Shown here in pieces: positions 1 to 64,000 of a stretch of DNA of 64,000 nt. Origin of the DNA: Desulfovibrio sp. A2 (GTDB taxonomy: Bacteria; Desulfobacterota; Desulfovibrionia; Desulfovibrionales; Desulfovibrionaceae); NCBI RefSeq assembly GCF_000226255.1, contig NZ_AGFG01000039.1, positions 43,440 through 107,439 on the forward strand, in the 5' to 3' direction. How positions within the stretch are numbered: position 1 is the stretch's first letter; each line of letters begins with the position of its first letter. The position numbers and the translations under genes were made by a program. A model generated the notes under the pieces. The model was given only the letters and a program-made list of their open reading frames with translations, was not told where the DNA came from and made no database searches.

Positions 1-654
1 GGGCATCTGGGCATAGGCGTGCACGGCCCCGGCATTGATGCGGAACGGACGTGCGGCCACGTATTCGTTGTGCTCGGTCTCGGCATGCACCAGGAAGGTG
101 AACGCGCTGGAATTGCCCACCAGCATGCCCTGCCCCCGGCGCAGCATGGACATGGTGTCCACGCACACCCGGTGGCCAAGGCCCACGTTCTCCACCGCCG
201 TGACCACGGCGGGGGCAAGGTCGATGCAACCCTGCGACAGCTTGAGATCGGCCACGATGGACTTCAGTTCCCCTGCGCCCTCGGGCAGCACCACCACGGT
301 GGCCACGCCCCGCTCCAGAATGCCCGCCGCAAGGCGCGCCTCGGAAAGGTCGGCCACTTCCACGGCCACGTTGTCCGACTGCGCCAAAAGATTCTCCACC
401 GGAATGATCTCCCACCCGCGCGCCAGCACCACGGTTTCGCCCCGCGCCAGCCGCGCGGCGGCGTCCTCTTCGTCGGCCTTGGCCGACAGCGCGATGGTCA
501 CGACGTCCTCGTCGGCCAGCACCCGGCACCGGGCCAGCGCCGCCACCGAATCCACCTGCGCACGCGGCACGATGATGCCGTCCACGCCCGATTCCAGCGC
601 CAGGGTCACCAGGCCCTTGTCGAAAGGCACGCTCTTGAAAAGAATGGTCCGCAT
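1..654 (-). CDS. 3-dehydroquinate synthase II (AroB'-type), 3' end cut by the window edge
   Basis: This enzyme would convert 2-amino-3,7-dideoxy-D-threo-hept-6-ulosonate (ADH) to 3-dehydroquinate by NAD-dependent oxidative deamination, the second step of the archaeal-type entry into aromatic amino acid synthesis. The first 218 residues are visible and the C-terminus lies beyond position 1. Residues 158-177 read GLGHRVCVDTMSMLRRGQGM and are followed by LVGNSS and FLVHAE, a run I recognise as diagnostic of this family and not of classical AroB. The ATG at 654 is chosen because a GAGGGG Shine-Dalgarno lies just upstream. It sits 326 bp downstream of the ADH synthase gene, which makes its substrate, so the two are probably one transcript. 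By analogy with related genomes, further aromatic and trp genes are likely to follow outside the window; that part is inference. Confidence 0.9.
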   Translation of the reverse strand, partial: MRTILFKSVPFDKGLVTLALESGVDGIIVPRAQVDSVAALARCRVLADEDVVTIALSAKADEEDAAARLARGETVVLARGWEIIPVENLLAQSDNVAVEVADLSEARLAAGILERGVATVVVLPEGAGELKSIVADLKLSQGCIDLAPAVVTAVENVGLGHRVCVDTMSMLRRGQGMLVGNSSAFTFLVHAETEHNEYVAARPFRINAGAVHAYAQMP

Positions 655-980
655 CCGACCCCTCACATTTTTGTCATGGCGGCGAACCGCTCTATAAATC
701 CGCCCAGTGCGCGGCCCCATTCGGGCCAACTCTCTTCGGGAGGAACAAGGACATTCAGCCGTTCACTGCCGGACGTCATGCGCTTCCGACTCTCCCGGAT
801 TCGGCGCCGTTCCGTTCTCTGGCAAGGAGGTGGCCACCGCTCGAACCCGACCACTTCCCGCGCGCGTATCGGTGCGCCGGCTAGGAGGACAAGGATTCCG
901 GGAGGGAGCGTACTCTTTGGTACGTGACCGACCGGAAGCCGCCGTCCGACACCGCCCGCGCGCCGATACGCCGCGGGAAG
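655..980 (-). other. spacer between the two aromatic genes, with a possible tiny ORF
   Basis: This 326-bp gap inside a presumed operon is longer than usual. On the minus strand it holds a 38-codon frame (ATG at 779, stop at 663-665) that could be extended upstream to a GTG at 854. The peptide ends 8 bp before the next gene, so translational coupling is conceivable. Its codons are less GC-biased than those of its neighbours and I recognise no family. I therefore do not call it a gene. No terminator hairpin with a U-tract is seen here, so read-through to the downstream gene is plausible. Confidence 0.3.
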
Positions 981-1778
981 CTAGTCGCCGACGAGAGCCA
1001 TCGCCTGCTCCACATCCCAATCCTCATGCACCAGGCCGCGCAGGGCCTTGACGAGGGCGGGGGTGCGTTCGTGCTGAAAGATGTTGCGGCCCACGGAAAG
1101 ACCAGCCGCGCCAGCGCGCACCGCGTCGTGCACCATCTGCAGGAACGACCGGGTGGAATCCAGCTTGGGGCCGCCCGCGATGACCACGGGCACGCAACAG
1201 GAGGCCACCACGTGGGCGAAGCTGTCCATGTCGCCGGTGTAGGCCACCTTGACCACGTCGGCGCCCAGTTCCACGCCCACGCGGGCGGCGTGGGCCACCA
1301 CCTCGGGGTCATACTCGTTCTTGATGCGGGGGCCGCGGGCGTACATCATGGCCAAAAGCGGCATGCCCCAGTCGTTGGCCACGGTGGCCACGCGGCCAAG
1401 GTCGGCCAGCATGTCGCGTTCGGTCTCGTCGCCCAGGTTCACGTGCACGGACACACCGTCCGCGCCGTGCTTCAGGGCGTCTTCCACGGTGGCGACCAGG
1501 GTCTTGGCGTTGGGGCGGGGGGAAAGGGAGGTGGATGCGGAAAGGTGCACGATGAGGCCCACGTCGCGGCCGCCCTCGCGGTGGCCGCAGCGCACCAGGC
1601 CCTTGTGCATGAGCACGGCGTCCGCGCCGCCTTCGGCCACCTGGTTCACGGTTTCGCGCATGTCCACAAGGCCGTAGATGGGCCCCACGCTCACCCCGTG
1701 GTCCAGCGGCACGATGACGGCACGCCCGGTTTTTCGGTTGAAAATGCGCTCCATCCTGATTCTTTTGCCGATTTGCAT
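981..1778 (-). CDS. 2-amino-3,7-dideoxy-D-threo-hept-6-ulosonate synthase (ADH synthase, AroA'/DhnA-type aldolase)
   Basis: This class I aldolase would condense aspartate semialdehyde with a deoxyketohexose phosphate to give ADH, the first step of the DAHP-independent route to 3-dehydroquinate. The 265-aa length matches the family. VPLDHG (Asp26), MMYARGP (Tyr146) and [10 protein letters not shown] (Schiff-base Lys177) are the expected active-site segments. The frame is open much further upstream, but the ATG at 1778 has an AGGGGA ribosome-binding site and begins exactly where family similarity begins. The gene is the first of the aromatic operon. It is preceded at 2001-2181 by an aromatic-codon leader peptide and attenuator hairpins, so expression is probably set by charging of tRNA-Tyr, -Phe and -Trp. 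A fructose-bisphosphate aldolase role is the main alternative, but the adjacent AroB' gene argues against it. Confidence 0.9.
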
Positions 1779-2000
1779 CGTATCGTCCCCTGTTCTTTCG
1801 GAAAGGTTGCGGCGCAACTGGCCGTGATCGTTCGTCCTTACCTTGCGACCGGGCCGTGTGGCGCGGACGCCGGGGGATATCCCCCGTGTACCGGGTACTG
1901 CTGATGCGGCAGCGTCGGGCTGCGGGCCGGGGTTGCCTTGCGGCGTGCCCGGCCTTTGGGGCACACGCTCCGGGGCGCGCCGCGCGTAACGCGCCACCGG

Positions 2001-2043
2001 AAAAAACAGAAAGGGGCCGCCGGCTTTTCGCCCGCGGCCCCTT
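2001..2043 (-). terminator. attenuator terminator of the aromatic operon
   Basis: Read on the minus strand, a perfect 10-bp stem (arms 2034-2043 and 2011-2020) has a loop that can extend by three further pairs. It is followed at once by TCTGTTTTTT (2010-2001). This is a textbook intrinsic terminator, but it lies between a leader peptide and the first structural gene, where it would stop nearly all transcription unless regulated. Its 5' arm and loop also pair with an upstream segment (see the antiterminator entry). Confidence 0.88.
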
Positions 2044-2103
2044 GAGTCTTCGTGTGTTTACACCTTCGTCAGATGCTTACGCACGCTCCATGCGGCCACG
2101 GGC
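2030..2103 (-). promoter_or_regulatory. antiterminator pairing segments
   Basis: The minus-strand segment 2103-2094 (GCCCGTGGCC, leader codons 27-30) is complementary over 10 positions, with one G-U pair, to 2039-2030 (GGCCGCGGGC). The second segment contains most of the terminator's 5' arm. Forming this helix excludes the terminator. The first segment lies just after the Tyr/Phe/Trp codons, so a ribosome stalled on those codons leaves it free, while a ribosome that reaches the stop codon covers it. This matches the classic 2:3 versus 3:4 switch of trp and phe attenuators. The mechanism is inferred from the sequence, not tested. Confidence 0.8.
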
Positions 2104-2181
2104 TTCTCCATAGCTAAAAAAGTACCAAAAGTAATAGTTGGTACGGAAAGCGGTGGTGAAGGTGGCGGAGGTGGAAAGCAT
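2077..2181 (-). CDS. aromatic operon leader peptide (34 aa)
   Basis: This short frame starts at an ATG at 2181, with an AAGGA ribosome-binding site 12 bases upstream, and stops at TAA 2077-2079. Residues 16-24 read YYFWYFFSY: four Tyr, three Phe and one Trp within nine codons, far beyond chance in this genome. It ends 34 bp before a strong intrinsic terminator and about 300 bp before the ADH synthase gene. Its job would be to sense starvation for any of the three aromatic amino acids by ribosome stalling, so that the antiterminator forms and the operon is transcribed. Most leader peptides sense one or two amino acids; one covering all three suits a gene set for the common pathway. The peptide itself probably has no function. 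Confidence 0.88.
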   Translation of the reverse strand: MLSTSATFTTAFRTNYYFWYFFSYGEARGRMERA

Positions 2182-2248
2182 CTTGAATGATGTCCTTGCG
2201 GAAATCCGGTTTGGTGTCCCGACGTTATCCGTTTCAGGTGTTTCGGGA

Positions 2249-2278
2249 AACGTACGCCCGCCCCGCGAAAGCTGTCAA
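2249..2278 (-). promoter_or_regulatory. predicted sigma-70 promoter of the aromatic operon
   Basis: On the minus strand a perfect TTGACA (-35, 2278-2273) is followed after 18 bases by TACGTT (-10, 2254-2249), which matches the consensus at only three positions. Transcription would start near 2242, giving a leader of about 60 bases before the leader peptide. The weak -10 makes the exact position uncertain. Confidence 0.5.
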
Positions 2279-2284
2279 GCGGAA

Positions 2285-2599
2285 TATTCGGGGCAATCCC
2301 GTTTTTCCACGGCTTCAGCCTTGTTCTGTTTTACGTTTTTGTTTCTCCAAACACTCATCGCGTATTCAAATTTGTAATTATAATGCCAAGCACATTGCCG
2401 CCCACCTCGCCTACTGACCCGTGATGCCTTGAAATTCACCATGTTGCCGCCGTTGGCCCCTGTTTTGCTAACTTCCCGGCATGGTCACGTGGACGGCTTG
2501 CCGCCGTGCACGCCCCCCCTCTCCGGTTGCCCGCCGGAAAGGGGACCGGACATAACAGCAACCACAGGGCCTCCGCCGCGACCGGCACGGAAAGACGCC
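2285..2599. other. AT-rich intergenic region
   Basis: This stretch between the aromatic operon promoter and the small plus-strand gene is unusually AT-rich at 2300-2400. It contains a TATAAT on the plus strand (2379-2384), but no recognisable -35 lies at the right distance. A plus-strand frame continues upstream through here from the gene at 2600 to a TTG at 2429, without a ribosome-binding site. I see no RNA motif I can name. Confidence 0.3.
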
Positions 2600-3205
2600 A
2601 TGCACCCCGCACACCGCCATACGCCAGACAGCCCCGCACACCGCCGCCACGGCGCGGCCCGCGCCACGGCCCTGGCCCTGCGCGACCACGCGGACGTGCT
2701 GCCCTTCCTGTGCGCGGAACCGGCCGGAGACCCCGCCATACCAGCGCCGCCCGCGGGCGCCGGACGTGCCTGCGACACGCCCGGCCACACCTCGCGCGGC
2801 CTTGCGCCGGGGCTCTCGTGCCTTCTGGCGGCCGGGCTGGGCGTGATTGCCGCCGCCCTGCCCGGCGACCCGGCCCGCGTCGTCTGCGCGGCCATGGTGT
2901 GCGCGTGGCTGGTGTTCACCATGCACGTGGCCGCCGCCTCGCTGCGCAGCCTGCTGCGCGCCCCGGCGGATGTCGATGCCCGCAACCTTGATGTTTTGCT
3001 GCGCGCCCGCGTGCACGCCGCCCCCCATGCGGGGGACGGCATCCGCGCGACGGGCGGTGGATTTCCGCCGGAGGCCCTTGGCGCACACACCGCGCCAGGC
3101 TTCGCGGTTCCTTCCGTGCACCGGTCCGCCGGGGGGAGCACCCTGCCGCTCCACCTGCAACCCGGCAAGATCGCGCACGGTTCCTCGCCTTGGCGAAGGA
3201 ACTGA
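2600..3205 (+). CDS. hypothetical membrane protein
   Basis: I do not recognise a family. The predicted 201-aa product starts with a His/Pro/Ala-rich N-terminus. Two hydrophobic segments follow near residues 75-92 (LSCLLAAGLGVIAAALP) and 97-118 (VVCAAMVCAWLVFTMHVAAA), then a polar C-terminus. The ATG at 2600 has a modest GGAAAG site; upstream starts in the same frame lack one. Third codon positions are strongly GC, as in real genes here. It is followed by a hairpin across the stop codon (3180-3202) and a strong terminator, supporting a transcribed unit on this strand. It could still be a chance frame in GC-rich DNA. Confidence 0.42.
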   Translation: MHPAHRHTPDSPAHRRHGAARATALALRDHADVLPFLCAEPAGDPAIPAPPAGAGRACDTPGHTSRGLAPGLSCLLAAGLGVIAAALPGDPARVVCAAMVCAWLVFTMHVAAASLRSLLRAPADVDARNLDVLLRARVHAAPHAGDGIRATGGGFPPEALGAHTAPGFAVPSVHRSAGGSTLPLHLQPGKIAHGSSPWRRN

Positions 3206-3260
3206 CAACGGCGTGAACGGGCGGCGACACCCCAGCAACCCCCGCCGCCCGCACCCTCCG

Positions 3261-3312
3261 CCGGACCGGGGCACCCTTCCCCCGCCCGCCGCCCCGGTCC
3301 GGCCCTTTTTTT
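3261..3312 (+). terminator. intrinsic terminator
   Basis: An 11-bp perfect stem (3261-3271 with 3292-3302, core CCGGACCGGGG) is followed after three C by seven T. It separates the small membrane protein gene from the EAL gene that starts at 3346. The 20-nt loop is GC-rich. Confidence 0.78.
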
Positions 3313-3345
3313 GCCCGCGCGCCGCCGCGCCCACGAGACGACCAC

Positions 3346-4686
3346 ATGATCGCCACGACCACGGCGCGCGCAGCCTCCCCCTCGCCCGCCGAACCGCATA
3401 GCCACACCCCTTCCGCCGCCCGTCCAGCGGCGCATGGCGGCACGCCCGCCCGCGAAAAGGGACGCCCCCCGGCGCCTGGCCTGGCCATTGCCGACGTGTT
3501 CACCCTGTTCCAGCCGCTGGTTTCCGTGCGCCGCAACGCGGTTGTGGGCATGGAGGCATTGAGCCGGGGCCGGGTGCCCGGCGGCGCGGTGATGCCCCCG
3601 GACATCATGTTTTCCACGGCAGCCGCCAACGGCGGCGCGCTGGAACTGGACCGCCTGTGCCGCGAGCGGGCCTTTGCCGCCTTTGCGCCGTTGGTGCGCC
3701 GCAGGCCGGAACTCCTGCTGTTCGTGAACATCGACACCGCCGTGCTGCGGCGCGGGGTGGTGGGGTCCGGGCACATCCAGCGGCTGGCCGAGTCCACGGG
3801 CATAAGCCCCAACAACGTGGTGTTGGAAATCGTGGAGTCGCAGGTGGACGACACCGACGCGCTGATGGATTTCGCCGCGCGCCACCGCAAGCTGGGCTTC
3901 CTGGTGGCCCTGGACGACGTGGGGGCGGGGCATTCCAACCTCGAGCGCATCGCCGCGCTGAAGCCCGACGTGCTCAAGCTGGACCGTTCGCTGGTGTCCG
4001 GCCTGCCCGATTCGTTCCACCGCCAGGAGGTGGTGCGGGCGCTGGTGGGCCTTGCCCGGCGCATCGGGGCCATGACCGTGGCCGAGGGCGTGGAGCACGA
4101 GGCCGAGGCCGCCCTGCTGATGGACCTGGGGGCCGACGTGATGCAGGGCTTTCTGTTCGCGCATCCCTCGCCAGAAGGGGCGGTGGCCGAAGGCGGCACG
4201 GCCATGCACAACGTGGCCCGCGCCTATGCGCTGCTCACCCTGGCCCAGGTGGAGGAAGAGGAACGCCGCGTGGCCACCCTGCGCAGTGCCGTGCACCGCC
4301 TGCGCGAGGACCTGCACCGCGCCCGCCCCGGCGATTTCGACGGGATACTGGCTGGATACCTGAACGCGGAATCGACCCTGGAATGCCTGTACGTGCTCGA
4401 CGCCTCGGGTCGGCAGATATCGGACACGGTGTGCAACCCCTACCGGCTTTCGGCCAGCAGGCGCTTCATCTACCAGCCCGCCCGGCGCGGCACGGACCAT
4501 TCGCTGAAGGAATATTTTCTGCCCATGCGCAGCGGCATAGAGGAATGCCTGACCGCCCCGTACATTTCGCGGGCCTCGGGCAACCTGTGCGTGACCCTGG
4601 CGGTGCGCTTTACCGATGCCTCTGGCGCGCCCCACGTACTGTGCGCCGACGCGGGCCGCCCCGACCGCAGGCGGCGCGGGGCGTAG
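3346..4686 (+). CDS. EAL-domain cyclic-di-GMP phosphodiesterase with C-terminal sensor-like domain
   Basis: This protein would hydrolyse c-di-GMP to pGpG. After a Pro/Ala/His-rich N-terminal tail of about 45 residues, an EAL domain spans roughly 50-285. All catalytic landmarks are present: Glu70 in MEAL, Asn128, Glu161 in LEIVES, Asp190-Asp191 in LDDVGAG, Lys211 in KLDRS, Glu247 in AEGVE and Gln267 in MQGFL. Activity is therefore expected. A charged, possibly coiled-coil segment (300-330) leads to a C-terminal region (330-440) with the feel of a Cache/PAS-type sensor (CLYVLDASGRQISDTV, YISRASGNLCVTLAVRF). The order is unusual, because most EAL proteins carry the sensor N-terminally. It is monocistronic. 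What it senses cannot be read from the sequence. Confidence 0.88.
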   Translation: MIATTTARAASPSPAEPHSHTPSAARPAAHGGTPAREKGRPPAPGLAIADVFTLFQPLVSVRRNAVVGMEALSRGRVPGGAVMPPDIMFSTAAANGGALELDRLCRERAFAAFAPLVRRRPELLLFVNIDTAVLRRGVVGSGHIQRLAESTGISPNNVVLEIVESQVDDTDALMDFAARHRKLGFLVALDDVGAGHSNLERIAALKPDVLKLDRSLVSGLPDSFHRQEVVRALVGLARRIGAMTVAEGVEHEAEAALLMDLGADVMQGFLFAHPSPEGAVAEGGTAMHNVARAYALLTLAQVEEEERRVATLRSAVHRLREDLHRARPGDFDGILAGYLNAESTLECLYVLDASGRQISDTVCNPYRLSASRRFIYQPARRGTDHSLKEYFLPMRSGIEECLTAPYISRASGNLCVTLAVRFTDASGAPHVLCADAGRPDRRRRGA

Positions 4687-4777
4687 CCCCGGCGGCCCGG
4701 CCTCCCTCCCGCCGGACTGACGGCCCACCGGCCATGCGGGGCACCCGGCCATGGTTCCTTTCCCTTCCCTCCACGCG

Positions 4778-4814
4778 CAAGGCCGCCCCCCCGGAACCCC
4801 GGAGGGCGGCCTTG
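4778..4814. terminator. strong hairpin after the EAL gene, no clear U-tract
   Basis: An 11-bp perfect stem (4778-4788 with 4804-4814, core CAAGGCCGCCC) lies between the EAL gene and the convergent DHH gene. Neither side has a run of T, so it may act as a transcript 3' end or a processing or stability element rather than as a standard terminator. Confidence 0.45.
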
Positions 4815-4990
4815 CCATATGCGCGCGGCAGGCGGCATGACGGCTGAGAACCGCAAACCGCCCCGTGAACGAGCGCGATTGCACGCCATGGGGCGTGGCG
4901 CACGCGAATCGGCACGGTGCACGGCAACACCGGCCCGCAAGAAAGAGGAAAATACGGGGGGAGTAGGACGAAATCGCGCGGCCGGGGCCG

Positions 4991-6220
4991 TTACTTGGCG
5001 CCCGTCACCACGGGCGCGTCCGGTGCGACTGCCGCAACGGGCGCATCAGACACACCGGGCGCACCGGCGGGGGGTGCGGCCGTGCCCACGGGCAGTGCCT
5101 TGACCGGGGCCTTCTGGGCGGGTTGCGGGGCAGCCTCGGCGTCCGGCTTGACGTCCGGCTTGACGTCCGGCTTGACGTCCGGCTTATCCACGGCCTTGGC
5201 GTCTGCTTTGGCGTCCGGCTTCGCCTCGGGCTTCACCTTGGCCCGCTTGCGGGGGGCCAGCAGCCGCTTGTAGATGAAGAACTCCACGTTGCGGCCTTCG
5301 GCGGTGGACAGGGGAATCTCGGCGCGGGCCATGGCCCGGTGCCCCCCGGCCGAGCCCACGTCGCCGAACTGGAGATTGGCGTACCGGCCAAGGTCGCGCC
5401 CCATGCCGTCGCCGCGCAGGATGACCACGATGGTATCCCCGTACACCCCGCACACCGCCGCCCAGCGGATTTCGTGCACCCGCATGAAGAAGTCGGCGAT
5501 GACCACCAGGATGTCCGGGTTTTCCACCTCGCCCACGTACACGTACTGGCCGGTGCCCAGCTTGTGCATGCTGATGAACGCGCGAGAGAAGTAGTCCAGC
5601 CAGTGCAGCCGAAATTCACTGCGCACGATGCGCGACAGCAGGGCGTGATCCGCGAACTTGCTCAGATAGCGGTAGGCGCGCATGTCCACGTCGCAGAAGG
5701 CGCGCTCGAAGCTGGCGGTGTCGGTCTTGATGCCGAACTGCAACGCCGTGGCCAGCAGCTTTCCGGGCCGGATGCCGAGATTGTACAGGTACTCGGTCAT
5801 GACGGTGGAGGTGGCCCCGTAGTCGTTGCGGATCTCCTTGAAGTCGGCCACCACCGGGTGTTCCTCGCTGAGGGGGTGGTGGTCGATGACCAGGGAGAAG
5901 TGCAGGTCCTTGAAGGAAGGGTGGTGGTGGGGCTGCGAATCGACCACGGCGAAACGGTCGAACTGGGCGGCCAGCGTGGGGGTAAGCTTGACCATGGGGA
6001 TGCGCAGGTAGCGGGCCATGGCCAAGTTGTCGGGCCGGGTGATCTCGTTGACGCGGGCGATGGCCACGTCGTCCACGCGGTGGATCATGATGCGTTTCAG
6101 CGCCAGGGCCGAGGCCATGGCGTCCGGGTCCGCGTTGATCACGATGAGCCAGCGTTCGGCGCGGTCGAGCAGCTCCAGCAGATGGGTGAGCTTTGTCTCC
6201 AGCTTCCTGAAGTAACTCAT
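4991..6220 (-). CDS. DHH-family phosphoesterase with low-complexity Lys/Pro/Asp tail
   Basis: This is a RecJ/NrnA-like DHH phosphoesterase of 409 aa. The N-terminal DHH domain shows NADPDAMASA (30-38), VVDSQP (92-97) and VIDHHP with DHH at 113-115. The DHHA1 domain carries the substrate-binding GSAGGH (289-294). Likely substrates are short oligonucleotides or cyclic-dinucleotide products such as pGpG or pAp, but the exact one cannot be read. From about residue 325 the chain becomes a disordered Lys/Pro/Asp/Ala tail including DVKP repeats encoded by 12-bp tandem units. The ATG at 6220 has a GAGAGGA site, and open frame further upstream has none. It lies downstream of the CbiR-like gene on the same strand. 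The neighbouring EAL gene, which makes pGpG, is suggestive but convergent. Confidence 0.82.
   Translation of the reverse strand: MSYFRKLETKLTHLLELLDRAERWLIVINADPDAMASALALKRIMIHRVDDVAIARVNEITRPDNLAMARYLRIPMVKLTPTLAAQFDRFAVVDSQPHHHPSFKDLHFSLVIDHHPLSEEHPVVADFKEIRNDYGATSTVMTEYLYNLGIRPGKLLATALQFGIKTDTASFERAFCDVDMRAYRYLSKFADHALLSRIVRSEFRLHWLDYFSRAFISMHKLGTGQYVYVGEVENPDILVVIADFFMRVHEIRWAAVCGVYGDTIVVILRGDGMGRDLGRYANLQFGDVGSAGGHRAMARAEIPLSTAEGRNVEFFIYKRLLAPRKRAKVKPEAKPDAKADAKAVDKPDVKPDVKPDVKPDAEAAPQPAQKAPVKALPVGTAAPPAGAPGVSDAPVAAVAPDAPVVTGAK
5141..5188 (-). repeat. 12-bp tandem repeat in the DHH gene tail
   Basis: The plus-strand unit GTCCGGCTTGAC occurs three times exactly and a fourth time with two changes. 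It encodes repeated Asp-Val-Lys-Pro in the disordered tail. Copy number can change without shifting the frame. Degenerate Lys-Pro-Asp-Ala units continue to about 5235. Confidence 0.85.
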
Positions 6221-6375
6221 GGTTTCCTCTCGGCCCCGGCCACATATGCGTCCGCCGCGCTGCGACGCGCGGCGCTGTGTCCTGTTGCGAAATCCTGCTG
6301 AAGGTTGTCGCCGCCGCCCGACTATCCGGGCGGTTCCGGCACTTCCGGCATCCCCTTCACCGGTGGGTCTTCCGA

Positions 6376-7185
6376 CTACCCGGCGGCCAGCAGGCGGTCC
6401 AGCACCGGCAGCGAGGCCAGCACCCCGTCCCAGGCGAACACCTCCACCGTCAGCACCGCATCCGGCGGCAGGGCGGGCAACACCCGTGCGGCCCATGCCG
6501 CCTCGGGGGGCGTCAGCTCCGTGAGGGGACGGTGACGGTCCATGCCGCCCGGTGCGTGCACGTGCGCCATGCGCACCCGCGCCAGCAGCGCGGCGGATGC
6601 GGGCAGCCTATGTTGACCGTAGGTCAGGACATGGCCCATGTCCAGACACACATTGCAGTTTCCGTCGGCGATGGCCGGAATCAGGTCCACCAGATCCTGC
6701 CCGGCGATGTTTTCCAGCAGCAGATCGGCCGGGTTCCGGCCGTGGCGCGCCCATTCGTCCAGAAACACGCCCAGCAGCCGGGCCGGGCCGGACGGACCGG
6801 CAAAACCCGCCGCATGGGCCTGCTCCGGCGTGGGCGGGTGCAGCACCGCGCGCCGCGCGCCCAGAAAGGCCGCCCTGTCCATCAGCAGGGCACAGACGCG
6901 CGCCGCGCCCGTGCCGGGCGCGCCATGCGGGCCGTGGCCCCACGCAAGGTCCACCGGAAGGTGGGCGTGCCAGGACAGGGGCAGCCCGGCAAGGGCCGGG
7001 GGCAGATCGGCATCGGTGTAGGCAAGGCAGGCTTCGGCCTCGAACAGGCACAGCCCCACCTCGTGCACTTTCTCCGAAAGAAATGCGCAATTATCATGGA
7101 CGTTGCCGGAAATGACCCACGAGGGGGCCGCCACGGTTCTGGACAGAAGCCGAGGCGATGCGGTAAGGGCCTGCGAAACGTGCAT
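6376..7185 (-). CDS. TIM-barrel metal-dependent hydrolase/isomerase-like protein, possibly CbiR
   Basis: This 269-aa protein belongs to the xylose-isomerase/AP-endonuclease-2 barrel superfamily. Metal-ligand-type segments recur at strand ends: HAHLPVDL, AVLHPP, LLLENIAG, NVCLDMGH and MAHVHAPGG. The N-terminus (APSWVISGNVHDNCAFLS... VGLCLFE) resembles my memory of CbiR, a phosphodiesterase that removes the nucleotide loop of scavenged corrinoids for cobamide remodelling. That assignment is moderate; a generic sugar phosphate isomerase/epimerase is the alternative. The ATG at 7185 is preferred over an upstream TTG. No cobalamin riboswitch is recognisable upstream. It is followed on the same strand by the DHH phosphoesterase after about 155 bp. 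Confidence 0.6.
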   Translation of the reverse strand: MHVSQALTASPRLLSRTVAAPSWVISGNVHDNCAFLSEKVHEVGLCLFEAEACLAYTDADLPPALAGLPLSWHAHLPVDLAWGHGPHGAPGTGAARVCALLMDRAAFLGARRAVLHPPTPEQAHAAGFAGPSGPARLLGVFLDEWARHGRNPADLLLENIAGQDLVDLIPAIADGNCNVCLDMGHVLTYGQHRLPASAALLARVRMAHVHAPGGMDRHRPLTELTPPEAAWAARVLPALPPDAVLTVEVFAWDGVLASLPVLDRLLAAG

Positions 7186-7428
7186 ACCGTTCCGGTTACG
7201 GGCTTTCCGCCCGCCGGGCAAGCGCGGCCCGGCAAAAATGTGCCGCCCGCGCCCGCCGGAACGCCGGTTTCCCGCCGTCCGTCAGTGTCCGCCCACGTTC
7301 GGCAGACGCGCCCCTTCCGCAAGGTGCCGTCACCATGGACCACGGCCCGCCACGGCATGCGGCATGCACGGCATACGTCGTTCCCCCGTCAGACTTCGGT
7401 TGACCACGACGGGGAACAGGAGACCTGG

Positions 7429-7578
7429 ATGCGCCACGTGAAGCACTTTCTGCAGCACCGTTTCAACCCCCTGCACGTCTACTGTCGCCTGCGCGACGCG
7501 GGCCTCAGCCCCCGCGCGGCGGGCCGGGTGTCCGGCCTGTACGAGCGCTACGTGTACAGGGTGTGCTGTCCGCTGTAG
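7429..7578 (+). CDS. small conserved-looking protein (49 aa)
   Basis: The frame begins at an ATG with a near-perfect AGGAGA ribosome-binding site six bases upstream. It encodes a basic, aromatic-rich peptide: MRHVKHFLQHRFNPLHVYCR, then LRDAGLSPRAAGRVSGLYER. Similar short proteins with an RFNPLHVYCRLRD core are, from memory, widespread in Desulfovibrionaceae and unnamed. There is no membrane segment; the second half could form an amphipathic helix. It stands alone between divergently and convergently oriented genes and ends ahead of a bidirectional terminator. Function unknown. Confidence 0.7.
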   Translation: MRHVKHFLQHRFNPLHVYCRLRDAGLSPRAAGRVSGLYERYVYRVCCPL

Positions 7579-7667
7579 CCTCCGCCCCCGCCCCCGCGCC
7601 CGGCCAGCTTTACGCATGCCGGGCCACGCGCGACGGCGCACCGTCCGCTACGCCTTCCCCTTCCCCG

Positions 7668-7700
7668 AAAAAACACCACGGCCCGGCATGACCGGGCCGT
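7668..7700. terminator. bidirectional intrinsic terminator
   Basis: A 9-bp stem (7678-7686 with 7692-7700, core ACGGCCCGG) has a 5-nt loop. On the minus strand it is followed by GTGTTTTTTC, a good U-tract for ending the helicase transcript. On the plus strand a weaker T-rich stretch follows. It sits between the convergent 49-aa gene and the helicase gene. Confidence 0.72.
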
Positions 7701-7803
7701 TTCCGTTCTGCGTTTTTGGGAAGGGGTGCACCCCGGCGCGGACGCCAAGGCCTGCGCGCCCCGGAAAACCGAAGCACCGCGCAGCGGCACGGGCCTGCCG
7801 GGC

Positions 7804-10800
7804 CTACATCAACGGCAGCTGCCGCTCCTTGCGCTTCTGGTGCTGCACCAGCATGGAGCGGCGCAACCCCTCCAGCGGCACGTCGTCCAGGAAGCGCGAC
7901 GGCTTCAGGCGCAGTTCGCGGCCGTACAGCTGGCGGCGCGCGGCGCAGCTCAGGAACAGCCCCTCGGAGGCGCGGGTCATGCCCACGTAGAGCAGGCGGC
8001 GTTCCTCGTCCACGTCGCTGCGCGCCTCCGGGTCGGGCTTGCCGGTCAGGGTGCCCGCCCCGGCAAAGGGCATGATGCCGTCCTCCAGCGCGGGCAGGAA
8101 CACCGCGCGGAACTCCAGGCCCTTGGCCGCATGCAGGCTCATGATCTGCACCTTCTCGCTGCCGCGCCGCACCAGCTCCAGTTCGCTTTGCAGGCTGATC
8201 CAATTCATCAGCCCGGCCCAGCCGCCGTGGGTATCGTAGGCGCGGGACAGCGCCCGGAAGGCCGAGGACTGCCAGAACAGATCGTCGAAGGGCGGGGTTT
8301 CGCGCAGGTAGGCGGCCACGCCCAGCGGACCCCTGGCCAGCACCTTGGGCGGGCAGTCCACCTCGGACGGCGTGCCGCGCGCGGGAATTTCCGCGTCGGG
8401 CCGCAGGGGGGCCTCGCCGCAGTCCGGCAGGCCGGAAACGGCAGCGCCAGAATCCTCGGCATCGTCACCTTCCCCCTCGTGCGTAAGGGACGCACGCAAC
8501 TGCGCCGCCGTCAGCCCCAGCCGGTCGGCCAGCGAGGGATGTACCCCCTCCGCCGCCAGACGGCGATGGCTGAGCCCGGCGGGCAGCGCAGGACCGCCGG
8601 ATGCGCCCTGCGGCGACGTGGACCCGATGCCCAGCATGCGCCCGGCCGCGCCCAGGATGAGCGCCACGCGCTGGTCGGTCCAGAAGGCTTCGGCCTCGGG
8701 CACGGCGCAGGGCACGCCGAAGCGGGTCAGGGTGCGCTGCAACTGGGGAATCAGCGACTTCACGCGCACCAGCACCGCGATGTCGCCGGGGCTGAACCCG
8801 CCCTCGTCCAGCACCGTGGCCCGGCGCGAACGGCCGTGCCCGGCATCCAGCAGCGAATGGCTGGTGGACCCGATGAGCCCGCGAATCTGCTCGCCGATCC
8901 AGGCCGCCTCGCCTTCCGCCGTGGGGGCCTCGAACAGGTGCAGTTCGCCGGGCAGGTCGCGCGCGGCGCGCAGCAGGCCGCAGGCCGAGCGCCCCCGCAT
9001 CAGCCCCCCCGCGAAGTCGAGGATGCGGGCCGAGGAGCGGTAGTTTTCCTCCAGCGCCACCACGGAAAGGTCGGGCCACGCTTCGCGCAGGAAGGCGGCC
9101 ACGTCGCCGTGCGCCCCCCGGAAGCCGTAGATCGACTGGTCCGGGTCGCCGATGCCGAAGAATCCCGCGCCGCCGTGCGGGGCCAGCGCCCGTACCAGGG
9201 TGAGCTGAAGCGGCGAAAGGTCCTGGATCTCGTCCACCAGCACGTGCCGCCACGGGCTGGCGTAGATGTTGTTCTGCATCTGATCCAGCCAGAATTCCAG
9301 CAGATCGGTGTAGTCGGCCAGGTTCCACGCCGCCTTCTGCTCGGTGTAGCGGGTCAGCAGGGGGGCATGCTCCACCAGGCACGAGCGCATCTTCTCGCGG
9401 CACACCCCGATGGCTTCCCACGCCTCGCGCAGGCGCTGGGCGGGTTCGTCGGGGTTGGCCTCGGCGAACACGCGGCGGGCCGCCTCTTCCGAAAGCAGCA
9501 CCGGGGGCGTGGGCGTGGCCCGGTGCCAGTACTCGAAGGCGAGAGCGTGCAGGGTGTCCGTGCGCGGCAGGGGGGCGTCCTCGCCAAGGGCGGTCGCCAG
9601 GCGCTCGTCCATTTCCGCCGCCGCGCGGCGGGTGAAGGTGACGGCCAGGATGCGCCGGGCGTCGATGCCCGTTTCCGCCAGGTGCAGCACCCGGCCGACG
9701 AGCGTGCGGGTCTTGCCCGTGCCGGGACCGGCCAGCACCAGCACCGGCTGCGGACCTGCGGTCAGGGCGCGGCGCTGGGCTGGGTTGAAGCGCATGGATG
9801 CGCCCTCCGGCGGGCGGGGCGCGCTGAGCGCGGCAAAGGCGGGCGGCGGGGGGCCGTCGTCGCCGTCCGAAAGATCGGGGGCGTCAATGGAGCCGGGCGC
9901 GGGCGCGGGAGAAAATTCGAATTCAGGCTCCCCGGCGGGGCTGGATGCCGAGCCCGATACCGAACCGGACGCCGTGCCGGGCACCGGAGCGGAGGCCCTG
10001 CGCCCCTCCCCGGCCGCCATGGGGCCAGTCTGACCAGCTTGGCCAGCCTGACCAGACGGGCCGGAAAGGGCGTCCAGCAGCGAGGGGCGGTCCGCCCCCT
10101 TGGCCTTCTTGCCCTTGCCCGTGGCGCTGACGGCGGCCTTCCCGCCTTCCGCGCGCGGGGCGGCGGTCACGCCCATGCCCTCCAGCAGGGGCAGGCCGCC
10201 CACCACCGAACGGCGCTGGATGGAGGCGCGCTCCTTGTCCGTGAACACGCGCACCACGCCGTATTCGCCGTCATAGCCGGACTGGCGCAGCACTTCGCGC
10301 CGCCGCATGCGGGCAATGCCTTCGCCCAGCGGCTCCCAGAACCGCGACAGCTCGACCTCCGGCACGTCCTGCAAAATGTTCAGTTCCGAGCCGAACCGGG
10401 CCACGCAGCGGGCGTGCTGCTCGGCCACCTTGCGGCTCTTGGCCCCCACGCCCAGCAACTCGCCCAGAATTTCCGGCAGCGGGATGAGCGAAAGATACCC
10501 CTGCTGCCCCGGCGACTGGATGGGGGTTTCGCGGTCAGCCAATTCCACCACCCGGTGCAGCACGCCCACGGTCACCGGCTTGCCGCACACCGGGCACAGG
10601 CCGCCACGGGCGCGGGTTTCGCGCGGCTCCATGACCACGCCGCACTTGCGGTGGCCGTCCAGGTGGTATTTGCCTTCCTCGGGAAAGAACTCCAGCGTGC
10701 CCAGAAACCGCCCGCCGATGCCCTGCCCTTTCAGACTGCGCAGGATGCTTTCGTAGCCGATCTCGCCGGAAAACAGGTTGGCCTCGCGCCCCAGGTTTTC

Positions 10801-11493
10801 GCCGGAGTGGGCGTCGGAGTTGGAGATGAGCGCGAAGCGGTCCAGTTCGCTCCACAGCCAGTTCATTTCCGGGTCTGACGACAGGCCCGTTTCCATGGCG
10901 AAGATTTCGGACGACAGGTCGCCGAAGCATTCCGCCACCGAGTCGAAGCCCGATTTCGAGCCGAACAGGGCGAACCACGGCGTCCAGATGTGCGCGGGCA
11001 CCAGAAAGGCCTGAGGGTGCGTTTCCAGCACCATTTCCAGCAGGTTGCGCGAGTCCAGGCCAAGGATGGGCCGCCCGTCGGACTCGATGTTGCCCACCTC
11101 CGCCAGGCGGCGGGACAGGCGGTCGGCGGCGTCCATGTCGGGCACGTAGACAAGGTTGTGCACCTTGCGCACCTTACCGCCGCGCTTGTAGATGCTGCTG
11201 ATTTCGGCCTGGAGCATGAACAGGGTGCGCCCGGCCAGGGGCTTGCCCGCGTATTCCGGCAGTTCGGCGTCCAGCCCGCGCGGGTCCCGCAGGCGGTACA
11301 GGCCGCTGGCCTCGTCCAGCACCAGTTGCTCGGCCAGTTCCGCCCGCCACTTGGGGTGCGTGAAGTCGCCGGTGCCGAGCACGTCCAGCCCCTTCACCCG
11401 CGCCCACGCGGCCAGATGGCGGGCGTTGAGCCGCCCGCTGGTGGCGCGCGAAAATCGGGAGTGGATGTGCAGGTCGGCCCGGAACTGTTGCAT
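7804..11493 (-). CDS. endonuclease Q-UvrD/Rep helicase fusion
   Basis: This 1229-aa protein joins two DNA-repair enzymes. Residues 1 to about 430 are endonuclease Q-like. They include a PHP-type metal site (ADLHIHSRFSRATS at 6-19, GTGDFTHP, SNSDAHSGENLG at 225-235) and a zinc-knuckle region with CPVCG at 300-304. EndoQ nicks DNA 5' of deaminated bases (uracil, hypoxanthine) and abasic sites. After a roughly 140-residue disordered Gly/Ser/Pro/Ala linker comes a superfamily 1A helicase. Its motifs are GPGTGKT (589-595), VTFTRRAAAEM, VDEIQD, GDPDQSIYGFRGA, LEENYRSS, LHAAKGLEF and LLYVGMTRA, all apparently intact. The ATG at 11493 has an AGGAG site and starts exactly at the PHP domain. The logical role is nick-directed unwinding and removal of the damaged strand. 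The linker or fold could alternatively reflect two proteins that act separately after cleavage. Confidence 0.85.
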   Translation of the reverse strand: MQQFRADLHIHSRFSRATSGRLNARHLAAWARVKGLDVLGTGDFTHPKWRAELAEQLVLDEASGLYRLRDPRGLDAELPEYAGKPLAGRTLFMLQAEISSIYKRGGKVRKVHNLVYVPDMDAADRLSRRLAEVGNIESDGRPILGLDSRNLLEMVLETHPQAFLVPAHIWTPWFALFGSKSGFDSVAECFGDLSSEIFAMETGLSSDPEMNWLWSELDRFALISNSDAHSGENLGREANLFSGEIGYESILRSLKGQGIGGRFLGTLEFFPEEGKYHLDGHRKCGVVMEPRETRARGGLCPVCGKPVTVGVLHRVVELADRETPIQSPGQQGYLSLIPLPEILGELLGVGAKSRKVAEQHARCVARFGSELNILQDVPEVELSRFWEPLGEGIARMRRREVLRQSGYDGEYGVVRVFTDKERASIQRRSVVGGLPLLEGMGVTAAPRAEGGKAAVSATGKGKKAKGADRPSLLDALSGPSGQAGQAGQTGPMAAGEGRRASAPVPGTASGSVSGSASSPAGEPEFEFSPAPAPGSIDAPDLSDGDDGPPPPAFAALSAPRPPEGASMRFNPAQRRALTAGPQPVLVLAGPGTGKTRTLVGRVLHLAETGIDARRILAVTFTRRAAAEMDERLATALGEDAPLPRTDTLHALAFEYWHRATPTPPVLLSEEAARRVFAEANPDEPAQRLREAWEAIGVCREKMRSCLVEHAPLLTRYTEQKAAWNLADYTDLLEFWLDQMQNNIYASPWRHVLVDEIQDLSPLQLTLVRALAPHGGAGFFGIGDPDQSIYGFRGAHGDVAAFLREAWPDLSVVALEENYRSSARILDFAGGLMRGRSACGLLRAARDLPGELHLFEAPTAEGEAAWIGEQIRGLIGSTSHSLLDAGHGRSRRATVLDEGGFSPGDIAVLVRVKSLIPQLQRTLTRFGVPCAVPEAEAFWTDQRVALILGAAGRMLGIGSTSPQGASGGPALPAGLSHRRLAAEGVHPSLADRLGLTAAQLRASLTHEGEGDDAEDSGAAVSGLPDCGEAPLRPDAEIPARGTPSEVDCPPKVLARGPLGVAAYLRETPPFDDLFWQSSAFRALSRAYDTHGGWAGLMNWISLQSELELVRRGSEKVQIMSLHAAKGLEFRAVFLPALEDGIMPFAGAGTLTGKPDPEARSDVDEERRLLYVGMTRASEGLFLSCAARRQLYGRELRLKPSRFLDDVPLEGLRRSMLVQHQKRKERQLPLM

Positions 11494-11826
11494 CGGGCGG
11501 GCTCCTGTGGGGCTGGCCGGACGGGACGGGCGGCGCGAAAAGGGCCGCCTTGTCCGGCTGGTGTGCTGCGGGCCTGGTTGCGCCGGGGCAATACCCTGGT
11601 CCGCGAACGATGGACCGCGAGAAGGCCGGGGATTGCGTGGCGGACCCCGCCGCACGAATCCGGCCCGTGACCTTTTGTCTATCAAAATAGACTAGCTTGG
11701 CAAATGGGTTGGCGAACAGGGCTACCCCGCCCCATTGCCAGTTGGTTACCAGTCCGGGCCGACCCGGTTGCCAGCCGGGTTGTCGACCCGGTTGTCAACG
11801 GGGCACCGCCCGGATAGCCTGCCCCC
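11494..11826. other. divergent intergenic region with small repeats
   Basis: This 333-bp gap separates the helicase (minus) from the methyltransferase (plus). GACCCGGTTG occurs twice (11761-11770 and 11785-11794), and CCGGGT/ACCCGG (11775-11780 with 11786-11791) forms a short hairpin. This could be an operator or 5' leader structure for the plus-strand gene. An AT-rich patch at 11675-11700 is a likely promoter zone, but no good -35/-10 pair stands out. Nothing else is seen. Confidence 0.35.
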
Positions 11827-12765
11827 ATGACCAACCCTGCCGCAGAACCCCGCCCGGACGCCATGCAGCCTGCCCCGAAGATGGGCGAACCCGTCATGCT
11901 GCCCGACGCCATCCTTCAGGCCCGCGCCCTGTTCCCGCGCGGTCTGGCCCAGCCGGAAGGCAGCTTCCGCTTTTCCGTGGACGCCCTGCTGCTGGCGGCA
12001 TTCGCGGGGGAAGGGGTGGCAGCAAGGAAAGGAAAGACTCGCGACGGGGGGCCAATTGCCCCTGATGCGCGGGCCATGCCGGGTCACGACAAGCCGCTGG
12101 CCTTCGCGGACCTGGGCGCCGGGTGCGGCGTGGTGGGGCTGGCCCTGCTGCTGGCGCATCCGGGTCTGACACGTTGGGGCCTGACGGGCACGGGCATCGA
12201 GATCGACGGGCTGCTCGCGGACGCCGCGCGGGATAACGCTGCGCGGCTGGGGCTGACGGAACGCTTCCGGGTGCTGCGGGCCGACCTTGCCGCTCCCGAC
12301 ATGTCCGCCTTCGACGCCCTGCCCCCGGCCGGGTCCATGGACCTGGTGGTGGCCAACCCGCCCTACCGTCGGCACGGCTCGGGACGCCCCTCGCCCAGCA
12401 GCCAGCGCACCCGCGCCCTGTTCGAGGCCCCCGTCACGCTGCCCGCCTTCGCGGGGGCTGCGGCGCGCCTGCTGCGCGCCCGAGGCCGCAGTTGCTGGGT
12501 ATACGGGCCGGACCGCCTGCCCGATCTGTTGCAGGAACTGCGCGCAGCGGGACTGGAACCCAAGCGAATGCGCTGCGTCCATTCCCGTGCCGACGGACCG
12601 GCCACGCTGGTGCTGGTGGAGGCCCGCCGCGCGGGCAGGCCCGGCCTTGCGGTGGAGCCGCCGCTGGCCCTCCACGCAGGCGAAGGGGCGGCCACGGCCC
12701 TCACCGACGAGGCGCTGGCCTTCTGCCCCCTGCTGGCGTGCAACGCCGGGGGGCATGGACGGTAG
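11827..12765 (+). CDS. class I SAM-dependent methyltransferase, TrmN6/YfiC-like
   Basis: This 312-aa protein carries a Rossmann methyltransferase fold. Motif I is DLGAGCGVVGLALL and motif IV is VVANPPYR, the NPPY signature of enzymes that methylate an exocyclic amino group of a base. The preceding FRFSVDALLLAAF matches the N-terminal signature of tRNA1(Val) adenine-37 N6-methyltransferases. An N-terminal extension of about 35 residues and an insertion near residues 60-80 make it longer than the roughly 245-aa E. coli enzyme. The start at 11827 is the first ATG of a long frame; the Met at residue 13 or 19 could also serve. It converges on the ClC gene with only 34 bp between stop codons. An RNA or protein target other than tRNA1 cannot be excluded. 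Confidence 0.75.
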   Translation: MTNPAAEPRPDAMQPAPKMGEPVMLPDAILQARALFPRGLAQPEGSFRFSVDALLLAAFAGEGVAARKGKTRDGGPIAPDARAMPGHDKPLAFADLGAGCGVVGLALLLAHPGLTRWGLTGTGIEIDGLLADAARDNAARLGLTERFRVLRADLAAPDMSAFDALPPAGSMDLVVANPPYRRHGSGRPSPSSQRTRALFEAPVTLPAFAGAAARLLRARGRSCWVYGPDRLPDLLQELRAAGLEPKRMRCVHSRADGPATLVLVEARRAGRPGLAVEPPLALHAGEGAATALTDEALAFCPLLACNAGGHGR

Positions 12766-12799
12766 GCTGGCCCGCAGGCGGGGTCGACAGGACAGCTTC

Positions 12800-14617
12800 C
12801 TACTGATCTTCCCGCAACGCCTTCAGCGAATCGCTGTACGCCCGGAACAGGTCGGACCGTTCCAGCAGGCCCAGCACCTGTTCCTCGTTGTCCTTGGAGA
12901 CCACGGGCAGTTGCGAAAGATCGGTCTCCACGAAGGCCAGCAGGGCGGTGTACAGGTCGTCGTCCTCGGTCAGGGCGGTCAGGGGGCGGGCCAGGTCGCC
13001 CGCCAGCACGAGGTCGAACAGGTCCGCCTCGTACAGGATGCCGCGCACGTCCTGCACGGCCAGCAGGCCGTTCAGCCTGCCATGCATGCCCCGCACCGGA
13101 AAGGTGAACGCTTGGGTGCCCGCGATGATGTCCGTGAGGGCCTTCAGGGTCACGTTTTCTTCCACCACCGCCACCCGGCCACGCGTGTAGCAGTCGCGCA
13201 CGCGCATGGTGGCCAGCAGGTTCACCGTGGCATCCTGCAGGTGGGCGGGCGACTCGAACTTGTTCTCCACCTGATTCTCGTACAGCGCCGTGCGCCGCCC
13301 CAGCAGGATGCACACGGCCGAGGACAGCATCAGCGGGGCCAGCAGCCCGTACCCCTGGGTGAGTTCGCAGACCATCACCAGCGGCCCGATGGGCGCGTGC
13401 GCGATGCCCGCGAAGAACGCGGCCATGCCCACCAGCACGTAGCCGCCGGGCTGGGTGACCACGTCCGGCTGGGCCTGCTGCGCCGCAAACCCCACCACCC
13501 CGCCGGTCATGCCGCCCACGAACAGGGCCGGGGCGAACATGCCGCCGCTCATGCCCGAACCCAGCGTAAGCGCCGTGGCCAGCGTCTTGCCCAGCAGGAT
13601 CGTCATCATGGTGACCACCGGCAACTGGCCCAGGATGGCCTGCTCGATCCACCCGTAGCCGTCGGAGAGCACGGGCGGGTACAGGATGCCGAACAGCCCC
13701 ATGAGCACGCCGCCGAGGGCCGTGGTCCACATGATGCCCACCCGCGCCCGCAGCTTGCCGAACACGGAATACTTGAGCACCCGGAAGGTGCGCACGTAGG
13801 CCCAGCCCGTGGCCGTGCAGGCCAGCGAGAGCAGCAGGTACCACGGCAGTTCCAGCGCGGAGGTGAAGCTGAAGCGGGGAATGCCGAAGATGGGCGCGGT
13901 GCCGAACACGAAGGTGAACAACGAATAGGACACCACCGACGAAAGCACGGCGGGCAGCAGGGCTTCCGACTCGAAGTCCTCGCGGTACAGCACCTCGATG
14001 GCGGTCAGCGCGCCGCCCAGCGGGGCGCGGAACACCGCCCCAAGCCCCCCTGCCGCGCCCGCCAGCATCAGGATGCGCCGCTCGCGCGGGGAAAGCCCCA
14101 ACCGCATGGACAGCCACGAGCCTATGCCCGCCCCGATCTGCGACACCGGCCCCTCGCGCCCGGCGCTGCCGCCCGCCGCGATGGTGCAGATGGAGGTAAG
14201 CCCCTTCAGGACCGGGGCGCGCCCCCGGATGACGCCCTTTTCGGCGTGGAAGGCGCGGATCATGGCGTCGGTGCCGTCGGTCATGCCGTCGAGGCTGTTG
14301 GGCAGAAAGCGCTGCACCAGCCAACCGGTGACCAGCCCGGTAATGCCGAGCGCCGTCACGATAACCCAGGGCCGGTAGATGCGCGCGGCCGATTCCGCTT
14401 GGCCGAACAGGGTTTCACCGGCCGGGGCGGGCAAGGACAACCCGGCCCAGACCACCTGGATGTAGTGCTTGCCCGCCTCTATGCCCAGAAAGAACAGGAT
14501 GGCCGCGCACCCGGACAACAGGCCCAGCCCCATGCCCAGCACGCCAAGGCGCACGTAGGCCACGGTGCGGTACAGGCGCAGGAATTCGTGCACGGGTTTC
14601 TTGAGCATGCGCAGCAT
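12800..14617 (-). CDS. ClC-family chloride channel/antiporter with CBS domains
   Basis: This 605-aa inner-membrane protein moves chloride or a related anion. The selectivity elements are GSAGREGP (150-157, with gating Glu155) and GSGMSGGMFAP (353-363). Some ten hydrophobic helices fill residues 20-450. A cytoplasmic pair of CBS domains covers about 470-600 and would bind adenine nucleotides. The GREGP glutamate is kept, so gating or proton coupling is expected; whether it is a channel or a Cl-/H+ (or fluoride-tolerant) antiporter cannot be decided from this. The ATG at 14617 has an AAGGA site. It is transcribed away from ribF on the same strand, after ribF's terminator, and so is independent. 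Confidence 0.92.
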   Translation of the reverse strand: MLRMLKKPVHEFLRLYRTVAYVRLGVLGMGLGLLSGCAAILFFLGIEAGKHYIQVVWAGLSLPAPAGETLFGQAESAARIYRPWVIVTALGITGLVTGWLVQRFLPNSLDGMTDGTDAMIRAFHAEKGVIRGRAPVLKGLTSICTIAAGGSAGREGPVSQIGAGIGSWLSMRLGLSPRERRILMLAGAAGGLGAVFRAPLGGALTAIEVLYREDFESEALLPAVLSSVVSYSLFTFVFGTAPIFGIPRFSFTSALELPWYLLLSLACTATGWAYVRTFRVLKYSVFGKLRARVGIMWTTALGGVLMGLFGILYPPVLSDGYGWIEQAILGQLPVVTMMTILLGKTLATALTLGSGMSGGMFAPALFVGGMTGGVVGFAAQQAQPDVVTQPGGYVLVGMAAFFAGIAHAPIGPLVMVCELTQGYGLLAPLMLSSAVCILLGRRTALYENQVENKFESPAHLQDATVNLLATMRVRDCYTRGRVAVVEENVTLKALTDIIAGTQAFTFPVRGMHGRLNGLLAVQDVRGILYEADLFDLVLAGDLARPLTALTEDDDLYTALLAFVETDLSQLPVVSKDNEEQVLGLLERSDLFRAYSDSLKALREDQ

Positions 14618-14777
14618 GGTGCGTCCTTGGATGTGGCGCTTCCGGGCTGATGCTTCCGGGGCCGAGGCTTCCGGGCTGGCGGTAACGCGTGCACGCCGTC
14701 AACACACAGGGACGCTGTGCGTTACGGCGGCATGCGGGCCGCGCGGCGCGGCACATGGCCGGGCGCGCGTCAGAACG

Positions 14778-14833
14778 AAAAAATCCGGCGGGACGGCGAG
14801 TCCGGCCGATATGGCGGGACGCATCCCGCCGGA
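14778..14833 (-). terminator. intrinsic terminator of ribF
   Basis: Read on the minus strand, arms 14833-14824 and 14793-14784 form a perfect 10-bp stem (TCCGGCGGGA) with a long GC-rich loop. It is followed directly by six T (14783-14778). It begins four bases after the ribF stop codon. Confidence 0.8.
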
Positions 14834-14836
14834 AGG

Positions 14837-15781
14837 CTACAGGCGCGCGTCGGGCGCGGACAGGATCTGCCGGGCCAGGTCCACGTCGCGGCGTATCTGC
14901 GTCACCAGTTCGTCGAGGCCGGAGAACTTGCGCTCGTCACGCAGGCGGTGCACGAATGAAACGCGGATTTCCCAGCCGTAGATGTCGCGGTCGAAGTCGA
15001 GGATGTGCGTTTCCACGCTGAGCCGGGCGTTGTCGAAGGTGGGGTTGTAACCCACGTTGGTCACGCCCTGGTACACCTGCCCGTCTATCTGCACCCAGGT
15101 GGCGTACACGCCGGGCCTCGGCATCAGTTCGTCGCGCGGCTCCATGTTGGCGGTGGGAAAGCCCAGCAGCTTGCCGCCCCGGTCCATGCCGCGCACCACC
15201 TTGCCACGGATGGCGTAGAAGCGGTCCATGAGCGGACGCACGTCCCACACGTCGCCCGCGCGGATCAGGTCGCGGATGCGGGTGGAGCTGACCACGGCGT
15301 CGTTGATGATCACCGGGTCGAGCCGTTCTGTGGCGAAGCCGTACTGCGCGCCCAGGCGCTGGAGCAGTTCGAAGTTGCCCTTGCGCCCCTTGCCCAGCGA
15401 AAAATCGTAGCCGATGACCAGTTCGCGCACGTGCAGCGCGTCCACCAGCACGCGGCGCACGAACTCTTCCGGTTCCTGCGCGGCCATCTCGCGGGTGAAG
15501 CGCAGCATCAGGGTAAGGTCCACCCCCAATGCCTCGAACAGGTCCAGCTTCTTCTCGTAGTCGGTGATCAGTGGCGGAGTGTGCGGCCCCACCAGTACCC
15601 GCAGGGGATGCGGGCAAAAGGTGACCACCACCGAGGGCACGCCCAGCGCGGCGGCCTTGGCCATGACCCGCCCGATGAGCTTGCGATGACCGTTGTGCAC
15701 GCCGTCGAAGTTGCCGACGGTGACGCAGCTGCCCCGCGAAAGGTCGAGGCTGATTTCCTGTAGTTCGCGTGCGATTTCCAT
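14837..15781 (-). CDS. ribF: bifunctional riboflavin kinase/FAD synthetase
   Basis: RibF makes FMN from riboflavin and then FAD from FMN. The 314-aa length is typical. The N-terminal nucleotidyltransferase domain shows VGNFDGVHNGHRKL (about 22-35), VVTFCPHPL and VSSTRIRDLI. The C-terminal riboflavin kinase domain shows GKLLGFPTANM, RPGVYATWV and GVTNVGYNPTF. The frame is open far upstream, but the ATG at 15781 is where homology begins; its ribosome-binding site is weak (CACGAG). It is a single-gene unit ending in a strong terminator. No FMN riboswitch is visible upstream. Confidence 0.95.
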   Translation of the reverse strand: MEIARELQEISLDLSRGSCVTVGNFDGVHNGHRKLIGRVMAKAAALGVPSVVVTFCPHPLRVLVGPHTPPLITDYEKKLDLFEALGVDLTLMLRFTREMAAQEPEEFVRRVLVDALHVRELVIGYDFSLGKGRKGNFELLQRLGAQYGFATERLDPVIINDAVVSSTRIRDLIRAGDVWDVRPLMDRFYAIRGKVVRGMDRGGKLLGFPTANMEPRDELMPRPGVYATWVQIDGQVYQGVTNVGYNPTFDNARLSVETHILDFDRDIYGWEIRVSFVHRLRDERKFSGLDELVTQIRRDVDLARQILSAPDARL

Positions 15782-16176
15782 GAATACTCGTGACGGCGGA
15801 ATGGTGCGCGGCGCGGCGGCCGGGCGGGTCGGGCCGGAAGTGGCGGCCCACGCGGCGGAGTGCCGGAGCGGCGGACGGCTGCCCGCACTGGCGAACAGAT
15901 GCGGAAGCCCCCGCCGAGCCCATGGCGCGCAGGAGGACACCCCGCAGACGGACGGATAGTCCAGAAGGCCGCCCGTGCGGCCCGACACGGTTCCTCCGCG
16001 CCGTTTCGTGCTACCCCAAACCGCCCGCGGGTTCAAGGGCGGCAGGGGCGGACCGCCCGATGCTCCCGTCCACGGGCGAGCCATGCCGCGGCACCATCCG
16101 GGGCGACGCGGCGCGCGCCCCTGCGTGCCTTCCTTATAAGGCGCACACAGATTTCGGCACGTTCGCAAAAAACTGC
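15782..16176. other. intergenic region upstream of ribF and tRNA-Leu
   Basis: About 395 bp, GC-rich, between the divergent ribF and tRNA-Leu genes. Open frames here have no ribosome-binding site and no recognisable product. The palindrome CCTTATAAGG near 16130 could be a binding site or the -10 area of a minus-strand promoter for ribF. Nothing else is identified. Confidence 0.3.
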
Positions 16177-16206
16177 TTGCCAAGCACGCCGCCATGCGGC
16201 TATACG
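16177..16206 (+). promoter_or_regulatory. predicted sigma-70 promoter of tRNA-Leu
   Basis: TTGCCA (16177-16182) and TATACG (16201-16206) are separated by 18 bases. The start site would be near 16213, only a few bases before the mature tRNA 5' end at 16217, as is common for single tRNA genes. Confidence 0.58.
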
Positions 16207-16216
16207 ACTTCTCCGC

Positions 16217-16303
16217 GCCGAAGTGGTGGAATTGGTAGACACGCTAGGTTCAGGGTCTAGTTCCCGCAAGGGAGTGGGAGTTCGACTCTCCCCTTCGGCA
16301 CCA
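16217..16303 (+). tRNA. tRNA-Leu, anticodon CAG
   Basis: An 87-nt type II tRNA. The acceptor stem GCCGAAG pairs with CTTCGGC (16293-16299), the discriminator base is A, and CCA is encoded. The D-loop is GGTGGAATTGGTAGACACG. The anticodon stem-loop has CAG at 16251-16253 and reads CUG, a very common Leu codon in this GC-rich genome. A long variable arm (TTCCCGCAAGGGAGT) and a T-arm with GTTCGA complete the fold. It is followed within nine bases by an intrinsic terminator. Confidence 0.97.
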
Positions 16304-16311
16304 TCGACAAA

Positions 16312-16348
16312 AAAGGTCCCGGTATCCGCCGGGACCTTTTTGCGTTTT
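16312..16348 (+). terminator. intrinsic terminator of tRNA-Leu
   Basis: A perfect 11-bp stem (16312-16322 with 16329-16339, core AAAGGTCCCGG) has a 6-nt loop and runs into a T-rich tail. Confidence 0.88.
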
Positions 16349-16585
16349 CTGCCAGGATGTTGACAGGCGATACTCCTGTGTGGCCGCCTTGCCGGAACAT
16401 CTTATTTGCGATACTTTGTTACACCGCGAACAGCATCCGTCCCAGCCAAGGGTACGGAAGACATGCGATGCATGCCCTGCACGGGTAATTCACACGTTCA
16501 CGCATCGCCACCGCGAAACCGACATCCGGCCATGCCGCCAGCGCACCGCGCCTTGCGGTGCAACTGCGCCCATGCGCGACATATA

Positions 16586-18403
16586 ATGTTTCTCAAACAC
16601 CTCGCCACACAACTCCGACTCATCTTCCGCCATGCCAAACCCGGCAAGGCCTGGGCCGGTGCATCCCTCCTCCTGCTTGTCTTGGGCCAGGCCGTCGCGG
16701 AACTCGCGCTGACCGGCACTGTATCGCTGCTCGGCGTGGCCATGGCCTCCCCGGAAAGCCTCGGCCGCTTTACCTGGCTGCACCGAATGCTGGCACTCTT
16801 TCCGCTGGCCGAGCACCACGCCAGTCAGCCCACGGGCATGCTGACCATCGTGTTGCTGCTCGTCGTTATCGGATCCATCGTCAAGAACGCGCTGACGGCG
16901 GTGACCACATATTTCCAGACCCGCTACGGCCAGGCCGTCGCCGCCGACCTCGGCCATTCACTGTTCCGCGCCTACCTTTCCAGCCCGTACCTGTGGCACC
17001 TCTCGCAGAACACAGCGGAACTGTCTTCCGTCCTGAGTTTTCGCACCTTCACGGCGCTCTACGTCGTCTCCGTGCTGCGCCTGGTCACCCAGATCACCAT
17101 CGGCTGCTGCCTGCTGGCCGGCGCGCTTCTGTTCGCCACGGAAGCAGCCGGGATTGTCATCGGGCTTTCGGCGCTCTGCGCGGCATTCATCTACAGATTC
17201 GCGCGCACCCGCGTAAGCTGGCTGGGCAAAAACGGCGTGCGCCTGAACAAGGGAGCCACCCGCATCGGGCTGTCCGCGCTGCAGGGTATCCGCGAAGTGC
17301 TGATCTACCGCCAGCAGGATGCCTTTCTCTCGCAGTACACCCAGCAGATCGACGAACTGGGAAAGAACCAGGCCAAGGCGCAGACCTACGCGCCCATGCC
17401 CATGTGGGTGCTTGAGCCCGTTGGCGTGTGCACCCTGCTCGGCGCGCTGCTGTACATGATCTCCGTGGACATGCCGCTCGGCAGACTTACGGGCACGCTT
17501 ACCCTGCTGGCCGCCATGGCGTGGCGGTTGCTGCCGTGCATGAATAAGACAGTAACAGAACTTATCTCCCTGCATTCCCAACGTCATTACGTCGATACTT
17601 TCCTGCAACGGTTGCGGGAAATGCCCCCTCTCGAAGCCTGGAGCACGCCGCAGGCCCTGCCGTTCACCCGGGACTTCCGCATGCGCGGAGTGCGCTTCCG
17701 CTACCCCTCCGCCAACGCCGACGCCTTGGATGCCATCGACATCGACATCCCGAAGGGGAAAATGATCGGCGTCGTCGGCCCGTCCGGCGCGGGAAAAAGC
17801 ACCCTCATCGGCATCCTGACCGGCCTGCTGGAGCCCACGGACGGCGAACTCCTGGTGGACGGTGCCCGCATGACCCCGGAACGCCTTGCGGCGTGGTCCC
17901 GCAACATCGGGTACGTGCCGCAATCACCCTACCTGCTCGACGCAAGCCTTGCGGAGAATGTCGCCTTCAGCCAGTGGGGCAGACCCATAGACCGCGAACT
18001 CGTGCTCCAGTGCTGCCGCATGGCCGCCATGGACTTTCTGGAGCAGCTGCCCGACGGCATCGACACCCTGATCGGTGAACGGGGCATGCGCCTTTCCGGC
18101 GGTCAGATGCAGCGCGTGGCCATTGCCCGAGCGCTGTACTGCAAACCGGAGATCATCGTGTTCGACGAAGCCACCAGCGCCCTGGACAGCGCCACGGAAG
18201 ACGCCATCCAGAAGACCATCCTTGCCTTGCGCGAAACCATGACCCTCGTCATCATCGCCCACCGCCTGTCCACCGTGGAGCAATGCGACACCGTGTACTG
18301 GCTGAATGGCGGGCGGGTCAGCGCCAGCGGCGCGCCGGGTGATGTCCTGCCCGCCTATCGCGCCGCGCTCAAGCAGGGCCGAGAGCCCGTGGCCGCACAG
18401 TAG
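16586..18403 (+). CDS. ABC-type glycolipid flippase (fused membrane and ATPase domains)
   Basis: This 605-aa half-transporter would dimerise in the inner membrane and move a lipid-linked glycan to the periplasm, as PglK or MsbA do. About six transmembrane helices lie within residues 20-330. The nucleotide-binding domain contains Walker A GPSGAGKST, Q-loop YVPQSPYLL, signature LSGGQMQRVAIARAL, Walker B IIVFDEATSALD and switch IIAHRLSTV. The frame extends upstream to 16406, but the first 60 residues look non-coding. The ATG at 16586 begins a normal amphipathic N-terminus, with no clear Shine-Dalgarno. It is the first gene of the glycan locus and the only export system seen in it, so it is the candidate exporter for whatever the locus assembles. 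Confidence 0.86.
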   Translation: MFLKHLATQLRLIFRHAKPGKAWAGASLLLLVLGQAVAELALTGTVSLLGVAMASPESLGRFTWLHRMLALFPLAEHHASQPTGMLTIVLLLVVIGSIVKNALTAVTTYFQTRYGQAVAADLGHSLFRAYLSSPYLWHLSQNTAELSSVLSFRTFTALYVVSVLRLVTQITIGCCLLAGALLFATEAAGIVIGLSALCAAFIYRFARTRVSWLGKNGVRLNKGATRIGLSALQGIREVLIYRQQDAFLSQYTQQIDELGKNQAKAQTYAPMPMWVLEPVGVCTLLGALLYMISVDMPLGRLTGTLTLLAAMAWRLLPCMNKTVTELISLHSQRHYVDTFLQRLREMPPLEAWSTPQALPFTRDFRMRGVRFRYPSANADALDAIDIDIPKGKMIGVVGPSGAGKSTLIGILTGLLEPTDGELLVDGARMTPERLAAWSRNIGYVPQSPYLLDASLAENVAFSQWGRPIDRELVLQCCRMAAMDFLEQLPDGIDTLIGERGMRLSGGQMQRVAIARALYCKPEIIVFDEATSALDSATEDAIQKTILALRETMTLVIIAHRLSTVEQCDTVYWLNGGRVSASGAPGDVLPAYRAALKQGREPVAAQ

Positions 18404-18430
18404 ACGCCGCCTCCCTCGAAAGGAACCACC

Positions 18431-19894
18431 ATGCAGCTTCCCGCTTCCATCCCCAACTGGATACAGGGCCGTGAAATTCCGGCCCGATCCGGCGAAACCG
18501 TGGAAAAGCTCTCACCCGCCGATGGCCAGAGGCTTTGCACCCTGGCACGCTCGGGTGCGCAGGATATCGACGATGCCGTGGCATCCGCCCGCGCCGCGCA
18601 CCCCGGCTGGGCCTCGCTGCCCGCGCCGCAGCGGGGCAACCTGCTGTTCGCCTATGCCGCGCGCATGCAGGAAGCACGCGATGACATCGCCGCCATCGTG
18701 GCCGCCGAAACCGGCAAATCCCTGCGCGAGGCACGGGGCGAAACCGATGGCGCCATTGCCCTTGCCCGCTTCTTCGCCGGCGAGGGCCAGCGCCTGTATG
18801 GCCGCACCCTGCACAGTGGAACCCCCGGCAAGCATTCCCAGACCATTCGCCAGCCGCTTGGCGTGGGGGGGCTCATCGTGGCGGCCAACACGCCCGTGGC
18901 CAACGTGGCATGGAAGATATTTCCGGCGCTCATCTGCGGCAACGCCGCAGTGCTGAAAATGACCGAGGACGCTCCGGCAACCGCGTGGATGCTCGCGCGC
19001 CTTTCACGCGAGGCGGGGCTGCCTGACGGCGTGCTGAACGTCGTGCAGGGGCTGGGGCGCGAGGCGGGCGGTGCTCTGGTCGAACACCCCGGTGTGGACG
19101 TGGTGAGCTTTACCGGTTCCACCGCTGTAGGGCGGTGGATCGCCGAGACGTGCGGGCGCAGGCTTGCCCGTGTCTCGCTGGAACTTGGCGGCAAGAACCC
19201 GCTGGTGGTCTGCGACGACGCCGACATGGACAATGCCGTGCGCTGGTCCGTGCTGTCCGCGTTCAGCAACGCGGGCCAACGCTGCGCCGCGGCAAGCCGC
19301 ATCATCGTATTCGATGCCGTGTACGACGAATTCAAGAGCCGCCTGCTCGACGCCACGCGCGCCCTGAGCATCGGCCCCACGGACGGGGACGACCTCGGGC
19401 CGGTCATCAACGCCCGGCAACTGGAAAACATGAGCCACGCCGTGGCCACCGCCGCGCGGGAGGGCGCATCCATCCTCATCGGCGGCGATCGCCTGACGGA
19501 CCCCGCTCACGCCAACGGATTCTACATGGCTCCCACCGTGTACGAAGGCGCCGCGCCCGATGCGGCCATCTCGCGGCAGGAGCTGTTCGGGCCCATCGTG
19601 GGCCTTTACCGGGCGGCGGACTTCGAAGAAGCCCTCGCGCTGGCCAACGCCACCGAGTACGGGCTGACCGCCTGCATCCACACGGCCAGCCTGCACCGTG
19701 CAACCGTGTTCACCCAGCGGGTGCGCTCCGGCGTGGTCATGGTCAATGCGGGCACCTACGGCAGCGAACCGCATTTCCCCTTCGGCGGCTTCGGGCAGTC
19801 GGGCAACGGCACGCGCGAACCCGGCGTGGAGGCGCTGGATGTGTACTCCGAGTTGAAGGCCGTGCATGTCTGCGTGAACCCGGAAAAGGCATGA
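18431..19894 (+). CDS. NAD(P)-dependent aldehyde dehydrogenase
   Basis: This 487-aa enzyme of the ALDH superfamily oxidises an aldehyde to the acid. The general base Glu251 (LELGGKNP) and the nucleophile Cys285 (AGQRCAAAS) are both present, as are the cofactor-binding FTGSTAVGR and the C-terminal FPFGGFGQSG. The ATG at 18431 has an AAAGGA site. It lies 28 bp after the flippase gene in the same direction. In this context its substrate could be a sugar aldehyde or an aldehyde shed by glycan-pathway enzymes. Nothing in the sequence fixes that, and it may be a metabolic passenger. Confidence 0.88.
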   Translation: MQLPASIPNWIQGREIPARSGETVEKLSPADGQRLCTLARSGAQDIDDAVASARAAHPGWASLPAPQRGNLLFAYAARMQEARDDIAAIVAAETGKSLREARGETDGAIALARFFAGEGQRLYGRTLHSGTPGKHSQTIRQPLGVGGLIVAANTPVANVAWKIFPALICGNAAVLKMTEDAPATAWMLARLSREAGLPDGVLNVVQGLGREAGGALVEHPGVDVVSFTGSTAVGRWIAETCGRRLARVSLELGGKNPLVVCDDADMDNAVRWSVLSAFSNAGQRCAAASRIIVFDAVYDEFKSRLLDATRALSIGPTDGDDLGPVINARQLENMSHAVATAAREGASILIGGDRLTDPAHANGFYMAPTVYEGAAPDAAISRQELFGPIVGLYRAADFEEALALANATEYGLTACIHTASLHRATVFTQRVRSGVVMVNAGTYGSEPHFPFGGFGQSGNGTREPGVEALDVYSELKAVHVCVNPEKA

Positions 19895-19991
19895 ACAGCG
19901 TAGTCCGCCAGTATCGCATGACCTGGCCGGTTTCCGTATGGAATAAGGCTGTGCTTGCTCGCCATGGCCGCCTCCGGACACGGACTCCGTA

Positions 19992-22109
19992 ATGTCAAAA
20001 AGCATTGCCCTACTTCTGCTGACAGCATGCGCGACGGCATTCTATGCACCGAATTTTGTCATAATTTCTGTAGACCTCGAAAGCTTTTTCTCGACGGTGT
20101 ATTCCACCCTCACGCTTTCAGAACACCTTGGGTCCCCCTTTAGGGCGTTATGGACCACCGACCTCGGCCTGGGCATGCCGCAGCCTTTCGCACAGTTCCT
20201 CTTCTTCCATCCAATCCAGCTGCTACTGCAATTCGCAAGCATAAAGCACGCTCTCATCGCGTTCTATCTAGGGCATTTGCTGGTTGCAGCATTCTGCATG
20301 TTTGCCGTGTGCAGACACTGCGGCATCTCGGTTGCCGCGAGCACGCTCTGCGGCATCACATTCACCTTTGCGTCCCCGTCCATCAACTACACACTCACGG
20401 ATTTCTGGCCCAGCCTGCTCAATGCCTGGACCATGCTCCCTCCCACGCTGCTTTTCATGCTGCGCGCCATCGACGGCAACAAGACATCATACAGATTATA
20501 CAACGCATTGGCGCTTTCCCTGTGCGCGTCCATACTTGTGTTGAATGGCCACAGCGGCGTTATCGCAAGCTATGCCCTACTGCTGACTCTCTGCTCACTG
20601 CTCTTGCTTCCAGATCGCCGTCCCCTGCCACTATTGCTGCTTGCGGGCATACTCATCACCGTAACCTGCCTGTTCCGCTTCGCCTATCAACTGGAAGAAG
20701 CCGCCATGTTCGGCGCAGACAGCTTCAGAACATATGTTCCGTATACCCTGCTGTCCAAAAACGCTCTCTGGTCGCTTCTGCTCAAGCCCCTTTACCCCGG
20801 CAACCCATCGGAAGCCCTGGCTTACGGTCTCAAGGTCGGACCGCGCCACTTCTGGTTCGGACCCCTGTTCGTCGGGCTTACTCTTTTTGGCATCTTCCGG
20901 GGCGAGATGCGCCCCACTCACAAGCGAGCCTTCGCCGTCACCCTGCTCAGCGGGCTGCTACTGGTCCATCTGCCGAAGGAATTATGCTTCAAAATAATCG
21001 CATGGCTCATCGCCTTCAGGGATCCTGCCGTCCTGGCCGGAATCATCCTTGCTGGCGCGGGGTTCGACGCCTTTTCCAAGCGTTGCCCGCTCAAACGGTG
21101 GCTGCCACCAGTACTCGCCACCGCACATGTTTTGATGCTCGCGGGCGGGGTTGCACCTTTCTGGCTGCGTAGCCTGTCCACCGCACTTGATCGTCTGGGG
21201 CATCCCCCGACAATCGTTCAGCCTTCGCCCTCGTGTATTACCGACCTGCTGGCGGAGTCACCCGTCATCCAGAAACTGCGCGAACTGCAGCGCGACCGAC
21301 CAGGACGCCTAGCATACACGGAAGGGATAGGAAAACGGTTCACACCGCCCGTCATCAAGGCGGGGATATGGACCAACACGCTTGCCATGTACGGCGTCCC
21401 GACCCTGAACGGCTACTTCAAGGGTGTGTACGTTCCCCTGCTTCCCCCCGTGAAATTGATGCACAGCCACATCCCTGCAGAAAATGCGCTGGTGACGAAT
21501 GCGCCACTCATGAATGTGCTGGGGGTTCGCTATCTTCTGGCACTGGCAACCGAAAAAATCCCCTTCGGCACTCAGGTCGCCCGCATTCCTGTCAGTGACA
21601 TGGAAGACTTCGTCATATACGAGAACGCAACCGCGCTGCCGTATGCGTTCTTCCCCGCCCCGAATACTGTAAAGCCATTCGAGGCCAGCCCCGAGGGGTG
21701 TGAGAATCATCCGTTGCTCTGTCCCGACTGGTACACAGCCTTGGCCGAGGGCGCGGATTCGTCCCTCACCGCGACGCTTCGCGGCGATGGGCTGCTTGCC
21801 CATTTCGCACCGGCAACGCAGCCGCGCACCCTACTAGTGACGCAGATGTTCCGCCCGCACTGGCGCGTCACCGGAGTCAACACCGACGGCACCCATACCC
21901 GTCTGGATGCCACGCAGACAGCCACACGCCTGACGTCTGTCACGGTTCCTCCAGGCATCACGGAAGTCGTGATGGAGTATCGGCCAGCAAGACTCATCTT
22001 CCTTATGTACACAACGCTGACGATGCTGACCTTGCTGTGCGCCTCCACCCTGGGGTTTGCGCTGCTCTCCGCACTGTCGCTCCCCGGGCGAACCGGCAAG
22101 GAGGACTAA
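19992..22109 (+). CDS. large polytopic membrane protein, GT-C/YfhO-like
   Basis: This 705-aa protein begins with a hydrophobic segment (SIALLLLTACATAFYAP). It continues with about ten to twelve transmembrane helices to residue 400, a soluble periplasmic-type domain (about 410-670), and a final helix (PARLIFLMYTTLTMLTLLCA). This architecture fits GT-C glycosyltransferases and the YfhO family, which use polyprenyl-phosphate sugars as donors. An acidic residue in the first loop (SVDLESF) would be in the place of the GT-C catalytic Asp; this is inference. The UbiA-like gene downstream could make such a lipid donor. No sharp Shine-Dalgarno precedes the ATG. Base composition is lower in GC than the housekeeping genes. 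Confidence 0.66.
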   Translation: MSKSIALLLLTACATAFYAPNFVIISVDLESFFSTVYSTLTLSEHLGSPFRALWTTDLGLGMPQPFAQFLFFHPIQLLLQFASIKHALIAFYLGHLLVAAFCMFAVCRHCGISVAASTLCGITFTFASPSINYTLTDFWPSLLNAWTMLPPTLLFMLRAIDGNKTSYRLYNALALSLCASILVLNGHSGVIASYALLLTLCSLLLLPDRRPLPLLLLAGILITVTCLFRFAYQLEEAAMFGADSFRTYVPYTLLSKNALWSLLLKPLYPGNPSEALAYGLKVGPRHFWFGPLFVGLTLFGIFRGEMRPTHKRAFAVTLLSGLLLVHLPKELCFKIIAWLIAFRDPAVLAGIILAGAGFDAFSKRCPLKRWLPPVLATAHVLMLAGGVAPFWLRSLSTALDRLGHPPTIVQPSPSCITDLLAESPVIQKLRELQRDRPGRLAYTEGIGKRFTPPVIKAGIWTNTLAMYGVPTLNGYFKGVYVPLLPPVKLMHSHIPAENALVTNAPLMNVLGVRYLLALATEKIPFGTQVARIPVSDMEDFVIYENATALPYAFFPAPNTVKPFEASPEGCENHPLLCPDWYTALAEGADSSLTATLRGDGLLAHFAPATQPRTLLVTQMFRPHWRVTGVNTDGTHTRLDATQTATRLTSVTVPPGITEVVMEYRPARLIFLMYTTLTMLTLLCASTLGFALLSALSLPGRTGKED

Positions 22110-22113
22110 ACGC

Positions 22114-23112
22114 ATGCCAACCCCTCGACAAGACGCTGCGGACCACACGTTCCAATGCCCCTGCTGCCAGGGCACAGAGTTCACGGACCTGTACGGCGTA
22201 ACGGATACGAACCAGGACGTCCCTGGAAAATGGTCCATCGTGGCCTGCCGGCACTGCGGTCTCGGGGCGCTATGGCCAATGCCCACGCCGCAGGAAACCT
22301 CGGATTTTTATGAAGGGCAGTTCTACACTTCCGACGGAAAGCGGTTTTCATCGTTGGTGGAGCGGTTGCGCCATTTCGCGGGGTACGCCCGGGGCCGGAC
22401 CTTGAACCGTTTGGCGTCCCGCCCGGGCCTGCTGCTGGACTACGGCTCCGGGGCTGGGCATTTCGCCTCCGCGCAACGGGCATCCGGATGGGAGGTACAT
22501 ACCGTGGATCCGTACAGTGCCGCCTCGCAGGAAGCCGCGCGGGCCACGCTCGACAACAGGGGCAACCCAACCCTGCATTACCCGGATGCACACTTCGATG
22601 CCATCTCCCTGTGGTACGTCCTGGAGCATATCCTTGACCCGCAGGCAACGCTTGCAGAGTTGCTTCGCATCCTCAAACCGGGGGGCATCCTGCTCCTGGC
22701 CGTACAGGACTTTTCCAGCATCCAGGCACGCGTCTTCAGGGACAAATGGCTTATTCTTGATCCACCGCGTCATATCTGGCAGTTTGCGCCTCATAATCTG
22801 GACAGCTTTCTGCTCCGCTTCGGCATGCCCAGGGTCGCCCTGACACGGAGTAGCCTTGAATTTGGCCCATTCACCATCCTGCAAAGCGCCCTCAACTGCC
22901 TTACGGGAAACAGAAACCACCTTTTCCGGATGCTCAAGCACTCCGCGCTGCCGACGAAGAGCGGCAACCGCGCGTCGCTGCCTGGCGCCATCGCAAGCCT
23001 GATCGCGCTCCCGGCTTTGGCCCCCTTGTCCCTGATCACCTATTTTGCGTTGCTGGCGGTTGGCTCCTCCGACGTTTTCACCGCGTACTACAGGAAGCCT
23101 CACCATGGATAA
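22114..23112 (+). CDS. SAM-dependent methyltransferase with N-terminal zinc-ribbon
   Basis: This 332-aa protein opens with CPCC and CRHCG pairs (about residues 12-48), a zinc-binding motif common in sugar C- or O-methyltransferases. The Rossmann methyltransferase domain follows (LLDYGSGAGHFA, WYVLEHILDP). A hydrophobic C-terminus (LAPLSLITYFALLAVGSSDV) may be membrane-associated. The start at 22114 has a perfect AAGGAGG site overlapping the end of the previous gene. It likely methylates a sugar of the surface glycan or a lipid-linked intermediate. It overlaps the next gene by 8 bp, which suggests translational coupling. Confidence 0.78.
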   Translation: MPTPRQDAADHTFQCPCCQGTEFTDLYGVTDTNQDVPGKWSIVACRHCGLGALWPMPTPQETSDFYEGQFYTSDGKRFSSLVERLRHFAGYARGRTLNRLASRPGLLLDYGSGAGHFASAQRASGWEVHTVDPYSAASQEAARATLDNRGNPTLHYPDAHFDAISLWYVLEHILDPQATLAELLRILKPGGILLLAVQDFSSIQARVFRDKWLILDPPRHIWQFAPHNLDSFLLRFGMPRVALTRSSLEFGPFTILQSALNCLTGNRNHLFRMLKHSALPTKSGNRASLPGAIASLIALPALAPLSLITYFALLAVGSSDVFTAYYRKPHHG

Positions 23113-24658
23113 GGAAGCGTCACTTTGTAACGCCGTTGTCATCGTTCCGCCGGTAGTCTGCCACGATCTGGATCCTCACACGGGAATCCCGTTCATGCCG
23201 CACATGGCTGCATACCTAGCTGGCGCCTTGCGCGATGCCGGCATGACAACAACTGTATATGATTGCTTTGGAATAAACCCGCACCAAACAGAAGTTCTGC
23301 GCTCTGAATTCCTGTTGATGGGATGCAAGACGGCAAGCATCGCCAACATGCTTCCGGAAAAAGCCGTCTGTTTCATATATTGCAGAACAATTGCGGAATT
23401 TGTTGCTGTAGAGCAATTGATCACACAAATCCGTGCGACTCGTCCATCCTGCAAGATAGTCCTCTTCGAGAACATCCAAGCCGTTACTTCTTACAGCTTG
23501 GCGGAGGTTGCCGAAGAATTCCTCGCCAAAGGATGCGACTGCATTTTATGCGGTGAACCAGAGGACCGCTGTGCCACCGTGGGGCAGCGCCTGCATGCCG
23601 GACTTTCGTTGCAGGGCATCCCCGGCACGTTCCACAAAGGACCGGGGGGCGAATGCATCAGGGAACCCGCAGCTGAACTGCACGACGACCTAGACACCCT
23701 GCCCATGCCCGCGTGGGAACTTTGGGATCTGGAAGGCTACTGGCGCGCGGGGTTCGCGCACGCCCCCGCCAGGAAAAATACGAAATTCCTCCCACTCCTG
23801 ACTTCGCGAGGCTGCCCCTTTCGCTGCACGTTCTGCATTTCTCCTAGTCTCAACCCTCGCTGGCGCGCACGATCAGCGCAACACGTCGTACAGGAAATGG
23901 AATTCTTCCACGACAAAATGGGAATACAAGACTTTCACATTTCAGACCTCAATCCCACGGTAAGCGATGAACGCATCCGGGAAATATGCCGCCTGCTTCT
24001 CGCAAAGGGCCTTTCCGTCACCTGGAAATTCGCCCAAGGCACGAAAATAGAAACACTCAAGAACGTGGAAACACTGGAACTGATGGCGAAGGCTGGCTGC
24101 GTCTACGTTTCATTTTCACCGGAAACCGGCTCCAGCCGCCTGCTCAAAATCATGAACAAACCATTCGACCATGCGCATGCACTGGCCATGGCAGGACACA
24201 TGCGCCGACTGGGCATGCGCATGCAGGCTGTCTTTCTCGGGGGCGTCCCGGGCGAGACGGAAGAGGATCGCAATGCCAGCCTTGCTTATGCCACGCAGCT
24301 GATCCGAGCTGGAGTAGACGAAATATCCACCGTCATATTCACCCCCCTGCCCGGCGCGAAACTGGCTGGTGCCCTGAGTGGATATGAAACGTATTCGCAG
24401 TGCACGCCTTCACCGAATTGGCGCGCGGACTACAAGTTGCTGACAAGGTACCGCCAAAAGATGTACCTCAATCTCTTCTTGCAAAAATTCTTGGCGTATC
24501 CCGAGCGTTTTTTTCAGGAAATTTTCCGGACCATGACCAGGAACTTTGAGACGAAGATGGAAATGTCACTCTACAAGCAGGTCAAACTGGTCCTTCTCAG
24601 ATATTTGCCGGTGCTGTTTGCGCCCAGACAGTTTTCAAAGAAATGCGGGCAACCATAG
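23105..24658 (+). CDS. B12-binding-type radical SAM enzyme
   Basis: This 517-aa protein has an N-terminal region (1-150) of the fold that binds cobalamin in class B radical SAM enzymes (PFMPHMAAYLAGALRDAG near residue 22). A radical SAM barrel follows, with the iron-sulfur ligands Cys237, Cys241 and Cys244 in RGCPFRCTFC. GGVPGETEED and a C-terminal extension of roughly 120 residues complete it. Such enzymes methylate unactivated carbons or rearrange substrates radically. Its place among methyltransferases, a UbiA enzyme and a HAD phosphatase suggests modification of a lipid-linked sugar or polyprenol. The DNA is visibly more AT-rich than the flanks, suggesting separate acquisition. Confidence 0.82.
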   Translation: MDKEASLCNAVVIVPPVVCHDLDPHTGIPFMPHMAAYLAGALRDAGMTTTVYDCFGINPHQTEVLRSEFLLMGCKTASIANMLPEKAVCFIYCRTIAEFVAVEQLITQIRATRPSCKIVLFENIQAVTSYSLAEVAEEFLAKGCDCILCGEPEDRCATVGQRLHAGLSLQGIPGTFHKGPGGECIREPAAELHDDLDTLPMPAWELWDLEGYWRAGFAHAPARKNTKFLPLLTSRGCPFRCTFCISPSLNPRWRARSAQHVVQEMEFFHDKMGIQDFHISDLNPTVSDERIREICRLLLAKGLSVTWKFAQGTKIETLKNVETLELMAKAGCVYVSFSPETGSSRLLKIMNKPFDHAHALAMAGHMRRLGMRMQAVFLGGVPGETEEDRNASLAYATQLIRAGVDEISTVIFTPLPGAKLAGALSGYETYSQCTPSPNWRADYKLLTRYRQKMYLNLFLQKFLAYPERFFQEIFRTMTRNFETKMEMSLYKQVKLVLLRYLPVLFAPRQFSKKCGQP

Positions 24659-24666
24659 GAAGAATC

Positions 24667-25629
24667 ATGAATCGCATTTTACCATATATCAAAATTGCAC
24701 GCCCCGACCATTGGGCTAAACATATCTTCATATTCCCCGGCATCATCTTAGCGCTGGCGCTCGTCAACGCGCCACCCGCGACATCGCTTGCCTACAATAT
24801 TCTTATCGGATTTGGCGCAGCATGCCTTCTCGCATCCGCGAATTACGTCATCAATGAATGGCTTGATGCTGAAACCGACAAGCAGCATCCCGAAAAATGC
24901 AAAAGGGAATCCTGCCTAGGCAACGTCAACCCGACAGGCGTGTTCATTGAGTATGTCATCCTTGTGGCGTCCGGATTATTTTTGTCCTTCAGCATCAACT
25001 CTCTCTTTTTCACGACAGGTATTCTTTTTGTCATCAGTGGCATTATCTACAATGTCCCACCGATGCGCTCAAAAGATATCGTATTCATTGACGTACTCAC
25101 TGAATCTCTCAACAATCCGATTCGACTTGTTTTCGGATGGGCCATGGTATGCAGCGACAAAGTTCCGCCGCTCTCGCTCATGTTATGTTTCTTTTTTGGC
25201 GGCGCATTTCTGATGGCCGCAAAGCGACTTTCTGAATACCGGCATATCGTAGCTCAAAAAAGTGAAGAGGCTGCCTGCCTGTATCGTCGGTCCTTTGCGT
25301 TCTACACTGAAGAATCACTTCTACTCTCGTGTTTTGCCTACAGCGTTCTGGCAAGTTTTTTACTCGGCGTTCTGCTCATCAAATACAAAGCCGAATACAT
25401 TCTTACATTTCCTCTTTTTACGTGGCTCTTTACCTATTACCTCCGGCGCGGTCTGCAACCCGGCTCCGTGGCGCAAAAGCCTGAAAAACTCATCTCCGAC
25501 AAATACCTTCGCCTTATAACCACCCTGCTCGTCATAGCGTTCTCGCTTCTTACGGCGTTCGACATTCCTTGGCTTGAGCATCTGGTGCTTGCCCGATACT
25601 CGGAGTTTTCCCTTGGCGCGCCCTGGTAG
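24667..25629 (+). CDS. UbiA-family prenyltransferase (DPPR-synthase-like)
   Basis: This 320-aa integral membrane protein has about eight helices. ARPDHWAKHIFIFPG near the start and the Asp-rich NYVINEWLDAETDKQHPEK (about residues 59-77) are the metal and substrate motif of UbiA enzymes. They most resemble the decaprenyl-phosphate phosphoribosyltransferase branch, which transfers phosphoribose from PRPP to a polyprenyl phosphate. The second, more C-terminal Asp motif is degenerate. An AGGAAG site precedes the ATG at 24667. The next gene encodes a HAD phosphatase that could remove the 5-phosphate from the lipid-linked pentose. Together they may supply a lipid-pentose donor for the GT-C-like protein. 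The DNA is AT-rich. Confidence 0.78.
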   Translation: MNRILPYIKIARPDHWAKHIFIFPGIILALALVNAPPATSLAYNILIGFGAACLLASANYVINEWLDAETDKQHPEKCKRESCLGNVNPTGVFIEYVILVASGLFLSFSINSLFFTTGILFVISGIIYNVPPMRSKDIVFIDVLTESLNNPIRLVFGWAMVCSDKVPPLSLMLCFFFGGAFLMAAKRLSEYRHIVAQKSEEAACLYRRSFAFYTEESLLLSCFAYSVLASFLLGVLLIKYKAEYILTFPLFTWLFTYYLRRGLQPGSVAQKPEKLISDKYLRLITTLLVIAFSLLTAFDIPWLEHLVLARYSEFSLGAPW

Positions 25630-26305
25630 CCTATCGTTGAACCACCCCCGGATCGAGGCCATCGTGCTTGATCTGGACGGTACCCTGTACCACCAGTTGC
25701 CGCTGCGCGTGGCAATGGCTGCAGAGCTCGCCTGGAGCGCAGCGCGTGGTGACATTGACGCCACGGGCATCTCCATTCTCCGTAAATTCAGGAAACACCG
25801 GGAAGTACTGGCTGGGCTCACGATACGGGACGCGGCATGGCGCCAGTACGCGGATGTGGCCAAGGCTGCCGGCGTGACCGAGGACACCGTGGCCAGGATC
25901 GTCCAAGAGTGGATGTTCCAGCGCCCCCTTAAACATCTGCACCTGGCCGCCATCGGCAGCGCACGCCGCTTCATCGATGCAGCGCGAACCTGCGGCATGA
26001 AGATCGGAGTGCTCTCGGACTATCCTCCCGAAGACAAACTCCGCCGCCTAGGAATTTGCGTGGACGCCTGCCACTGCACGCTCGACATGCCCAGCTCCGT
26101 GCTCAAGCCCCATCCGGGCCCACTGATCGACCTGCTGCACATTTTTGAAGTGGCACCAGAAGCCACCCTGGTGGTGGGTGACCGTGAAGATCGTGACGGG
26201 GCCATGGCACATGCCGCAGGATGTCCCTTTGTGCTCGCGCGAGGTTCGCGCACCTTCACGGAATTGCATGCAACCCTTCTCGGACAGGTGCACCATGCCC
26301 GCTAA
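25613..26305 (+). CDS. HAD-superfamily phosphatase
   Basis: This approximately 230-aa HAD hydrolase shows VLDLDGTLYH (motif I, nucleophile and acid Asp), GVLSDYPPED (motif II), LKPHPGP (motif III Lys) and VVGDREDRDG (motif IV). The start is uncertain. A TTG at 25613 with a CGGAG site seven bases upstream is chosen, which overlaps the UbiA gene by 17 bp and implies coupling. A second TTG at 25637 is possible. The nearest logical substrate is a phosphorylated lipid-linked sugar made by the UbiA-like enzyme. A free sugar phosphate or glycolate-type phosphatase is the alternative. It overlaps the next gene by 11 bp. Confidence 0.84.
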   Translation: MARPGSLSLNHPRIEAIVLDLDGTLYHQLPLRVAMAAELAWSAARGDIDATGISILRKFRKHREVLAGLTIRDAAWRQYADVAKAAGVTEDTVARIVQEWMFQRPLKHLHLAAIGSARRFIDAARTCGMKIGVLSDYPPEDKLRRLGICVDACHCTLDMPSSVLKPHPGPLIDLLHIFEVAPEATLVVGDREDRDGAMAHAAGCPFVLARGSRTFTELHATLLGQVHHAR

Positions 26306-27038
26306 ACACGTATCCTCGGAGCAAACCAGAGCCTTCTACGATGACCTCATGCAGGGCAAGGCCCGTCGCCGCCTCTGGGGAAAAGACACCAGATTTTGTC
26401 CGGAAACTATCCGGCAGCGCCCATCCGTTCACAGGTACTTTTTTCCACATGTTGCGGCCGCCATCGCGCCCGAACACGACGTGCTCGATCTTGGCTGCGG
26501 CCCCGGCAATTTTTTGCCCATCGTCTCCCCACTCTGCCGTAGCCTGACCGGAGCGGACATCGTGCCAACTTTTGTCGAGGCAAGCAGGCAACTCGTTGAA
26601 AACGAACAACTCACCAATACCACCATCGTACTCACGGGCCCGGACCTGCCGTTCACCGACGCGCGCTTCGACCGGGTGATCATGGTTGACACCATTCACC
26701 ACCTAGAGGACGTGACCGCGACCCTGCGAGAGGTTCACAGGATTCTCAAGCCATCCGGAAAACTTTTGGTATTTGAGCCCAACAAATACAACCCGCTCCT
26801 CTGGCTCATGTGCCTGCTGGACGCCAACGAACGCGGCTTGCTCAAGCTGGGCAGTCCATCCGCCTACCAACGGGAAATGAATGGTCTGTTCACGATAGAG
26901 ACATGGGATTGGAACGGCCTGCTCCTCGGCCCTTCATCGCGCCTGGCAACAGGCATAGCGTCATTCCTGGATGCGGGCCTTGGCGGCAGGCTCCGCTGGC
27001 TTCTGCCCAAACTGTTCCTCGTGGCCCGGAAGGCTTGA
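26295..27038 (+). CDS. class I SAM-dependent methyltransferase
   Basis: This 247-aa methyltransferase has motif I LDLGCGPGNFLP, an acidic loop GADIV, and MVDTIHHLED followed by HRILKPSGKLLVFEP. These are typical of small-molecule (UbiE/Coq5-like or sugar) methyltransferases. The ATG at 26295 lies inside the end of the HAD gene (11-bp overlap) with an AGGTG site, indicating coupled translation. The acceptor is unknown; a sugar or lipid intermediate of the locus is inferred from context. Confidence 0.82.
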   Translation: MPAKHVSSEQTRAFYDDLMQGKARRRLWGKDTRFCPETIRQRPSVHRYFFPHVAAAIAPEHDVLDLGCGPGNFLPIVSPLCRSLTGADIVPTFVEASRQLVENEQLTNTTIVLTGPDLPFTDARFDRVIMVDTIHHLEDVTATLREVHRILKPSGKLLVFEPNKYNPLLWLMCLLDANERGLLKLGSPSAYQREMNGLFTIETWDWNGLLLGPSSRLATGIASFLDAGLGGRLRWLLPKLFLVARKA

Positions 27039-27041
27039 GGC

Positions 27042-27923
27042 ATGAAAGCCACGAATCATTGCCGAGTTTGCGGTGGCACGGAACTGACCGTGGTTAAGCC
27101 GGGAATGGCGCCCAGCAATCTGTCCCCGGAAAATTTCGCGATTACCGACCCCCGCTACGGACAGACACTGCCCATTCTTGCCTGCAACGCTTGTGGCTTC
27201 ATGCAGTGCCCCAACGTTGACGGGCTGCTCGGATTCTACCAGGCGCTCGTTGACCCCGCGTACGAAGAGGGCCGCCCACAGCGCAAAATGCAAGCATTCG
27301 GGATACTGCAGCATCTTATGCCGCTGCTTGATACCCCGGCGGGGTCACTCCGACTCCTTGACGTTGGCGCTGGCAGCGGCATCCTTGTCGAGGCTGCGCG
27401 GGAAATGGGCTTCGCCGCACAGGGCGTGGAGCCATGCAGGTGGCTGCAGGAGATTGCCCAAAAGGCGGGTCTCCCCGTGCTGGCAGGCACCATCGACGAT
27501 CTTCCACCCGACGCAAGGTTCGACATCATCGTTCTGGCGGATGTCATCGAACATGTCGAAACACCGGTCCAACTGCTGCGGGCGTGCGCAGCCAGACTCA
27601 GCCCCCAGGGCCTGCTCGCGGTGCTGACCCCCGACTGCCGATCCTTGGCTGCGCGCCTGCTGGGGTGGCGCTGGTGGCATTACCGCATCGCGCACATAAA
27701 CTACTTCGACCGGCATACACTGGCGGCCGCCCTCAGCGCGGCCGACCTGGAACCCGTGCGCACCCTCCGGCCGGGATGGCGCTTTACCATGCAGTATCTC
27801 TGCGAAAGGCTGGAAGCGTACGTCCCAAAGGTGCTCATCCCGCGCTTCCTGTACTCGAAGCGGATTTCCATTCCGTTGAACTTGCGGGATTCGCTCATGG
27901 TCATCGCAACCAAAAGACCATGA
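27042..27923 (+). CDS. SAM-dependent methyltransferase with N-terminal zinc-ribbon
   Basis: This 293-aa protein is built like the one at 22114. A Cys-rich head (CRVCGG near residue 5, CNACGF near 48) is followed by a methyltransferase domain with LDVGAGSGILVEAA, VLADVIEHVETP and LLAVLTPDC. Such proteins methylate nucleotide-linked or lipid-linked sugars, or act as 3-deoxysugar C-methyltransferases. It starts 3 bp after the previous stop. Two similar enzymes in one locus suggest at least two methylated positions. No closer assignment is possible. Confidence 0.8.
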   Translation: MKATNHCRVCGGTELTVVKPGMAPSNLSPENFAITDPRYGQTLPILACNACGFMQCPNVDGLLGFYQALVDPAYEEGRPQRKMQAFGILQHLMPLLDTPAGSLRLLDVGAGSGILVEAAREMGFAAQGVEPCRWLQEIAQKAGLPVLAGTIDDLPPDARFDIIVLADVIEHVETPVQLLRACAARLSPQGLLAVLTPDCRSLAARLLGWRWWHYRIAHINYFDRHTLAAALSAADLEPVRTLRPGWRFTMQYLCERLEAYVPKVLIPRFLYSKRISIPLNLRDSLMVIATKRP

Positions 27924-27996
27924 CTCCCGGCTGGCCACTCAGAACGAACAGGCCACGGCCCCACAAGGGGCTGCCCCTGCACAGGACAAGACACGC

Positions 27997-28722
27997 ATGC
28001 GACGAATCCTGACGGTCATCCCGGCACGGGGAGGTTCCAAGGGCCTGCCCGGAAAGAACATCAGGCCTCTTGGCGGTATCCCCCTCATCGCGTGGGCCAT
28101 CAAGAAAGCCGCGGCAGCTGGCGCGTCTCCCTGCATCATCTCGACCGATGATGAGGAAATCGCGGAGACCGCGCGGCGTTGCGGCGGCAATGTCCCCTTT
28201 TTGCGCCCCCCCTCGCTGGGAACGGACACATCGACGCTGCTCCAGGTAAATCATCATGCCCTGACGCATTTCGATGAACGTGGCCAGCATTTCGACGCGG
28301 TTCTGACCATTCACGTCACGGCTCCGCTCATTTCCGCCGCAATCGTCAGACAGGTGATCGACACGTTTCATGCCACCAACGCCTTGAGCGTGGCTACCGT
28401 GACCAAGATCCGCCACGGCCACCCGCTTCAGGCAAAGCGCCTGCTGCAGGACGGCACGCTGCGGGAATACATAGACAGGGACGGCGACATGACCCGCTAC
28501 TCCCGGCAGCAGCGAGAGCCCTTGTATTATCCAAACTGTGGCGTCTACCTGCGAGACCGCAGTCTGGTCGAAGCAATGGACCGCAGCACCAACGGGCTCG
28601 GCGCTTCGCCGCTCGCGGTCGTTGTCCCGCCAGAGCAGGCGGTGGACATAGACGAAGAGATCGACTTCCTGCTCGCAGAAACCATCATCGCTTCCGGCCT
28701 CATCCCGGGGTCGGACGACTAA
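27997..28722 (+). CDS. CMP-sugar (acylneuraminate-type) cytidylyltransferase, first copy
   Basis: This 241-aa enzyme would activate a nonulosonic or ulosonic acid with CTP. IPARGGSKGLPGKNIRPLGG near residue 8 is the nucleotide-binding signature of NeuA, LegF and PtmB enzymes. VDIDEEIDF near the C-terminus provides the metal-binding Asp pair. It opens the unassigned module that continues with a capsule-type transferase, a NeuB-like synthase, an SDR, a transketolase and an aldolase. It differs clearly from the PseF-like copy at 38186 (GLPGKN against RVPRKN), so it probably activates a different sugar. Confidence 0.86.
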   Translation: MRRILTVIPARGGSKGLPGKNIRPLGGIPLIAWAIKKAAAAGASPCIISTDDEEIAETARRCGGNVPFLRPPSLGTDTSTLLQVNHHALTHFDERGQHFDAVLTIHVTAPLISAAIVRQVIDTFHATNALSVATVTKIRHGHPLQAKRLLQDGTLREYIDRDGDMTRYSRQQREPLYYPNCGVYLRDRSLVEAMDRSTNGLGASPLAVVVPPEQAVDIDEEIDFLLAETIIASGLIPGSDD

Positions 28723-28741
28723 CCCAAGGCCAACCCTACCA

Positions 28742-30271
28742 ATGAGCGTACTTTTCATCGGCGCGGGGGAAGACCCCTTCCTGTCGCAGATGGCCGGAAA
28801 CTTCGTGGCGATGGGCGGCAACATCGCGGGCCTTGTCTGCCATGACACACCGAAGCCCGCCTTCCCCCTGCATGCGGTACCGGTGCTCATTAACGCAAGA
28901 CTGCTTCACCGGCCCGAAGACATTGCGCTGGCCTTCGGCGGATGCCCCCCTGCCGCGTTGAGCCGATCTATCCTCGATGCCCTGCGCGATGCCGAGCACG
29001 AGATATTCACCCTCACGGACCGCTATGCCTATTTCCCAAGGCCATTCCACCAGACAAAGCTTCTCTATCGAGAACTCGTCCGCCATATCGTCGGCTTTCT
29101 TGAATCCCGGCGGGACGTTGATGCGATATTCTTTTCGACCACGCCGCACAGCCCTGCGGACATCGTGTTCTTTCACGCTGCGCGCCATCTCGGCATACCG
29201 ACATTACAGGTCAGCCGCACGCTGATCACGAACAGGATTCTTCTGCTTTCCACGTATCATGATACCCAGGAGATGACACCTCGCCGCGACCTGCATGGCA
29301 ATGATCTTGCTGCATGCATCGGCGAGGATCTGCTTTCACTTCTCGAAAAGCAGTCCCCATGGATTGACCTGGCGGTTAAACGACGCCTCAGCGCGGAACA
29401 AGGCGAAACATCGTTACGCCCTGCACTACGATTCTTGCTGCGACACTTCAGGTTCCTGCTCAAACGCCCCTACGCCCAGCGCATGTTCACCCCGTTCGCA
29501 TCATGCCCACCCGCAATGCCTCACGCCAGGCTGTATCTGGAATCCGTCCGGCAGATATTTCGGGCGCGGGGGCTCCGCAGGCATTACGAAAGCCTCGCGT
29601 CCTCGCCCGACCTCGAGGCCCCTTACGTCTACCTTGCCCTGCACTCGCAGCCGGAGCGTTCGACACAGCCCGAAGGGGGCTATTTCGAAGACCAGTTCCT
29701 TGCCGCAGACATCCTGTCGCGGACGCTGCCCGCGGGATGGAAGCTGTATGTCAAGGAGCATCCTCGCCAGACGCAGGTGGTTCCGCCGGACCTTCGCCAA
29801 ACCCATGCCCGCACGGCATGGGATTATGACCGCATTGCCAGTTTGCCCAACACCGTCCTTGTCCCGCAGCGGGTTTCGGGCAAGCGCCTGATCGCGAATG
29901 CCCGCGCGACAGCAACGATTACCGGTTCGGCCGGATGGGAAAGCCTGATCCACGGCAAGCCAGCGTTGACATTCGGTGCGGCGTGGTACCAAGGCTGCGA
30001 CAGTTGCCATGGCGTGACATCCGTTGCGGAGGCGCGCGCCGCCTTGGCTGCCGTGCAGGCGGCCACGGAGGATCAGGTGCGTACGCACGTGCTCCAGTTT
30101 GTCGCTGGCATCAAGCCACACCTCATCCATGCAACAACTTTGCACATACTCGCCAAGGGAAATCCGGAGTACGACCGCATGGCCAACAATCTGGCTTGCG
30201 CGCTGCTTCAGCGTGTACAACAAGTTACCGCGCATAATGGACTTCATGAAGACCGGCATACACCATCCTGA
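28742..30271 (+). CDS. capsule-polysaccharide-synthesis (KpsS/KpsC-like) protein, putative glycosyltransferase
   Basis: This 509-aa soluble protein has a GT-B-like layout. The C-terminal half contains YVYLALHSQPE, KLYVKEHPRQ and TITGSAGWESLIHGKPALTF, the run typical of Pfam capsule-synthesis proteins. KpsS and KpsC use CMP-activated Kdo, so a GT that takes a CMP-activated ulosonic acid fits the cytidylyltransferase just upstream. The N-terminal half has VLFIGAGEDPFLSQ and a Rossmann-like start but no clear family. The ATG at 28742 has a weak ribosome-binding site. The stop codon sits inside an inverted repeat. Confidence 0.68.
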   Translation: MSVLFIGAGEDPFLSQMAGNFVAMGGNIAGLVCHDTPKPAFPLHAVPVLINARLLHRPEDIALAFGGCPPAALSRSILDALRDAEHEIFTLTDRYAYFPRPFHQTKLLYRELVRHIVGFLESRRDVDAIFFSTTPHSPADIVFFHAARHLGIPTLQVSRTLITNRILLLSTYHDTQEMTPRRDLHGNDLAACIGEDLLSLLEKQSPWIDLAVKRRLSAEQGETSLRPALRFLLRHFRFLLKRPYAQRMFTPFASCPPAMPHARLYLESVRQIFRARGLRRHYESLASSPDLEAPYVYLALHSQPERSTQPEGGYFEDQFLAADILSRTLPAGWKLYVKEHPRQTQVVPPDLRQTHARTAWDYDRIASLPNTVLVPQRVSGKRLIANARATATITGSAGWESLIHGKPALTFGAAWYQGCDSCHGVTSVAEARAALAAVQAATEDQVRTHVLQFVAGIKPHLIHATTLHILAKGNPEYDRMANNLACALLQRVQQVTAHNGLHEDRHTPS

Positions 30272-30291
30272 AAAAATAGTTCCTTTTCAGG
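30267..30291 (+). terminator. hairpin at the stop codon of the KpsS-like gene
   Basis: CCTGAAAA (30267-30274) and TTTTCAGG (30284-30291) form an 8-bp stem around a 9-nt loop, overlapping the TGA stop. There is no U-tract, so it is at best a weak terminator or a transcript-stability element before the 190-bp gap that follows. Confidence 0.35.
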
Positions 30292-30462
30292 ACATTATGA
30301 GAGATGGCGCACGGGGCTCGGCTTGAACAGCCGCCCGGCGTAGTGTACACTTGCACACCTTAGGCAGCATCCGCGCCGGACAAGCACTGCCGAGGGCCAA
30401 TCCCGACTCCAGATACGCAACCGGTTTCGGTTACGCGATTGATGCGCACAAAAGGAGCAACC

Positions 30463-31530
30463 GTGAATTTTCTCAACCGCCACATCTATCTTGACGGCGT
30501 TCGCATCGGCGATTCAGAGCGCTGCTATGTCATTGCGGAAATAGGCCATAACCATCAGGGGTCTCTTGACACCGCGAAGGAAATGATTCTTTCCGCAAAA
30601 CAATGCGGTGCAGACGCTGTAAAATTCCAGAAGCGAAACAACAAGACGCTCTTCACAAAAATCCTGTACGAGTCTCCATACACGAGTGAAAACAGCTATG
30701 GGCCTACATATGGAGCACACAGGGAAGCACTGGAATTCAGCATTGATCAATACAAAGAACTTGCATCATTTTGCAATGAACAAAAAATAAGCTTCTTTGC
30801 AACTGCATTTGACTTTGAGAGCGCAGACTTCCTCGAAGAAGTAAACATCCCGTTCTACAAGATAGCCTCTGCCGACCTCCAGAATACTCCACTGCTGCGA
30901 TATGTCGCCAAATTCGGAAAGCCCATAATCCTCTCTACGGGGGGGGGGACCATAGACGATGTGCAAAGAGCATACGACGCCATAATGCCCATAAATACCC
31001 AACTGGTCATCCTGCAATGCACGGCGTCGTACCCTGTGGAAAAATATGAAGAGATGGATTTGCGCGTCATCCAGACCTATCTCTCCCGGTTTCCGGATGC
31101 CGTGGTGGGCCTTTCCGACCACGAGAACGGCATCGGCATGGCCCTGGTCGCCTTCGCCCTTGGCGCTCGTGTCGTAGAAAAACATTTCACGCTAAACCGG
31201 GCATGGCGCGGCACGGACCACGCGTTCTCCCTTGCACCGACGGGCATGCAGAAGCTGGTTCGCGACCTGAAGCGCGCTGGCCTGGCACTCGGCGACGGCA
31301 TGAAGCGTCGGCATCCCTCCGAAGAAAAACCCCTGCTCAAAATGAGCAAGCAGATCGTGGCCGCGCGCGACTTGCCCGCCGGGCACGTACTGACGGAGGC
31401 GGACCTGGCGCTGAAGTCGCCGGGCGGCGGCACCCCGCCGTACGAGATGGACAACCTTGTCGGCCGCCGCACCCTGGTCGCCCTCCAGGAAGATCAGGGC
31501 GTCAGCCTTGACGCGGTGGAACCCAAGTGA
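30463..31530 (+). CDS. NeuB/SpsE-family ulosonic acid synthase, first copy, with internal poly-G tract
   Basis: This 355-aa enzyme would condense phosphoenolpyruvate with an aldose to make a nonulosonic or ulosonic acid. CYVIAEIGHNHQGS (21-34), DAVKFQKRNN, FYKIASADL, GLSDHE, VVEKHFTL and a C-terminal SAF (antifreeze-like) domain (about 285-350) are all present. The GTG at 30463 is chosen for its AAAGGAG site. It differs from PseI at 40440 and seems to belong to another subfamily (KRNNKTLF, SENSYGPTYG). Codons 159-162 are ACG GGG GGG GGG, giving ten consecutive G in a genome that otherwise prefers GGC. Gain or loss of one G would truncate the protein mid-way. The first half is AT-rich and the second GC-rich, suggesting recombination within the gene. 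Confidence 0.86.
   Translation: MNFLNRHIYLDGVRIGDSERCYVIAEIGHNHQGSLDTAKEMILSAKQCGADAVKFQKRNNKTLFTKILYESPYTSENSYGPTYGAHREALEFSIDQYKELASFCNEQKISFFATAFDFESADFLEEVNIPFYKIASADLQNTPLLRYVAKFGKPIILSTGGGTIDDVQRAYDAIMPINTQLVILQCTASYPVEKYEEMDLRVIQTYLSRFPDAVVGLSDHENGIGMALVAFALGARVVEKHFTLNRAWRGTDHAFSLAPTGMQKLVRDLKRAGLALGDGMKRRHPSEEKPLLKMSKQIVAARDLPAGHVLTEADLALKSPGGGTPPYEMDNLVGRRTLVALQEDQGVSLDAVEPK
30939..30948 (+). repeat. poly-G tract (10 G) inside the NeuB-like gene
   Basis: Ten G in a row, by far the longest G or C homopolymer I see in the window (the next are seven). As read, the gene is in frame (ON). Slipped-strand mispairing at tracts of this length is the classic mechanism of phase variation in Campylobacter glycan genes. 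Here it is a prediction. Confidence 0.9.
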
Positions 31531-32348
31531 GTACGGCCGCGCGGTTCTCCCTGGCCGGGCGCACGGTGGTCATCACCGGGGGGCTCGGCCAACTGGGACG
31601 GCAATACACCCGCGCAGTCCTCGACATGGGAGGCACGGTGGCCGCTCTGGACATGGCCTCGCCCGCGGGTGCCTATTCCGGGACATTCGGCCCGGAACTC
31701 GAAGAGGGTCGCCTGTTCACCCTGAACGTCGACGTCACGGACAAGGACTCACTTGCCGGTGCCCTGAGTGACATCACCGCGCGCGCAGGGGTACCGCACG
31801 GCCTCGTCAACAACGCCGCGCTCGACTCTCCCCCCGGCGCCCCCGCCGGTGAAAACGGCCCTCTGGAAGGCTACCCCCTCGAATCGTTCGACCGTATCAT
31901 GCAGGTCAACGTCACCGGCTGCCTGGCGGCCTGCCAGATATTCGGCGGGGCCATGGCCGAAGCGGGCCGGGGTTCCATCGTGAACATCTGTTCCACCTAC
32001 GGACTCGTCTCGCCGGACCAGCGCCTGTATGATTACCGTCGCGCACGCGGCGAAGATTTCTTCAAGCCCGTATCCTACGCCGCGTCCAAGTCGGCCATGC
32101 TCAATCTCACCCGCTACATGGCCACCTACTGGGCGTCGCGGGGAGTCCGCGTGAACACCCTGACGCCAGGCGGCGTATTCAACGGGCAGGAATCCGCCTT
32201 CCTCGAAGGGTACGCACGGCGCACCCCCCTCGGCCGCATGGCGGACGAGGCGGAATACAACGGCGCCGTCGTGTTCCTGCTTTCCGATGCATCCTCCTAC
32301 ATGACCGGGGCAAACCTCGTCATCGACGGCGGCTGGACCGCCTGGTAA
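31527..32348 (+). CDS. short-chain dehydrogenase/reductase, PtmA-like
   Basis: This 273-aa SDR has VVITGGLGQLG (cofactor loop), a catalytic Tyr184 and Lys188 in VSYAASKSAML, and a C-terminus ending VIDGGWTAW. The long stretch NTLTPGGVFNGQ through YMTGANL strongly recalls PtmA, the SDR of the Campylobacter flagellin-sugar (legionaminic) locus, which acts on precursor supply. The start is a GTG overlapping the previous stop by four bases (GTGA), so it is translationally coupled to the NeuB-like synthase. It probably reduces or oxidises a precursor of that enzyme's substrate. Confidence 0.84.
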   Translation: MSTAARFSLAGRTVVITGGLGQLGRQYTRAVLDMGGTVAALDMASPAGAYSGTFGPELEEGRLFTLNVDVTDKDSLAGALSDITARAGVPHGLVNNAALDSPPGAPAGENGPLEGYPLESFDRIMQVNVTGCLAACQIFGGAMAEAGRGSIVNICSTYGLVSPDQRLYDYRRARGEDFFKPVSYAASKSAMLNLTRYMATYWASRGVRVNTLTPGGVFNGQESAFLEGYARRTPLGRMADEAEYNGAVVFLLSDASSYMTGANLVIDGGWTAW

Positions 32349-32359
32349 GCGAACCCACC

Positions 32360-34285
32360 ATGCAAAGCTCCCTCGCCTTCGTTCCCGCCGACGAATGCCG
32401 CAGGATACTGGACCTGCCCGTCGGCCACCTGGAAAAGCGGCAACTCTTCGCCGACGTCTGCCGCATCAACACCCTGTTCATGATCACCAAGGCAGGGTCG
32501 GGGCACATCGGCACCTCGTTCTCCTGCCTCGACATTCTGGCGGCGCTGTTCATCAACGGGTTGCGGGAAGGGAACGACGCGGCCACCGGCTATCCCTATC
32601 GCGACCTGTTCTTCTCGTCGAAGGGGCACGACGTGCCTGCCGTCTATGCCTGCCTGATCGCGCTGGGACACCTGCCGTTCGACAGCATCCACACCCTGCG
32701 CCGCCTCGGCGGCCTGCCCGGCCACCCCGACCGCCGCACCCCCGGCCTGCCGTGCAATACGGGCTCGTTGGGGATGGGCATTTCCAAGGCCAAGGGCTTC
32801 GTGCATGCCGCCCGAGCCCAGGGGCTGGACCGGCGCTGCTTCGTGCTGACCGGAGACGGCGAACTGCAGGAGGGCCAGATATGGGAATCGCTGCAGGGCG
32901 CTGCCAACCGGGGCCTGCACGAAATCACCGTCATCGTCGATCACAACAAGATCCAGTCCGACATCTGGGTGCATCGGACCAGCGACCTCGGCGATCTTGA
33001 CGCCAAGTTCGCCGCCTTTGGCTGGCATGTGCAGCGCTGCAACGGGCACGACCCCGCCGCGCTGGACACGGCACTCGCCAACGCCGCAACCGATCCCAGG
33101 CCCTCGGTCATCATCGCCGACACGCAGAAAGGGGCGGGTGCAGAGGCGTTTCTGCACACCGCCGCCCATGACAGTTCCGAACTGTACCGCTTCCACAGCG
33201 GCGCACCAGCACCGGAAGCCCGTGACGCGGCGCTGGCGGAACTCGCAGACCGCATTGAACGCAGTCTGCGCGACGTGGGCGCGGCCACGCCCCTGCTCCT
33301 GCACCGTGAGCCCGCTGCGCCCGTTCCGGCACCCCCCGCAGCAACGCCGCAACGCCTCATCGATGCGTATGCGGCGGCACTGCTGGACGCGGCACGGCAC
33401 GACCCGCGCATCGTGGCACTGGATGCCGACCTCAAGAAGGACTGCGGCCTGCTGCCATTGGAGGCCGAACTGCCGGACAGGTTCGTGGAATGCGGCATCG
33501 CCGAACAGGACATGGTTTCGCAGGCAGGGGCCATGTCCCTTTCCGGCATGCTGCCCGTGGTGCACTCCTTCGCCTGCTTCCTGACGCCGCGCGCGGCGGA
33601 GCAGATATACAACAACGCTTCCGAGCACACCGCCGTGACATACGTCGGATCACTGGTCGGCGTTGTCCCCGGCGGCCCCGGGCACTCGCACCAGAGCATC
33701 CGTGACATCGCGTTGATGGGGGGCGTACCGGGCAGCATCGCGCTGGAACCATGCTGCGAGGCCGAGGTGGCCCCCGCGTTGCGTGCCTGCCTGGCCCACC
33801 CGGGCCCCAGCTATCTGCGCCTGGTCAGCATTCCCTGCGACATTCCGTACTCCCTTCCCGAGGATCACAGGCTGGAGAAGGGCAAGGGGCACGTCCTGCT
33901 GCCCGGCACCCAGGTGGCCGTCATCGGCTACGGCCCCGTCCTGCTGCCCCAGGCATGGCACGCGGCGCACCGCTTGGCCGCCGAAGGGGTAAGCGTCACG
34001 GTAATCGACCTGCCGTGGCTGAACCACGTCGATCCCGCGTGGCTTGCGGAAGAGCTGTCGGGCAAGACGCTTGTGGTGACATTGGACAACCACCTGCTCG
34101 ACGGCGGGCAGGGTCGGCGCATCGCAGCGGCCATGGCCGGGGCGGGCATCGCCGTGCCCGTACTGCACCTGGGGCCCGAGGACTTCCCCCCCTGCGGGCG
34201 CAACGACGAAGTGCTGGCCAAGCTGGGCCTGGACGCTGGCGGCATCGCCCGCGCCATTCGCGACACCCTCCAATCCATCCGCTGA
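32360..34285 (+). CDS. transketolase-type TPP enzyme, single chain
   Basis: This 641-aa protein contains all three transketolase domains. The TPP-binding domain has GDGELQEGQIWE at about 165-176 and KAGSGHIGTS near residue 45. The pyrimidine domain runs from about 325 (ECGIAEQDM carries the cofactor-activating Glu). The C-terminal domain starts near 490. Transketolases move a two-carbon ketol unit between sugars. Many sugar-locus versions are split into two genes; this one is fused. The ATG at 32360 lies 12 bp after the SDR. Between a PtmA-like SDR and a DapA-like aldolase, it probably builds or remodels the carbon skeleton of the CMP-activated sugar. A copy for central metabolism is less likely given the setting. 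Confidence 0.87.
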   Translation: MQSSLAFVPADECRRILDLPVGHLEKRQLFADVCRINTLFMITKAGSGHIGTSFSCLDILAALFINGLREGNDAATGYPYRDLFFSSKGHDVPAVYACLIALGHLPFDSIHTLRRLGGLPGHPDRRTPGLPCNTGSLGMGISKAKGFVHAARAQGLDRRCFVLTGDGELQEGQIWESLQGAANRGLHEITVIVDHNKIQSDIWVHRTSDLGDLDAKFAAFGWHVQRCNGHDPAALDTALANAATDPRPSVIIADTQKGAGAEAFLHTAAHDSSELYRFHSGAPAPEARDAALAELADRIERSLRDVGAATPLLLHREPAAPVPAPPAATPQRLIDAYAAALLDAARHDPRIVALDADLKKDCGLLPLEAELPDRFVECGIAEQDMVSQAGAMSLSGMLPVVHSFACFLTPRAAEQIYNNASEHTAVTYVGSLVGVVPGGPGHSHQSIRDIALMGGVPGSIALEPCCEAEVAPALRACLAHPGPSYLRLVSIPCDIPYSLPEDHRLEKGKGHVLLPGTQVAVIGYGPVLLPQAWHAAHRLAAEGVSVTVIDLPWLNHVDPAWLAEELSGKTLVVTLDNHLLDGGQGRRIAAAMAGAGIAVPVLHLGPEDFPPCGRNDEVLAKLGLDAGGIARAIRDTLQSIR

Positions 34286-34296
34286 CAGGCAGACCA

Positions 34297-35190
34297 ATGC
34301 GCACCATCACCGGCATCGTTCCCGTACTTTCCACGCCGCTGCTGCCAGACGGCTCCATAGACGAACAGGGGCTCATTCGCCTTCTGGACTATCTGCTGGC
34401 CAAGCCCATTGGCGGCCTGTGGGTGCTCGGCACCGGCAGCGAGGACATGAACCTTACCTTTGCCAAACGCCTTCAGGTGGCGCGCATCGCCAGCCAGCAT
34501 GTGCGGGGACGGGTTCCCTTCATGCTCGGCGCCGGGTTCTTCTGCATGGAGGACTCCCTGGCCTTCTTCGAAGCCACGAAGGATCTCCCCGTGGATGCGT
34601 GGCACGTGATGCCGTATCATCCGCTGCTTTCGACGGACCGGCTCGTCTGGTACTACCGCGCGCTGGCCGATGCCTGCCCCGGCGAACTGTGGCTGTACAC
34701 CAGCGGCAACTGGAGCCCCCAGCTCACGCTTGATGCCATCTCGCAGCTCAAGGCCCACCCGAAGATATGCGGCATCAAGTACAGCACCACCAACGCGGTC
34801 AACGTCCTGCGCGTGGCGCAATTGTGCGATGCCTCCTTTCAGATGATCACAGCCGTGGCGTCGCAGACGTACGCCTGCATGTGCTCGGGTTCGAAGGCGC
34901 ACACCTCCAGCCTTGGCAGCGCCATTCCCGACGTGCTGATCGACATCCACCGGCTCTTCGCGGAGGGCCGCCACGCCGAGGCCCTGGCCGCGCAGCACAA
35001 GGCGGACGCCCTCATCCGCAGCCTTGCGGGCATGGCCAAGAAGGACAACTTCCTTACGGCGGCGGAGGAAAAGTACATTCTCTCCCGGCGGGGCATCTGC
35101 GGCGAGACCGTCTCCGGGTACTACCGCACGTTGACCGCCGAGGAAAAAACGCGCATCGACGGCCTGCTGGAACAGTACGGCCTGCTGTAG
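34297..35190 (+). CDS. DapA/NanA-family (dihydrodipicolinate synthase-like) aldolase
   Basis: This 297-aa class I aldolase of the DHDPS/N-acetylneuraminate lyase family condenses or cleaves pyruvate adducts. A Schiff-base lysine is expected in CGIKYSTTN (near residue 164), and ELWLYTSGNWS occupies the place of the conserved Tyr loop. The usual GTTGE loop is GTGSEDMN, so the acceptor differs from aspartate semialdehyde. It starts 11 bp after the transketolase. A pyruvate aldolase and a PEP-dependent NeuB-like synthase in one module suggest two successive chain extensions, or a lyase controlling the pool of the product. Confidence 0.8.
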   Translation: MRTITGIVPVLSTPLLPDGSIDEQGLIRLLDYLLAKPIGGLWVLGTGSEDMNLTFAKRLQVARIASQHVRGRVPFMLGAGFFCMEDSLAFFEATKDLPVDAWHVMPYHPLLSTDRLVWYYRALADACPGELWLYTSGNWSPQLTLDAISQLKAHPKICGIKYSTTNAVNVLRVAQLCDASFQMITAVASQTYACMCSGSKAHTSSLGSAIPDVLIDIHRLFAEGRHAEALAAQHKADALIRSLAGMAKKDNFLTAAEEKYILSRRGICGETVSGYYRTLTAEEKTRIDGLLEQYGLL

Positions 35191-35238
35191 GCTGCGGCGC
35201 GGGCATGACACCCCGCCCCGCAGCAATGGAACACCTGA

Positions 35239-36282
<1,044 letters not shown>

Positions 36283-36292
36283 GGAGTGCCGC

Positions 36293-37414
36293 GTGACCCA
36301 GTTTCTTCCCTATGGTCGCCAATGCATTGATGACGACGACATCGCGGCCGTCGTCGAAACCCTGCGCGGCGACTGGCTGACCACCGGACCCGCCGTGGGC
36401 AGGTTCGAGGAAGGCGTGTGCACCCTTGCGGGTGTCCGGCATGGCGTGGCCGTGGCCAACGGCACGGCAGCCCTGCATGCGGCCATGCACGCCTTGGGCA
36501 TCGGGCCGGGCGACGAGGTGATCGTCCCGCCCATGACCTTCGCCGCGACGGCCAACTGCGTGCTGTACCAAGGCGGTCGACCCGTGTTCGCGGACGTGGA
36601 TCCGGGCACCCTGCTGCTCGACCCCGCCGCCGCCGAAGCCGCGATCACCCCCCGCACCAGAGCGATCATAGCCGTGGACTACGCGGGCCAACCCTGCGAT
36701 TGGGACGCATTGCGCGCCGTGGCCTACCGCCACGGGCTTGCCCTGGTGGCCGACGCCTGCCATGCCTTCGGCGGTTCGTACAAGGGCCGGCCCGTCGGCT
36801 CGCTGGCGGACATTTCGGTGTTCAGCTTCCACCCGGTCAAGCACATCACCACCGGTGAAGGGGGCATGTGCGTCACCGACGATGCCGCCCTTGCGGAGCG
36901 CATGCGGGTATTCCGCAATCACGGCATCACCACCACCGCACATGATCGAGAAAAATCAGGTGGCTGGTTTTACGAGATGACCGAGCTCGGCTACAATTAC
37001 CGCATTACCGACATCCAGTGCGCGTTGGGCCTTTCGCAACTGCGTCGGCTGCCCGGGTGGGTGCGGCGGCGCAACGAACTGGCGAACGGTTATGACGAGG
37101 GGCTGCGCGGCACGGCGACGATTCCTCTGACCAAAAAACCGGACCGGCTGCACGCCCATCATCTCTACGTGGTCCGCCACCCCCGGCGAGACGATACATT
37201 CAAGGCCTTGCGCGCCAACGGCATCGGCGCCAACGTGCATTACGTTCCCGTGCACCTGCACCCATACTACCGACAAACGCTAGGCACAGGCCCCGGACTG
37301 TGCCCAGTGGCCGAGGCCGCCTACGGCGAAATACTCAGCCTGCCGCTCTGGCCGGGCATGTCGGACGAGGATGTGGCCCGCGTCTGTGCCGTGGTGCAGG
37401 CCGTACCAGAATAA
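36293..37414 (+). CDS. pseC: UDP-4-amino-4,6-dideoxy-N-acetyl-beta-L-altrosamine transaminase
   Basis: PseC aminates the PseB product at C4 using PLP and glutamate. The 373-aa DegT/DnrJ/EryC1 enzyme shows ANGTAALHAAM, the PLP-phosphate contact region, and the Schiff-base Lys183 in FSFHPVKHITTGEGG. NYRITDIQCALG follows further on. The start is a GTG at 36293 with an AGGGAG site, 10 bp after pseB, so the two are co-translated. Confidence 0.95.
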   Translation: MTQFLPYGRQCIDDDDIAAVVETLRGDWLTTGPAVGRFEEGVCTLAGVRHGVAVANGTAALHAAMHALGIGPGDEVIVPPMTFAATANCVLYQGGRPVFADVDPGTLLLDPAAAEAAITPRTRAIIAVDYAGQPCDWDALRAVAYRHGLALVADACHAFGGSYKGRPVGSLADISVFSFHPVKHITTGEGGMCVTDDAALAERMRVFRNHGITTTAHDREKSGGWFYEMTELGYNYRITDIQCALGLSQLRRLPGWVRRRNELANGYDEGLRGTATIPLTKKPDRLHAHHLYVVRHPRRDDTFKALRANGIGANVHYVPVHLHPYYRQTLGTGPGLCPVAEAAYGEILSLPLWPGMSDEDVARVCAVVQAVPE

Positions 37415-37525
37415 AAAACCGCTCTGACCATGCAGGCTGCATGGGCGGACACGCAATCCGGGCGAAGGTGGACGCCCGACGGCGCGCCTTGCGTCGTTTC
37501 ATGAACCCCGCCATCAGGAGTCCTC

Positions 37526-38158
37526 GTGAATTTCAAGACCGAACAGGAAAATTTCTGGCGCGGCGATTTCGGCACGGAATACTGTGCGCGCAACGACTTG
37601 AGCCCCGGCACCCTCGCTGCCCGCGTCTCGTTCTGGAGCACTGTGCTGCACCGCATTCCCCACGCCCTGCCGACCTCCATCCTGGAATGCGGCGCCAACA
37701 TCGGCATCAACCTGCATGCGCTTTCCATCCTCCTGCCGCAGGCGGAGCTGCACGCCATCGAGATCAATCCCGCCGCAGCGGAAACGTTGCGCGCCTGGGG
37801 CAGGGCGGAAGTGCACGAGACTTCCATCCTGGAATTCGCTCCCACCCGGACCTGGGATTTCGTCTTCACCTCCGGCGTGCTCATTCACATCGCGCCCGAG
37901 GCGCTGCCGCAGGTCTACGCCACCATGCACAACGCCTCCCACCGCCACGTGTTCCTCGCCGAGTACTACAACCCCGTGCCGGTGGAGATTCCCTACCGGG
38001 GGTTTTCGGGACGCCTCTTCAAGCGCGACTTCGCGGGCGAAATGCTTGATGCATATCCGTCGCTGGCGTTGCACTCCTACGGTTTCGCCTACCATCGTGA
38101 CCCGAACTTTCCCTCCGACGATCTGAACTGGTTCCTGCTTGAAAAACGCGGACACTAG
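37526..38158 (+). CDS. pseudaminic-acid-biosynthesis-associated methyltransferase
   Basis: This 210-aa methyltransferase begins MNFKTEQENFWRGDFGTEY, a signature I know from the methylase family found in pseudaminic acid loci. SILECGANIGIN (motif I) and FTSGVLIHIAPE follow, ending with YHRDPNFPSDDLNWFLLEK. It may methylate the sugar or one of its N-acyl groups. The GTG at 37526 has an AGGAG site. It sits between pseC and the cytidylyltransferase, consistent with that role. The exact position methylated is unknown. Confidence 0.86.
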   Translation: MNFKTEQENFWRGDFGTEYCARNDLSPGTLAARVSFWSTVLHRIPHALPTSILECGANIGINLHALSILLPQAELHAIEINPAAAETLRAWGRAEVHETSILEFAPTRTWDFVFTSGVLIHIAPEALPQVYATMHNASHRHVFLAEYYNPVPVEIPYRGFSGRLFKRDFAGEMLDAYPSLALHSYGFAYHRDPNFPSDDLNWFLLEKRGH

Positions 38159-38185
38159 CCACAGGGCTGCCCGCAGGCCAAAACC

Positions 38186-38914
38186 ATGAACACTACCCGG
38201 CGCTTTCCCCCCACCGCCGTCATCATGGCGCGCGGTGGCTCCAAGCGGGTGCCGCGCAAGAACGTGCGGCCCTTCAACGGCCGACCCATGGTGGCGTGGC
38301 CGGTGAGGGCTGCCCTTGCCTCGGGGCTGTTCGGACAGGTTCTGATCTCGACAGACGACCCGGAAATCGCCACCGTGGCTTGCGCCCATGGCGCTTTGCA
38401 ACGTGCGCCGCGCCCGGCGGAACTGTCGGACGACCACGCCACCACGGCCGACGTTCTGCGCCACACCCTGCGCGACCTTGCCGCCTCCGGCCCGCTGCCG
38501 GAAACGTGCTGCGTACTGTATGGCACCTCCTGCATGGTCACGCCCGACTTCCTGCGTGACGGGTTGGCCCTGCTGCAACGCCCGGAAACGGATCTGGTGC
38601 TTGCCGCCACGCCCTTCCCCCACCCCGTCCAGCGCGCCCTGCGCATCGCCGACGACGGCACTGCCTTCTACGAACATCCCGAATGCGTGCAGACGCGGAC
38701 GCAAGACCTCCCCCCCTTGTACCACGACATCGGCCTGTTCTACTGGGTGAACGTGCGCGCCTTTCTGGACCATGGCGCGCCCGGCTTCGCGGCGTTGCGG
38801 CTGCGCGCCCTTGTGGTGCCCCGGCTGGCCGCCGTGGACATCGACACCGAAGAGGACTGGCAGATCGCCGAGATCATGGCCCGCCACATCCACGGCCCCA
38901 CCCCCCACCCATGA
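38186..38914 (+). CDS. pseF: CMP-pseudaminic acid cytidylyltransferase
   Basis: This 242-aa cytidylyltransferase activates pseudaminic acid with CTP. IMARGGSKRVPRKNVRPFNG near residue 13 is the PseF form of the nucleotide-binding loop, with Arg-X-Pro-Arg replacing the Gly-Leu-Pro-Gly seen in the first copy. Met replaces the usual Pro before ARGGSK. LYHDIGLFYW and AVDIDTEEDW are further family marks. The stop codon overlaps the next start (ATGA). It is placed between pseC and pseG, as in known pse operons. Confidence 0.92.
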   Translation: MNTTRRFPPTAVIMARGGSKRVPRKNVRPFNGRPMVAWPVRAALASGLFGQVLISTDDPEIATVACAHGALQRAPRPAELSDDHATTADVLRHTLRDLAASGPLPETCCVLYGTSCMVTPDFLRDGLALLQRPETDLVLAATPFPHPVQRALRIADDGTAFYEHPECVQTRTQDLPPLYHDIGLFYWVNVRAFLDHGAPGFAALRLRALVVPRLAAVDIDTEEDWQIAEIMARHIHGPTPHP

Positions 38915-40443
38915 CCCCGCGCCCGCTGCTGCTCATCCGCGCCGATGCCACGCCCGTCATGGGGACCGGGCATGTCATGCGCTGCCTCGCCCTGGCCGCC
39001 GCCGCGCAGCGGGCTGGCCTTGAATGCCTGCTGCTCACCCGCGCCAAGGTGCCGTGGCTCTCCCAAAGAATCGCCCAGACCGGCATCGGCCACGTGCCAC
39101 TGCTCGGAGACGTCCCGGCGAAGGAACCGGCGGACCAGTTGCTGCGGGACATCGCCGCCGCCCTCCCGGCGGGATTTGCGCCAGATGCCGTCCCTCCCTG
39201 GGTGGTCCTGGACGGTTACCATTTCGGGCCGGACTGCATGCGGGCGGTGCGCGCTGCTGGGTACCGGCTGCTGGTCGTCGACGACCACGCCCACCACCCG
39301 GAATACACCTGTGACATCCTGCTCAACCAGAACATCGGCGCGGACGGCCTGCACTACACCGGCGACATCAGCCTCTCCCTGTTCGGCCCCGCGCACGCCC
39401 TGCTGCGCGATGAGTTTATCGCGGCCCGGGCGCGCGCCACGCCCCGCGCTTTTCCACCGGTCGCGCGCAACCTGCTGCTCTCGCTTGGCGGTGGCGACCA
39501 AAGCGCCCCCCTCGAACAGCTACGGCCCATGCTTGAACAGCCTTCGCTGGCCGGGCGCGCCGTGCGCGTCATCGCCGGTTCGACCCCGGAACCCGCACTG
39601 GCGGCACTGCAACGCAGGATCCCCGCCACGGTGGAACTGTTGCCCAGCGTGGACGACATGCCCTCGCTCATGCATTGGGCGGACCTGTGCATAAGCGCAG
39701 GCGGCTCCACCTGCTGGGAGTTGTGCTGCCTCGGCGTCCCTTTCCTTACGGTTGCGGTGGCGCAAAACCAGCAGGGCATAGTGCGGGGGCTCGATGCCGC
39801 AGGAATCGCGCCGCATGCGAGCGCCTCGGCGCTGAACGACTTGCTGGACAACCCGGATGCCCGCCGCGCGGCAAGCAACGCCGGGCGACAACTGGTGGAC
39901 GGACTTGGCGCGGACAGGGTCGTGGCACACGTGACCGAAACCCCCTGCCTGCTGCGCCCCGTGTCTCCGGATGACCGCGAAATCATCTGGCGCATCGCCA
40001 ACAGCCCGGATGTCCGTGCCGTGTCATGCACGACGGCCGACATACCGTGGGAGGAACACTGCCGCTGGTTCGAACGCCAGCTTGCCAGCACCGCCCCCCT
40101 GTTCTACACCGTGTGCGACATGGACGGCTCCCCTGCCGGATACGTCCGGTTTGCGGTGGAGAAAGACGCGGCCGTCATCTCCACGGCGCTCGCAGCGCAC
40201 ATGCGGGGACGGGGCCTCGGCACGGCGGCCATTGTCCTCGGCTGCCAGCGCTGCCGCCGCGAGCACCCCACGCTGCCCATCGTGGCCATGGTTCATCCGG
40301 GCAACGCCGCGTCGTGCAGGGCCTTCCTCAAGGCCGGATTCATCCTCGGCGATGCGACCTCCGGTGACGGGGCCACCATGCACCGGCTCGTCCTGCCCCC
40401 ACCCTCCGGCCCGGCCGGTCAAGACAGCAAGGCCCGCACATGA
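38911..40443 (+). CDS. pseG: PseG-PseH fusion: UDP-sugar hydrolase and N-acetyltransferase
   Basis: This 510-aa protein joins two steps of pseudaminic acid synthesis. Residues 1 to about 345 are PseG, which releases UDP from UDP-2,4-diacetamido-2,4,6-trideoxy-beta-L-altropyranose: GTGHVMRC with the catalytic-type His21, DDHAHHPEY, LLSLGGGD and ISAGGSTCWE. Residues about 350-500 are a GNAT acetyltransferase like PseH, which adds the 4-N-acetyl group: LLRPVSPDDREIIWRIANS, then HMRGRGLGTAAI, then NAASCRAFLKAGF. In Campylobacter and Helicobacter these are separate proteins, and no separate PseH is seen here. PseH acts immediately before PseG, so fusion would channel the product. ATGA overlaps link it to both neighbours. 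Confidence 0.9.
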   Translation: MTPRPLLLIRADATPVMGTGHVMRCLALAAAAQRAGLECLLLTRAKVPWLSQRIAQTGIGHVPLLGDVPAKEPADQLLRDIAAALPAGFAPDAVPPWVVLDGYHFGPDCMRAVRAAGYRLLVVDDHAHHPEYTCDILLNQNIGADGLHYTGDISLSLFGPAHALLRDEFIAARARATPRAFPPVARNLLLSLGGGDQSAPLEQLRPMLEQPSLAGRAVRVIAGSTPEPALAALQRRIPATVELLPSVDDMPSLMHWADLCISAGGSTCWELCCLGVPFLTVAVAQNQQGIVRGLDAAGIAPHASASALNDLLDNPDARRAASNAGRQLVDGLGADRVVAHVTETPCLLRPVSPDDREIIWRIANSPDVRAVSCTTADIPWEEHCRWFERQLASTAPLFYTVCDMDGSPAGYVRFAVEKDAAVISTALAAHMRGRGLGTAAIVLGCQRCRREHPTLPIVAMVHPGNAASCRAFLKAGFILGDATSGDGATMHRLVLPPPSGPAGQDSKART

Positions 40444-41504
40444 CGCACTGCATCACCATCACCGGGCATGACGGCCCCCGGCGCATCGGCCCCGGCCAGC
40501 CCTGCTACGTCATCGCGGAAATGTCCGCCAACCACGGCGGCAGCATCGAGCACGCCGAGGCCGTCGTCCGCGCCGCCGCCGACGCCGGCGCGGACGCCGT
40601 GAAACTGCAGACCTACACCGCCGACACCCTGACCATCGCCTGTGACAATGACCATTTCCGCATCCGGGGCACGCTGTGGGAAGGACGGACGCTGCACGAC
40701 CTGTACAAGGAGGCGTTCACCCCCTGGGAATGGCAGCCCCGGCTCAAGGAGCTGGCCAACAGCCTGGGGATGGACTGCTTTTCCACGCCGTTCGACGCAA
40801 CCGCCGTGGATTTTCTGGAAAAGATGGATGTCCCCTGCCACAAGGTCGCAAGTTTCGAGAATGTCGACATCCCGCTGTTGCAAAAGATAGCGGCCACCGG
40901 AAAGCCCGTGATCATGTCCACCGGCATGGCCACGCTGGCGGAAATAGACGAAGCGGTGCGCACCCTGCGGCAGGCCGGGTGTTCCGACCTCGTCCTGCTG
41001 AAATGCACGTCGGCTTACCCGGCCCCGGCCGATGAAGCAAACCTGCGCACCATTCCTCACCTTGCAGCCACCTTCGGCTGCCCTGCCGGGCTTTCCGACC
41101 ACACTATGGGCGCGGCCGTGGCCATTGCGGCGGTAAGCCTGGGCGCCTGCGTGATAGAAAAGCACTTCACGCTCTCGCGCGCTGCGGGCGGACCGGACAG
41201 CGCCTTCTCCATGGAACCTGAAGAATTTCGCGCCATGGTAGCGGGCATCAGAACGGCGGAAGCAGCCCTGGGCGTCATTTGCTATGAACTGACGGAAAAG
41301 CAGCGGCACAGCCTGGCGTTCCGGCGTTCGCTGTTCGTGGTGGCGGATATGAAGGCGGGCGAGGTATTCGGACCGCACAACGTGCGTTCCATCCGGCCCG
41401 GCCACGGTCTGCATACCCGCCACCTGACCGACGTGCTGGGCCGGACCGCGACGCGCGATATTGCCCGGGGCACCCCCCTTTCCTGGAATCTCATCGGCGC
41501 CTAG
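40440..41504 (+). CDS. pseI: pseudaminic acid synthase
   Basis: PseI condenses phosphoenolpyruvate with the 2,4-diacetamido-altrose released by PseG. The 354-aa protein shows CYVIAEMSANHGGS, DAVKLQTYTADTLT, LYKEAFTPWEW (a PseI-specific loop), HKVASFENVDIP, IMSTGMAT, GLSDHT and VIEKHFTL, plus a C-terminal SAF domain. The ATG overlaps the PseG-PseH stop. Note IMSTGMAT here against LSTGGGT in the poly-G-containing paralogue. Confidence 0.95.
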   Translation: MTHCITITGHDGPRRIGPGQPCYVIAEMSANHGGSIEHAEAVVRAAADAGADAVKLQTYTADTLTIACDNDHFRIRGTLWEGRTLHDLYKEAFTPWEWQPRLKELANSLGMDCFSTPFDATAVDFLEKMDVPCHKVASFENVDIPLLQKIAATGKPVIMSTGMATLAEIDEAVRTLRQAGCSDLVLLKCTSAYPAPADEANLRTIPHLAATFGCPAGLSDHTMGAAVAIAAVSLGACVIEKHFTLSRAAGGPDSAFSMEPEEFRAMVAGIRTAEAALGVICYELTEKQRHSLAFRRSLFVVADMKAGEVFGPHNVRSIRPGHGLHTRHLTDVLGRTATRDIARGTPLSWNLIGA

Positions 41505-41528
41505 CGCCCGTCAGGCAACGAGGCAGAC

Positions 41529-42152
41529 ATGCTGGCCATCATTGACGCGGAAATCGGCAATCTGGGTTCCGTTACGCAGGCCTTCCAACGCGTGGGCGTC
41601 GAGGCGACCCCTACCGCGTCACCCGCCGACCTTGAGCGAAGCACCGGAATAGTGCTGCCCGGAGTGGGCGCCTTTGGAGAAGCGATTACCAATCTGAAGG
41701 CGCGCGGATTCGAACACCCCCTGTTGCACGCCGTCAAGGACAGGAACATTCCGCTGATAGGCATCTGCCTCGGCATGCAATTGCTGGCGAAGGAAGGCCA
41801 TGAGTTCGGCACGTTCGCCGGCCTGGGCCTGATTGATGCCCGGGTGGAGGCGCTGCCCCCCGTGCCCGGCGAGACCATCCCCAACATGGGCTGGTGCGAC
41901 GTCGTACCCACCGGGTCGAATGCTTTGCCGGGCGTTCCCGCCCCGACGACGTTCTATTTCGCGCATTCCTACCACATGCGCTGCGAAAACAATGAGGATG
42001 TCGCCGCCGTTACTCCATGGGGTGAACACCAGGTGGTTGCCGCCGTGCGGCGCGGCAATATCATGGGGGTGCAGTTTCACCCGGAAAAAAGCCAGGATGC
42101 GGGATTATCACTGCTCCACGCCTTTGCCGAAACCATCGCACGGGGAAAATGA
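41529..42152 (+). CDS. HisH-like glutamine amidotransferase for sugar amidination
   Basis: This 207-aa class I glutaminase resembles HisH of imidazole glycerol phosphate synthase. The nucleophile Cys80 (GICLGMQ) and the His184/Glu186 pair (QFHPEKS) are intact, so it can release ammonia from glutamine. No other his gene is nearby, and the next gene is a HisF-like protein fused to a sugar amidotransferase. It is therefore the glutaminase of a sugar acetamidino synthesis system, like the HisH2 partner of WbpG or PseA. Distance to the next gene is 3 bp. Confidence 0.9.
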   Translation: MLAIIDAEIGNLGSVTQAFQRVGVEATPTASPADLERSTGIVLPGVGAFGEAITNLKARGFEHPLLHAVKDRNIPLIGICLGMQLLAKEGHEFGTFAGLGLIDARVEALPPVPGETIPNMGWCDVVPTGSNALPGVPAPTTFYFAHSYHMRCENNEDVAAVTPWGEHQVVAAVRRGNIMGVQFHPEKSQDAGLSLLHAFAETIARGK

Positions 42153-42155
42153 CCA

Positions 42156-44201
42156 ATGCCATATCCACGGCTTATCCCGACAATTCTCCTGAAAAACGGA
42201 CTGCTCATCCGTAGCCAGAAGTTTTCCGTGCATCAGGACATCGGCAATCCGATGAGCACCATCAAGCGCTTCTCGGATTGGAATGTCGATGAACTGGTGC
42301 TCATCGACATCACCGCTGAAGATTACCACGACATGCGGCGCGACGACCTGTACTTCAAGTACTCCAGCTCCGATTCGCTCGGACTTATCAAGGCCACCCG
42401 GCAGGTCTGCATGATGCCCCTCTCCGTGGGGGGACGCATCCGGACGCTGGAGGATATCCGTGCACGCCTTGCAGCTGGCGCCGACAAATGCATCGTCAAC
42501 ACCCAGGCCGTTCTGGAGCCCGAATTCATCACCCAGGCCGCGCTGCGCTTCGGTTCGCAGTGCATCGTGGCCAACATCGACGCCCTGCGTCATGAGGACG
42601 GCAGGCTCGAGGTCTTCAGCCACAGCGCGAAGAACCCCACCGGGATGCATCCCGCCCAATGGGCCAGGCAACTCGAACAACTCGGTGCGGGCGAAATATT
42701 TCTGAACTCCATCGACCGTGACGGCTCCGCCCGCGGGTACGACATAGACCTCGTCCGCTGCGTAACGGAAGCCGTCTCAATCCCTGTCATCGCCTGCGGC
42801 GGTGTCGGCAATTATCAACACTTCCCCACGGGCATCATCGAGGGCGGCGCGGCAGCCATATCCGCGGCAAACATCTTTCACTTCTTTGAGAACAGCTATG
42901 CTTTCGCCAAAAAGGCCTGTACGGACGCCGGAATCCGGATGCGGCCCTCGCCGCTGGACAGCATCTGGCTGCGCCGCGAGCCCGAGTATTCACCGCAAGA
43001 CCGCGACCACGCCATGGCGCGGGTTGAACGGGCCAAATTGCCCCCGCAGACGGCCACCACTTGGCGCAAGCGGATCCGGTGGTGTTCGCGCTGTACATAC
43101 CCCGGCATCAGCGCGACCCCCATGGAATTCGATGAACATGGAGTCTGCATGGGCTGCCGGGTATCCGACGCCAAAAATGCCATCACCCCCGGTGAATGGA
43201 GTCGGCGCAAGGAACTGCTGCGCGCCATTCTGGAAGAAAACAGGTGCCGCGACGGAAGCCGCCACGACTGCATCATTGCAGTATCCGGCGGCAAGGATAG
43301 CTGGTTCCAGACGCACGTCATCAAGAATGAATTCGGCCTCAACCCGCTGCTTGTCACCTACAATGGCAACAACTACACCGACATCGGCTGGAAGAACCTA
43401 TGGCGTATGCGCGAAGTTTTCGGCGTGGACCATGTGGTGTATTCCCCCAGTGTCGAAGTGCTGAAAAAGCTGAACCGCCTTGGCGTCATCGTCATGGGCG
43501 ACATGAACTGGCACGCGCATGTCGGCATCAACACCGTACCCGTTCGGGAAGCAGCCCAGCGCGGCATACCGCTTATCATCTGGGGTGAGCACGGCTACGC
43601 AGACCTGTGCGGCCAGTTCGCCATGGACGATTTTCCGGAAATGACCTACCGGCAGCGGCTTGAGCATTTCGGCCGCGGATACGAGTGGAACTTCTTCGTC
43701 GGGTTGGAAGGCATTACGGCGCAAGACATGGACGCCTACAAGTATCCAACCGACAAGGAATTGTTCGACAACAACATCCGTGGCGTCTACATTGGGAACT
43801 ACCTGCACTGGGAAGCCAACGTGCATGGCCGGATGATGGTGGACAAGTACGGCTTTGAAGTGAACACCGTTCCCTTCGAACGCACCTACCGTTTGATGTC
43901 CAACCTTGACGACATGCATGAAAACGGCATGCATGACTACCTGAAGTACATCAAGTTCGGCTATGGGCGCGGCACGGACCACACAAGCAAGGACATTCGC
44001 GCGGGCATCATGTCCAGGGACGAAGCCATCGCCCTGGTTCGCAAATATGACCACGTAAAGTCGAGCGACCTCAAGCGTTGGCTTGATTACGTCGGCTGGA
44101 CCGAAGAGCAGTTCGACGCCATCGCCGACACCTTCCGCGACTCCCGTGTCTGGCATTGGGAAAACGGAACCTGGCACAAAGACAACATCTGGGACAAGTA
44201 G
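42156..44201 (+). CDS. HisF-like domain fused to N-acetyl sugar amidotransferase (PseA/WbpG type)
   Basis: This 681-aa protein combines two partners that are usually separate. Residues 1 to about 265 are a HisF barrel ([51 protein letters not shown]). Aligning its start, [14 protein letters not shown], with HisF shows that the catalytic Asp11 is replaced by Leu, while the later Asp (VANIDALR) is kept. It probably serves as an ammonia tunnel and not a cyclase. Residues about 300-681 carry a zinc ribbon (Cys310, Cys313, Cys331, Cys334) and an ATP PP-loop VSGGKDS (376-382). This region is the N-acetyl sugar amidotransferase that turns an acetamido into an acetamidino group. Substrate could be pseudaminic acid or the WbpI-pathway sugar. 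Confidence 0.9.
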
Positions 44202-44290
44202 GCGGCCTGCTACGCACCGCCTGACGCGAGCGCACGCCCTTATATTTACTGCCTTTCAACAGCCCATATCATTCACGGAGCCGCAAGGCT

Positions 44291-45703
44291 GTGCAGATAA
44301 CATTGCCTGACCCCCTTGAACTCGAAAACACCGACGAGATACTGAGCTTCACCGCAGGACCAGCAGATCTGGCGTTGTGGCCTCTCATACGTTCTGCGGT
44401 GCTCGCCCGACTGACAAGAGCTCTCCGCACTAAACTAGAAGGCACTTCACCGTGCGGGTTCGATGCGGTACACATGCCGCAAAGCCGGTGGTTGACCGAT
44501 TTGTACAAGCTGCGGCATGTCTCCACATGCCCAAGAAACAAAGACATTTTATATTTGAGCAACAAATCTCCTCGGCAAATACTGAATGGCCGACCCTACA
44601 ACCATTGGGAACAGCCAACAGCAGAACTCCTGGGGGAAAGAACTCTTTTCACTTCAACAGTGCAAGCAAAGCATTTTTTCAACATTAAATCTAATATATC
44701 ATTCTACGACGCGTCAGCCTTATACAAAACTATAAACAGGATTGCTCGACGCTTTCCAAAAAACACCACGCACAATGCAACCTCGAAGCTGCGTTCTTTT
44801 CTTTCGGAGCGCATTAAAATGCTATACGGAAAGTTAATACATCCATCTGAATTTTACGAAATTTTGGAAAAAATTCCGCACAGGTTATATGTAGCAAGCA
44901 TTGAACACTATATGGCAAAGCTCGCTATACAAAAATCAAGCATACGCCTTATCATCATTTCTACTGCTGCTTATGGAAGCCACATAGGTTTTCAAACTGC
45001 AGCATTCGAAGAGGGGATTCCAACAGCTGAGCTACAACATGGTGAAATTTCACCAACCCACTATGCATACAACATTGCACCAGCCATAATCTCAAAAGCA
45101 AACATGCAACGATACATGCCTCAATACATTCTTTCTTACGGTAATTTTTGGCACAAAAACATCCGCACCACATCGACACTTCGAGCAATAGGGAACCCTT
45201 TCTTTTCAATGATGTTCCCACATTCAGCACAACAACACGACAAAGGAATACTCTTTGCGCTTTCCGACGATTATGAGTCATTCAAGCATCTTATATCAAA
45301 AACATGCAAAGCTTTTCCAAAAAATGAAATTATTGTACGCCCTCACCCCCACTGTCGAACGGCCTTTAAACGCTCATCAATTGCGCAACTTGACGGATAC
45401 ACTCTCGACACAAATCCAAATATTTATGACACACTCAGACGAACAAGCGTAGTTATTAGCACAGGATCAACAGTGTTATTTGAAGCCGCCGCACTCGGGC
45501 AGAGATGCTTTCTTGTTCCATCCAAAATGCTTAACACACACGGGATATGGGAGATTTTTGAAACAATCACATCTCCAGACGACCTAGTATCAAAATTATC
45601 GCGTCACGAATGCGGAACAATCAACGACACTGACAAGGAATCTATATTTTCTAAAAATTGGGAAAAAAATTACACGGAATTTGTTTCGCAAGCTTGCCTA
45701 TAG
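44291..45703 (+). CDS. unassigned protein with capsule-synthesis/glycosyltransferase-like C-terminus
   Basis: I do not recognise the 470-aa protein as a whole. The C-terminal half has AELQHGEISPTHYAYN, ILSYGNFW, IIVRPHPHC and VVISTGSTVLFEAAALGQRC, resembling GT-B surface-carbohydrate transferases (KpsC or polysialyltransferase-like). That suggests a transferase using a CMP-activated sugar. The N-terminal third (LSFTAGPADLALWPLIRSAV) has no clear match. A GTG start at 44291 has an AAGG site. Codon use is strongly AT-shifted compared with the flanking wbp and pse genes, so it is probably a recent import. Confidence 0.62.
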   Translation: MQITLPDPLELENTDEILSFTAGPADLALWPLIRSAVLARLTRALRTKLEGTSPCGFDAVHMPQSRWLTDLYKLRHVSTCPRNKDILYLSNKSPRQILNGRPYNHWEQPTAELLGERTLFTSTVQAKHFFNIKSNISFYDASALYKTINRIARRFPKNTTHNATSKLRSFLSERIKMLYGKLIHPSEFYEILEKIPHRLYVASIEHYMAKLAIQKSSIRLIIISTAAYGSHIGFQTAAFEEGIPTAELQHGEISPTHYAYNIAPAIISKANMQRYMPQYILSYGNFWHKNIRTTSTLRAIGNPFFSMMFPHSAQQHDKGILFALSDDYESFKHLISKTCKAFPKNEIIVRPHPHCRTAFKRSSIAQLDGYTLDTNPNIYDTLRRTSVVISTGSTVLFEAAALGQRCFLVPSKMLNTHGIWEIFETITSPDDLVSKLSRHECGTINDTDKESIFSKNWEKNYTEFVSQACL

Positions 45704-45775
45704 CACAAAAAAATACAAGCTTAAACACAAAAAACACCAGACAACCTAACAAAGCGCCCACAAAAAGCAACACAA

Positions 45776-46873
45776 ATGAAAATTGCCTACGTAACACGCA
45801 CGACAAAATCACTTCCTGGAGTACTCACAAAAATACAGGAACAGATCGCATCATGGGAGAAATTAGGCAACACAGTCGCACCATTTTTCATCACCACTGA
45901 TGGAGAGCCCCTCGGATCCTTTGCTCCTTGGAAACACGCAAACTTACTCAATCCATACAGAAAACTAATCCGCTCATTACACACATTCAATCCAGACTTA
46001 GTATACTTGCGAAGCATTCCCAGCGGTGCCTTAGCATTATCACTATTACACCACTTCGGCGACAAAACAGTTCTCGAAATAAACTCATTTGCAACACGCG
46101 AACGCTCCATACAAACTCGCAGATCTATGCGTGACCGCGCGAGCACAATAATCAACAACGCACTTCAACCCATAACACTCAGCAAAACACTGGGACTGGT
46201 CTGCGTCACACGAGAACTATCCGAAGCCGCAGAATATTCTGCACAACCCCGCAAAATGGTAGCGCCAAACGGAATCAACCTCTCCTGCCACCCCACGCTA
46301 AAAACTGCACGGGAAAATTCAAAAATCATAATTGCCTTCATGGGAACACCAGGGAAAATATGGCACGGGACTGACAAACTTATCGACCTTTCCTTGAGCC
46401 TTGGTGAAAATTTTGAAGTCCATGTAATTGGCCAGAACGAGCCAGTCCATCAGCCGAACACAGAAAAAAACAGAACACCATCGAACATCATTTTTCATGG
46501 ATTTAAAGACATAAATGGATACACAAAAATACTTAAAAATGCACACATATGCATAGCGTCTACGGCCTTGCACCGCATAGGAATGAATGAAGCATGCCCA
46601 CTAAAGACGAGGGAGTATATTGCAACAGGATTCCCAGTCATATTACCCTACATAGACACGGTGTTTATTAACAAAAAACCCGACTGGATTTTAGAAATAC
46701 CAAACACAGAAACCACTTTTAAAGACGAAAAGACTATTCGCAAAATAAAGGAATTCTGCGAATTCAATCATAATAAAATCGTCACTCATGAAGAATCAGA
46801 ACCTTACATCGACATAATTCCTTTGGAGCACGCAAAAATATCGAGACTAAAAGACTGGATAACGCACAAGTAG
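45776..46873 (+). CDS. glycosyltransferase, GT4-like
   Basis: This 365-aa GT-B protein begins MKIAYVTRTTKSLPGVLTKI with a Rossmann-like N-terminal domain (DLVYLRSIPSGALALS). The middle has VAPNGINLSCHP and IIAFMGTPGKIWHGTDKLI, the donor-domain start of GT4 enzymes. KTREYIATGFPVILPY replaces the usual EXFGLXXXEA loop, and the C-terminal acceptor/donor Glu pattern is not classical. No strong ribosome-binding site is visible. The gene is AT-rich throughout. It likely adds one sugar of the surface glycan on the cytoplasmic side. Confidence 0.74.
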   Translation: MKIAYVTRTTKSLPGVLTKIQEQIASWEKLGNTVAPFFITTDGEPLGSFAPWKHANLLNPYRKLIRSLHTFNPDLVYLRSIPSGALALSLLHHFGDKTVLEINSFATRERSIQTRRSMRDRASTIINNALQPITLSKTLGLVCVTRELSEAAEYSAQPRKMVAPNGINLSCHPTLKTARENSKIIIAFMGTPGKIWHGTDKLIDLSLSLGENFEVHVIGQNEPVHQPNTEKNRTPSNIIFHGFKDINGYTKILKNAHICIASTALHRIGMNEACPLKTREYIATGFPVILPYIDTVFINKKPDWILEIPNTETTFKDEKTIRKIKEFCEFNHNKIVTHEESEPYIDIIPLEHAKISRLKDWITHK

Positions 46874-46923
46874 ACTATCCACACACATACAACACAGAGA
46901 ACATCTCAACATGCAACAAAAAG

Positions 46924-48225
46924 ATGCCACACTCCATTTATAATAGGATACTAAACAGCCTATCCTCCACTACAAGCATCCCACCCACCATGAGGGGACA
47001 CGTTGCACACTGTGCATTTTCTTTAGGGTGCGGTGGTGCCGAGCGACAGCTGCTAGCCACAATCCGTGGGCTTTCCAAGCGCGGATTCACTCAACACGTT
47101 ATCTGCTCGTCACTGTCAAACAACAACGAAAAGCACTACCAAAATGAAGTACATGCCCTAGGGGCTGTGACAATAGACGCATCGACTCAACAGCTATCCT
47201 GCTTATTGGCACGATCAGCACTACGCAAATTACGCTTTTTTCCAAAAAAATTTGCAACTGGCGTCGCGAAGTACGTTGAATCCATTGCTGCAATATCTCC
47301 AGAAATTGTACACATTTGGTCAGGAAATATGCATGCGCTTACAGCAGCCATCCTTTTGAATGCACCTAACGTACTTATATCGTGGCAAAGCATATCACCA
47401 CAAGATAGATATGCTCTCTCGCGCCAGACGCTGCTCCCCATGAACATCATGCGCCTAGCATTTCATCGTATGCTTTATAAAATATTCATCTCAAGTTCAA
47501 AGGTTCGCTGTTCAAACAACAGCAATGCAGGCGCGAGAAGCTTTGAAAAATGGATTGGACTTCCTAAATATACTGTCGAAACACTATACAATGGAATTGA
47601 TACAAGCGTTTGGGATCGCCAAAACCCTGAATACACTAACTCAATGCGCGCGAAATACATGCTTACACCAACATCGCACACAATAATCGGAGCGATGCGC
47701 TTCGAAACAATGAAGCGCCCCCTACTCTGGATAAAAACCGCTCACGCCGTAATCAAAAACAGAAAAGATACAACCGCCATCTTGTTTGGGGACGGCCCCT
47801 TGAGGCCACAACTGGAAGCCTACATAAACGCGCATTCGCTTGGGAACAGAATCCTCCTCCCGGGCATAGAGAAGGACATGCCCACGGCAATGCGTATGGG
47901 CGATGTGTTCCTTCTCACTTCTCTGTACGAAGGCGTACCCAATGTGCTGCTAGAGGCGCAGGCAAGCCGGGTTCCTGTCGTCACGACCAACGCTGGTGGC
48001 GCTGGAGAGGCCATCGTAAACGAGATTACTGGATGGGTATGCCAAGACGCCAACATCACAACACTTGCAGAGCGAATCCAGTTCTGCCTAGACAATACCC
48101 AATGGCGCGAACGGGCGCGATGCCTCGCGCCAGGATTCATACAAGAACGATTCGGCATAGACGCGATGATCAACACTACGTTACGACTCTACGGCTTCGC
48201 CGAGACAGCTTCACACACCGCATGA
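46924..48225 (+). CDS. glycosyltransferase family 4, compositionally chimeric
   Basis: This GT4 enzyme of up to 433 aa has a donor-binding N-terminal region (FSLGCGGAERQLLATIRGLS) and VETLYNGIDTSVW. The C-terminal domain carries ILFGDGPLRPQLEAYI, LLPGIEKDM and YEGVPNVLLEAQASRVPVV, the nucleotide-sugar binding signature. The ATG at 46924 is the first in frame; Met23 (46990) aligns better with the family start and could be real. Base composition changes within the gene near 47800, from AT-rich to GC-rich, so the N- and C-terminal domains may have different histories. Donor and acceptor cannot be read. Confidence 0.82.
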   Translation: MPHSIYNRILNSLSSTTSIPPTMRGHVAHCAFSLGCGGAERQLLATIRGLSKRGFTQHVICSSLSNNNEKHYQNEVHALGAVTIDASTQQLSCLLARSALRKLRFFPKKFATGVAKYVESIAAISPEIVHIWSGNMHALTAAILLNAPNVLISWQSISPQDRYALSRQTLLPMNIMRLAFHRMLYKIFISSSKVRCSNNSNAGARSFEKWIGLPKYTVETLYNGIDTSVWDRQNPEYTNSMRAKYMLTPTSHTIIGAMRFETMKRPLLWIKTAHAVIKNRKDTTAILFGDGPLRPQLEAYINAHSLGNRILLPGIEKDMPTAMRMGDVFLLTSLYEGVPNVLLEAQASRVPVVTTNAGGAGEAIVNEITGWVCQDANITTLAERIQFCLDNTQWRERARCLAPGFIQERFGIDAMINTTLRLYGFAETASHTA

Positions 48226-48280
48226 CGACATCACACCATGATATCGCACCGTTGTGCCAAACAGTCTGAAATAAGCCACC

Positions 48281-49537
48281 ATGCAAACCGCCCCACTCTG
48301 GTTCATCACGTACAGATTTCCAGCCGACGCACGCCTAGCACCATCGCTCGTACCCGAAATCGAAGCCATCCTTGATGCCGGGTTGAATCTTACGCTCCTT
48401 CCCTACGAAGCACACGGCGAGGCCAGCGTGACGCTCCCCGTCGGCATCGCCTATGACACCTCCCTGAACGACGCACCCGAAAAATGCATACCTCTTCGGG
48501 TGCTCAAGGGGCTATGCTCTCAATGGACATGGCGGGAGTTCCTCAACAGCGACTGCGCCAAAGCCATTCTTGCCCCCCATCAAGTTCTAAACAGAAGCGC
48601 GCGCATTGCGCATTATGCGCCTATACTGCGCATGCTTGTGCGGCGGGAAATCACACGCGGCGCGCAGCTTCCCGTTCTTTATACTGATAGGTTCGATGCA
48701 CTTACGTACGCTGCATGCACCCTCAAGCTGGAATTCCCACAACTCAAAGTGGTGACCCGCGCCATCGGTTATGACATTTACCGAGAACGATACCGGCGCG
48801 GATACTTACCGCTAAGACTGCAATTCGCCACCCAGCCGGACATAATTTGCCCTGTCTCTGAGGTCGGCTCACAGTACCTTATACGAGAGTATAACATTCC
48901 CGCCGATAAAGTGCGCACATATCATCGCGGTGTCGATGTCGCCAGCACCTGCGCCAAGGCAGGAACCGTCGGCACGTTGAAGCTTGTTTCCTGTTCCTAC
49001 TGCACACCCGTCAAGAGATTAGACTTGCTTATCCGACGACTGCACACATACGCCGCTGCACGGCAAGAAATTGCCATACACTGGATACATATCGGCGATG
49101 GCGAACTCCTTGCCTCGCTACAGGAACTTGCTCGCTCCCAACTGACATCTCTGAGCAACGTCCTGTGGGAGATGCCCGGCTATATGACACCCGACGGCAT
49201 CCGCCAACATTACGCAACCTGCCCAGTTGACGCATATGTCATGGTCAGCGCTTCCGAAGGACTTCCCAAGACCATCATGGAAGCACAGGCGCATGGAATT
49301 CCCACAGTTGCCACTTCCGTCGGAGGCATACCGGAACTTGTGGACCAGGATACGGGAATCCTGCTGTCCCAATATTTTACCCAGCAGGAGTTCGATAAGG
49401 CGCTTGATGCTATCGTGACATTCCGCACTGCAGACCGACGAGAGCGTATTAGACAATACTGCATTTCACGATTTGACAGGCGAGCAAACACTGACGCACT
49501 GGTAAAAGGTGTATTTTTACCACTTTGTCAATCATGA
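48281..49537 (+). CDS. glycosyltransferase family 4
   Basis: This 418-aa GT-B enzyme has VVTRAIGYDIYRERYRRGYL, then VRTYHRGVDVAS. The GT4 donor motif is VSASEGLPKTIMEAQAHGIP, followed by TSVGGIPELV. The start context is weak, but the ATG at 48281 precedes clear family sequence. Composition returns toward the genome norm compared with the three genes before it. It closes the glycosyltransferase block ahead of an AT-rich gap. Confidence 0.84.
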   Translation: MQTAPLWFITYRFPADARLAPSLVPEIEAILDAGLNLTLLPYEAHGEASVTLPVGIAYDTSLNDAPEKCIPLRVLKGLCSQWTWREFLNSDCAKAILAPHQVLNRSARIAHYAPILRMLVRREITRGAQLPVLYTDRFDALTYAACTLKLEFPQLKVVTRAIGYDIYRERYRRGYLPLRLQFATQPDIICPVSEVGSQYLIREYNIPADKVRTYHRGVDVASTCAKAGTVGTLKLVSCSYCTPVKRLDLLIRRLHTYAAARQEIAIHWIHIGDGELLASLQELARSQLTSLSNVLWEMPGYMTPDGIRQHYATCPVDAYVMVSASEGLPKTIMEAQAHGIPTVATSVGGIPELVDQDTGILLSQYFTQQEFDKALDAIVTFRTADRRERIRQYCISRFDRRANTDALVKGVFLPLCQS

Positions 49538-49805
49538 AAAACAGTTTCCTTGCATTAATCTCTGCGCGCAAAGACCATCGAATAGCATTTGAATGCATTT
49601 ACATATCTTTACAATTATACATAGCAATACAGAACATCCGGACTAATTAAATGCGCCTTCATACGCCAAAACACGCACAGGCGTACTACTTTAAACATAC
49701 TAACGAGTTCCACATACATCTAAATAAACACTCTGTGTGACACGAATTACAGCATAACTACAGTCTTCCACGAATTTCCTCCTCACGACGGCCAACCGGA
49801 GCCCC
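49538..49805. other. AT-rich gap before the wbp genes
   Basis: This 268-bp stretch is the most AT-rich non-coding part of the glycan locus and contains no gene. It may hold an internal promoter for the wbp genes: TTGAAT-, TTTACA- and TATACA-like hexamers occur near 49588-49625, but none are correctly spaced. It may also mark an insertion junction between the imported GT block and the GC-rich wbp block. Confidence 0.4.
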
Positions 49806-50903
49806 ATGACCATGAAAATACTTTCCCTCGTGGGCGCCCGCCCGCAGTTCGTCAAGGAAGCCCTGATCGGTGCGGCCGCCCGAGCCGCCGGCGCGTGGAA
49901 TCACGTGCTGGTGCATTCCGGCCAGCACTACGACATGAACATGTCCGACGTGTTCTTTCGCGAACTCGGCATCCCGACACCGCAGCACCACCTCGGCATC
50001 GGTTCCGGCTCGCACGGCGCCATGACTGCCGCCGCGCTGGCGGCCATGGAAGGCGTGCTGCAGCAAGAGCGCCCAAATGCCCTGCTGGTCTACGGCGACA
50101 CCAACACCACTCTTGCGGGCGCCCTTGCCGCCGCCAAGCTGTGCATTCCGGTCATTCACGTGGAGGCGGGCATCCGGCAACAGCCGAAATCCATGCCCGA
50201 GGAAATCAACCGCGTGCTGACCGACCATGTGTCCACGCTGTTCTGCTGCTGCTCGCGCCAGGCCGCGGAAAACCTTGCCGCGGAGAACATCCGTGACGGG
50301 GTACACGTGGTAGGCGATGTGATGTACGATCTCTTCCTGCGCATGCAGCCCCACTTCACCCCCGAAGCCACGTGCAACGCCCACAACCTGGAGCCCGGCC
50401 GTTTCGTGGTGGCCACACTGCACCGCGACTTCAACGTGGACAGCCCGACCGCGCTTGCCAGCATGTTGCGCGGGCTTTCCCGCTTCGCGGCCGACGCAGA
50501 TTTGCCGGTGCTCCTGCCGCTGCACCCGCGCACCCAAAAGCGCATTACGGAATTCAATCTTTCCGCCCTTGTCCAAGGCATTACCTGCGTCGATCCCCTC
50601 GGGTATCTGGAACTGATGTCGCTGGTCAGCGCCGCCGCACTGGTGGTCACCGACAGCGGTGGCCTGCAGAAGGAAGCCTACTACGCGGGGCGCCGCGCCG
50701 TGGTGGTCATGCCCGACACGGGCTGGCGCGAACTTACGGACGCCGGGTGGAACCTGTTGTGCGCGCCTGCTGCAGACAAGCTTGAAGCGGCCTGCCATGC
50801 AGCGCTGCAGCCCATGGCCTGCCCGGCCGCCGTATACGGGGACGGCAAGGCCGCCGAGCACATCGTTTCACTGGTCGCTGGCCGTTTCGCCCGGCTGACG
50901 TGA
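49806..50903 (+). CDS. UDP-N-acetylglucosamine 2-epimerase family (WbpI/WecB-like)
   Basis: This 365-aa epimerase inverts C2 of a UDP-GlcNAc-type sugar through a 2-acetamidoglucal intermediate. LSLVGARPQFVKEA at the start, HSGQHYDMNMSD, VYGDTNTTLAGALAA, VEAGIR, EEINRVLTDH and TDSGGLQKEA are the family signatures with the catalytic acid residues. Being followed directly by wbpB-, wbpD- and wbpE-like genes, it most likely acts last, as WbpI. In that role it converts UDP-2,3-diacetamido-2,3-dideoxy-glucuronic acid to the manno isomer. Plain UDP-GlcNAc epimerisation (WecB) is the alternative. Confidence 0.9.
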   Translation: MTMKILSLVGARPQFVKEALIGAAARAAGAWNHVLVHSGQHYDMNMSDVFFRELGIPTPQHHLGIGSGSHGAMTAAALAAMEGVLQQERPNALLVYGDTNTTLAGALAAAKLCIPVIHVEAGIRQQPKSMPEEINRVLTDHVSTLFCCCSRQAAENLAAENIRDGVHVVGDVMYDLFLRMQPHFTPEATCNAHNLEPGRFVVATLHRDFNVDSPTALASMLRGLSRFAADADLPVLLPLHPRTQKRITEFNLSALVQGITCVDPLGYLELMSLVSAAALVVTDSGGLQKEAYYAGRRAVVVMPDTGWRELTDAGWNLLCAPAADKLEAACHAALQPMACPAAVYGDGKAAEHIVSLVAGRFARLT

Positions 50904-50972
50904 CGGCATATACTGTTGTCCCTTGATTCCCGGCGTGATACCCCGAACCACCAACGCACGCAGGAGCGCACC

Positions 50973-52025
50973 ATGATGTCGCCCATCACCGACCGCAAGA
51001 TCCGCATCGCCGTCATCGGCTGCGGTCGCATCTCCAAGAACCACTTCGGGGCCATCGAACAACATTCGAACGACCTTGAACTGGCAGCCGTCTGTGACAC
51101 CGATCCCGTCGTACGCGCCGAACACGCCGCGCGGTATGGCGTACCCGGTTATGCCAGCCTTGAGGCCCTGCTGTCCGAGTGCCAATGCGACATCGTCAGC
51201 ATCTGCACGCCCAGCGGCCTGCATGCACAGCAGACCATCGTCGCGGCACGCGCCGGGCGCCACGTGATGACCGAAAAACCCATGGCCACCCGCTGGAAAG
51301 ACGGGCTTGCCATGGTGCGCGCCTGCGACGAGGCAGGCGTGCGACTTTTCGTCATCAAGCAGAACCGCCGCAACGCCACGCTGCAACTGCTGCGCCGCGC
51401 CATCGACGAAAAACGCTTCGGCCGCATCCATCTCGTGCATCTCAACGTGTTCTGGACGCGCCCACAGGCTTACTACGATTCGGCCAAGTGGCGCGGCACC
51501 TGGGAAATGGACGGCGGCGCATTCATGAACCAGGCCAGCCATTACGTTGACCTGCTCGACTGGCTCATCGGCCCCATTGCCGACGTACAGGCCATGACGG
51601 GCACCCTGGCGCGCGACATCGAGGTGGAGGACACCGGTGTCATGAACGTACGCTGGCGGTCGGGCGCGCTGGGCTCCATGTCGGTGACCATGCTCACCTA
51701 CCCCAAGAACCTCGAAGGCTCCATCACCATCATCGGCGAAAAGGGTACGGCCCGCATCGGCGGCGTGGCGGTGAACGAAATCCAGCTGTGGAACTTCGCC
51801 GAGCCCCGCGACTATGACGAACAGGTGCTGAACGCAAACTACGAGACCACCTCGGTTTACGGATTCGGCCACCCCCTCTACTTCCGCAATGTCGTCGAGG
51901 TGCTGCGTGGCCAGACGGAACCGGAAACCGACGGCCGCGAAGGACTGAAGTCGCTCGAAGTGCTCATCGCCGCCTACATCTCAGCCCGCGACGGCCGCAC
52001 CGTCTCGCTGCCGCTGGAGTATTAG
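50973..52025 (+). CDS. wbpB: UDP-GlcNAcA 3-dehydrogenase, Gfo/Idh/MocA family
   Basis: WbpB oxidises C3 of UDP-N-acetyl-glucuronic acid to a ketone for transamination by WbpE. This 350-aa protein has the NAD loop IRIAVIGCGRISKNHF, the cofactor-side VMTEKPMA and the catalytic-type GGAFMNQASHYVDLLDWL containing His. The ATG at 50973 has an AGGAG site; the upstream part of the frame is not convincing. Order and spacing (1 bp before the wbpD-like gene) support the assignment. Confidence 0.88.
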   Translation: MMSPITDRKIRIAVIGCGRISKNHFGAIEQHSNDLELAAVCDTDPVVRAEHAARYGVPGYASLEALLSECQCDIVSICTPSGLHAQQTIVAARAGRHVMTEKPMATRWKDGLAMVRACDEAGVRLFVIKQNRRNATLQLLRRAIDEKRFGRIHLVHLNVFWTRPQAYYDSAKWRGTWEMDGGAFMNQASHYVDLLDWLIGPIADVQAMTGTLARDIEVEDTGVMNVRWRSGALGSMSVTMLTYPKNLEGSITIIGEKGTARIGGVAVNEIQLWNFAEPRDYDEQVLNANYETTSVYGFGHPLYFRNVVEVLRGQTEPETDGREGLKSLEVLIAAYISARDGRTVSLPLEY

Positions 52026-52026
52026 C

Positions 52027-52590
52027 ATGGCCGGTTACACCGCCCATCCCACCGCCGTCATCGATGAAGGGTGCACCATCGGCGAAGGCACGCGCATCTG
52101 GCATTTTTCGCACATCCTGCCAGGCACGGTCATCGGCGGCGACTGCAATCTCGGCCAGAACGTGGTGGTGGGCCCGGACGTCACCGTGGGCAACGGCTGT
52201 AAAATCCAGAACAACGTCAGCGTATACAAGGGGGTAACCCTTGAGGATGACGTGTTCTGCGGGCCGTCCATGGTGTTCACCAATGTTTTCAACCCACGCG
52301 CCAACATCCGCCGCATGGACGAGGCGCGCCCCACCCTGGTGCGGCGCGGCGCCAGCCTGGGGGCAAACTCCACGGTGGTTTGCGGGGTGACCATAGGCCG
52401 CTTCGCCTTCGTGGGGGCAGGCGCGGTGATTACCCGCGACGTGCCGGACCATGCACTGGTGTACGGCAACCCGGCCCGCCAGCACGGATGGGTTTGCGAA
52501 TGCGGCGAAAAGCTGACCGGCGACCTTGCCTGCCCTGCGTGCGAACTGCGCTACACGCGCCACGGGGAAGGGCTCGTCCGCAAGGCCTAG
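52027..52590 (+). CDS. wbpD: UDP-3-amino-sugar N-acetyltransferase, left-handed beta-helix, WbpD-like
   Basis: This 187-aa acetyltransferase would acetylate the 3-amino group of UDP-2-acetamido-3-amino-2,3-dideoxy-glucuronic acid. Hexapeptide repeats (for example IGEGTRIWHFSHIL, LGQNVVVGPDVTVG, LGANSTVVCGVTIG) form the left-handed helix. The C-terminus adds a zinc-binding pair, CECGEKL and CPACEL, often found in this subgroup. It is tightly packed between wbpB and a glycosyltransferase. Confidence 0.88.
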   Translation: MAGYTAHPTAVIDEGCTIGEGTRIWHFSHILPGTVIGGDCNLGQNVVVGPDVTVGNGCKIQNNVSVYKGVTLEDDVFCGPSMVFTNVFNPRANIRRMDEARPTLVRRGASLGANSTVVCGVTIGRFAFVGAGAVITRDVPDHALVYGNPARQHGWVCECGEKLTGDLACPACELRYTRHGEGLVRKA

Positions 52591-52603
52591 CCGATTTGTC
52601 GCG

Positions 52604-53752
52604 ATGCGCATCGTCCTGCTCAGCAACCACTACTACAACTCGCCGCGCCGGGCGGGGTTCCACCACCTCGCGGATGCGCTGCATCGTGCCGGGCACCAGG
52701 TGACTTTCGTCACCACCGGGCTGTCGTGGATATCCTACGCCCGGCGCGACTACCGGACTCGCTACGCCGGGCTGCACGCGGCGCGCAACCGGTTGCGCGC
52801 CGAGCGTCCCGGTCTTGACAGCTACGTCCATTTCACCTGCTGGCACCCGCACACCACGCTCATCCCGCAGTTGGACCGCCTGCTCGACGGACTGATGGAC
52901 AGATACGACCGGTATCCGTTGGGACCTGTCGAGCCGCGCATCGCCGAGGCTGACGCCATCTTCTATGAAAGCAGCACCGCGCTGTTCCTGTTCCGCAAGT
53001 GCCTGCGCGCAGCCCCTGGTGCGCTGCACATCTATCGAGTCTCCGACGACGTCCGCATCCTGCGATCCCCGCCGCCGCGCCTTGCCGCACTGGAGGCGGA
53101 AATAGCGCCATGCTTCCACTGCGTCAGCGTGCCGTGCGCCTACCTTGCAGACAAATTCCATGGCCTGCCCAACGTGCGCCTGCACCGCCACGGCATCGAC
53201 AAGGCCGCCTTTGACGCTGTGAAAGCTTCCCCATACGGGCAGGTGCAAAACAACTGCATCTTCGTGGGCAACTCGCATCTCGACGCTGATTTTGTGCGCA
53301 ATGCCGCGACAGCCCTGCCCGACGTGCACTTCCACGTCATCGGGCCGTTGCGCCAGACAGCGCACCTGCCCAACGTCCACCATTACGGCGAAATGCCCTT
53401 CCGTGACACCCTGCCGTACATCAAATACGCCGACGTTGGCCTGCAAACCCGCGAACAATCCGGCATTGGCGTCGCCTCGCTCACCGACAGCCTGAAGGTC
53501 ATCCAGTACCGCTACTGCGGGCTGCCCATAGTGGCTCCCGATTTCCTGGACCTTCGGCGCGAAGGCGTCAGCTATTACACTCCCGGCGACGCCACGTCGG
53601 CCGCCGAAGCGGTGCGTCAGGCGCTGCTCATGGGGCGTGACTCAGCACGATCCGACGAGGTACGCTCGTGGGACGAGGTTGCCGCCGACATCCTCGCCGA
53701 TGCGGCAGCCTTCACTCCTGCGGCGACCAGCGCCGCGTCATCCCACCCCTAA
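52604..53752 (+). CDS. glycosyltransferase, GumK-like GT-B fold
   Basis: This 382-aa protein begins MRIVLLSNHYYNSPRRAGFH, with HLADALHRAGHQVTFVTTGLSW after it. This pattern resembles GumK, the glucuronosyltransferase of xanthan synthesis (GT70). Later landmarks are FVGNSHLDADFV, HYGEMPFRDTLPYIKYADVG and LKVIQYRYCGLPIVAP. A uronic-acid transferase next to the genes that make a diacetamido-hexuronic acid is a good fit. The start is the first Met at a sensible N-terminus, with no clear ribosome-binding site. The upstream part of the frame overlaps wbpD and is ignored. Confidence 0.74.
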   Translation: MRIVLLSNHYYNSPRRAGFHHLADALHRAGHQVTFVTTGLSWISYARRDYRTRYAGLHAARNRLRAERPGLDSYVHFTCWHPHTTLIPQLDRLLDGLMDRYDRYPLGPVEPRIAEADAIFYESSTALFLFRKCLRAAPGALHIYRVSDDVRILRSPPPRLAALEAEIAPCFHCVSVPCAYLADKFHGLPNVRLHRHGIDKAAFDAVKASPYGQVQNNCIFVGNSHLDADFVRNAATALPDVHFHVIGPLRQTAHLPNVHHYGEMPFRDTLPYIKYADVGLQTREQSGIGVASLTDSLKVIQYRYCGLPIVAPDFLDLRREGVSYYTPGDATSAAEAVRQALLMGRDSARSDEVRSWDEVAADILADAAAFTPAATSAASSHP

Positions 53753-53761
53753 GAGGCCCTC

Positions 53762-54931
53762 ATGGAATTCATCGACCTGAAAGCACAATACCGTCGCCTT
53801 GAACCGGCTATCCGCGCCCGCATCGACGCCGTGCTGGAGCACGGGCACTTCATCATGGGTCCGGAAATCAAGGAACTCGAAGCCGCGCTTTCCGTCGCCG
53901 CAGGCGCGCGTCATGCCATCACCTGCGCCTCGGGCACCGACGCGCTGCTGCTGCCGCTGCTTGCCTGGGGCGTCGGCCCGGGCGATGCGGTATTCACCTC
54001 GCCCTTCACTTTTTTTGCCACGGCCGAAGTCATCGCGCTGGTGGGGGCCACGCCGGTGTTCGTGGACGTGGACCCCGTCACGTTCAACATCTCTCCCGAA
54101 GGGCTGCAACGAGCCATTGCTGCGGTGCATCAGCGCGACGCGTCGATCCACCCGCTGCCCCGGCCAGCCCTGGAGGGCGGGCTCACCCCCCGCGCCGTGA
54201 TTCCCGTGGACCTCTTCGGCATTGCCGCCGAATACGACGCCCTTCTGCCCATCGCCCGCGAACACGGGCTGCTGGTGATGGAAGACGCCGCACAGGCCTT
54301 CGGCGGCAGCTACAAGGGCAAGCCCTTGTGCGGGCTCGGCTGCGACGTGGCCACCACCAGCTTCTTCCCGGCCAAGCCGTTGGGCTGCTACGGTGACGGC
54401 GGCGCGGTGTTCACCGACGACGACGGCCTCGCCGAAGTGCTGCGCTCGCTGCGCGTGCACGGCAAGGGGGCGGACAAGTACGAGAACGTCCGCGTGGGCA
54501 TCAACGGCCGCATGGACACGCTGCAGGCCGCCATCATGTTGCCCAAGATGGACATTCTCGCGGACGAGATCGCCGCGCGGCAAAAGGTTGCCGCCGCGTA
54601 CGCAACCCGCCTTTCCGGCATCGGCGGCATCACCCCGCCCTCCGTCCCCGGGCACTGCCGCAGCGCATGGGCGCAGTACTCCATTCTCTGCGACCGGCGC
54701 GATGCGCTGGCGGACCACCTCAAGGCCAACGGCGTGCCCACCGCCATATACTACCCCAAGCCCCTGCACATGCAGAGCGTGTTCTCCGGTCTCGGATACG
54801 CCGCCGGGGACATGCCGGTGTCGGAATCGCTGTCGCGGCGCATTCTCAGCCTGCCCATGCACCCCTACCTCTCCGAGGCCCAGCAGGACGTCATTTGCGG
54901 GCACATCGCTTCCTGCCGAGGCCAGGGATGA
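53762..54931 (+). CDS. wbpE: UDP-2-acetamido-3-keto-glucuronate aminotransferase, DegT/DnrJ family
   Basis: WbpE transfers an amino group from glutamate to the C3 ketone made by WbpB. This 389-aa PLP enzyme has MEFIDLKAQYRRLEPAI (a WbpE-type start), CASGTDALLLPLL, and the Schiff-base Lys205 in TSFFPAKPLGCYGDGG. VRVGINGRMDTLQAA follows. It is the last pathway gene and overlaps the next methyltransferase start by four bases. Confidence 0.92.
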   Translation: MEFIDLKAQYRRLEPAIRARIDAVLEHGHFIMGPEIKELEAALSVAAGARHAITCASGTDALLLPLLAWGVGPGDAVFTSPFTFFATAEVIALVGATPVFVDVDPVTFNISPEGLQRAIAAVHQRDASIHPLPRPALEGGLTPRAVIPVDLFGIAAEYDALLPIAREHGLLVMEDAAQAFGGSYKGKPLCGLGCDVATTSFFPAKPLGCYGDGGAVFTDDDGLAEVLRSLRVHGKGADKYENVRVGINGRMDTLQAAIMLPKMDILADEIAARQKVAAAYATRLSGIGGITPPSVPGHCRSAWAQYSILCDRRDALADHLKANGVPTAIYYPKPLHMQSVFSGLGYAAGDMPVSESLSRRILSLPMHPYLSEAQQDVICGHIASCRGQG

Positions 54932-55698
54932 GCGCACGGCACACCCACACGCTGGAGTTGCACAAGGCCGCCGTCGACACCGGGCTGCGGGATGTCTTTC
55001 CGCAGTATCACAACCTGCTGCGTGCGCTGCAGTACTCCATCCCGCACGAAAAGACGCTTGCCCACACCCAGCCGGGCATGCGCGTGCTCGACTGGGGGTG
55101 CGGCAACGGCCATTTCTCCTGGTTCCTGCTCAGGCACGCCATGCACGTCACCGGGTATTCCTTCAGGGATGCACCGGAAATCCTGCGCAACAACCCGGAC
55201 TTTCAGCATGTTCGCGGCTCCGCGAAAAGTCCCGTCGAACTTCCGTTTGAAACCGCCAGCTTCGATGCGGTGTTCAGCATCGGGGTTCTCGAACACGTGC
55301 ATGAATGCGGCGGTTCGCAACTCGGCTCCCTGCGCGAGATCGCCCGCGTGCTCAAACCCGGCGGACTGTTCCACTGCTTTCATCTGCCCAATACCTTAAG
55401 CTGGGTGGAACAATTGTGCCGGGTGCTCAAGCCGGTCTTCGGAAAGAAACTGCACGCGCACACCCGGCTGTTCAACGAACGCGACATCCGTGCATTGTGC
55501 GCAGAAACAGGATTCGCACTTCTCGATCTTGGCAGGTACAACGTGCTGCCCCGCAATCAGCTGGCAAAGCTGCTGCCTTCGCTGACCATGCGTCCCGGCT
55601 TCGTCTCCACCCTCGATACGCTCGATGAGACCATCAACGGAATTCTGCCCTACTTCTCGCAGCAATGGTACTTCAGCGCCCGCAATGGCGCGAACTAG
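54928..55698 (+). CDS. class I SAM-dependent methyltransferase
   Basis: This 256-aa enzyme has motif I RVLDWGCGNGHFSWFL, FSIGVLEHVHECGGS, and ARVLKPGGLFHCFHLPN, typical of small-molecule methyltransferases. The start is the ATG at 54928 in an ATGA overlap with wbpE. As the last gene of the plus-strand locus it probably methylates a sugar or caps the finished chain. The acceptor is unknown. Its transcript ends near a hairpin at 55729. Confidence 0.82.
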   Translation: MSARHTHTLELHKAAVDTGLRDVFPQYHNLLRALQYSIPHEKTLAHTQPGMRVLDWGCGNGHFSWFLLRHAMHVTGYSFRDAPEILRNNPDFQHVRGSAKSPVELPFETASFDAVFSIGVLEHVHECGGSQLGSLREIARVLKPGGLFHCFHLPNTLSWVEQLCRVLKPVFGKKLHAHTRLFNERDIRALCAETGFALLDLGRYNVLPRNQLAKLLPSLTMRPGFVSTLDTLDETINGILPYFSQQWYFSARNGAN

Positions 55699-55728
55699 CC
55701 ATTCCTCACGCGCATCCGCCGCAACAAC

Positions 55729-55761
55729 ATCGCCCCGCACATGCAACATGCGCGGGGCGAT
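55729..55761. terminator. hairpin between convergent transcripts at the end of the glycan locus
   Basis: A perfect 10-bp stem (55729-55738 with 55752-55761, core ATCGCCCCGC) lies between the last glycan gene and the convergent regulator gene. There is no strong U-tract on either side, so its efficiency as a terminator is uncertain. Confidence 0.5.
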
Positions 55762-55786
55762 ACCGTCTTGAAGCACCATGCAGGCC

Positions 55787-56965
55787 TCAGAACCGCAACC
55801 CGTACTCGCTGAACTTGTAACGCAGAGTGCGCGGGCTTACCCCCAGCAGGCGCGCGGCCTCGCCCTTGTTGCCGCCGCTGGCGCGCATGGCCTTCAGGAT
55901 CACGCGCACCTCGGCTTCGCGGCGGGCCACGTCCAGGCTCAGGTCCTCGCCCATGCCCGCCGGGTGCACGGCGTGGATGGCAAGGGAGTCGCCCTGACCC
56001 TTCGCGCTCCCCAGCGCGCCGCCGTTCGCCCCACCATGCAATCCATTGCCGCCTGAACCATTGCCCCCCGCGCCCCCGGCGTACCCGCCAGCGCCACCGC
56101 CCATGCCCGCCGCCCCCAGCGCCACTGCAGAACGCAACTCCAGCGGCAGATGTTCCGGCCCGATATCCCCTTCCGGAGCCAGCAGGGCCAGCCGCTCCAC
56201 CAGGTTCTTCAGTTCGCGCACGTTGCCCGGCCACGGGTAGCCGCTCAGGCCCGCCTCGGTCTCTGGCCGAAAGCGCATCCCGTGCCGATGGTACTTCTCG
56301 GCATAATGGGCAAGAAAATGCCGGGCCAGCGGCACGATCTCCTCGCGCCGCGCCCGCAGCGGCGGCAGCGAAACGGGGATCACGTTCAGCCGAAAGAACA
56401 GGTCCGCCCTGAAGCGCCCCTCGCGCACCATGTCCGGCAATTCGCGGTTCGATGCGGCGATGATCCGCGCCTGGAACGGAATGTCCCGCTGCCCGCCGAT
56501 GCGCCGGTACTTGCGCTCCTCCAGCACCCGCAGAAAGTCCGCCTGGTTGGCGGGCGGAATCTCTCCCACCTCGTCCAGGAACAGCGTGCCGTCCCCGGCC
56601 AGTTCGAAACATCCCTGGCTGGTGCGGTGCGCGCCGGTGAAAGCCCCCTGCTCGTGCCCGAAGAACTTGTCCGCGAACAGTTCGCCCTCGTGCACGCCGC
56701 AGTTCACGGCAACGAAGGGCTTGCGCGCCCGCACGCTCATGTCGTGGATGAGCCGGGCGAACAGTTCCTTGCCGGTGCCCGTTTCGCCGTGGATCAGAAT
56801 GGGCGCGTCCGACGAGGCCACCTGCACGGCCAACTGTTTCAGGCGCAGCATGTCGCCGGACAACAGGAGAAACCCTGTTCCGTTCTGCAACGTTTCGAAA
56901 TGAGGACCTTCCTGGCCTTCTCCCGGCAATTTGTTGCCGGTCTGCGGAAATTTTCTGCCGTCCAT
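55787..56965 (-). CDS. sigma-54 activator (bacterial enhancer-binding protein) without receiver domain
   Basis: This 392-aa transcription activator has a short N-terminal region (1-45), an AAA+ domain and a Fis-type helix-turn-helix. Walker A is GETGTGKE (60-67), the sigma-54 contact loop GAFTGA (107-112) is intact, and Walker B is GTLFLDEVGEIP with Asp131-Glu132. RADLFFRLNVIPV and YPWPGNVREL complete the domain. A roughly 70-residue Gly/Ala/Asn-rich linker precedes the DNA-binding segment (NKGEAARLLGVSPRTLRYKF). With no sensor domain, its activity is probably controlled by a partner or by abundance. It is divergent from a permease gene preceded by a -24/-12 promoter, its likely target. The ATG at 56965 has no clear ribosome-binding site. 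Confidence 0.9.
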   Translation of the reverse strand: MDGRKFPQTGNKLPGEGQEGPHFETLQNGTGFLLLSGDMLRLKQLAVQVASSDAPILIHGETGTGKELFARLIHDMSVRARKPFVAVNCGVHEGELFADKFFGHEQGAFTGAHRTSQGCFELAGDGTLFLDEVGEIPPANQADFLRVLEERKYRRIGGQRDIPFQARIIAASNRELPDMVREGRFRADLFFRLNVIPVSLPPLRARREEIVPLARHFLAHYAEKYHRHGMRFRPETEAGLSGYPWPGNVRELKNLVERLALLAPEGDIGPEHLPLELRSAVALGAAGMGGGAGGYAGGAGGNGSGGNGLHGGANGGALGSAKGQGDSLAIHAVHPAGMGEDLSLDVARREAEVRVILKAMRASGGNKGEAARLLGVSPRTLRYKFSEYGLRF

Positions 56966-57011
56966 GCGTGAGGACTAGGCCATTTCCCAAGGTTTGGCAA
57001 GCGCTCACTGG

Positions 57012-57027
57012 TGGCACGAAACTTGTT
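57012..57027 (+). promoter_or_regulatory. sigma-54 (-24/-12) promoter
   Basis: TGGCACGAAACTTGTT has GG at 57013-57014 and GT at 57025-57026 separated by exactly ten bases. It matches the TGGCACG-N4-TTGCW consensus except for T in place of C at -12. Transcription would start near 57037, about 180 bp before the permease ATG. It lies in the divergent region next to a gene for a sigma-54 activator. Confidence 0.75.
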
Positions 57028-57170
57028 ACAGCAATCACAAATAACGGAGGCGGCCAGACCATCACCTCTTTTTCCGGTGGGTTGCTGGCGCACAGGACGC
57101 AACGCGCATCGCACTACGGGGCGGAAAATCCAAAAACCACCCTGCATTGCGCGCCGCGATGGCGAGTTTT

Positions 57171-57196
57171 TGTTTCATCAATGTTTCAATGTTTCA
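57171..57196 (+). repeat. three copies of TGTTTCA upstream of the permease gene
   Basis: Copies begin at 57171, 57182 and 57190, just before the AGGGGA ribosome-binding site. They lie downstream of the predicted start site, so could be an operator or a post-transcriptional site. They may equally be chance slippage in an AT-rich leader. Confidence 0.45.
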
Positions 57197-57214
57197 AAAG
57201 GGGACATTACCGAC

Positions 57215-58192
57215 ATGAACACCGCTACCAAAGTCAGGTTCTGGGGCCCGGCGGTCCTCGCGGTCCTGCTCGTGCTGTGCTGGGCCCTTCCCGTCCTGGC
57301 GTCGGGGGGCGACGCCGCCTCCGCGGCCGCCGCAGCCATGCCCGCAGACGGCCACCCGTGGTGGTTCTGGCCCACCGCGCTGCTGTTCTTCTGTTTCATT
57401 CTCGGCATCATCGCCGTGCTCGCGGGCGTGGGCGGCGGCGTGCTGTTCGTGCCGCTGGTCAGCGGATTCTTTCCGTTCCACCTCGACTTCGTGCGCGGCG
57501 CGGGCCTGCTGGTGGCCCTGGCGGGCGCGCTGGCGGCCGGCCCTGGTCTTCTGAAGCGCAACCTGGCCAGCCTGCGCCTGGCCCTGCCCGTGGCGCTCAT
57601 CGCCTCGGCCTGCTCCATCGTGGGCGCCATGGTCGGCCTGGCCCTGCCCACCAACGTGGTGCAGATCTGCCTTGGCGGCACCATCCTGTTCATCGCCGTG
57701 CTGCTGCTGGTGTCCAAGAACACCGTGCGCCCCGAGGTGAAGAAGCAGGACGCCATCAGCGTTGCCCTCGGCATGGACGGCGTGTTCATCGAACCCTCCA
57801 CCGGCGAAGTCATCGACTGGAAGACCCACCGCACCCTCCCGGGCCTGCTGCTGTTCATCGTCATCGGCCTCATGGCGGGCATGTTCGGCCTTGGCGCCGG
57901 GTGGGCCAACGTGCCGGTGCTCAACCTGCTCATGGGCGTGCCGCTGAAGGTGGCCGTGGGCACCTCCAAGTTCCTGCTGTCCATCACCGACACCTCGGCC
58001 GCGTGGGTGTACCTGAACCAGGGCTGCGTCATCCCGCTGATGGCCATCCCCTCCATCATCGGCCTGATGCTGGGCTCGTTCGTGGGCGTGCGTCTGCTGG
58101 CCGTGGCCAAGCCCAAGTTCATCCGCTACATGGTCATCGGCGTGCTGCTGTTCTCTGGCGGCAAGGCGCTGCTCAAGGGCCTGGGCATCTAG
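57215..58192 (+). CDS. TauE/SafE-family (TSUP) membrane permease
   Basis: This 325-aa inner-membrane protein has an N-terminal hydrophobic segment and about eight further helices. Gly-rich family patterns are present: LAGVGGGVLFVPLV in the first half and FGLGAGWANVPVLNLLMG in the second. A hydrophilic cytoplasmic insert lies at about 165-205. TSUP proteins export sulfite, sulfonates or other small organosulfur anions, plausible in a sulfate reducer, but the substrate is not readable. The ATG at 57215 has an AGGGGA site. It lies behind a sigma-54 promoter and is followed by a small membrane protein gene. Confidence 0.87.
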   Translation: MNTATKVRFWGPAVLAVLLVLCWALPVLASGGDAASAAAAAMPADGHPWWFWPTALLFFCFILGIIAVLAGVGGGVLFVPLVSGFFPFHLDFVRGAGLLVALAGALAAGPGLLKRNLASLRLALPVALIASACSIVGAMVGLALPTNVVQICLGGTILFIAVLLLVSKNTVRPEVKKQDAISVALGMDGVFIEPSTGEVIDWKTHRTLPGLLLFIVIGLMAGMFGLGAGWANVPVLNLLMGVPLKVAVGTSKFLLSITDTSAAWVYLNQGCVIPLMAIPSIIGLMLGSFVGVRLLAVAKPKFIRYMVIGVLLFSGGKALLKGLGI

Positions 58193-58216
58193 CCCGGCGC
58201 ACAGGAGGAAACAGAC

Positions 58217-58636
58217 ATGTCCAATCAGTCCGTCAAGGCGTCTCCGGAACAGGTGGTCTACGCCAACCTGCTCTACTACGGCTGCTGGGGTTCGCTGGCC
58301 ATCATGGTCGTCACCTACCTCATCTACGTGATGGGCATCCTGCCCCCGCACATCCCGCTGGATACCATCACCCAGTTGTGGAGCCAGCGCGTGGGCGTGT
58401 ACCTCTCGCAGGGCAACGTGCCCACCGGCTGGGGCTGGGCCACCCTGATCCTGCAAGGCGACTTCCTGAACTTCATCGGCATCGTGCTGCTCGCGGGCAT
58501 GACCATCATCTGCTACCTCACGCTGATCCCGGCCTTTCTCAAGAAGAAGGACCCGCTGATGGCCACCATCGCGGTGCTTGAGGTCATCGTGCTTACCGTG
58601 GCCGCGTCGGGCATCTTCGGCGCTGGCGGCCACTAG
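58217..58636 (+). CDS. small membrane protein, probable permease partner
   Basis: This 139-aa protein has three or four hydrophobic helices: near 26-45 (SLAIMVVTYLIYVMGIL), 85-110 (NFIGIVLLAGMTIICYLTLI) and 118-135 (IAVLEVIVLTVAASGIFG). I cannot name its family. It starts 24 bp after the permease with a good AGGAGG site, so it belongs to the same transcript and may be an accessory subunit. Confidence 0.8.
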   Translation: MSNQSVKASPEQVVYANLLYYGCWGSLAIMVVTYLIYVMGILPPHIPLDTITQLWSQRVGVYLSQGNVPTGWGWATLILQGDFLNFIGIVLLAGMTIICYLTLIPAFLKKKDPLMATIAVLEVIVLTVAASGIFGAGGH

Positions 58637-58708
58637 CATTCCGATCTGAAACGCGGTCGGCACATCCGCTTGCAAAAATGTGCCGCCCGTGGAACTGCCA
58701 TGGGCAAC

Positions 58709-58738
58709 GGTCCGGGACGCGACGCGGCGTCCCGGACC
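58709..58738. repeat. 12-bp perfect inverted repeat before the second regulator gene
   Basis: GGTCCGGGACGC (58709-58720) and GCGTCCCGGACC (58727-58738) form a very stable hairpin with a 6-nt loop. There is no U-tract. A second smaller stem, CGGAACG/CGGTTCCG, follows near 58746. It lies between the permease pair and the regulator, so it could be a transcript end, a processing site or an operator. Its presence argues against coding sequence here. Confidence 0.65.
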
Positions 58739-58831
58739 GGAGAAACGGAACGCCGGTTCCGCAGGGATGCTCCGCACCCGGCGCACCCCTTGGGCAACCG
58801 GCACAACGCGCAACAACGGAACAGGTGTTTC

Positions 58832-60445
58832 GTGTCCATACAGCAGACAGGCCCAGCAGCCCCGCACACCACCCGGCCTCGTACCGGCGCTGGCGCACGC
58901 CACGGCGCGTCGCCGCTGCCGCACGTGGCGGGGCTTTCCCCCCTGCCGGTGGACCTTGCCGCCATGCTGGACGCCCTGCCCGTGGGCGTGGCCCTGCTGG
59001 ACACCGACTGCACCATCCGCCTGATGAACCGCGCGCTGGAAACCCTTACCGGGTTCACCACGGCGGAAGTGCGCGGCATACCCTGCCGCCACGCCCTGCG
59101 CGCCAGCATCTGCCTGCACCGCTGCCCGCTGCGCCGCCCGCTGACCACCGCATCCGGGGTCACCGTGGCCACGGCATCCGGCGCGCACTACGACCTGGCC
59201 GACGACGGCGAACGGTCACCGACGCCGCAGGCCCAGGAAGGCGACATCCTCAACCGCCACCGCCGCCGCATCCCGGTGCGCATGAGCATGGCCCCCCTGC
59301 GCGACGCCGACGGCCGCGTGGTGGGCTGGCTGCACGCCGTGGAAGACCTGACCCTGGTGCGCGAGCTGGAGGAAAAGACCGCCAAGGGCGAGGCCTTCGG
59401 TCCGCTGGTGGGACGCAGCGTAGCCATGGAACGGGTGTTCCAGGCCCTGCCCGCCGTGGCCCAGAACGACACCCCCCTGCTGGTCACCGGCGAGACGGGC
59501 ACCGGCAAGGACACTCTGGCCGAGGCCGTGCACAAGGCGTCGTCGCGCGCCCGCGAGCCGTTCGTGAAGGCCAGCCTGTCGTCCCTGCCCGAATTTCTGG
59601 CCGAGTCGGAACTGTTCGGCCACCGCAAGGGGGCCTTCCCCGGCGCGGACGAGAACAAGCCCGGCCGGTTCCGCATGGCCCAGGGCGGCACGCTGTACCT
59701 CACCGAGATCGGCGACCTGCCCCTGTCCATCCAGGGCCGCCTGCTGGCCTTCCTGGACGAGGGGGTCATCTACCCCGTGGGCGCCACGGAACCGGCATCC
59801 TGCGACGTGCGCCTGGTGGTGGCCACCAACCGCGACCCGGAACAACTGGTGGCCGAAGGCCGCCTGCGCGAAGACCTGTTCCGCCGTCTGTCCGCCGTGC
59901 GCCTGCACCTGCCCCCCCTGCGCGAGCGGGGCGAGGACATCGAATTTCTGCTCAACCACTTCATGGGGCACTTCGCCGCGCGGCTGAAGAAGACCGTGCG
60001 CGGCTGCTCGGGCAAGGCCCTGCGCACCCTGCTGGACTACCCCTTCCCCGGCAACGTGCGCGAGTTGCGCAACATCGCCGAATACGCCGTCACCCTGTGC
60101 CACGGTGAAACGGTGATGCCCGCGCACCTGCCCGCCTATCTCTTCCAGGCCAAGGCAGAGGCCCGCCGCGCCGAGCGCGAGCGCAGGGCCGGGCGCGCCC
60201 TGTCGCCCCAGTCACCTTTGTCCCCCCTGTCACCCCTCGCCGACAACGAGCAATCCGCCGCACAGCAGGGCATGCCCGGCGATGCGGCCGAACCCCTGGC
60301 CCGGGCCAGCGTCAGCGACCTGGAGCGCCGCCTTATCGCCGACGCCCTGCACCGCACCGGCAACCGCCGGGGCGAGGCGGCCGAACTGCTGGGCTGGGGC
60401 CGTTCCACCCTGTGGCGCAAGATGAAACAGTACGGGATGTGCTGA
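58832..60445 (+). CDS. PAS-AAA+-Fis transcription regulator with altered sigma-54 motifs
   Basis: This protein of about 537 aa has three parts. A PAS domain (about 42-160) carries a Cys/His-rich insertion (CRHALRASICLHRCPL) that could bind a metal, iron-sulfur cluster or heme. An AAA+ domain and a C-terminal Fis-type HTH (NRRGEAAELLGWGRSTLWRKM) follow. Walker A GETGTGKD (220-227) is normal. However, the GAFTGA loop reads GAFPGA (267-272) and the Walker B Asp is Thr291 (YLTEIGD). Both changes are expected to impair sigma-54 activation, so it may be a repressor, act without sigma-54, or work in mixed hexamers. The GTG at 58832 is a tentative start; earlier in-frame starts would run through a 12-bp inverted repeat. 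Confidence 0.78.
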   Translation: MSIQQTGPAAPHTTRPRTGAGARHGASPLPHVAGLSPLPVDLAAMLDALPVGVALLDTDCTIRLMNRALETLTGFTTAEVRGIPCRHALRASICLHRCPLRRPLTTASGVTVATASGAHYDLADDGERSPTPQAQEGDILNRHRRRIPVRMSMAPLRDADGRVVGWLHAVEDLTLVRELEEKTAKGEAFGPLVGRSVAMERVFQALPAVAQNDTPLLVTGETGTGKDTLAEAVHKASSRAREPFVKASLSSLPEFLAESELFGHRKGAFPGADENKPGRFRMAQGGTLYLTEIGDLPLSIQGRLLAFLDEGVIYPVGATEPASCDVRLVVATNRDPEQLVAEGRLREDLFRRLSAVRLHLPPLRERGEDIEFLLNHFMGHFAARLKKTVRGCSGKALRTLLDYPFPGNVRELRNIAEYAVTLCHGETVMPAHLPAYLFQAKAEARRAERERRAGRALSPQSPLSPLSPLADNEQSAAQQGMPGDAAEPLARASVSDLERRLIADALHRTGNRRGEAAELLGWGRSTLWRKMKQYGMC

Positions 60446-60446
60446 T

Positions 60447-60794
60447 ATGCCCGCCACCCTGCTCATACCCCTGTATCGCGACGAAATCGCGCCGCGCTTC
60501 GACCTGGCGGGAGAAGCCCTGCTGGTGCACCTGGACGCCGACGGCGCGGAGCTTTCCCGTTCCAGCGTGCTGCTGGCCCACGCCTCATCCGAAGAGTTGT
60601 GCCGCATCGCGCTGGAAGAAAAGGTGCGCGCGGTGATCTGCAACGGCATCGACGACGAATTCTGGCAGTACCTGCGCTGGAAACGCATCGAAGTCATCGA
60701 CAACGTCATGGGCCCGGCGGACGAGGCCATCGCCCGGTTTCGGGCCGACGTGCTGCGCCCCGGGGACATCCTGTTCCACAGGAGCGAGCCGTGA
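60447..60794 (+). CDS. dinitrogenase iron-molybdenum cofactor (NifX/NifB C-terminal-like) domain protein
   Basis: This 115-aa single-domain protein has an alpha/beta pattern of the NifX/NafY/NifB-C family: MPATLLIPLYRDEIAPRFD at the start, LLVHLDADGAELSRS, then a predicted ligand-binding surface. The family binds iron- or molybdenum-containing cofactors. No nif genes are near, so nitrogen fixation is not implied. Here it starts 1 bp after the regulator gene and overlaps the sensor kinase by four bases, suggesting a cofactor-carrying or sensing subunit of this signalling cassette. That role is inference. Confidence 0.75.
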   Translation: MPATLLIPLYRDEIAPRFDLAGEALLVHLDADGAELSRSSVLLAHASSEELCRIALEEKVRAVICNGIDDEFWQYLRWKRIEVIDNVMGPADEAIARFRADVLRPGDILFHRSEP

Positions 60795-62521
60795 GCCGCT
60801 TCGAGCACTTCCGCAGCCTGTTCCGGACCATGCTGGACGTGCCGGAAGAAATAGCGCCGGAACGCTACCGCGCGCTGCGCCGCAAGATCACCCTGCTGCT
60901 GACCACGGCCGCCGTGGTGCCGCTGGTCATCCTGTCGGCCATCAACTACCACCAGTACCGCGCCACCCTGACGCGCGAAATCGTCACCCCCGTGCGCGGG
61001 CTGGTGAACAAGACCCGACATTCCTTCGAGCTGTTCCTGGCGGAACGCTCCTCCACGGTCAGCCTCATCTCGCAGGTGTACAGCCCGGCCGAGCTTTCCG
61101 ACGAACGCAACCTGAACCGCATCTTCCGCGCGGTGAAGGGCGAGTTTCCCGGCTTCATCGACCTTGGCCTCATCGACGAGAAGGGCGTGCACGCCAGTTA
61201 CGTTGGCCCGTACAACCTCAAGGGCAAGGACTACTCCACGGCGGACTGGTACCAGCAGACCCGGGTCAAGGGCGTGTACGTCAGCGACGTGTTCATGGGC
61301 TTCCGGCGCTTTCCGCACATCGTCATCGCCGTGCAGCGCATGACCGACGACGGGCACTCGTGGGTGCTGCGCGCCACCATCGACACCGGGCAGTTCGACC
61401 GGCTCATCGCCTCCATGGGGCTGGAGCCGGAAAGCGACGCCTTCATCGTGAACACCGCCGGGGTGCTCCAGACCCCTTCGCGTTTTTACGGCAAGGTGCT
61501 GGACGAGCTGCCCATGCCCATGCCGCCCATGACCTATGAAACGGCCACCCTGGAAACCACCGACCCGGCCGGGCGCGACGTGTTCATCACCTACACCTAC
61601 TTCCAGCACGCCGATTTCGTGCTGATGGCGGTGAAGCCCCGCGCCGAGATATTCAAGCCCTGGACCACGCTGCGCAGCGACCTGATCCTGCTTTTCGTCA
61701 CCAGCGTGGCGCTGATCCTGTCCGTGGCCTTCGGCCTGACCGACCTTCTGGTGCGGCGCATGCGCGCCAGTGATGAACGGCGCATCGCGGCCTTCGTGCA
61801 GATGGAGCACACCCAGAAGCTGTCCTCCATCGGGCGGCTGGCCGCCGGGGTGGCCCACGAGATCAACAACCCGCTGGCCATCATCAACGAGAAGGCGGGC
61901 CTGGCCTCCGACCTCATGGAACTGGCCAGGGACTTTCCGGAGCGCGACCGCTTCCGCGCTCTGGTGGACGCCATCCTGCGTTCGGTGGAGCGCTGCCGTT
62001 CGATCACCCACCGGCTGCTGGGCTTTTCGCGCCGCATGGACGTGAACATAGAGCAGTTGGACGTCAACGACGTGCTCAAGGAAACCATGAGCTTCCTGGA
62101 ACAGGAGGCCCTGCACCGGTCCATCACCACCTCGGCCAGCCTCGACCAGGCCATGCCGCGCATCGCCTCGGACCGGGGGCAGTTGCAGCAGGTGTTCCTG
62201 AACATCCTGAACAACGCCTTCGCCGCCGTGCCGGACGGCGGTTCCGTGACGCTGGCCACCTGGCTGCGCGACCCGGACACGGTGGGCGTCTCCATCAAGG
62301 ACAACGGCAAGGGCATGTCCGACGAGGTGCTTCGCCACATCTTCGAACCGTTCTTCACCACCAAGAAGACCTCGGGCACCGGCCTTGGCATGTTCATAAC
62401 CTACGGCATCATCAGGCGCCTTGGCGGCGACATCGCGGTGCAGAGCAAGGAGGGCGCGGGCACCACCGTGACCGTGTTCCTGCCCGTGAAAGCCGCGCCA
62501 ACGGCCACCCTGGGGAGCTAG
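60791..62521 (+). CDS. membrane sensor histidine kinase with periplasmic Cache-type domain
   Basis: This 576-aa kinase has a first transmembrane helix (about 34-52) and a periplasmic dCache-like domain (about 55-295, including GLIDEKGVHASYVGPYNLKG and DYSTADWYQQ). A second helix (about 298-320) leads to the kinase core. The phosphoacceptor is His356 in AAGVAHEINNP. The ATPase domain has LNILNNAF (N box), IKDNGKGM (G1) and TSGTGLGM (G2). The Cache domain suggests binding of a small ligand. The GTG start overlaps the NifX-like gene (GTGA), and the response regulator follows after 1 bp. Confidence 0.92.
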   Translation: MSRFEHFRSLFRTMLDVPEEIAPERYRALRRKITLLLTTAAVVPLVILSAINYHQYRATLTREIVTPVRGLVNKTRHSFELFLAERSSTVSLISQVYSPAELSDERNLNRIFRAVKGEFPGFIDLGLIDEKGVHASYVGPYNLKGKDYSTADWYQQTRVKGVYVSDVFMGFRRFPHIVIAVQRMTDDGHSWVLRATIDTGQFDRLIASMGLEPESDAFIVNTAGVLQTPSRFYGKVLDELPMPMPPMTYETATLETTDPAGRDVFITYTYFQHADFVLMAVKPRAEIFKPWTTLRSDLILLFVTSVALILSVAFGLTDLLVRRMRASDERRIAAFVQMEHTQKLSSIGRLAAGVAHEINNPLAIINEKAGLASDLMELARDFPERDRFRALVDAILRSVERCRSITHRLLGFSRRMDVNIEQLDVNDVLKETMSFLEQEALHRSITTSASLDQAMPRIASDRGQLQQVFLNILNNAFAAVPDGGSVTLATWLRDPDTVGVSIKDNGKGMSDEVLRHIFEPFFTTKKTSGTGLGMFITYGIIRRLGGDIAVQSKEGAGTTVTVFLPVKAAPTATLGS

Positions 62522-62522
62522 C

Positions 62523-62912
62523 ATGCAGGAACTGAAGGTTCTGCTCGTGGACGACGAGGAAGAGTTCGTCACAACCCTGGCCGAGCGCCTTTCGCTGCGC
62601 GGCATGGTCACGCGCATCGCCACCGACGGCGAGCAGGCCCTGCGCGCCGTGGAGGCGGACCCGCCCCACGTGGTGGTGCTGGACCTGATGATGCCCGGCA
62701 TCAAGGGCACAGAGGCCCTGCGCCGCATCAAGGCCGGGCACCCGGCCGTGCAGGTCATCCTGCTCACCGGACACGGCAGCGCGCGCGACGGCATCGAAGG
62801 CATGAAGCTGGGCGCGTTCGACTACCTGATGAAGCCGCTGCGCCTGGAAGACCTGCTGGAAAAGCTGCACGAGGCGGGCAGGCTGGCCCACGCCGCGCAG
62901 GGCAACAGTTAG
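62523..62912 (+). CDS. single-domain response regulator (CheY-like)
   Basis: This 129-aa receiver domain has the acidic pair Asp10-Asp11, phosphoacceptor Asp54 (VVVLDLMMPG), Thr82 and Lys104 (LMKPL), so it should be phosphorylated. It has no output domain, so it must act by protein contact, perhaps on the PAS-AAA+ regulator or the upstream sigma-54 activator that lacks a receiver. It sits 1 bp downstream of its probable cognate kinase. Confidence 0.93.
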   Translation: MQELKVLLVDDEEEFVTTLAERLSLRGMVTRIATDGEQALRAVEADPPHVVVLDLMMPGIKGTEALRRIKAGHPAVQVILLTGHGSARDGIEGMKLGAFDYLMKPLRLEDLLEKLHEAGRLAHAAQGNS

Positions 62913-62962
62913 CCCCCGGCACAAGCGCATCCCGGCACAACGCACCGCACAGGAAACATGGC

Positions 62963-63682
62963 ATGGAACACGACGACACCACCCGCATGGCCGCCCCGGC
63001 CCACAAGGACGGAAGCGACGCGACCCACGAATGCGTGGGCTGCCTTGCCGCCTCGGCCACGCACGAGCTGCAGAACGCCCTGGCGGTGATCCGCGAATCG
63101 GCCGGGCTGATGCAGGATCTCGTGTCCCTGTGCGGCGAAGGGCTGCCCCACCGCGACCGGCTGTGCACCATGCTTTCGCTGATCCAGGAACAGGTGGCGC
63201 GCGGGGGCGACCTTGCGTGGAATCTGAACCGGCTGGCCCACGCCTGGGAAGAGGACGGCGAGTCCGCCCGCGACCTTTCCTCGGTGCTGGAGGAATTCGT
63301 GGCCCTGGCCCGGCGCGGCTGCGCCATGCGCGGGGTGCAACTTTCGCAAGGGGATGGCCCGGCCGTGCGCGTGAGCGCACCCGGCCTTGCCCTGCGCGCC
63401 AGACTGCTGCGGGCCGTGCGCTGCTGCCTGGGCGAGGGGCTGGCGGATGGCAGGCCCGCCACCGGCGGCATGCTGGTGCTGCGCGCGGCCATGTGCGACG
63501 GCACGCCGGGCGTGGAACTGGACTTCACCCCGCCGGGGGCACGGGCCGGTTCCGGAACGACTGAGCTTTCCACGTCCAGCGCCGACATAGCGCGTTGCAT
63601 GCAGGCGTGCGGGGCGGATGTGCGGCAGGCGGACGGTGCGCAATTGCGTTTCTTTCTGCCCTGCCCCAACTGTACCGCATGA
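62963..63682 (+). CDS. histidine-kinase-like protein with DHp segment and degenerate ATPase region
   Basis: This 239-aa protein has no membrane segment. Residues 28-50 (ASATHELQNALAVIRESAGL) look like the phosphoacceptor helix of a histidine kinase, with His34. A helical region to about 110 fits the dimerisation domain. The rest lacks recognisable N, G1 and G2 ATP-binding boxes. It could be a phosphotransfer protein (Spo0B-like arrangement), or a phosphatase for the response regulator encoded 50 bp upstream. Cys-rich ends (CVGC near 24-27, CPNC at the C-terminus) are unusual. Confidence 0.65.
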   Translation: MEHDDTTRMAAPAHKDGSDATHECVGCLAASATHELQNALAVIRESAGLMQDLVSLCGEGLPHRDRLCTMLSLIQEQVARGGDLAWNLNRLAHAWEEDGESARDLSSVLEEFVALARRGCAMRGVQLSQGDGPAVRVSAPGLALRARLLRAVRCCLGEGLADGRPATGGMLVLRAAMCDGTPGVELDFTPPGARAGSGTTELSTSSADIARCMQACGADVRQADGAQLRFFLPCPNCTA

Positions 63683-63806
63683 TGCAGACGATATTTTCCG
63701 CTTTCGCGTTGCAACGGTTTCAGCTACGATATAGCCAACTGCTCCCCTGAAACACTTGTCTCACGCGGCGGCAACATTCTGCCGCCACGGCACAACGGAG
63801 GAACGT

Positions 63807-64000
63807 ATGGCAACACTTCGTGAAACGCTGGAACGCTGCTTCGCAGCCGTGGCCTTCGCCGATGCGGCGGAACACGGCGAGGCCATGCGCATGGCGGGCG
63901 TCACCGCCACCCCCGCATGCGCCGGGCGGCTTGAAGATGTCTTCGCGGCCGTGGCCTTCGCCGAGGCCGACTGCCACGACGCGGCCCTGGAAATGATGGG
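63807..64000 (+). CDS. unknown protein, truncated at the window edge, with internal duplication
   Basis: The ATG at 63807 has a clear GGAGG site and the frame is open to the end of the window (64 codons). I recognise no family. The visible part repeats itself: CFAAVAFADA at residues 11-20 recurs as VFAAVAFAEA at 45-54, so it is a tandem of about 34-residue helical units rich in Ala. A 7-bp stem (63767-63786) precedes the ribosome-binding site. It follows the signalling genes in the same direction and could be part of the regulated set. Confidence 0.65.
   Translation, partial: MATLRETLERCFAAVAFADAAEHGEAMRMAGVTATPACAGRLEDVFAAVAFAEADCHDAALEMM

Follow-up and report, generated by a model that had tools for sequence, protein, structure and literature searches.

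The window, a stretch of 64,000 nucleotides from Desulfovibrio sp. A2, begins within an aromatic amino acid operon that reads on the minus strand, and a short open reading frame and a terminator hairpin precede the operon's first gene. The features of this region are as follows.

1..654, minus strand: 3-dehydroquinate synthase II (DHQS II, AroB'), second gene of the operon, cut by the window edge (NF002628, 602 bits; PF01959)
981..1778, minus strand: ADTH synthase (ADTHS, archaeal-type AroA'), first gene of the operon (TIGR01949, 436 bits against a cut-off of 299; PF01791)
2001..2043, minus strand: intrinsic terminator, hairpin plus T tract TTTCTGTTTTTT, -29.6 kcal/mol
2013..2024, minus strand: segment 4, 3' arm of the terminator, from folding
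2030..2041, minus strand: segment 3, common to the antiterminator (2039-2030) and the terminator, from pair counts over 68 loci
2103-2094, minus strand: segment 2, 5' half of the antiterminator, GCCCGUGGCC, in leader codons 27-30, a 10-bp complement of segment 3
2136-2110, minus strand: control codons 16-24 of the leader, YYFWYFFSY, read directly, the cluster conserved in relatives
2181..2077, minus strand: leader peptide ORF of 34 codons, MLSTSATFTTAFRTNYYFWYFFSYGEARGRMERA and a stop codon, read directly, with leader and terminator recurring at 96 of 120 usable loci
2197-2193, minus strand: ribosome-binding site AAGGA, 11 nt upstream of the leader ATG, read directly
2249..2278, minus strand: candidate promoter, TTGACA (2278-2273) and a weak second hexamer TACGTT (2254-2249), spacer 18 nt

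Because the window stops within the second gene, 19.5 kb of the same contig beyond it were analysed as well. The operon has twelve genes in one direction, ADTHS-DHQSII-pheA-aroA-tyrA-trpEGDCFBA, and so covers ADTHS, DHQS II, CM-PDT, EPSP synthase, TyrA and TrpEGDCFBA, which is every terminal branch of the pathway. Ten of the twelve products pass Pfam gathering scores. The TrpF call has NCBIfam matches under the cut-off and the TrpA call is based on the ORF only; TyrA, TrpE and TrpC fall below the stricter NCBIfam cut-offs, though the correct families rank first. The start of AroB' is placed by its family match (NF002628 begins at residue 26 of a long ORF). An operon that makes Phe, Tyr and Trp fits a leader with codons for all three.

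Over all 64 kb, on both strands, a scan for small ORFs enriched in a single amino acid or in aromatics, with a terminator after them, returns the leader ORF and nothing else. Its best run of 12 codons holds 8 aromatic residues, where 40 shuffles of the upstream region reach a maximum of 5, and all three Phe codons in the cluster are TTT, the rare form in this operon (12 TTT vs 110 TTC). The leader is presumably translated in this genome; AGGA lies 10 nt before the leader ATG in three of four aligned relatives. The TTGACA/TACGTT pair may serve as the promoter of the leader transcript: TTGACA is identical in all five aligned Nitratidesulfovibrio-type sequences, and a promoter consensus scan of both strands returns nothing above threshold. 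A stretch of about 25 nt upstream of the leader ATG (window ~2187-2211), which includes the window's own AAGGA, is missing from four close relatives.

In the terminator stem (2043-2011), 10 outer pairs (AAGGGGCCGC/GCGGCCCCTT) are separated by a G.G mismatch from 3 inner pairs. Its T tract occupies 2012-2001; many relatives have longer uninterrupted T runs immediately 3' of the stem, unlike the window. Segment 3, the 5' arm of this stem, also pairs with segment 2 over 10 bp, so that antiterminator and terminator are mutually exclusive. The 181-nt RNA folds with z = -5.2, and none of 200 shuffles is equally stable. The initial annotation had described a 34-codon ORF with a ribosome-binding site, a YYFWYFFSY codon cluster, a mutually exclusive 10-bp antiterminator whose 5' half lies in codons 27-30, and a position ahead of an aromatic-pathway operon headed by AroA'/AroB'. 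These all agree with the coordinates, the family matches and the downstream genes given above. Its 10-bp terminator with a T6 tract stands as to stem and T tract, with the correction that T6 is located 6 nt beyond the G+C stem.

ADTH synthase matches occur in 251 of 395 genomes of the phylum. Comparison was made over 121 loci: 80 from an ADTH synthase protein search (the best 80 of 147 candidates), 40 from the stronger phylum-genome matches, and the window itself. One of these (L075) is too short, leaving 120 usable loci. The pattern sought was a small ORF in which 12 codons include 5 or more aromatic residues, with a terminator in the next 90 nt. It is present at 96 of the 120, namely 71 of 79 in the set of the best 80 of 147, 24 of 40 phylum loci, and the window, close relatives not being thinned in the counts. 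The pattern by these settings is lacking at 24 of the 120, 16 of them among the 40 phylum loci. The other eight (L005, L030, L031, L036, L044, L058, L060, L078) belong to the set of the best 80 of 147 and are of several kinds. L005 has a complete leader and terminator displaced to -953 from the ADTHS match, which a duplication, an insertion or a faulty assembly might each explain; L030, L044 and L058 have the aromatic ORF and lack the terminator by rule; L031, L036, L060 and L078 have no leader, and no other operon gene was found adjoining ADTHS there. Going by record titles, the isolates that gave L031 and L060 also gave L038 and L042, and the latter two loci do have leaders. L071 and L072 have ADTHS without recognised operon partners, yet carry a full leader with three Trp codons (FSWYYWWY). 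At L008, where ADTHS is followed directly by trpEGDCFBA, the leader AFWFGFYWF has two Trp codons, another operon make-up with the same leader type.

The mean of the best aromatic counts is 6.7, vs 3.4 for shuffled sequence; at 79 of the 120 loci the observed count is higher than in any of the 40 shuffles. With a stricter pattern rule applied to both strands of the best 80 of 147 loci (2.65 million bases counted over both strands), 51 matches fall upstream of ADTHS, in 51 of the 80 loci, vs 2 elsewhere, one of which is the displaced leader of L005. The reading first offered for this DNA would have been undone had relatives not conserved the aromatic codons or the two alternative helices, an outcome that did not occur in the Desulfovibrionales.

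Pairing of segments 2 and 3 was counted at 68 loci from the best 80 of 147, 11 of 79 being omitted where the terminator arm does not match the search pattern. An average of 9.5 of 10 positions are paired, a count that is inflated in favour of the helix because segment 2 was chosen at each locus as the best complement within 110 nt. A few automatic segment picks are wrong (e.g. at L009 and L071) and were retained in the counts. At 42 of the 68 loci no more than 2% of 50 shuffles pair equally well; at the other 26 more shuffles did. One key position is informative: the bases in segments 2 and 3 are U-A at 48 loci, C-G at 14, U-G at 5 and C-A at 1, so that a pair is kept at 67 of 68, with mostly A in segment 3 where the leader has Cys UGU and mostly G where it has Arg CGU. 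In 47 of the 68 terminators this same base faces a mismatch, a flaw that antiterminator pairing at this position explains. On the tree the key position changed 5 times in segment 2 and 7 times in segment 3, giving 4 independent pairs, of which a mean of 2.5 change in the same direction and none in the opposite one (median p 0.25, not significant); with only 4 independent pairs, covariation cannot reach significance. As formal proof of the antiterminator, covariation was set aside: the direction is right and the independent changes are too few.

In the more distant families of the phylum the aromatic codons and the terminator are kept, and the antiterminator follows only in part. At 10 of 24 loci the best helix formed with the terminator arm is better than expected from shuffles (p<=0.05); six of these ten helices lie past the leader stop codon, and L121, among the other four, is a close relative. 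A clear antiterminator starting within the leader is found at 3 of 23 distant loci.

The geometry of stalling was modelled by masking a ribosome footprint, of a size taken from general knowledge, codon by codon, and folding the RNA as transcribed just short of segment 4. When the A site lies at any of codons 16-22, the modelled probability of the 2:3 helix is 0.99-1.00; it drops to 0.70 at Tyr24 and 0.39 at codon 25, and does not exceed 0.03 between codon 26 and the stop. Once the full hairpin is present, the model at equilibrium favours the terminator (P(3:4) 0.92) regardless of where the ribosome is, so that the decision has to be a kinetic one. If the ribosome is left out altogether, the antiterminator is predicted to form while segment 4 is still to come (0.99), which counts against simple default termination. 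Across loci, geometry was scored for 64 of the 68 leaders used for composition, and the composition and geometry counts omit L033 (wrong ORF automatically chosen), L074 and L076 (lone gene copies). The equivalent of segment 2 begins inside the leader ORF at all 64. A stalled ribosome at a mean of 93% of cluster codons leaves segment 2 free to within 3 nt, and a ribosome at the stop overlaps segment 2 at 51 of 64 loci (by at least 4 bases at 49, and not at all at 13). In the close relatives L001-L004 the ribosome at the stop masks only 4 of the 10 segment-2 bases.

The mechanism we propose would run as follows. RNA polymerase would start upstream of 2181, with a ribosome translating the leader behind it. 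While charged tRNA-Phe, tRNA-Tyr and tRNA-Trp are plentiful, the ribosome would reach the stop codon and cover part of segment 2, segments 3 and 4 would pair, and transcription would end at 2001. Should any one charged aromatic tRNA run short, the ribosome would stall in codons 16-22; segment 2, left free, would capture segment 3 before segment 4 is made, and the whole operon would be transcribed. The element has what leader-peptide attenuators have: an ORF with a ribosome-binding site, a cluster of end-product codons, a terminator and an antiterminator that excludes it; release of the antiterminator strand by a stall and its masking at the stop are seen in the model only. The parts, their conservation and their mutual exclusivity come from sequence and comparison. 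Apart from a segment 2 shifted into the coding sequence, the layout is the classical one, and the element is very probably a ribosome-mediated attenuator of the classical type. As a transcription attenuator of this kind for the whole aromatic operon, we give the element a probability of roughly 0.88.

Intrinsic terminators between genes are common, and the promoter scan leaves the leader transcript with nothing above threshold, so the same DNA might hold an ordinary terminator beside a chance ORF, with no translational regulation at all. This is very improbable given that 51 of the 53 pattern matches in the best 80 of 147 loci fall upstream of ADTHS, that both the cluster and the place of segment 2 inside the ORF are conserved, and that the pairing is kept where most terminators are mismatched; the in-locus control, the shuffles and the comparison led us to reject it. 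Gram-positive aromatic operons are frequently controlled by T-boxes, and the element might instead be a T-box or metabolite-binding riboswitch sensing aromatic amino acids or their tRNAs directly. What is conserved, however, is a peptide-coding cluster, and Rfam gives no gathering-score match at the leader: by Rfam 15 only a tRNA in the window reaches the gathering score, the five matches at E<=1 in the leader region are all far under theirs, and eight related loci return only a cobalamin riboswitch and a tRNA, with nothing at the leader. These searches reject a T-box, a riboswitch or a leader already in Rfam, and we consider direct sensing by RNA the remotest of the alternatives.

A more serious alternative keeps the same build and differs in what is sensed: only Phe and Tyr (or one of them) would matter, the Trp codon would be a passenger, and Trp would be sensed before trpE. 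Phe and Tyr codons are near-universal, occurring together in 67 of the 68 leaders, with 64 distinct peptides among them, from the best 80 of 147 (Phe, Tyr and Trp in 54, Phe and Tyr in 13, Phe and Trp in 1). The Trp codon, usually single, is missing from 13 of these 68 and from 12 of 23 distant leaders (all three in 11, Phe and Tyr in 12). The AroR leader of Corynebacterium glutamicum, with Phe-Tyr-Phe, is reported in the available text to answer Phe limitation only (PMC11802643), and an apparent Trp-only attenuator does lie ahead of trpE in the present operon (see below). Against a passenger Trp codon, the model keeps segment 2 free when the ribosome stalls at Trp19, and Trp is in the leader at 15 of 15 operons with trpE vs 25 of 34 without (Fisher p = 0.04; 49 loci scorable of the best 80 of 147, values for L033, L044 and L063 entered by hand), an association that is weak since trpE changed only 3 times on the tree, giving 1-3 independent contrasts. 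The idea that the Trp codon tracks the trp genes has no weight after tree correction and is kept as a hint only. On balance sensing of Phe and Tyr alone, or of one of them, appears rather unlikely, and the leader would probably respond to each of Phe, Tyr and Trp, its sensing of Trp being likely.

Within the operon, about 4 kb beyond window position 1 on the same contig (L082:12236-12400), a tyrA tail WWWRSHTERGGVRPS with its stop codon is followed by a terminator before trpE. In the window genome tyrA ends QWWWRSHTERGGVRPS and stop, and the terminator (-28.7 kcal/mol) begins 24 nt on. The region was surveyed at 52 loci where trpE lies no more than 600 nt from tyrA, all of them Desulfovibrionales by title or order except L010 and L020, with close relatives included and four loci (L123, L136, L138, L139) omitted as repeats or misaligned. 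A terminator lies between tyrA and trpE at 35 of the 52, comprising 33 of 41 with a WWW tail and 2 of 11 without one. The remaining 17 include four (L166, L171, L190, L191) with a hairpin, by eye, that has a shorter or offset T tract, and six (L016, L023, L121, L133, L135, L170) with AWW- or TWW-type tails, no terminator, and trpE at -49 to +8 nt; at the last seven no hairpin was seen by eye.

At this second site segment 2 falls either in the codons that follow WWW or immediately beyond the stop codon; it varies by genus, with segment 3 changing to match: GGAGTGCG/CGCGCTCC, GAGAAGTGC/GCACTTCTC, CGGGGAGGATA/TATCCTCCCCG, GGGAGGACC/GGTCCTCCC and GGGACGCGGC/GCCGCGTCCC, all chosen as best complements. 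For the window genome the stall model puts the antiterminator at 0.75 with the ribosome on the WWW codons and at 0.00 when it is close to the stop, and leaving the ribosome out gives a value as high as at WWW; of 9 loci tried among the 35, 8 fit and L179 fits poorly. Single-duplex shuffle tests of the tyrA-tail antiterminator are mostly not significant, and the case for it is made by its position, by the many different yet complementary segment pairs and by the stall model. Together the C-terminal WWW codons of tyrA and the terminator ahead of trpE resemble a second attenuator inside the operon, one that would read Trp alone. The rph-pyrE attenuator of E. coli is a precedent in that the end of an upstream structural gene is its translated leader, as the tyrA tail would be for an internal attenuator. 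That system answers UTP via polymerase pausing, whereas the tyrA tail provides Trp codons and would answer charged tRNA-Trp.

A set of 30 trpE loci comprises 6 linked to tyrA, 11 unlinked loci of Desulfovibrio type and 13 more distant. A free-standing WWW or WW leader, most often of the form GWWWR..RGGDVRA and stop, precedes trpE at 10 of the 11 unlinked Desulfovibrio-type loci, and was not recovered at the eleventh (L132). These leaders (L124-L131, L134, L137) resemble the tyrA tail of operons still holding trp genes. Among the more distant loci a Trp-rich small ORF precedes trpE at 12 of 13 (not at L147), the trpE-leader ORFs being counted with no shuffle control. Of 49 loci at which a trpE beside tyrA was looked for and not found, 22 still have the WWW tail (9 of the 49 are from distant families with no Trp there, and a few contigs end too soon); because the tail persists with no adjoining trpE, its role in TyrA may have come first. 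We think it probable, with somewhat less assurance than for the leader as an attenuator, that two attenuators are nested, the leader reading Phe, Tyr and Trp and gating all 12 genes, the tyrA tail reading Trp and gating trpEGDCFBA, and that a free-standing GWWWRxxxRGGDVRA leader took over before trpE once the trp genes had left in Desulfovibrio.

A classical aromatic attenuator senses a single end product for its operon; each of the E. coli trp, pheA and pheST leaders (trpL and pheL among them) reads one amino acid. The ilvGMEDA and thrABC leaders of E. coli carry codons for several end products of one operon, and the present leader is like them in this respect, theirs being branched-chain amino acids and Thr/Ile, not aromatics. 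The trp, pheA and pheST attenuators are described, in the available text, as a leader ORF with cognate codons and exclusive antiterminator and terminator, with biosynthetic genes downstream (PMC11802643). All of this is shared by the element ahead of ADTHS. Unlike the trp, pheA and pheST elements, it has Phe, Tyr and Trp codons in one leader, before the common pathway and three branches, and its segment 2 is inside the ORF, ahead of the stop codon. The same source describes AroR of C. glutamicum, which controls aroF by ribosome stalling and is reported to answer Phe, not Tyr (PMC11802643). There too a leader with several aromatic residues controls the pathway entry enzyme; the available text mentions no Trp, the phylum is another, and the gene controlled encodes DAHP synthase. 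Here the first gene encodes ADTH synthase (TIGR01949), so no leader before a DAHP synthase gene is found. The uORFC-13-1 motif of Acholeplasma, a short ORF with Phe codon(s) beside a terminator upstream of aroF (PMC8632094), is similar in having a short ORF and terminator before the first pathway gene, and differs in phylum and enzyme and in that Phe alone is named in the text available.

Table 7 of Song et al. 2005, drawing on Merino's web database, gives a putative attenuator before D. vulgaris aroA'>aroB'>aroQ-pheA>aroF>tyrA>[trp operon]; the paper also comments on aroA'-aroB' (PMC1173090, available text). The gene order is the same and the organism a close relative, so the attenuator tabulated in 2005 is very probably the same element. 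It is only listed there: for the aroA'-aroB' operon the available text describes neither a leader peptide nor which amino acids are sensed, and mentions neither conservation nor a second attenuator (PMC1173090). The Rfam attenuators named in the available text of one survey are limited to His, Leu, Thr and Trp (PMC3766115), and another leaves aromatic, tryptophan and leader peptide unmentioned in the text available (PMC545781). PMC1173090 aside, a search of the open-licence literature by title and abstract found no Desulfovibrio leader peptide of such a kind. The initial annotation's suggestion of novelty is thus narrowed, an attenuator ahead of the D. vulgaris operon having already been tabulated, and would hold for the leader peptide, which the available text of that paper does not describe. 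What looks new, by the literature covered, is the three-amino-acid aromatic leader within a proposed two-tier system, and the tail of an enzyme gene serving as leader peptide looks like the most novel part.

If confirmed, the element would be a single leader polling the tRNAs of all three aromatic amino acids on behalf of a supraoperon of the archaeal-type ADTH route, one that the Desulfovibrionales conserve and that other families of the phylum share more loosely. If the nested reading is true, the end of an enzyme gene doubles as a sensor of tRNA-Trp, and the tyrA tail, once confirmed, would be a clear case of an enzyme's coding sequence acting also as an amino-acid sensor. The two tiers would then amount to a layered logic, any aromatic and then Trp, within one transcript, and the splitting of the trp genes from the operon in Desulfovibrio would offer a natural experiment on the origin of leader peptides.
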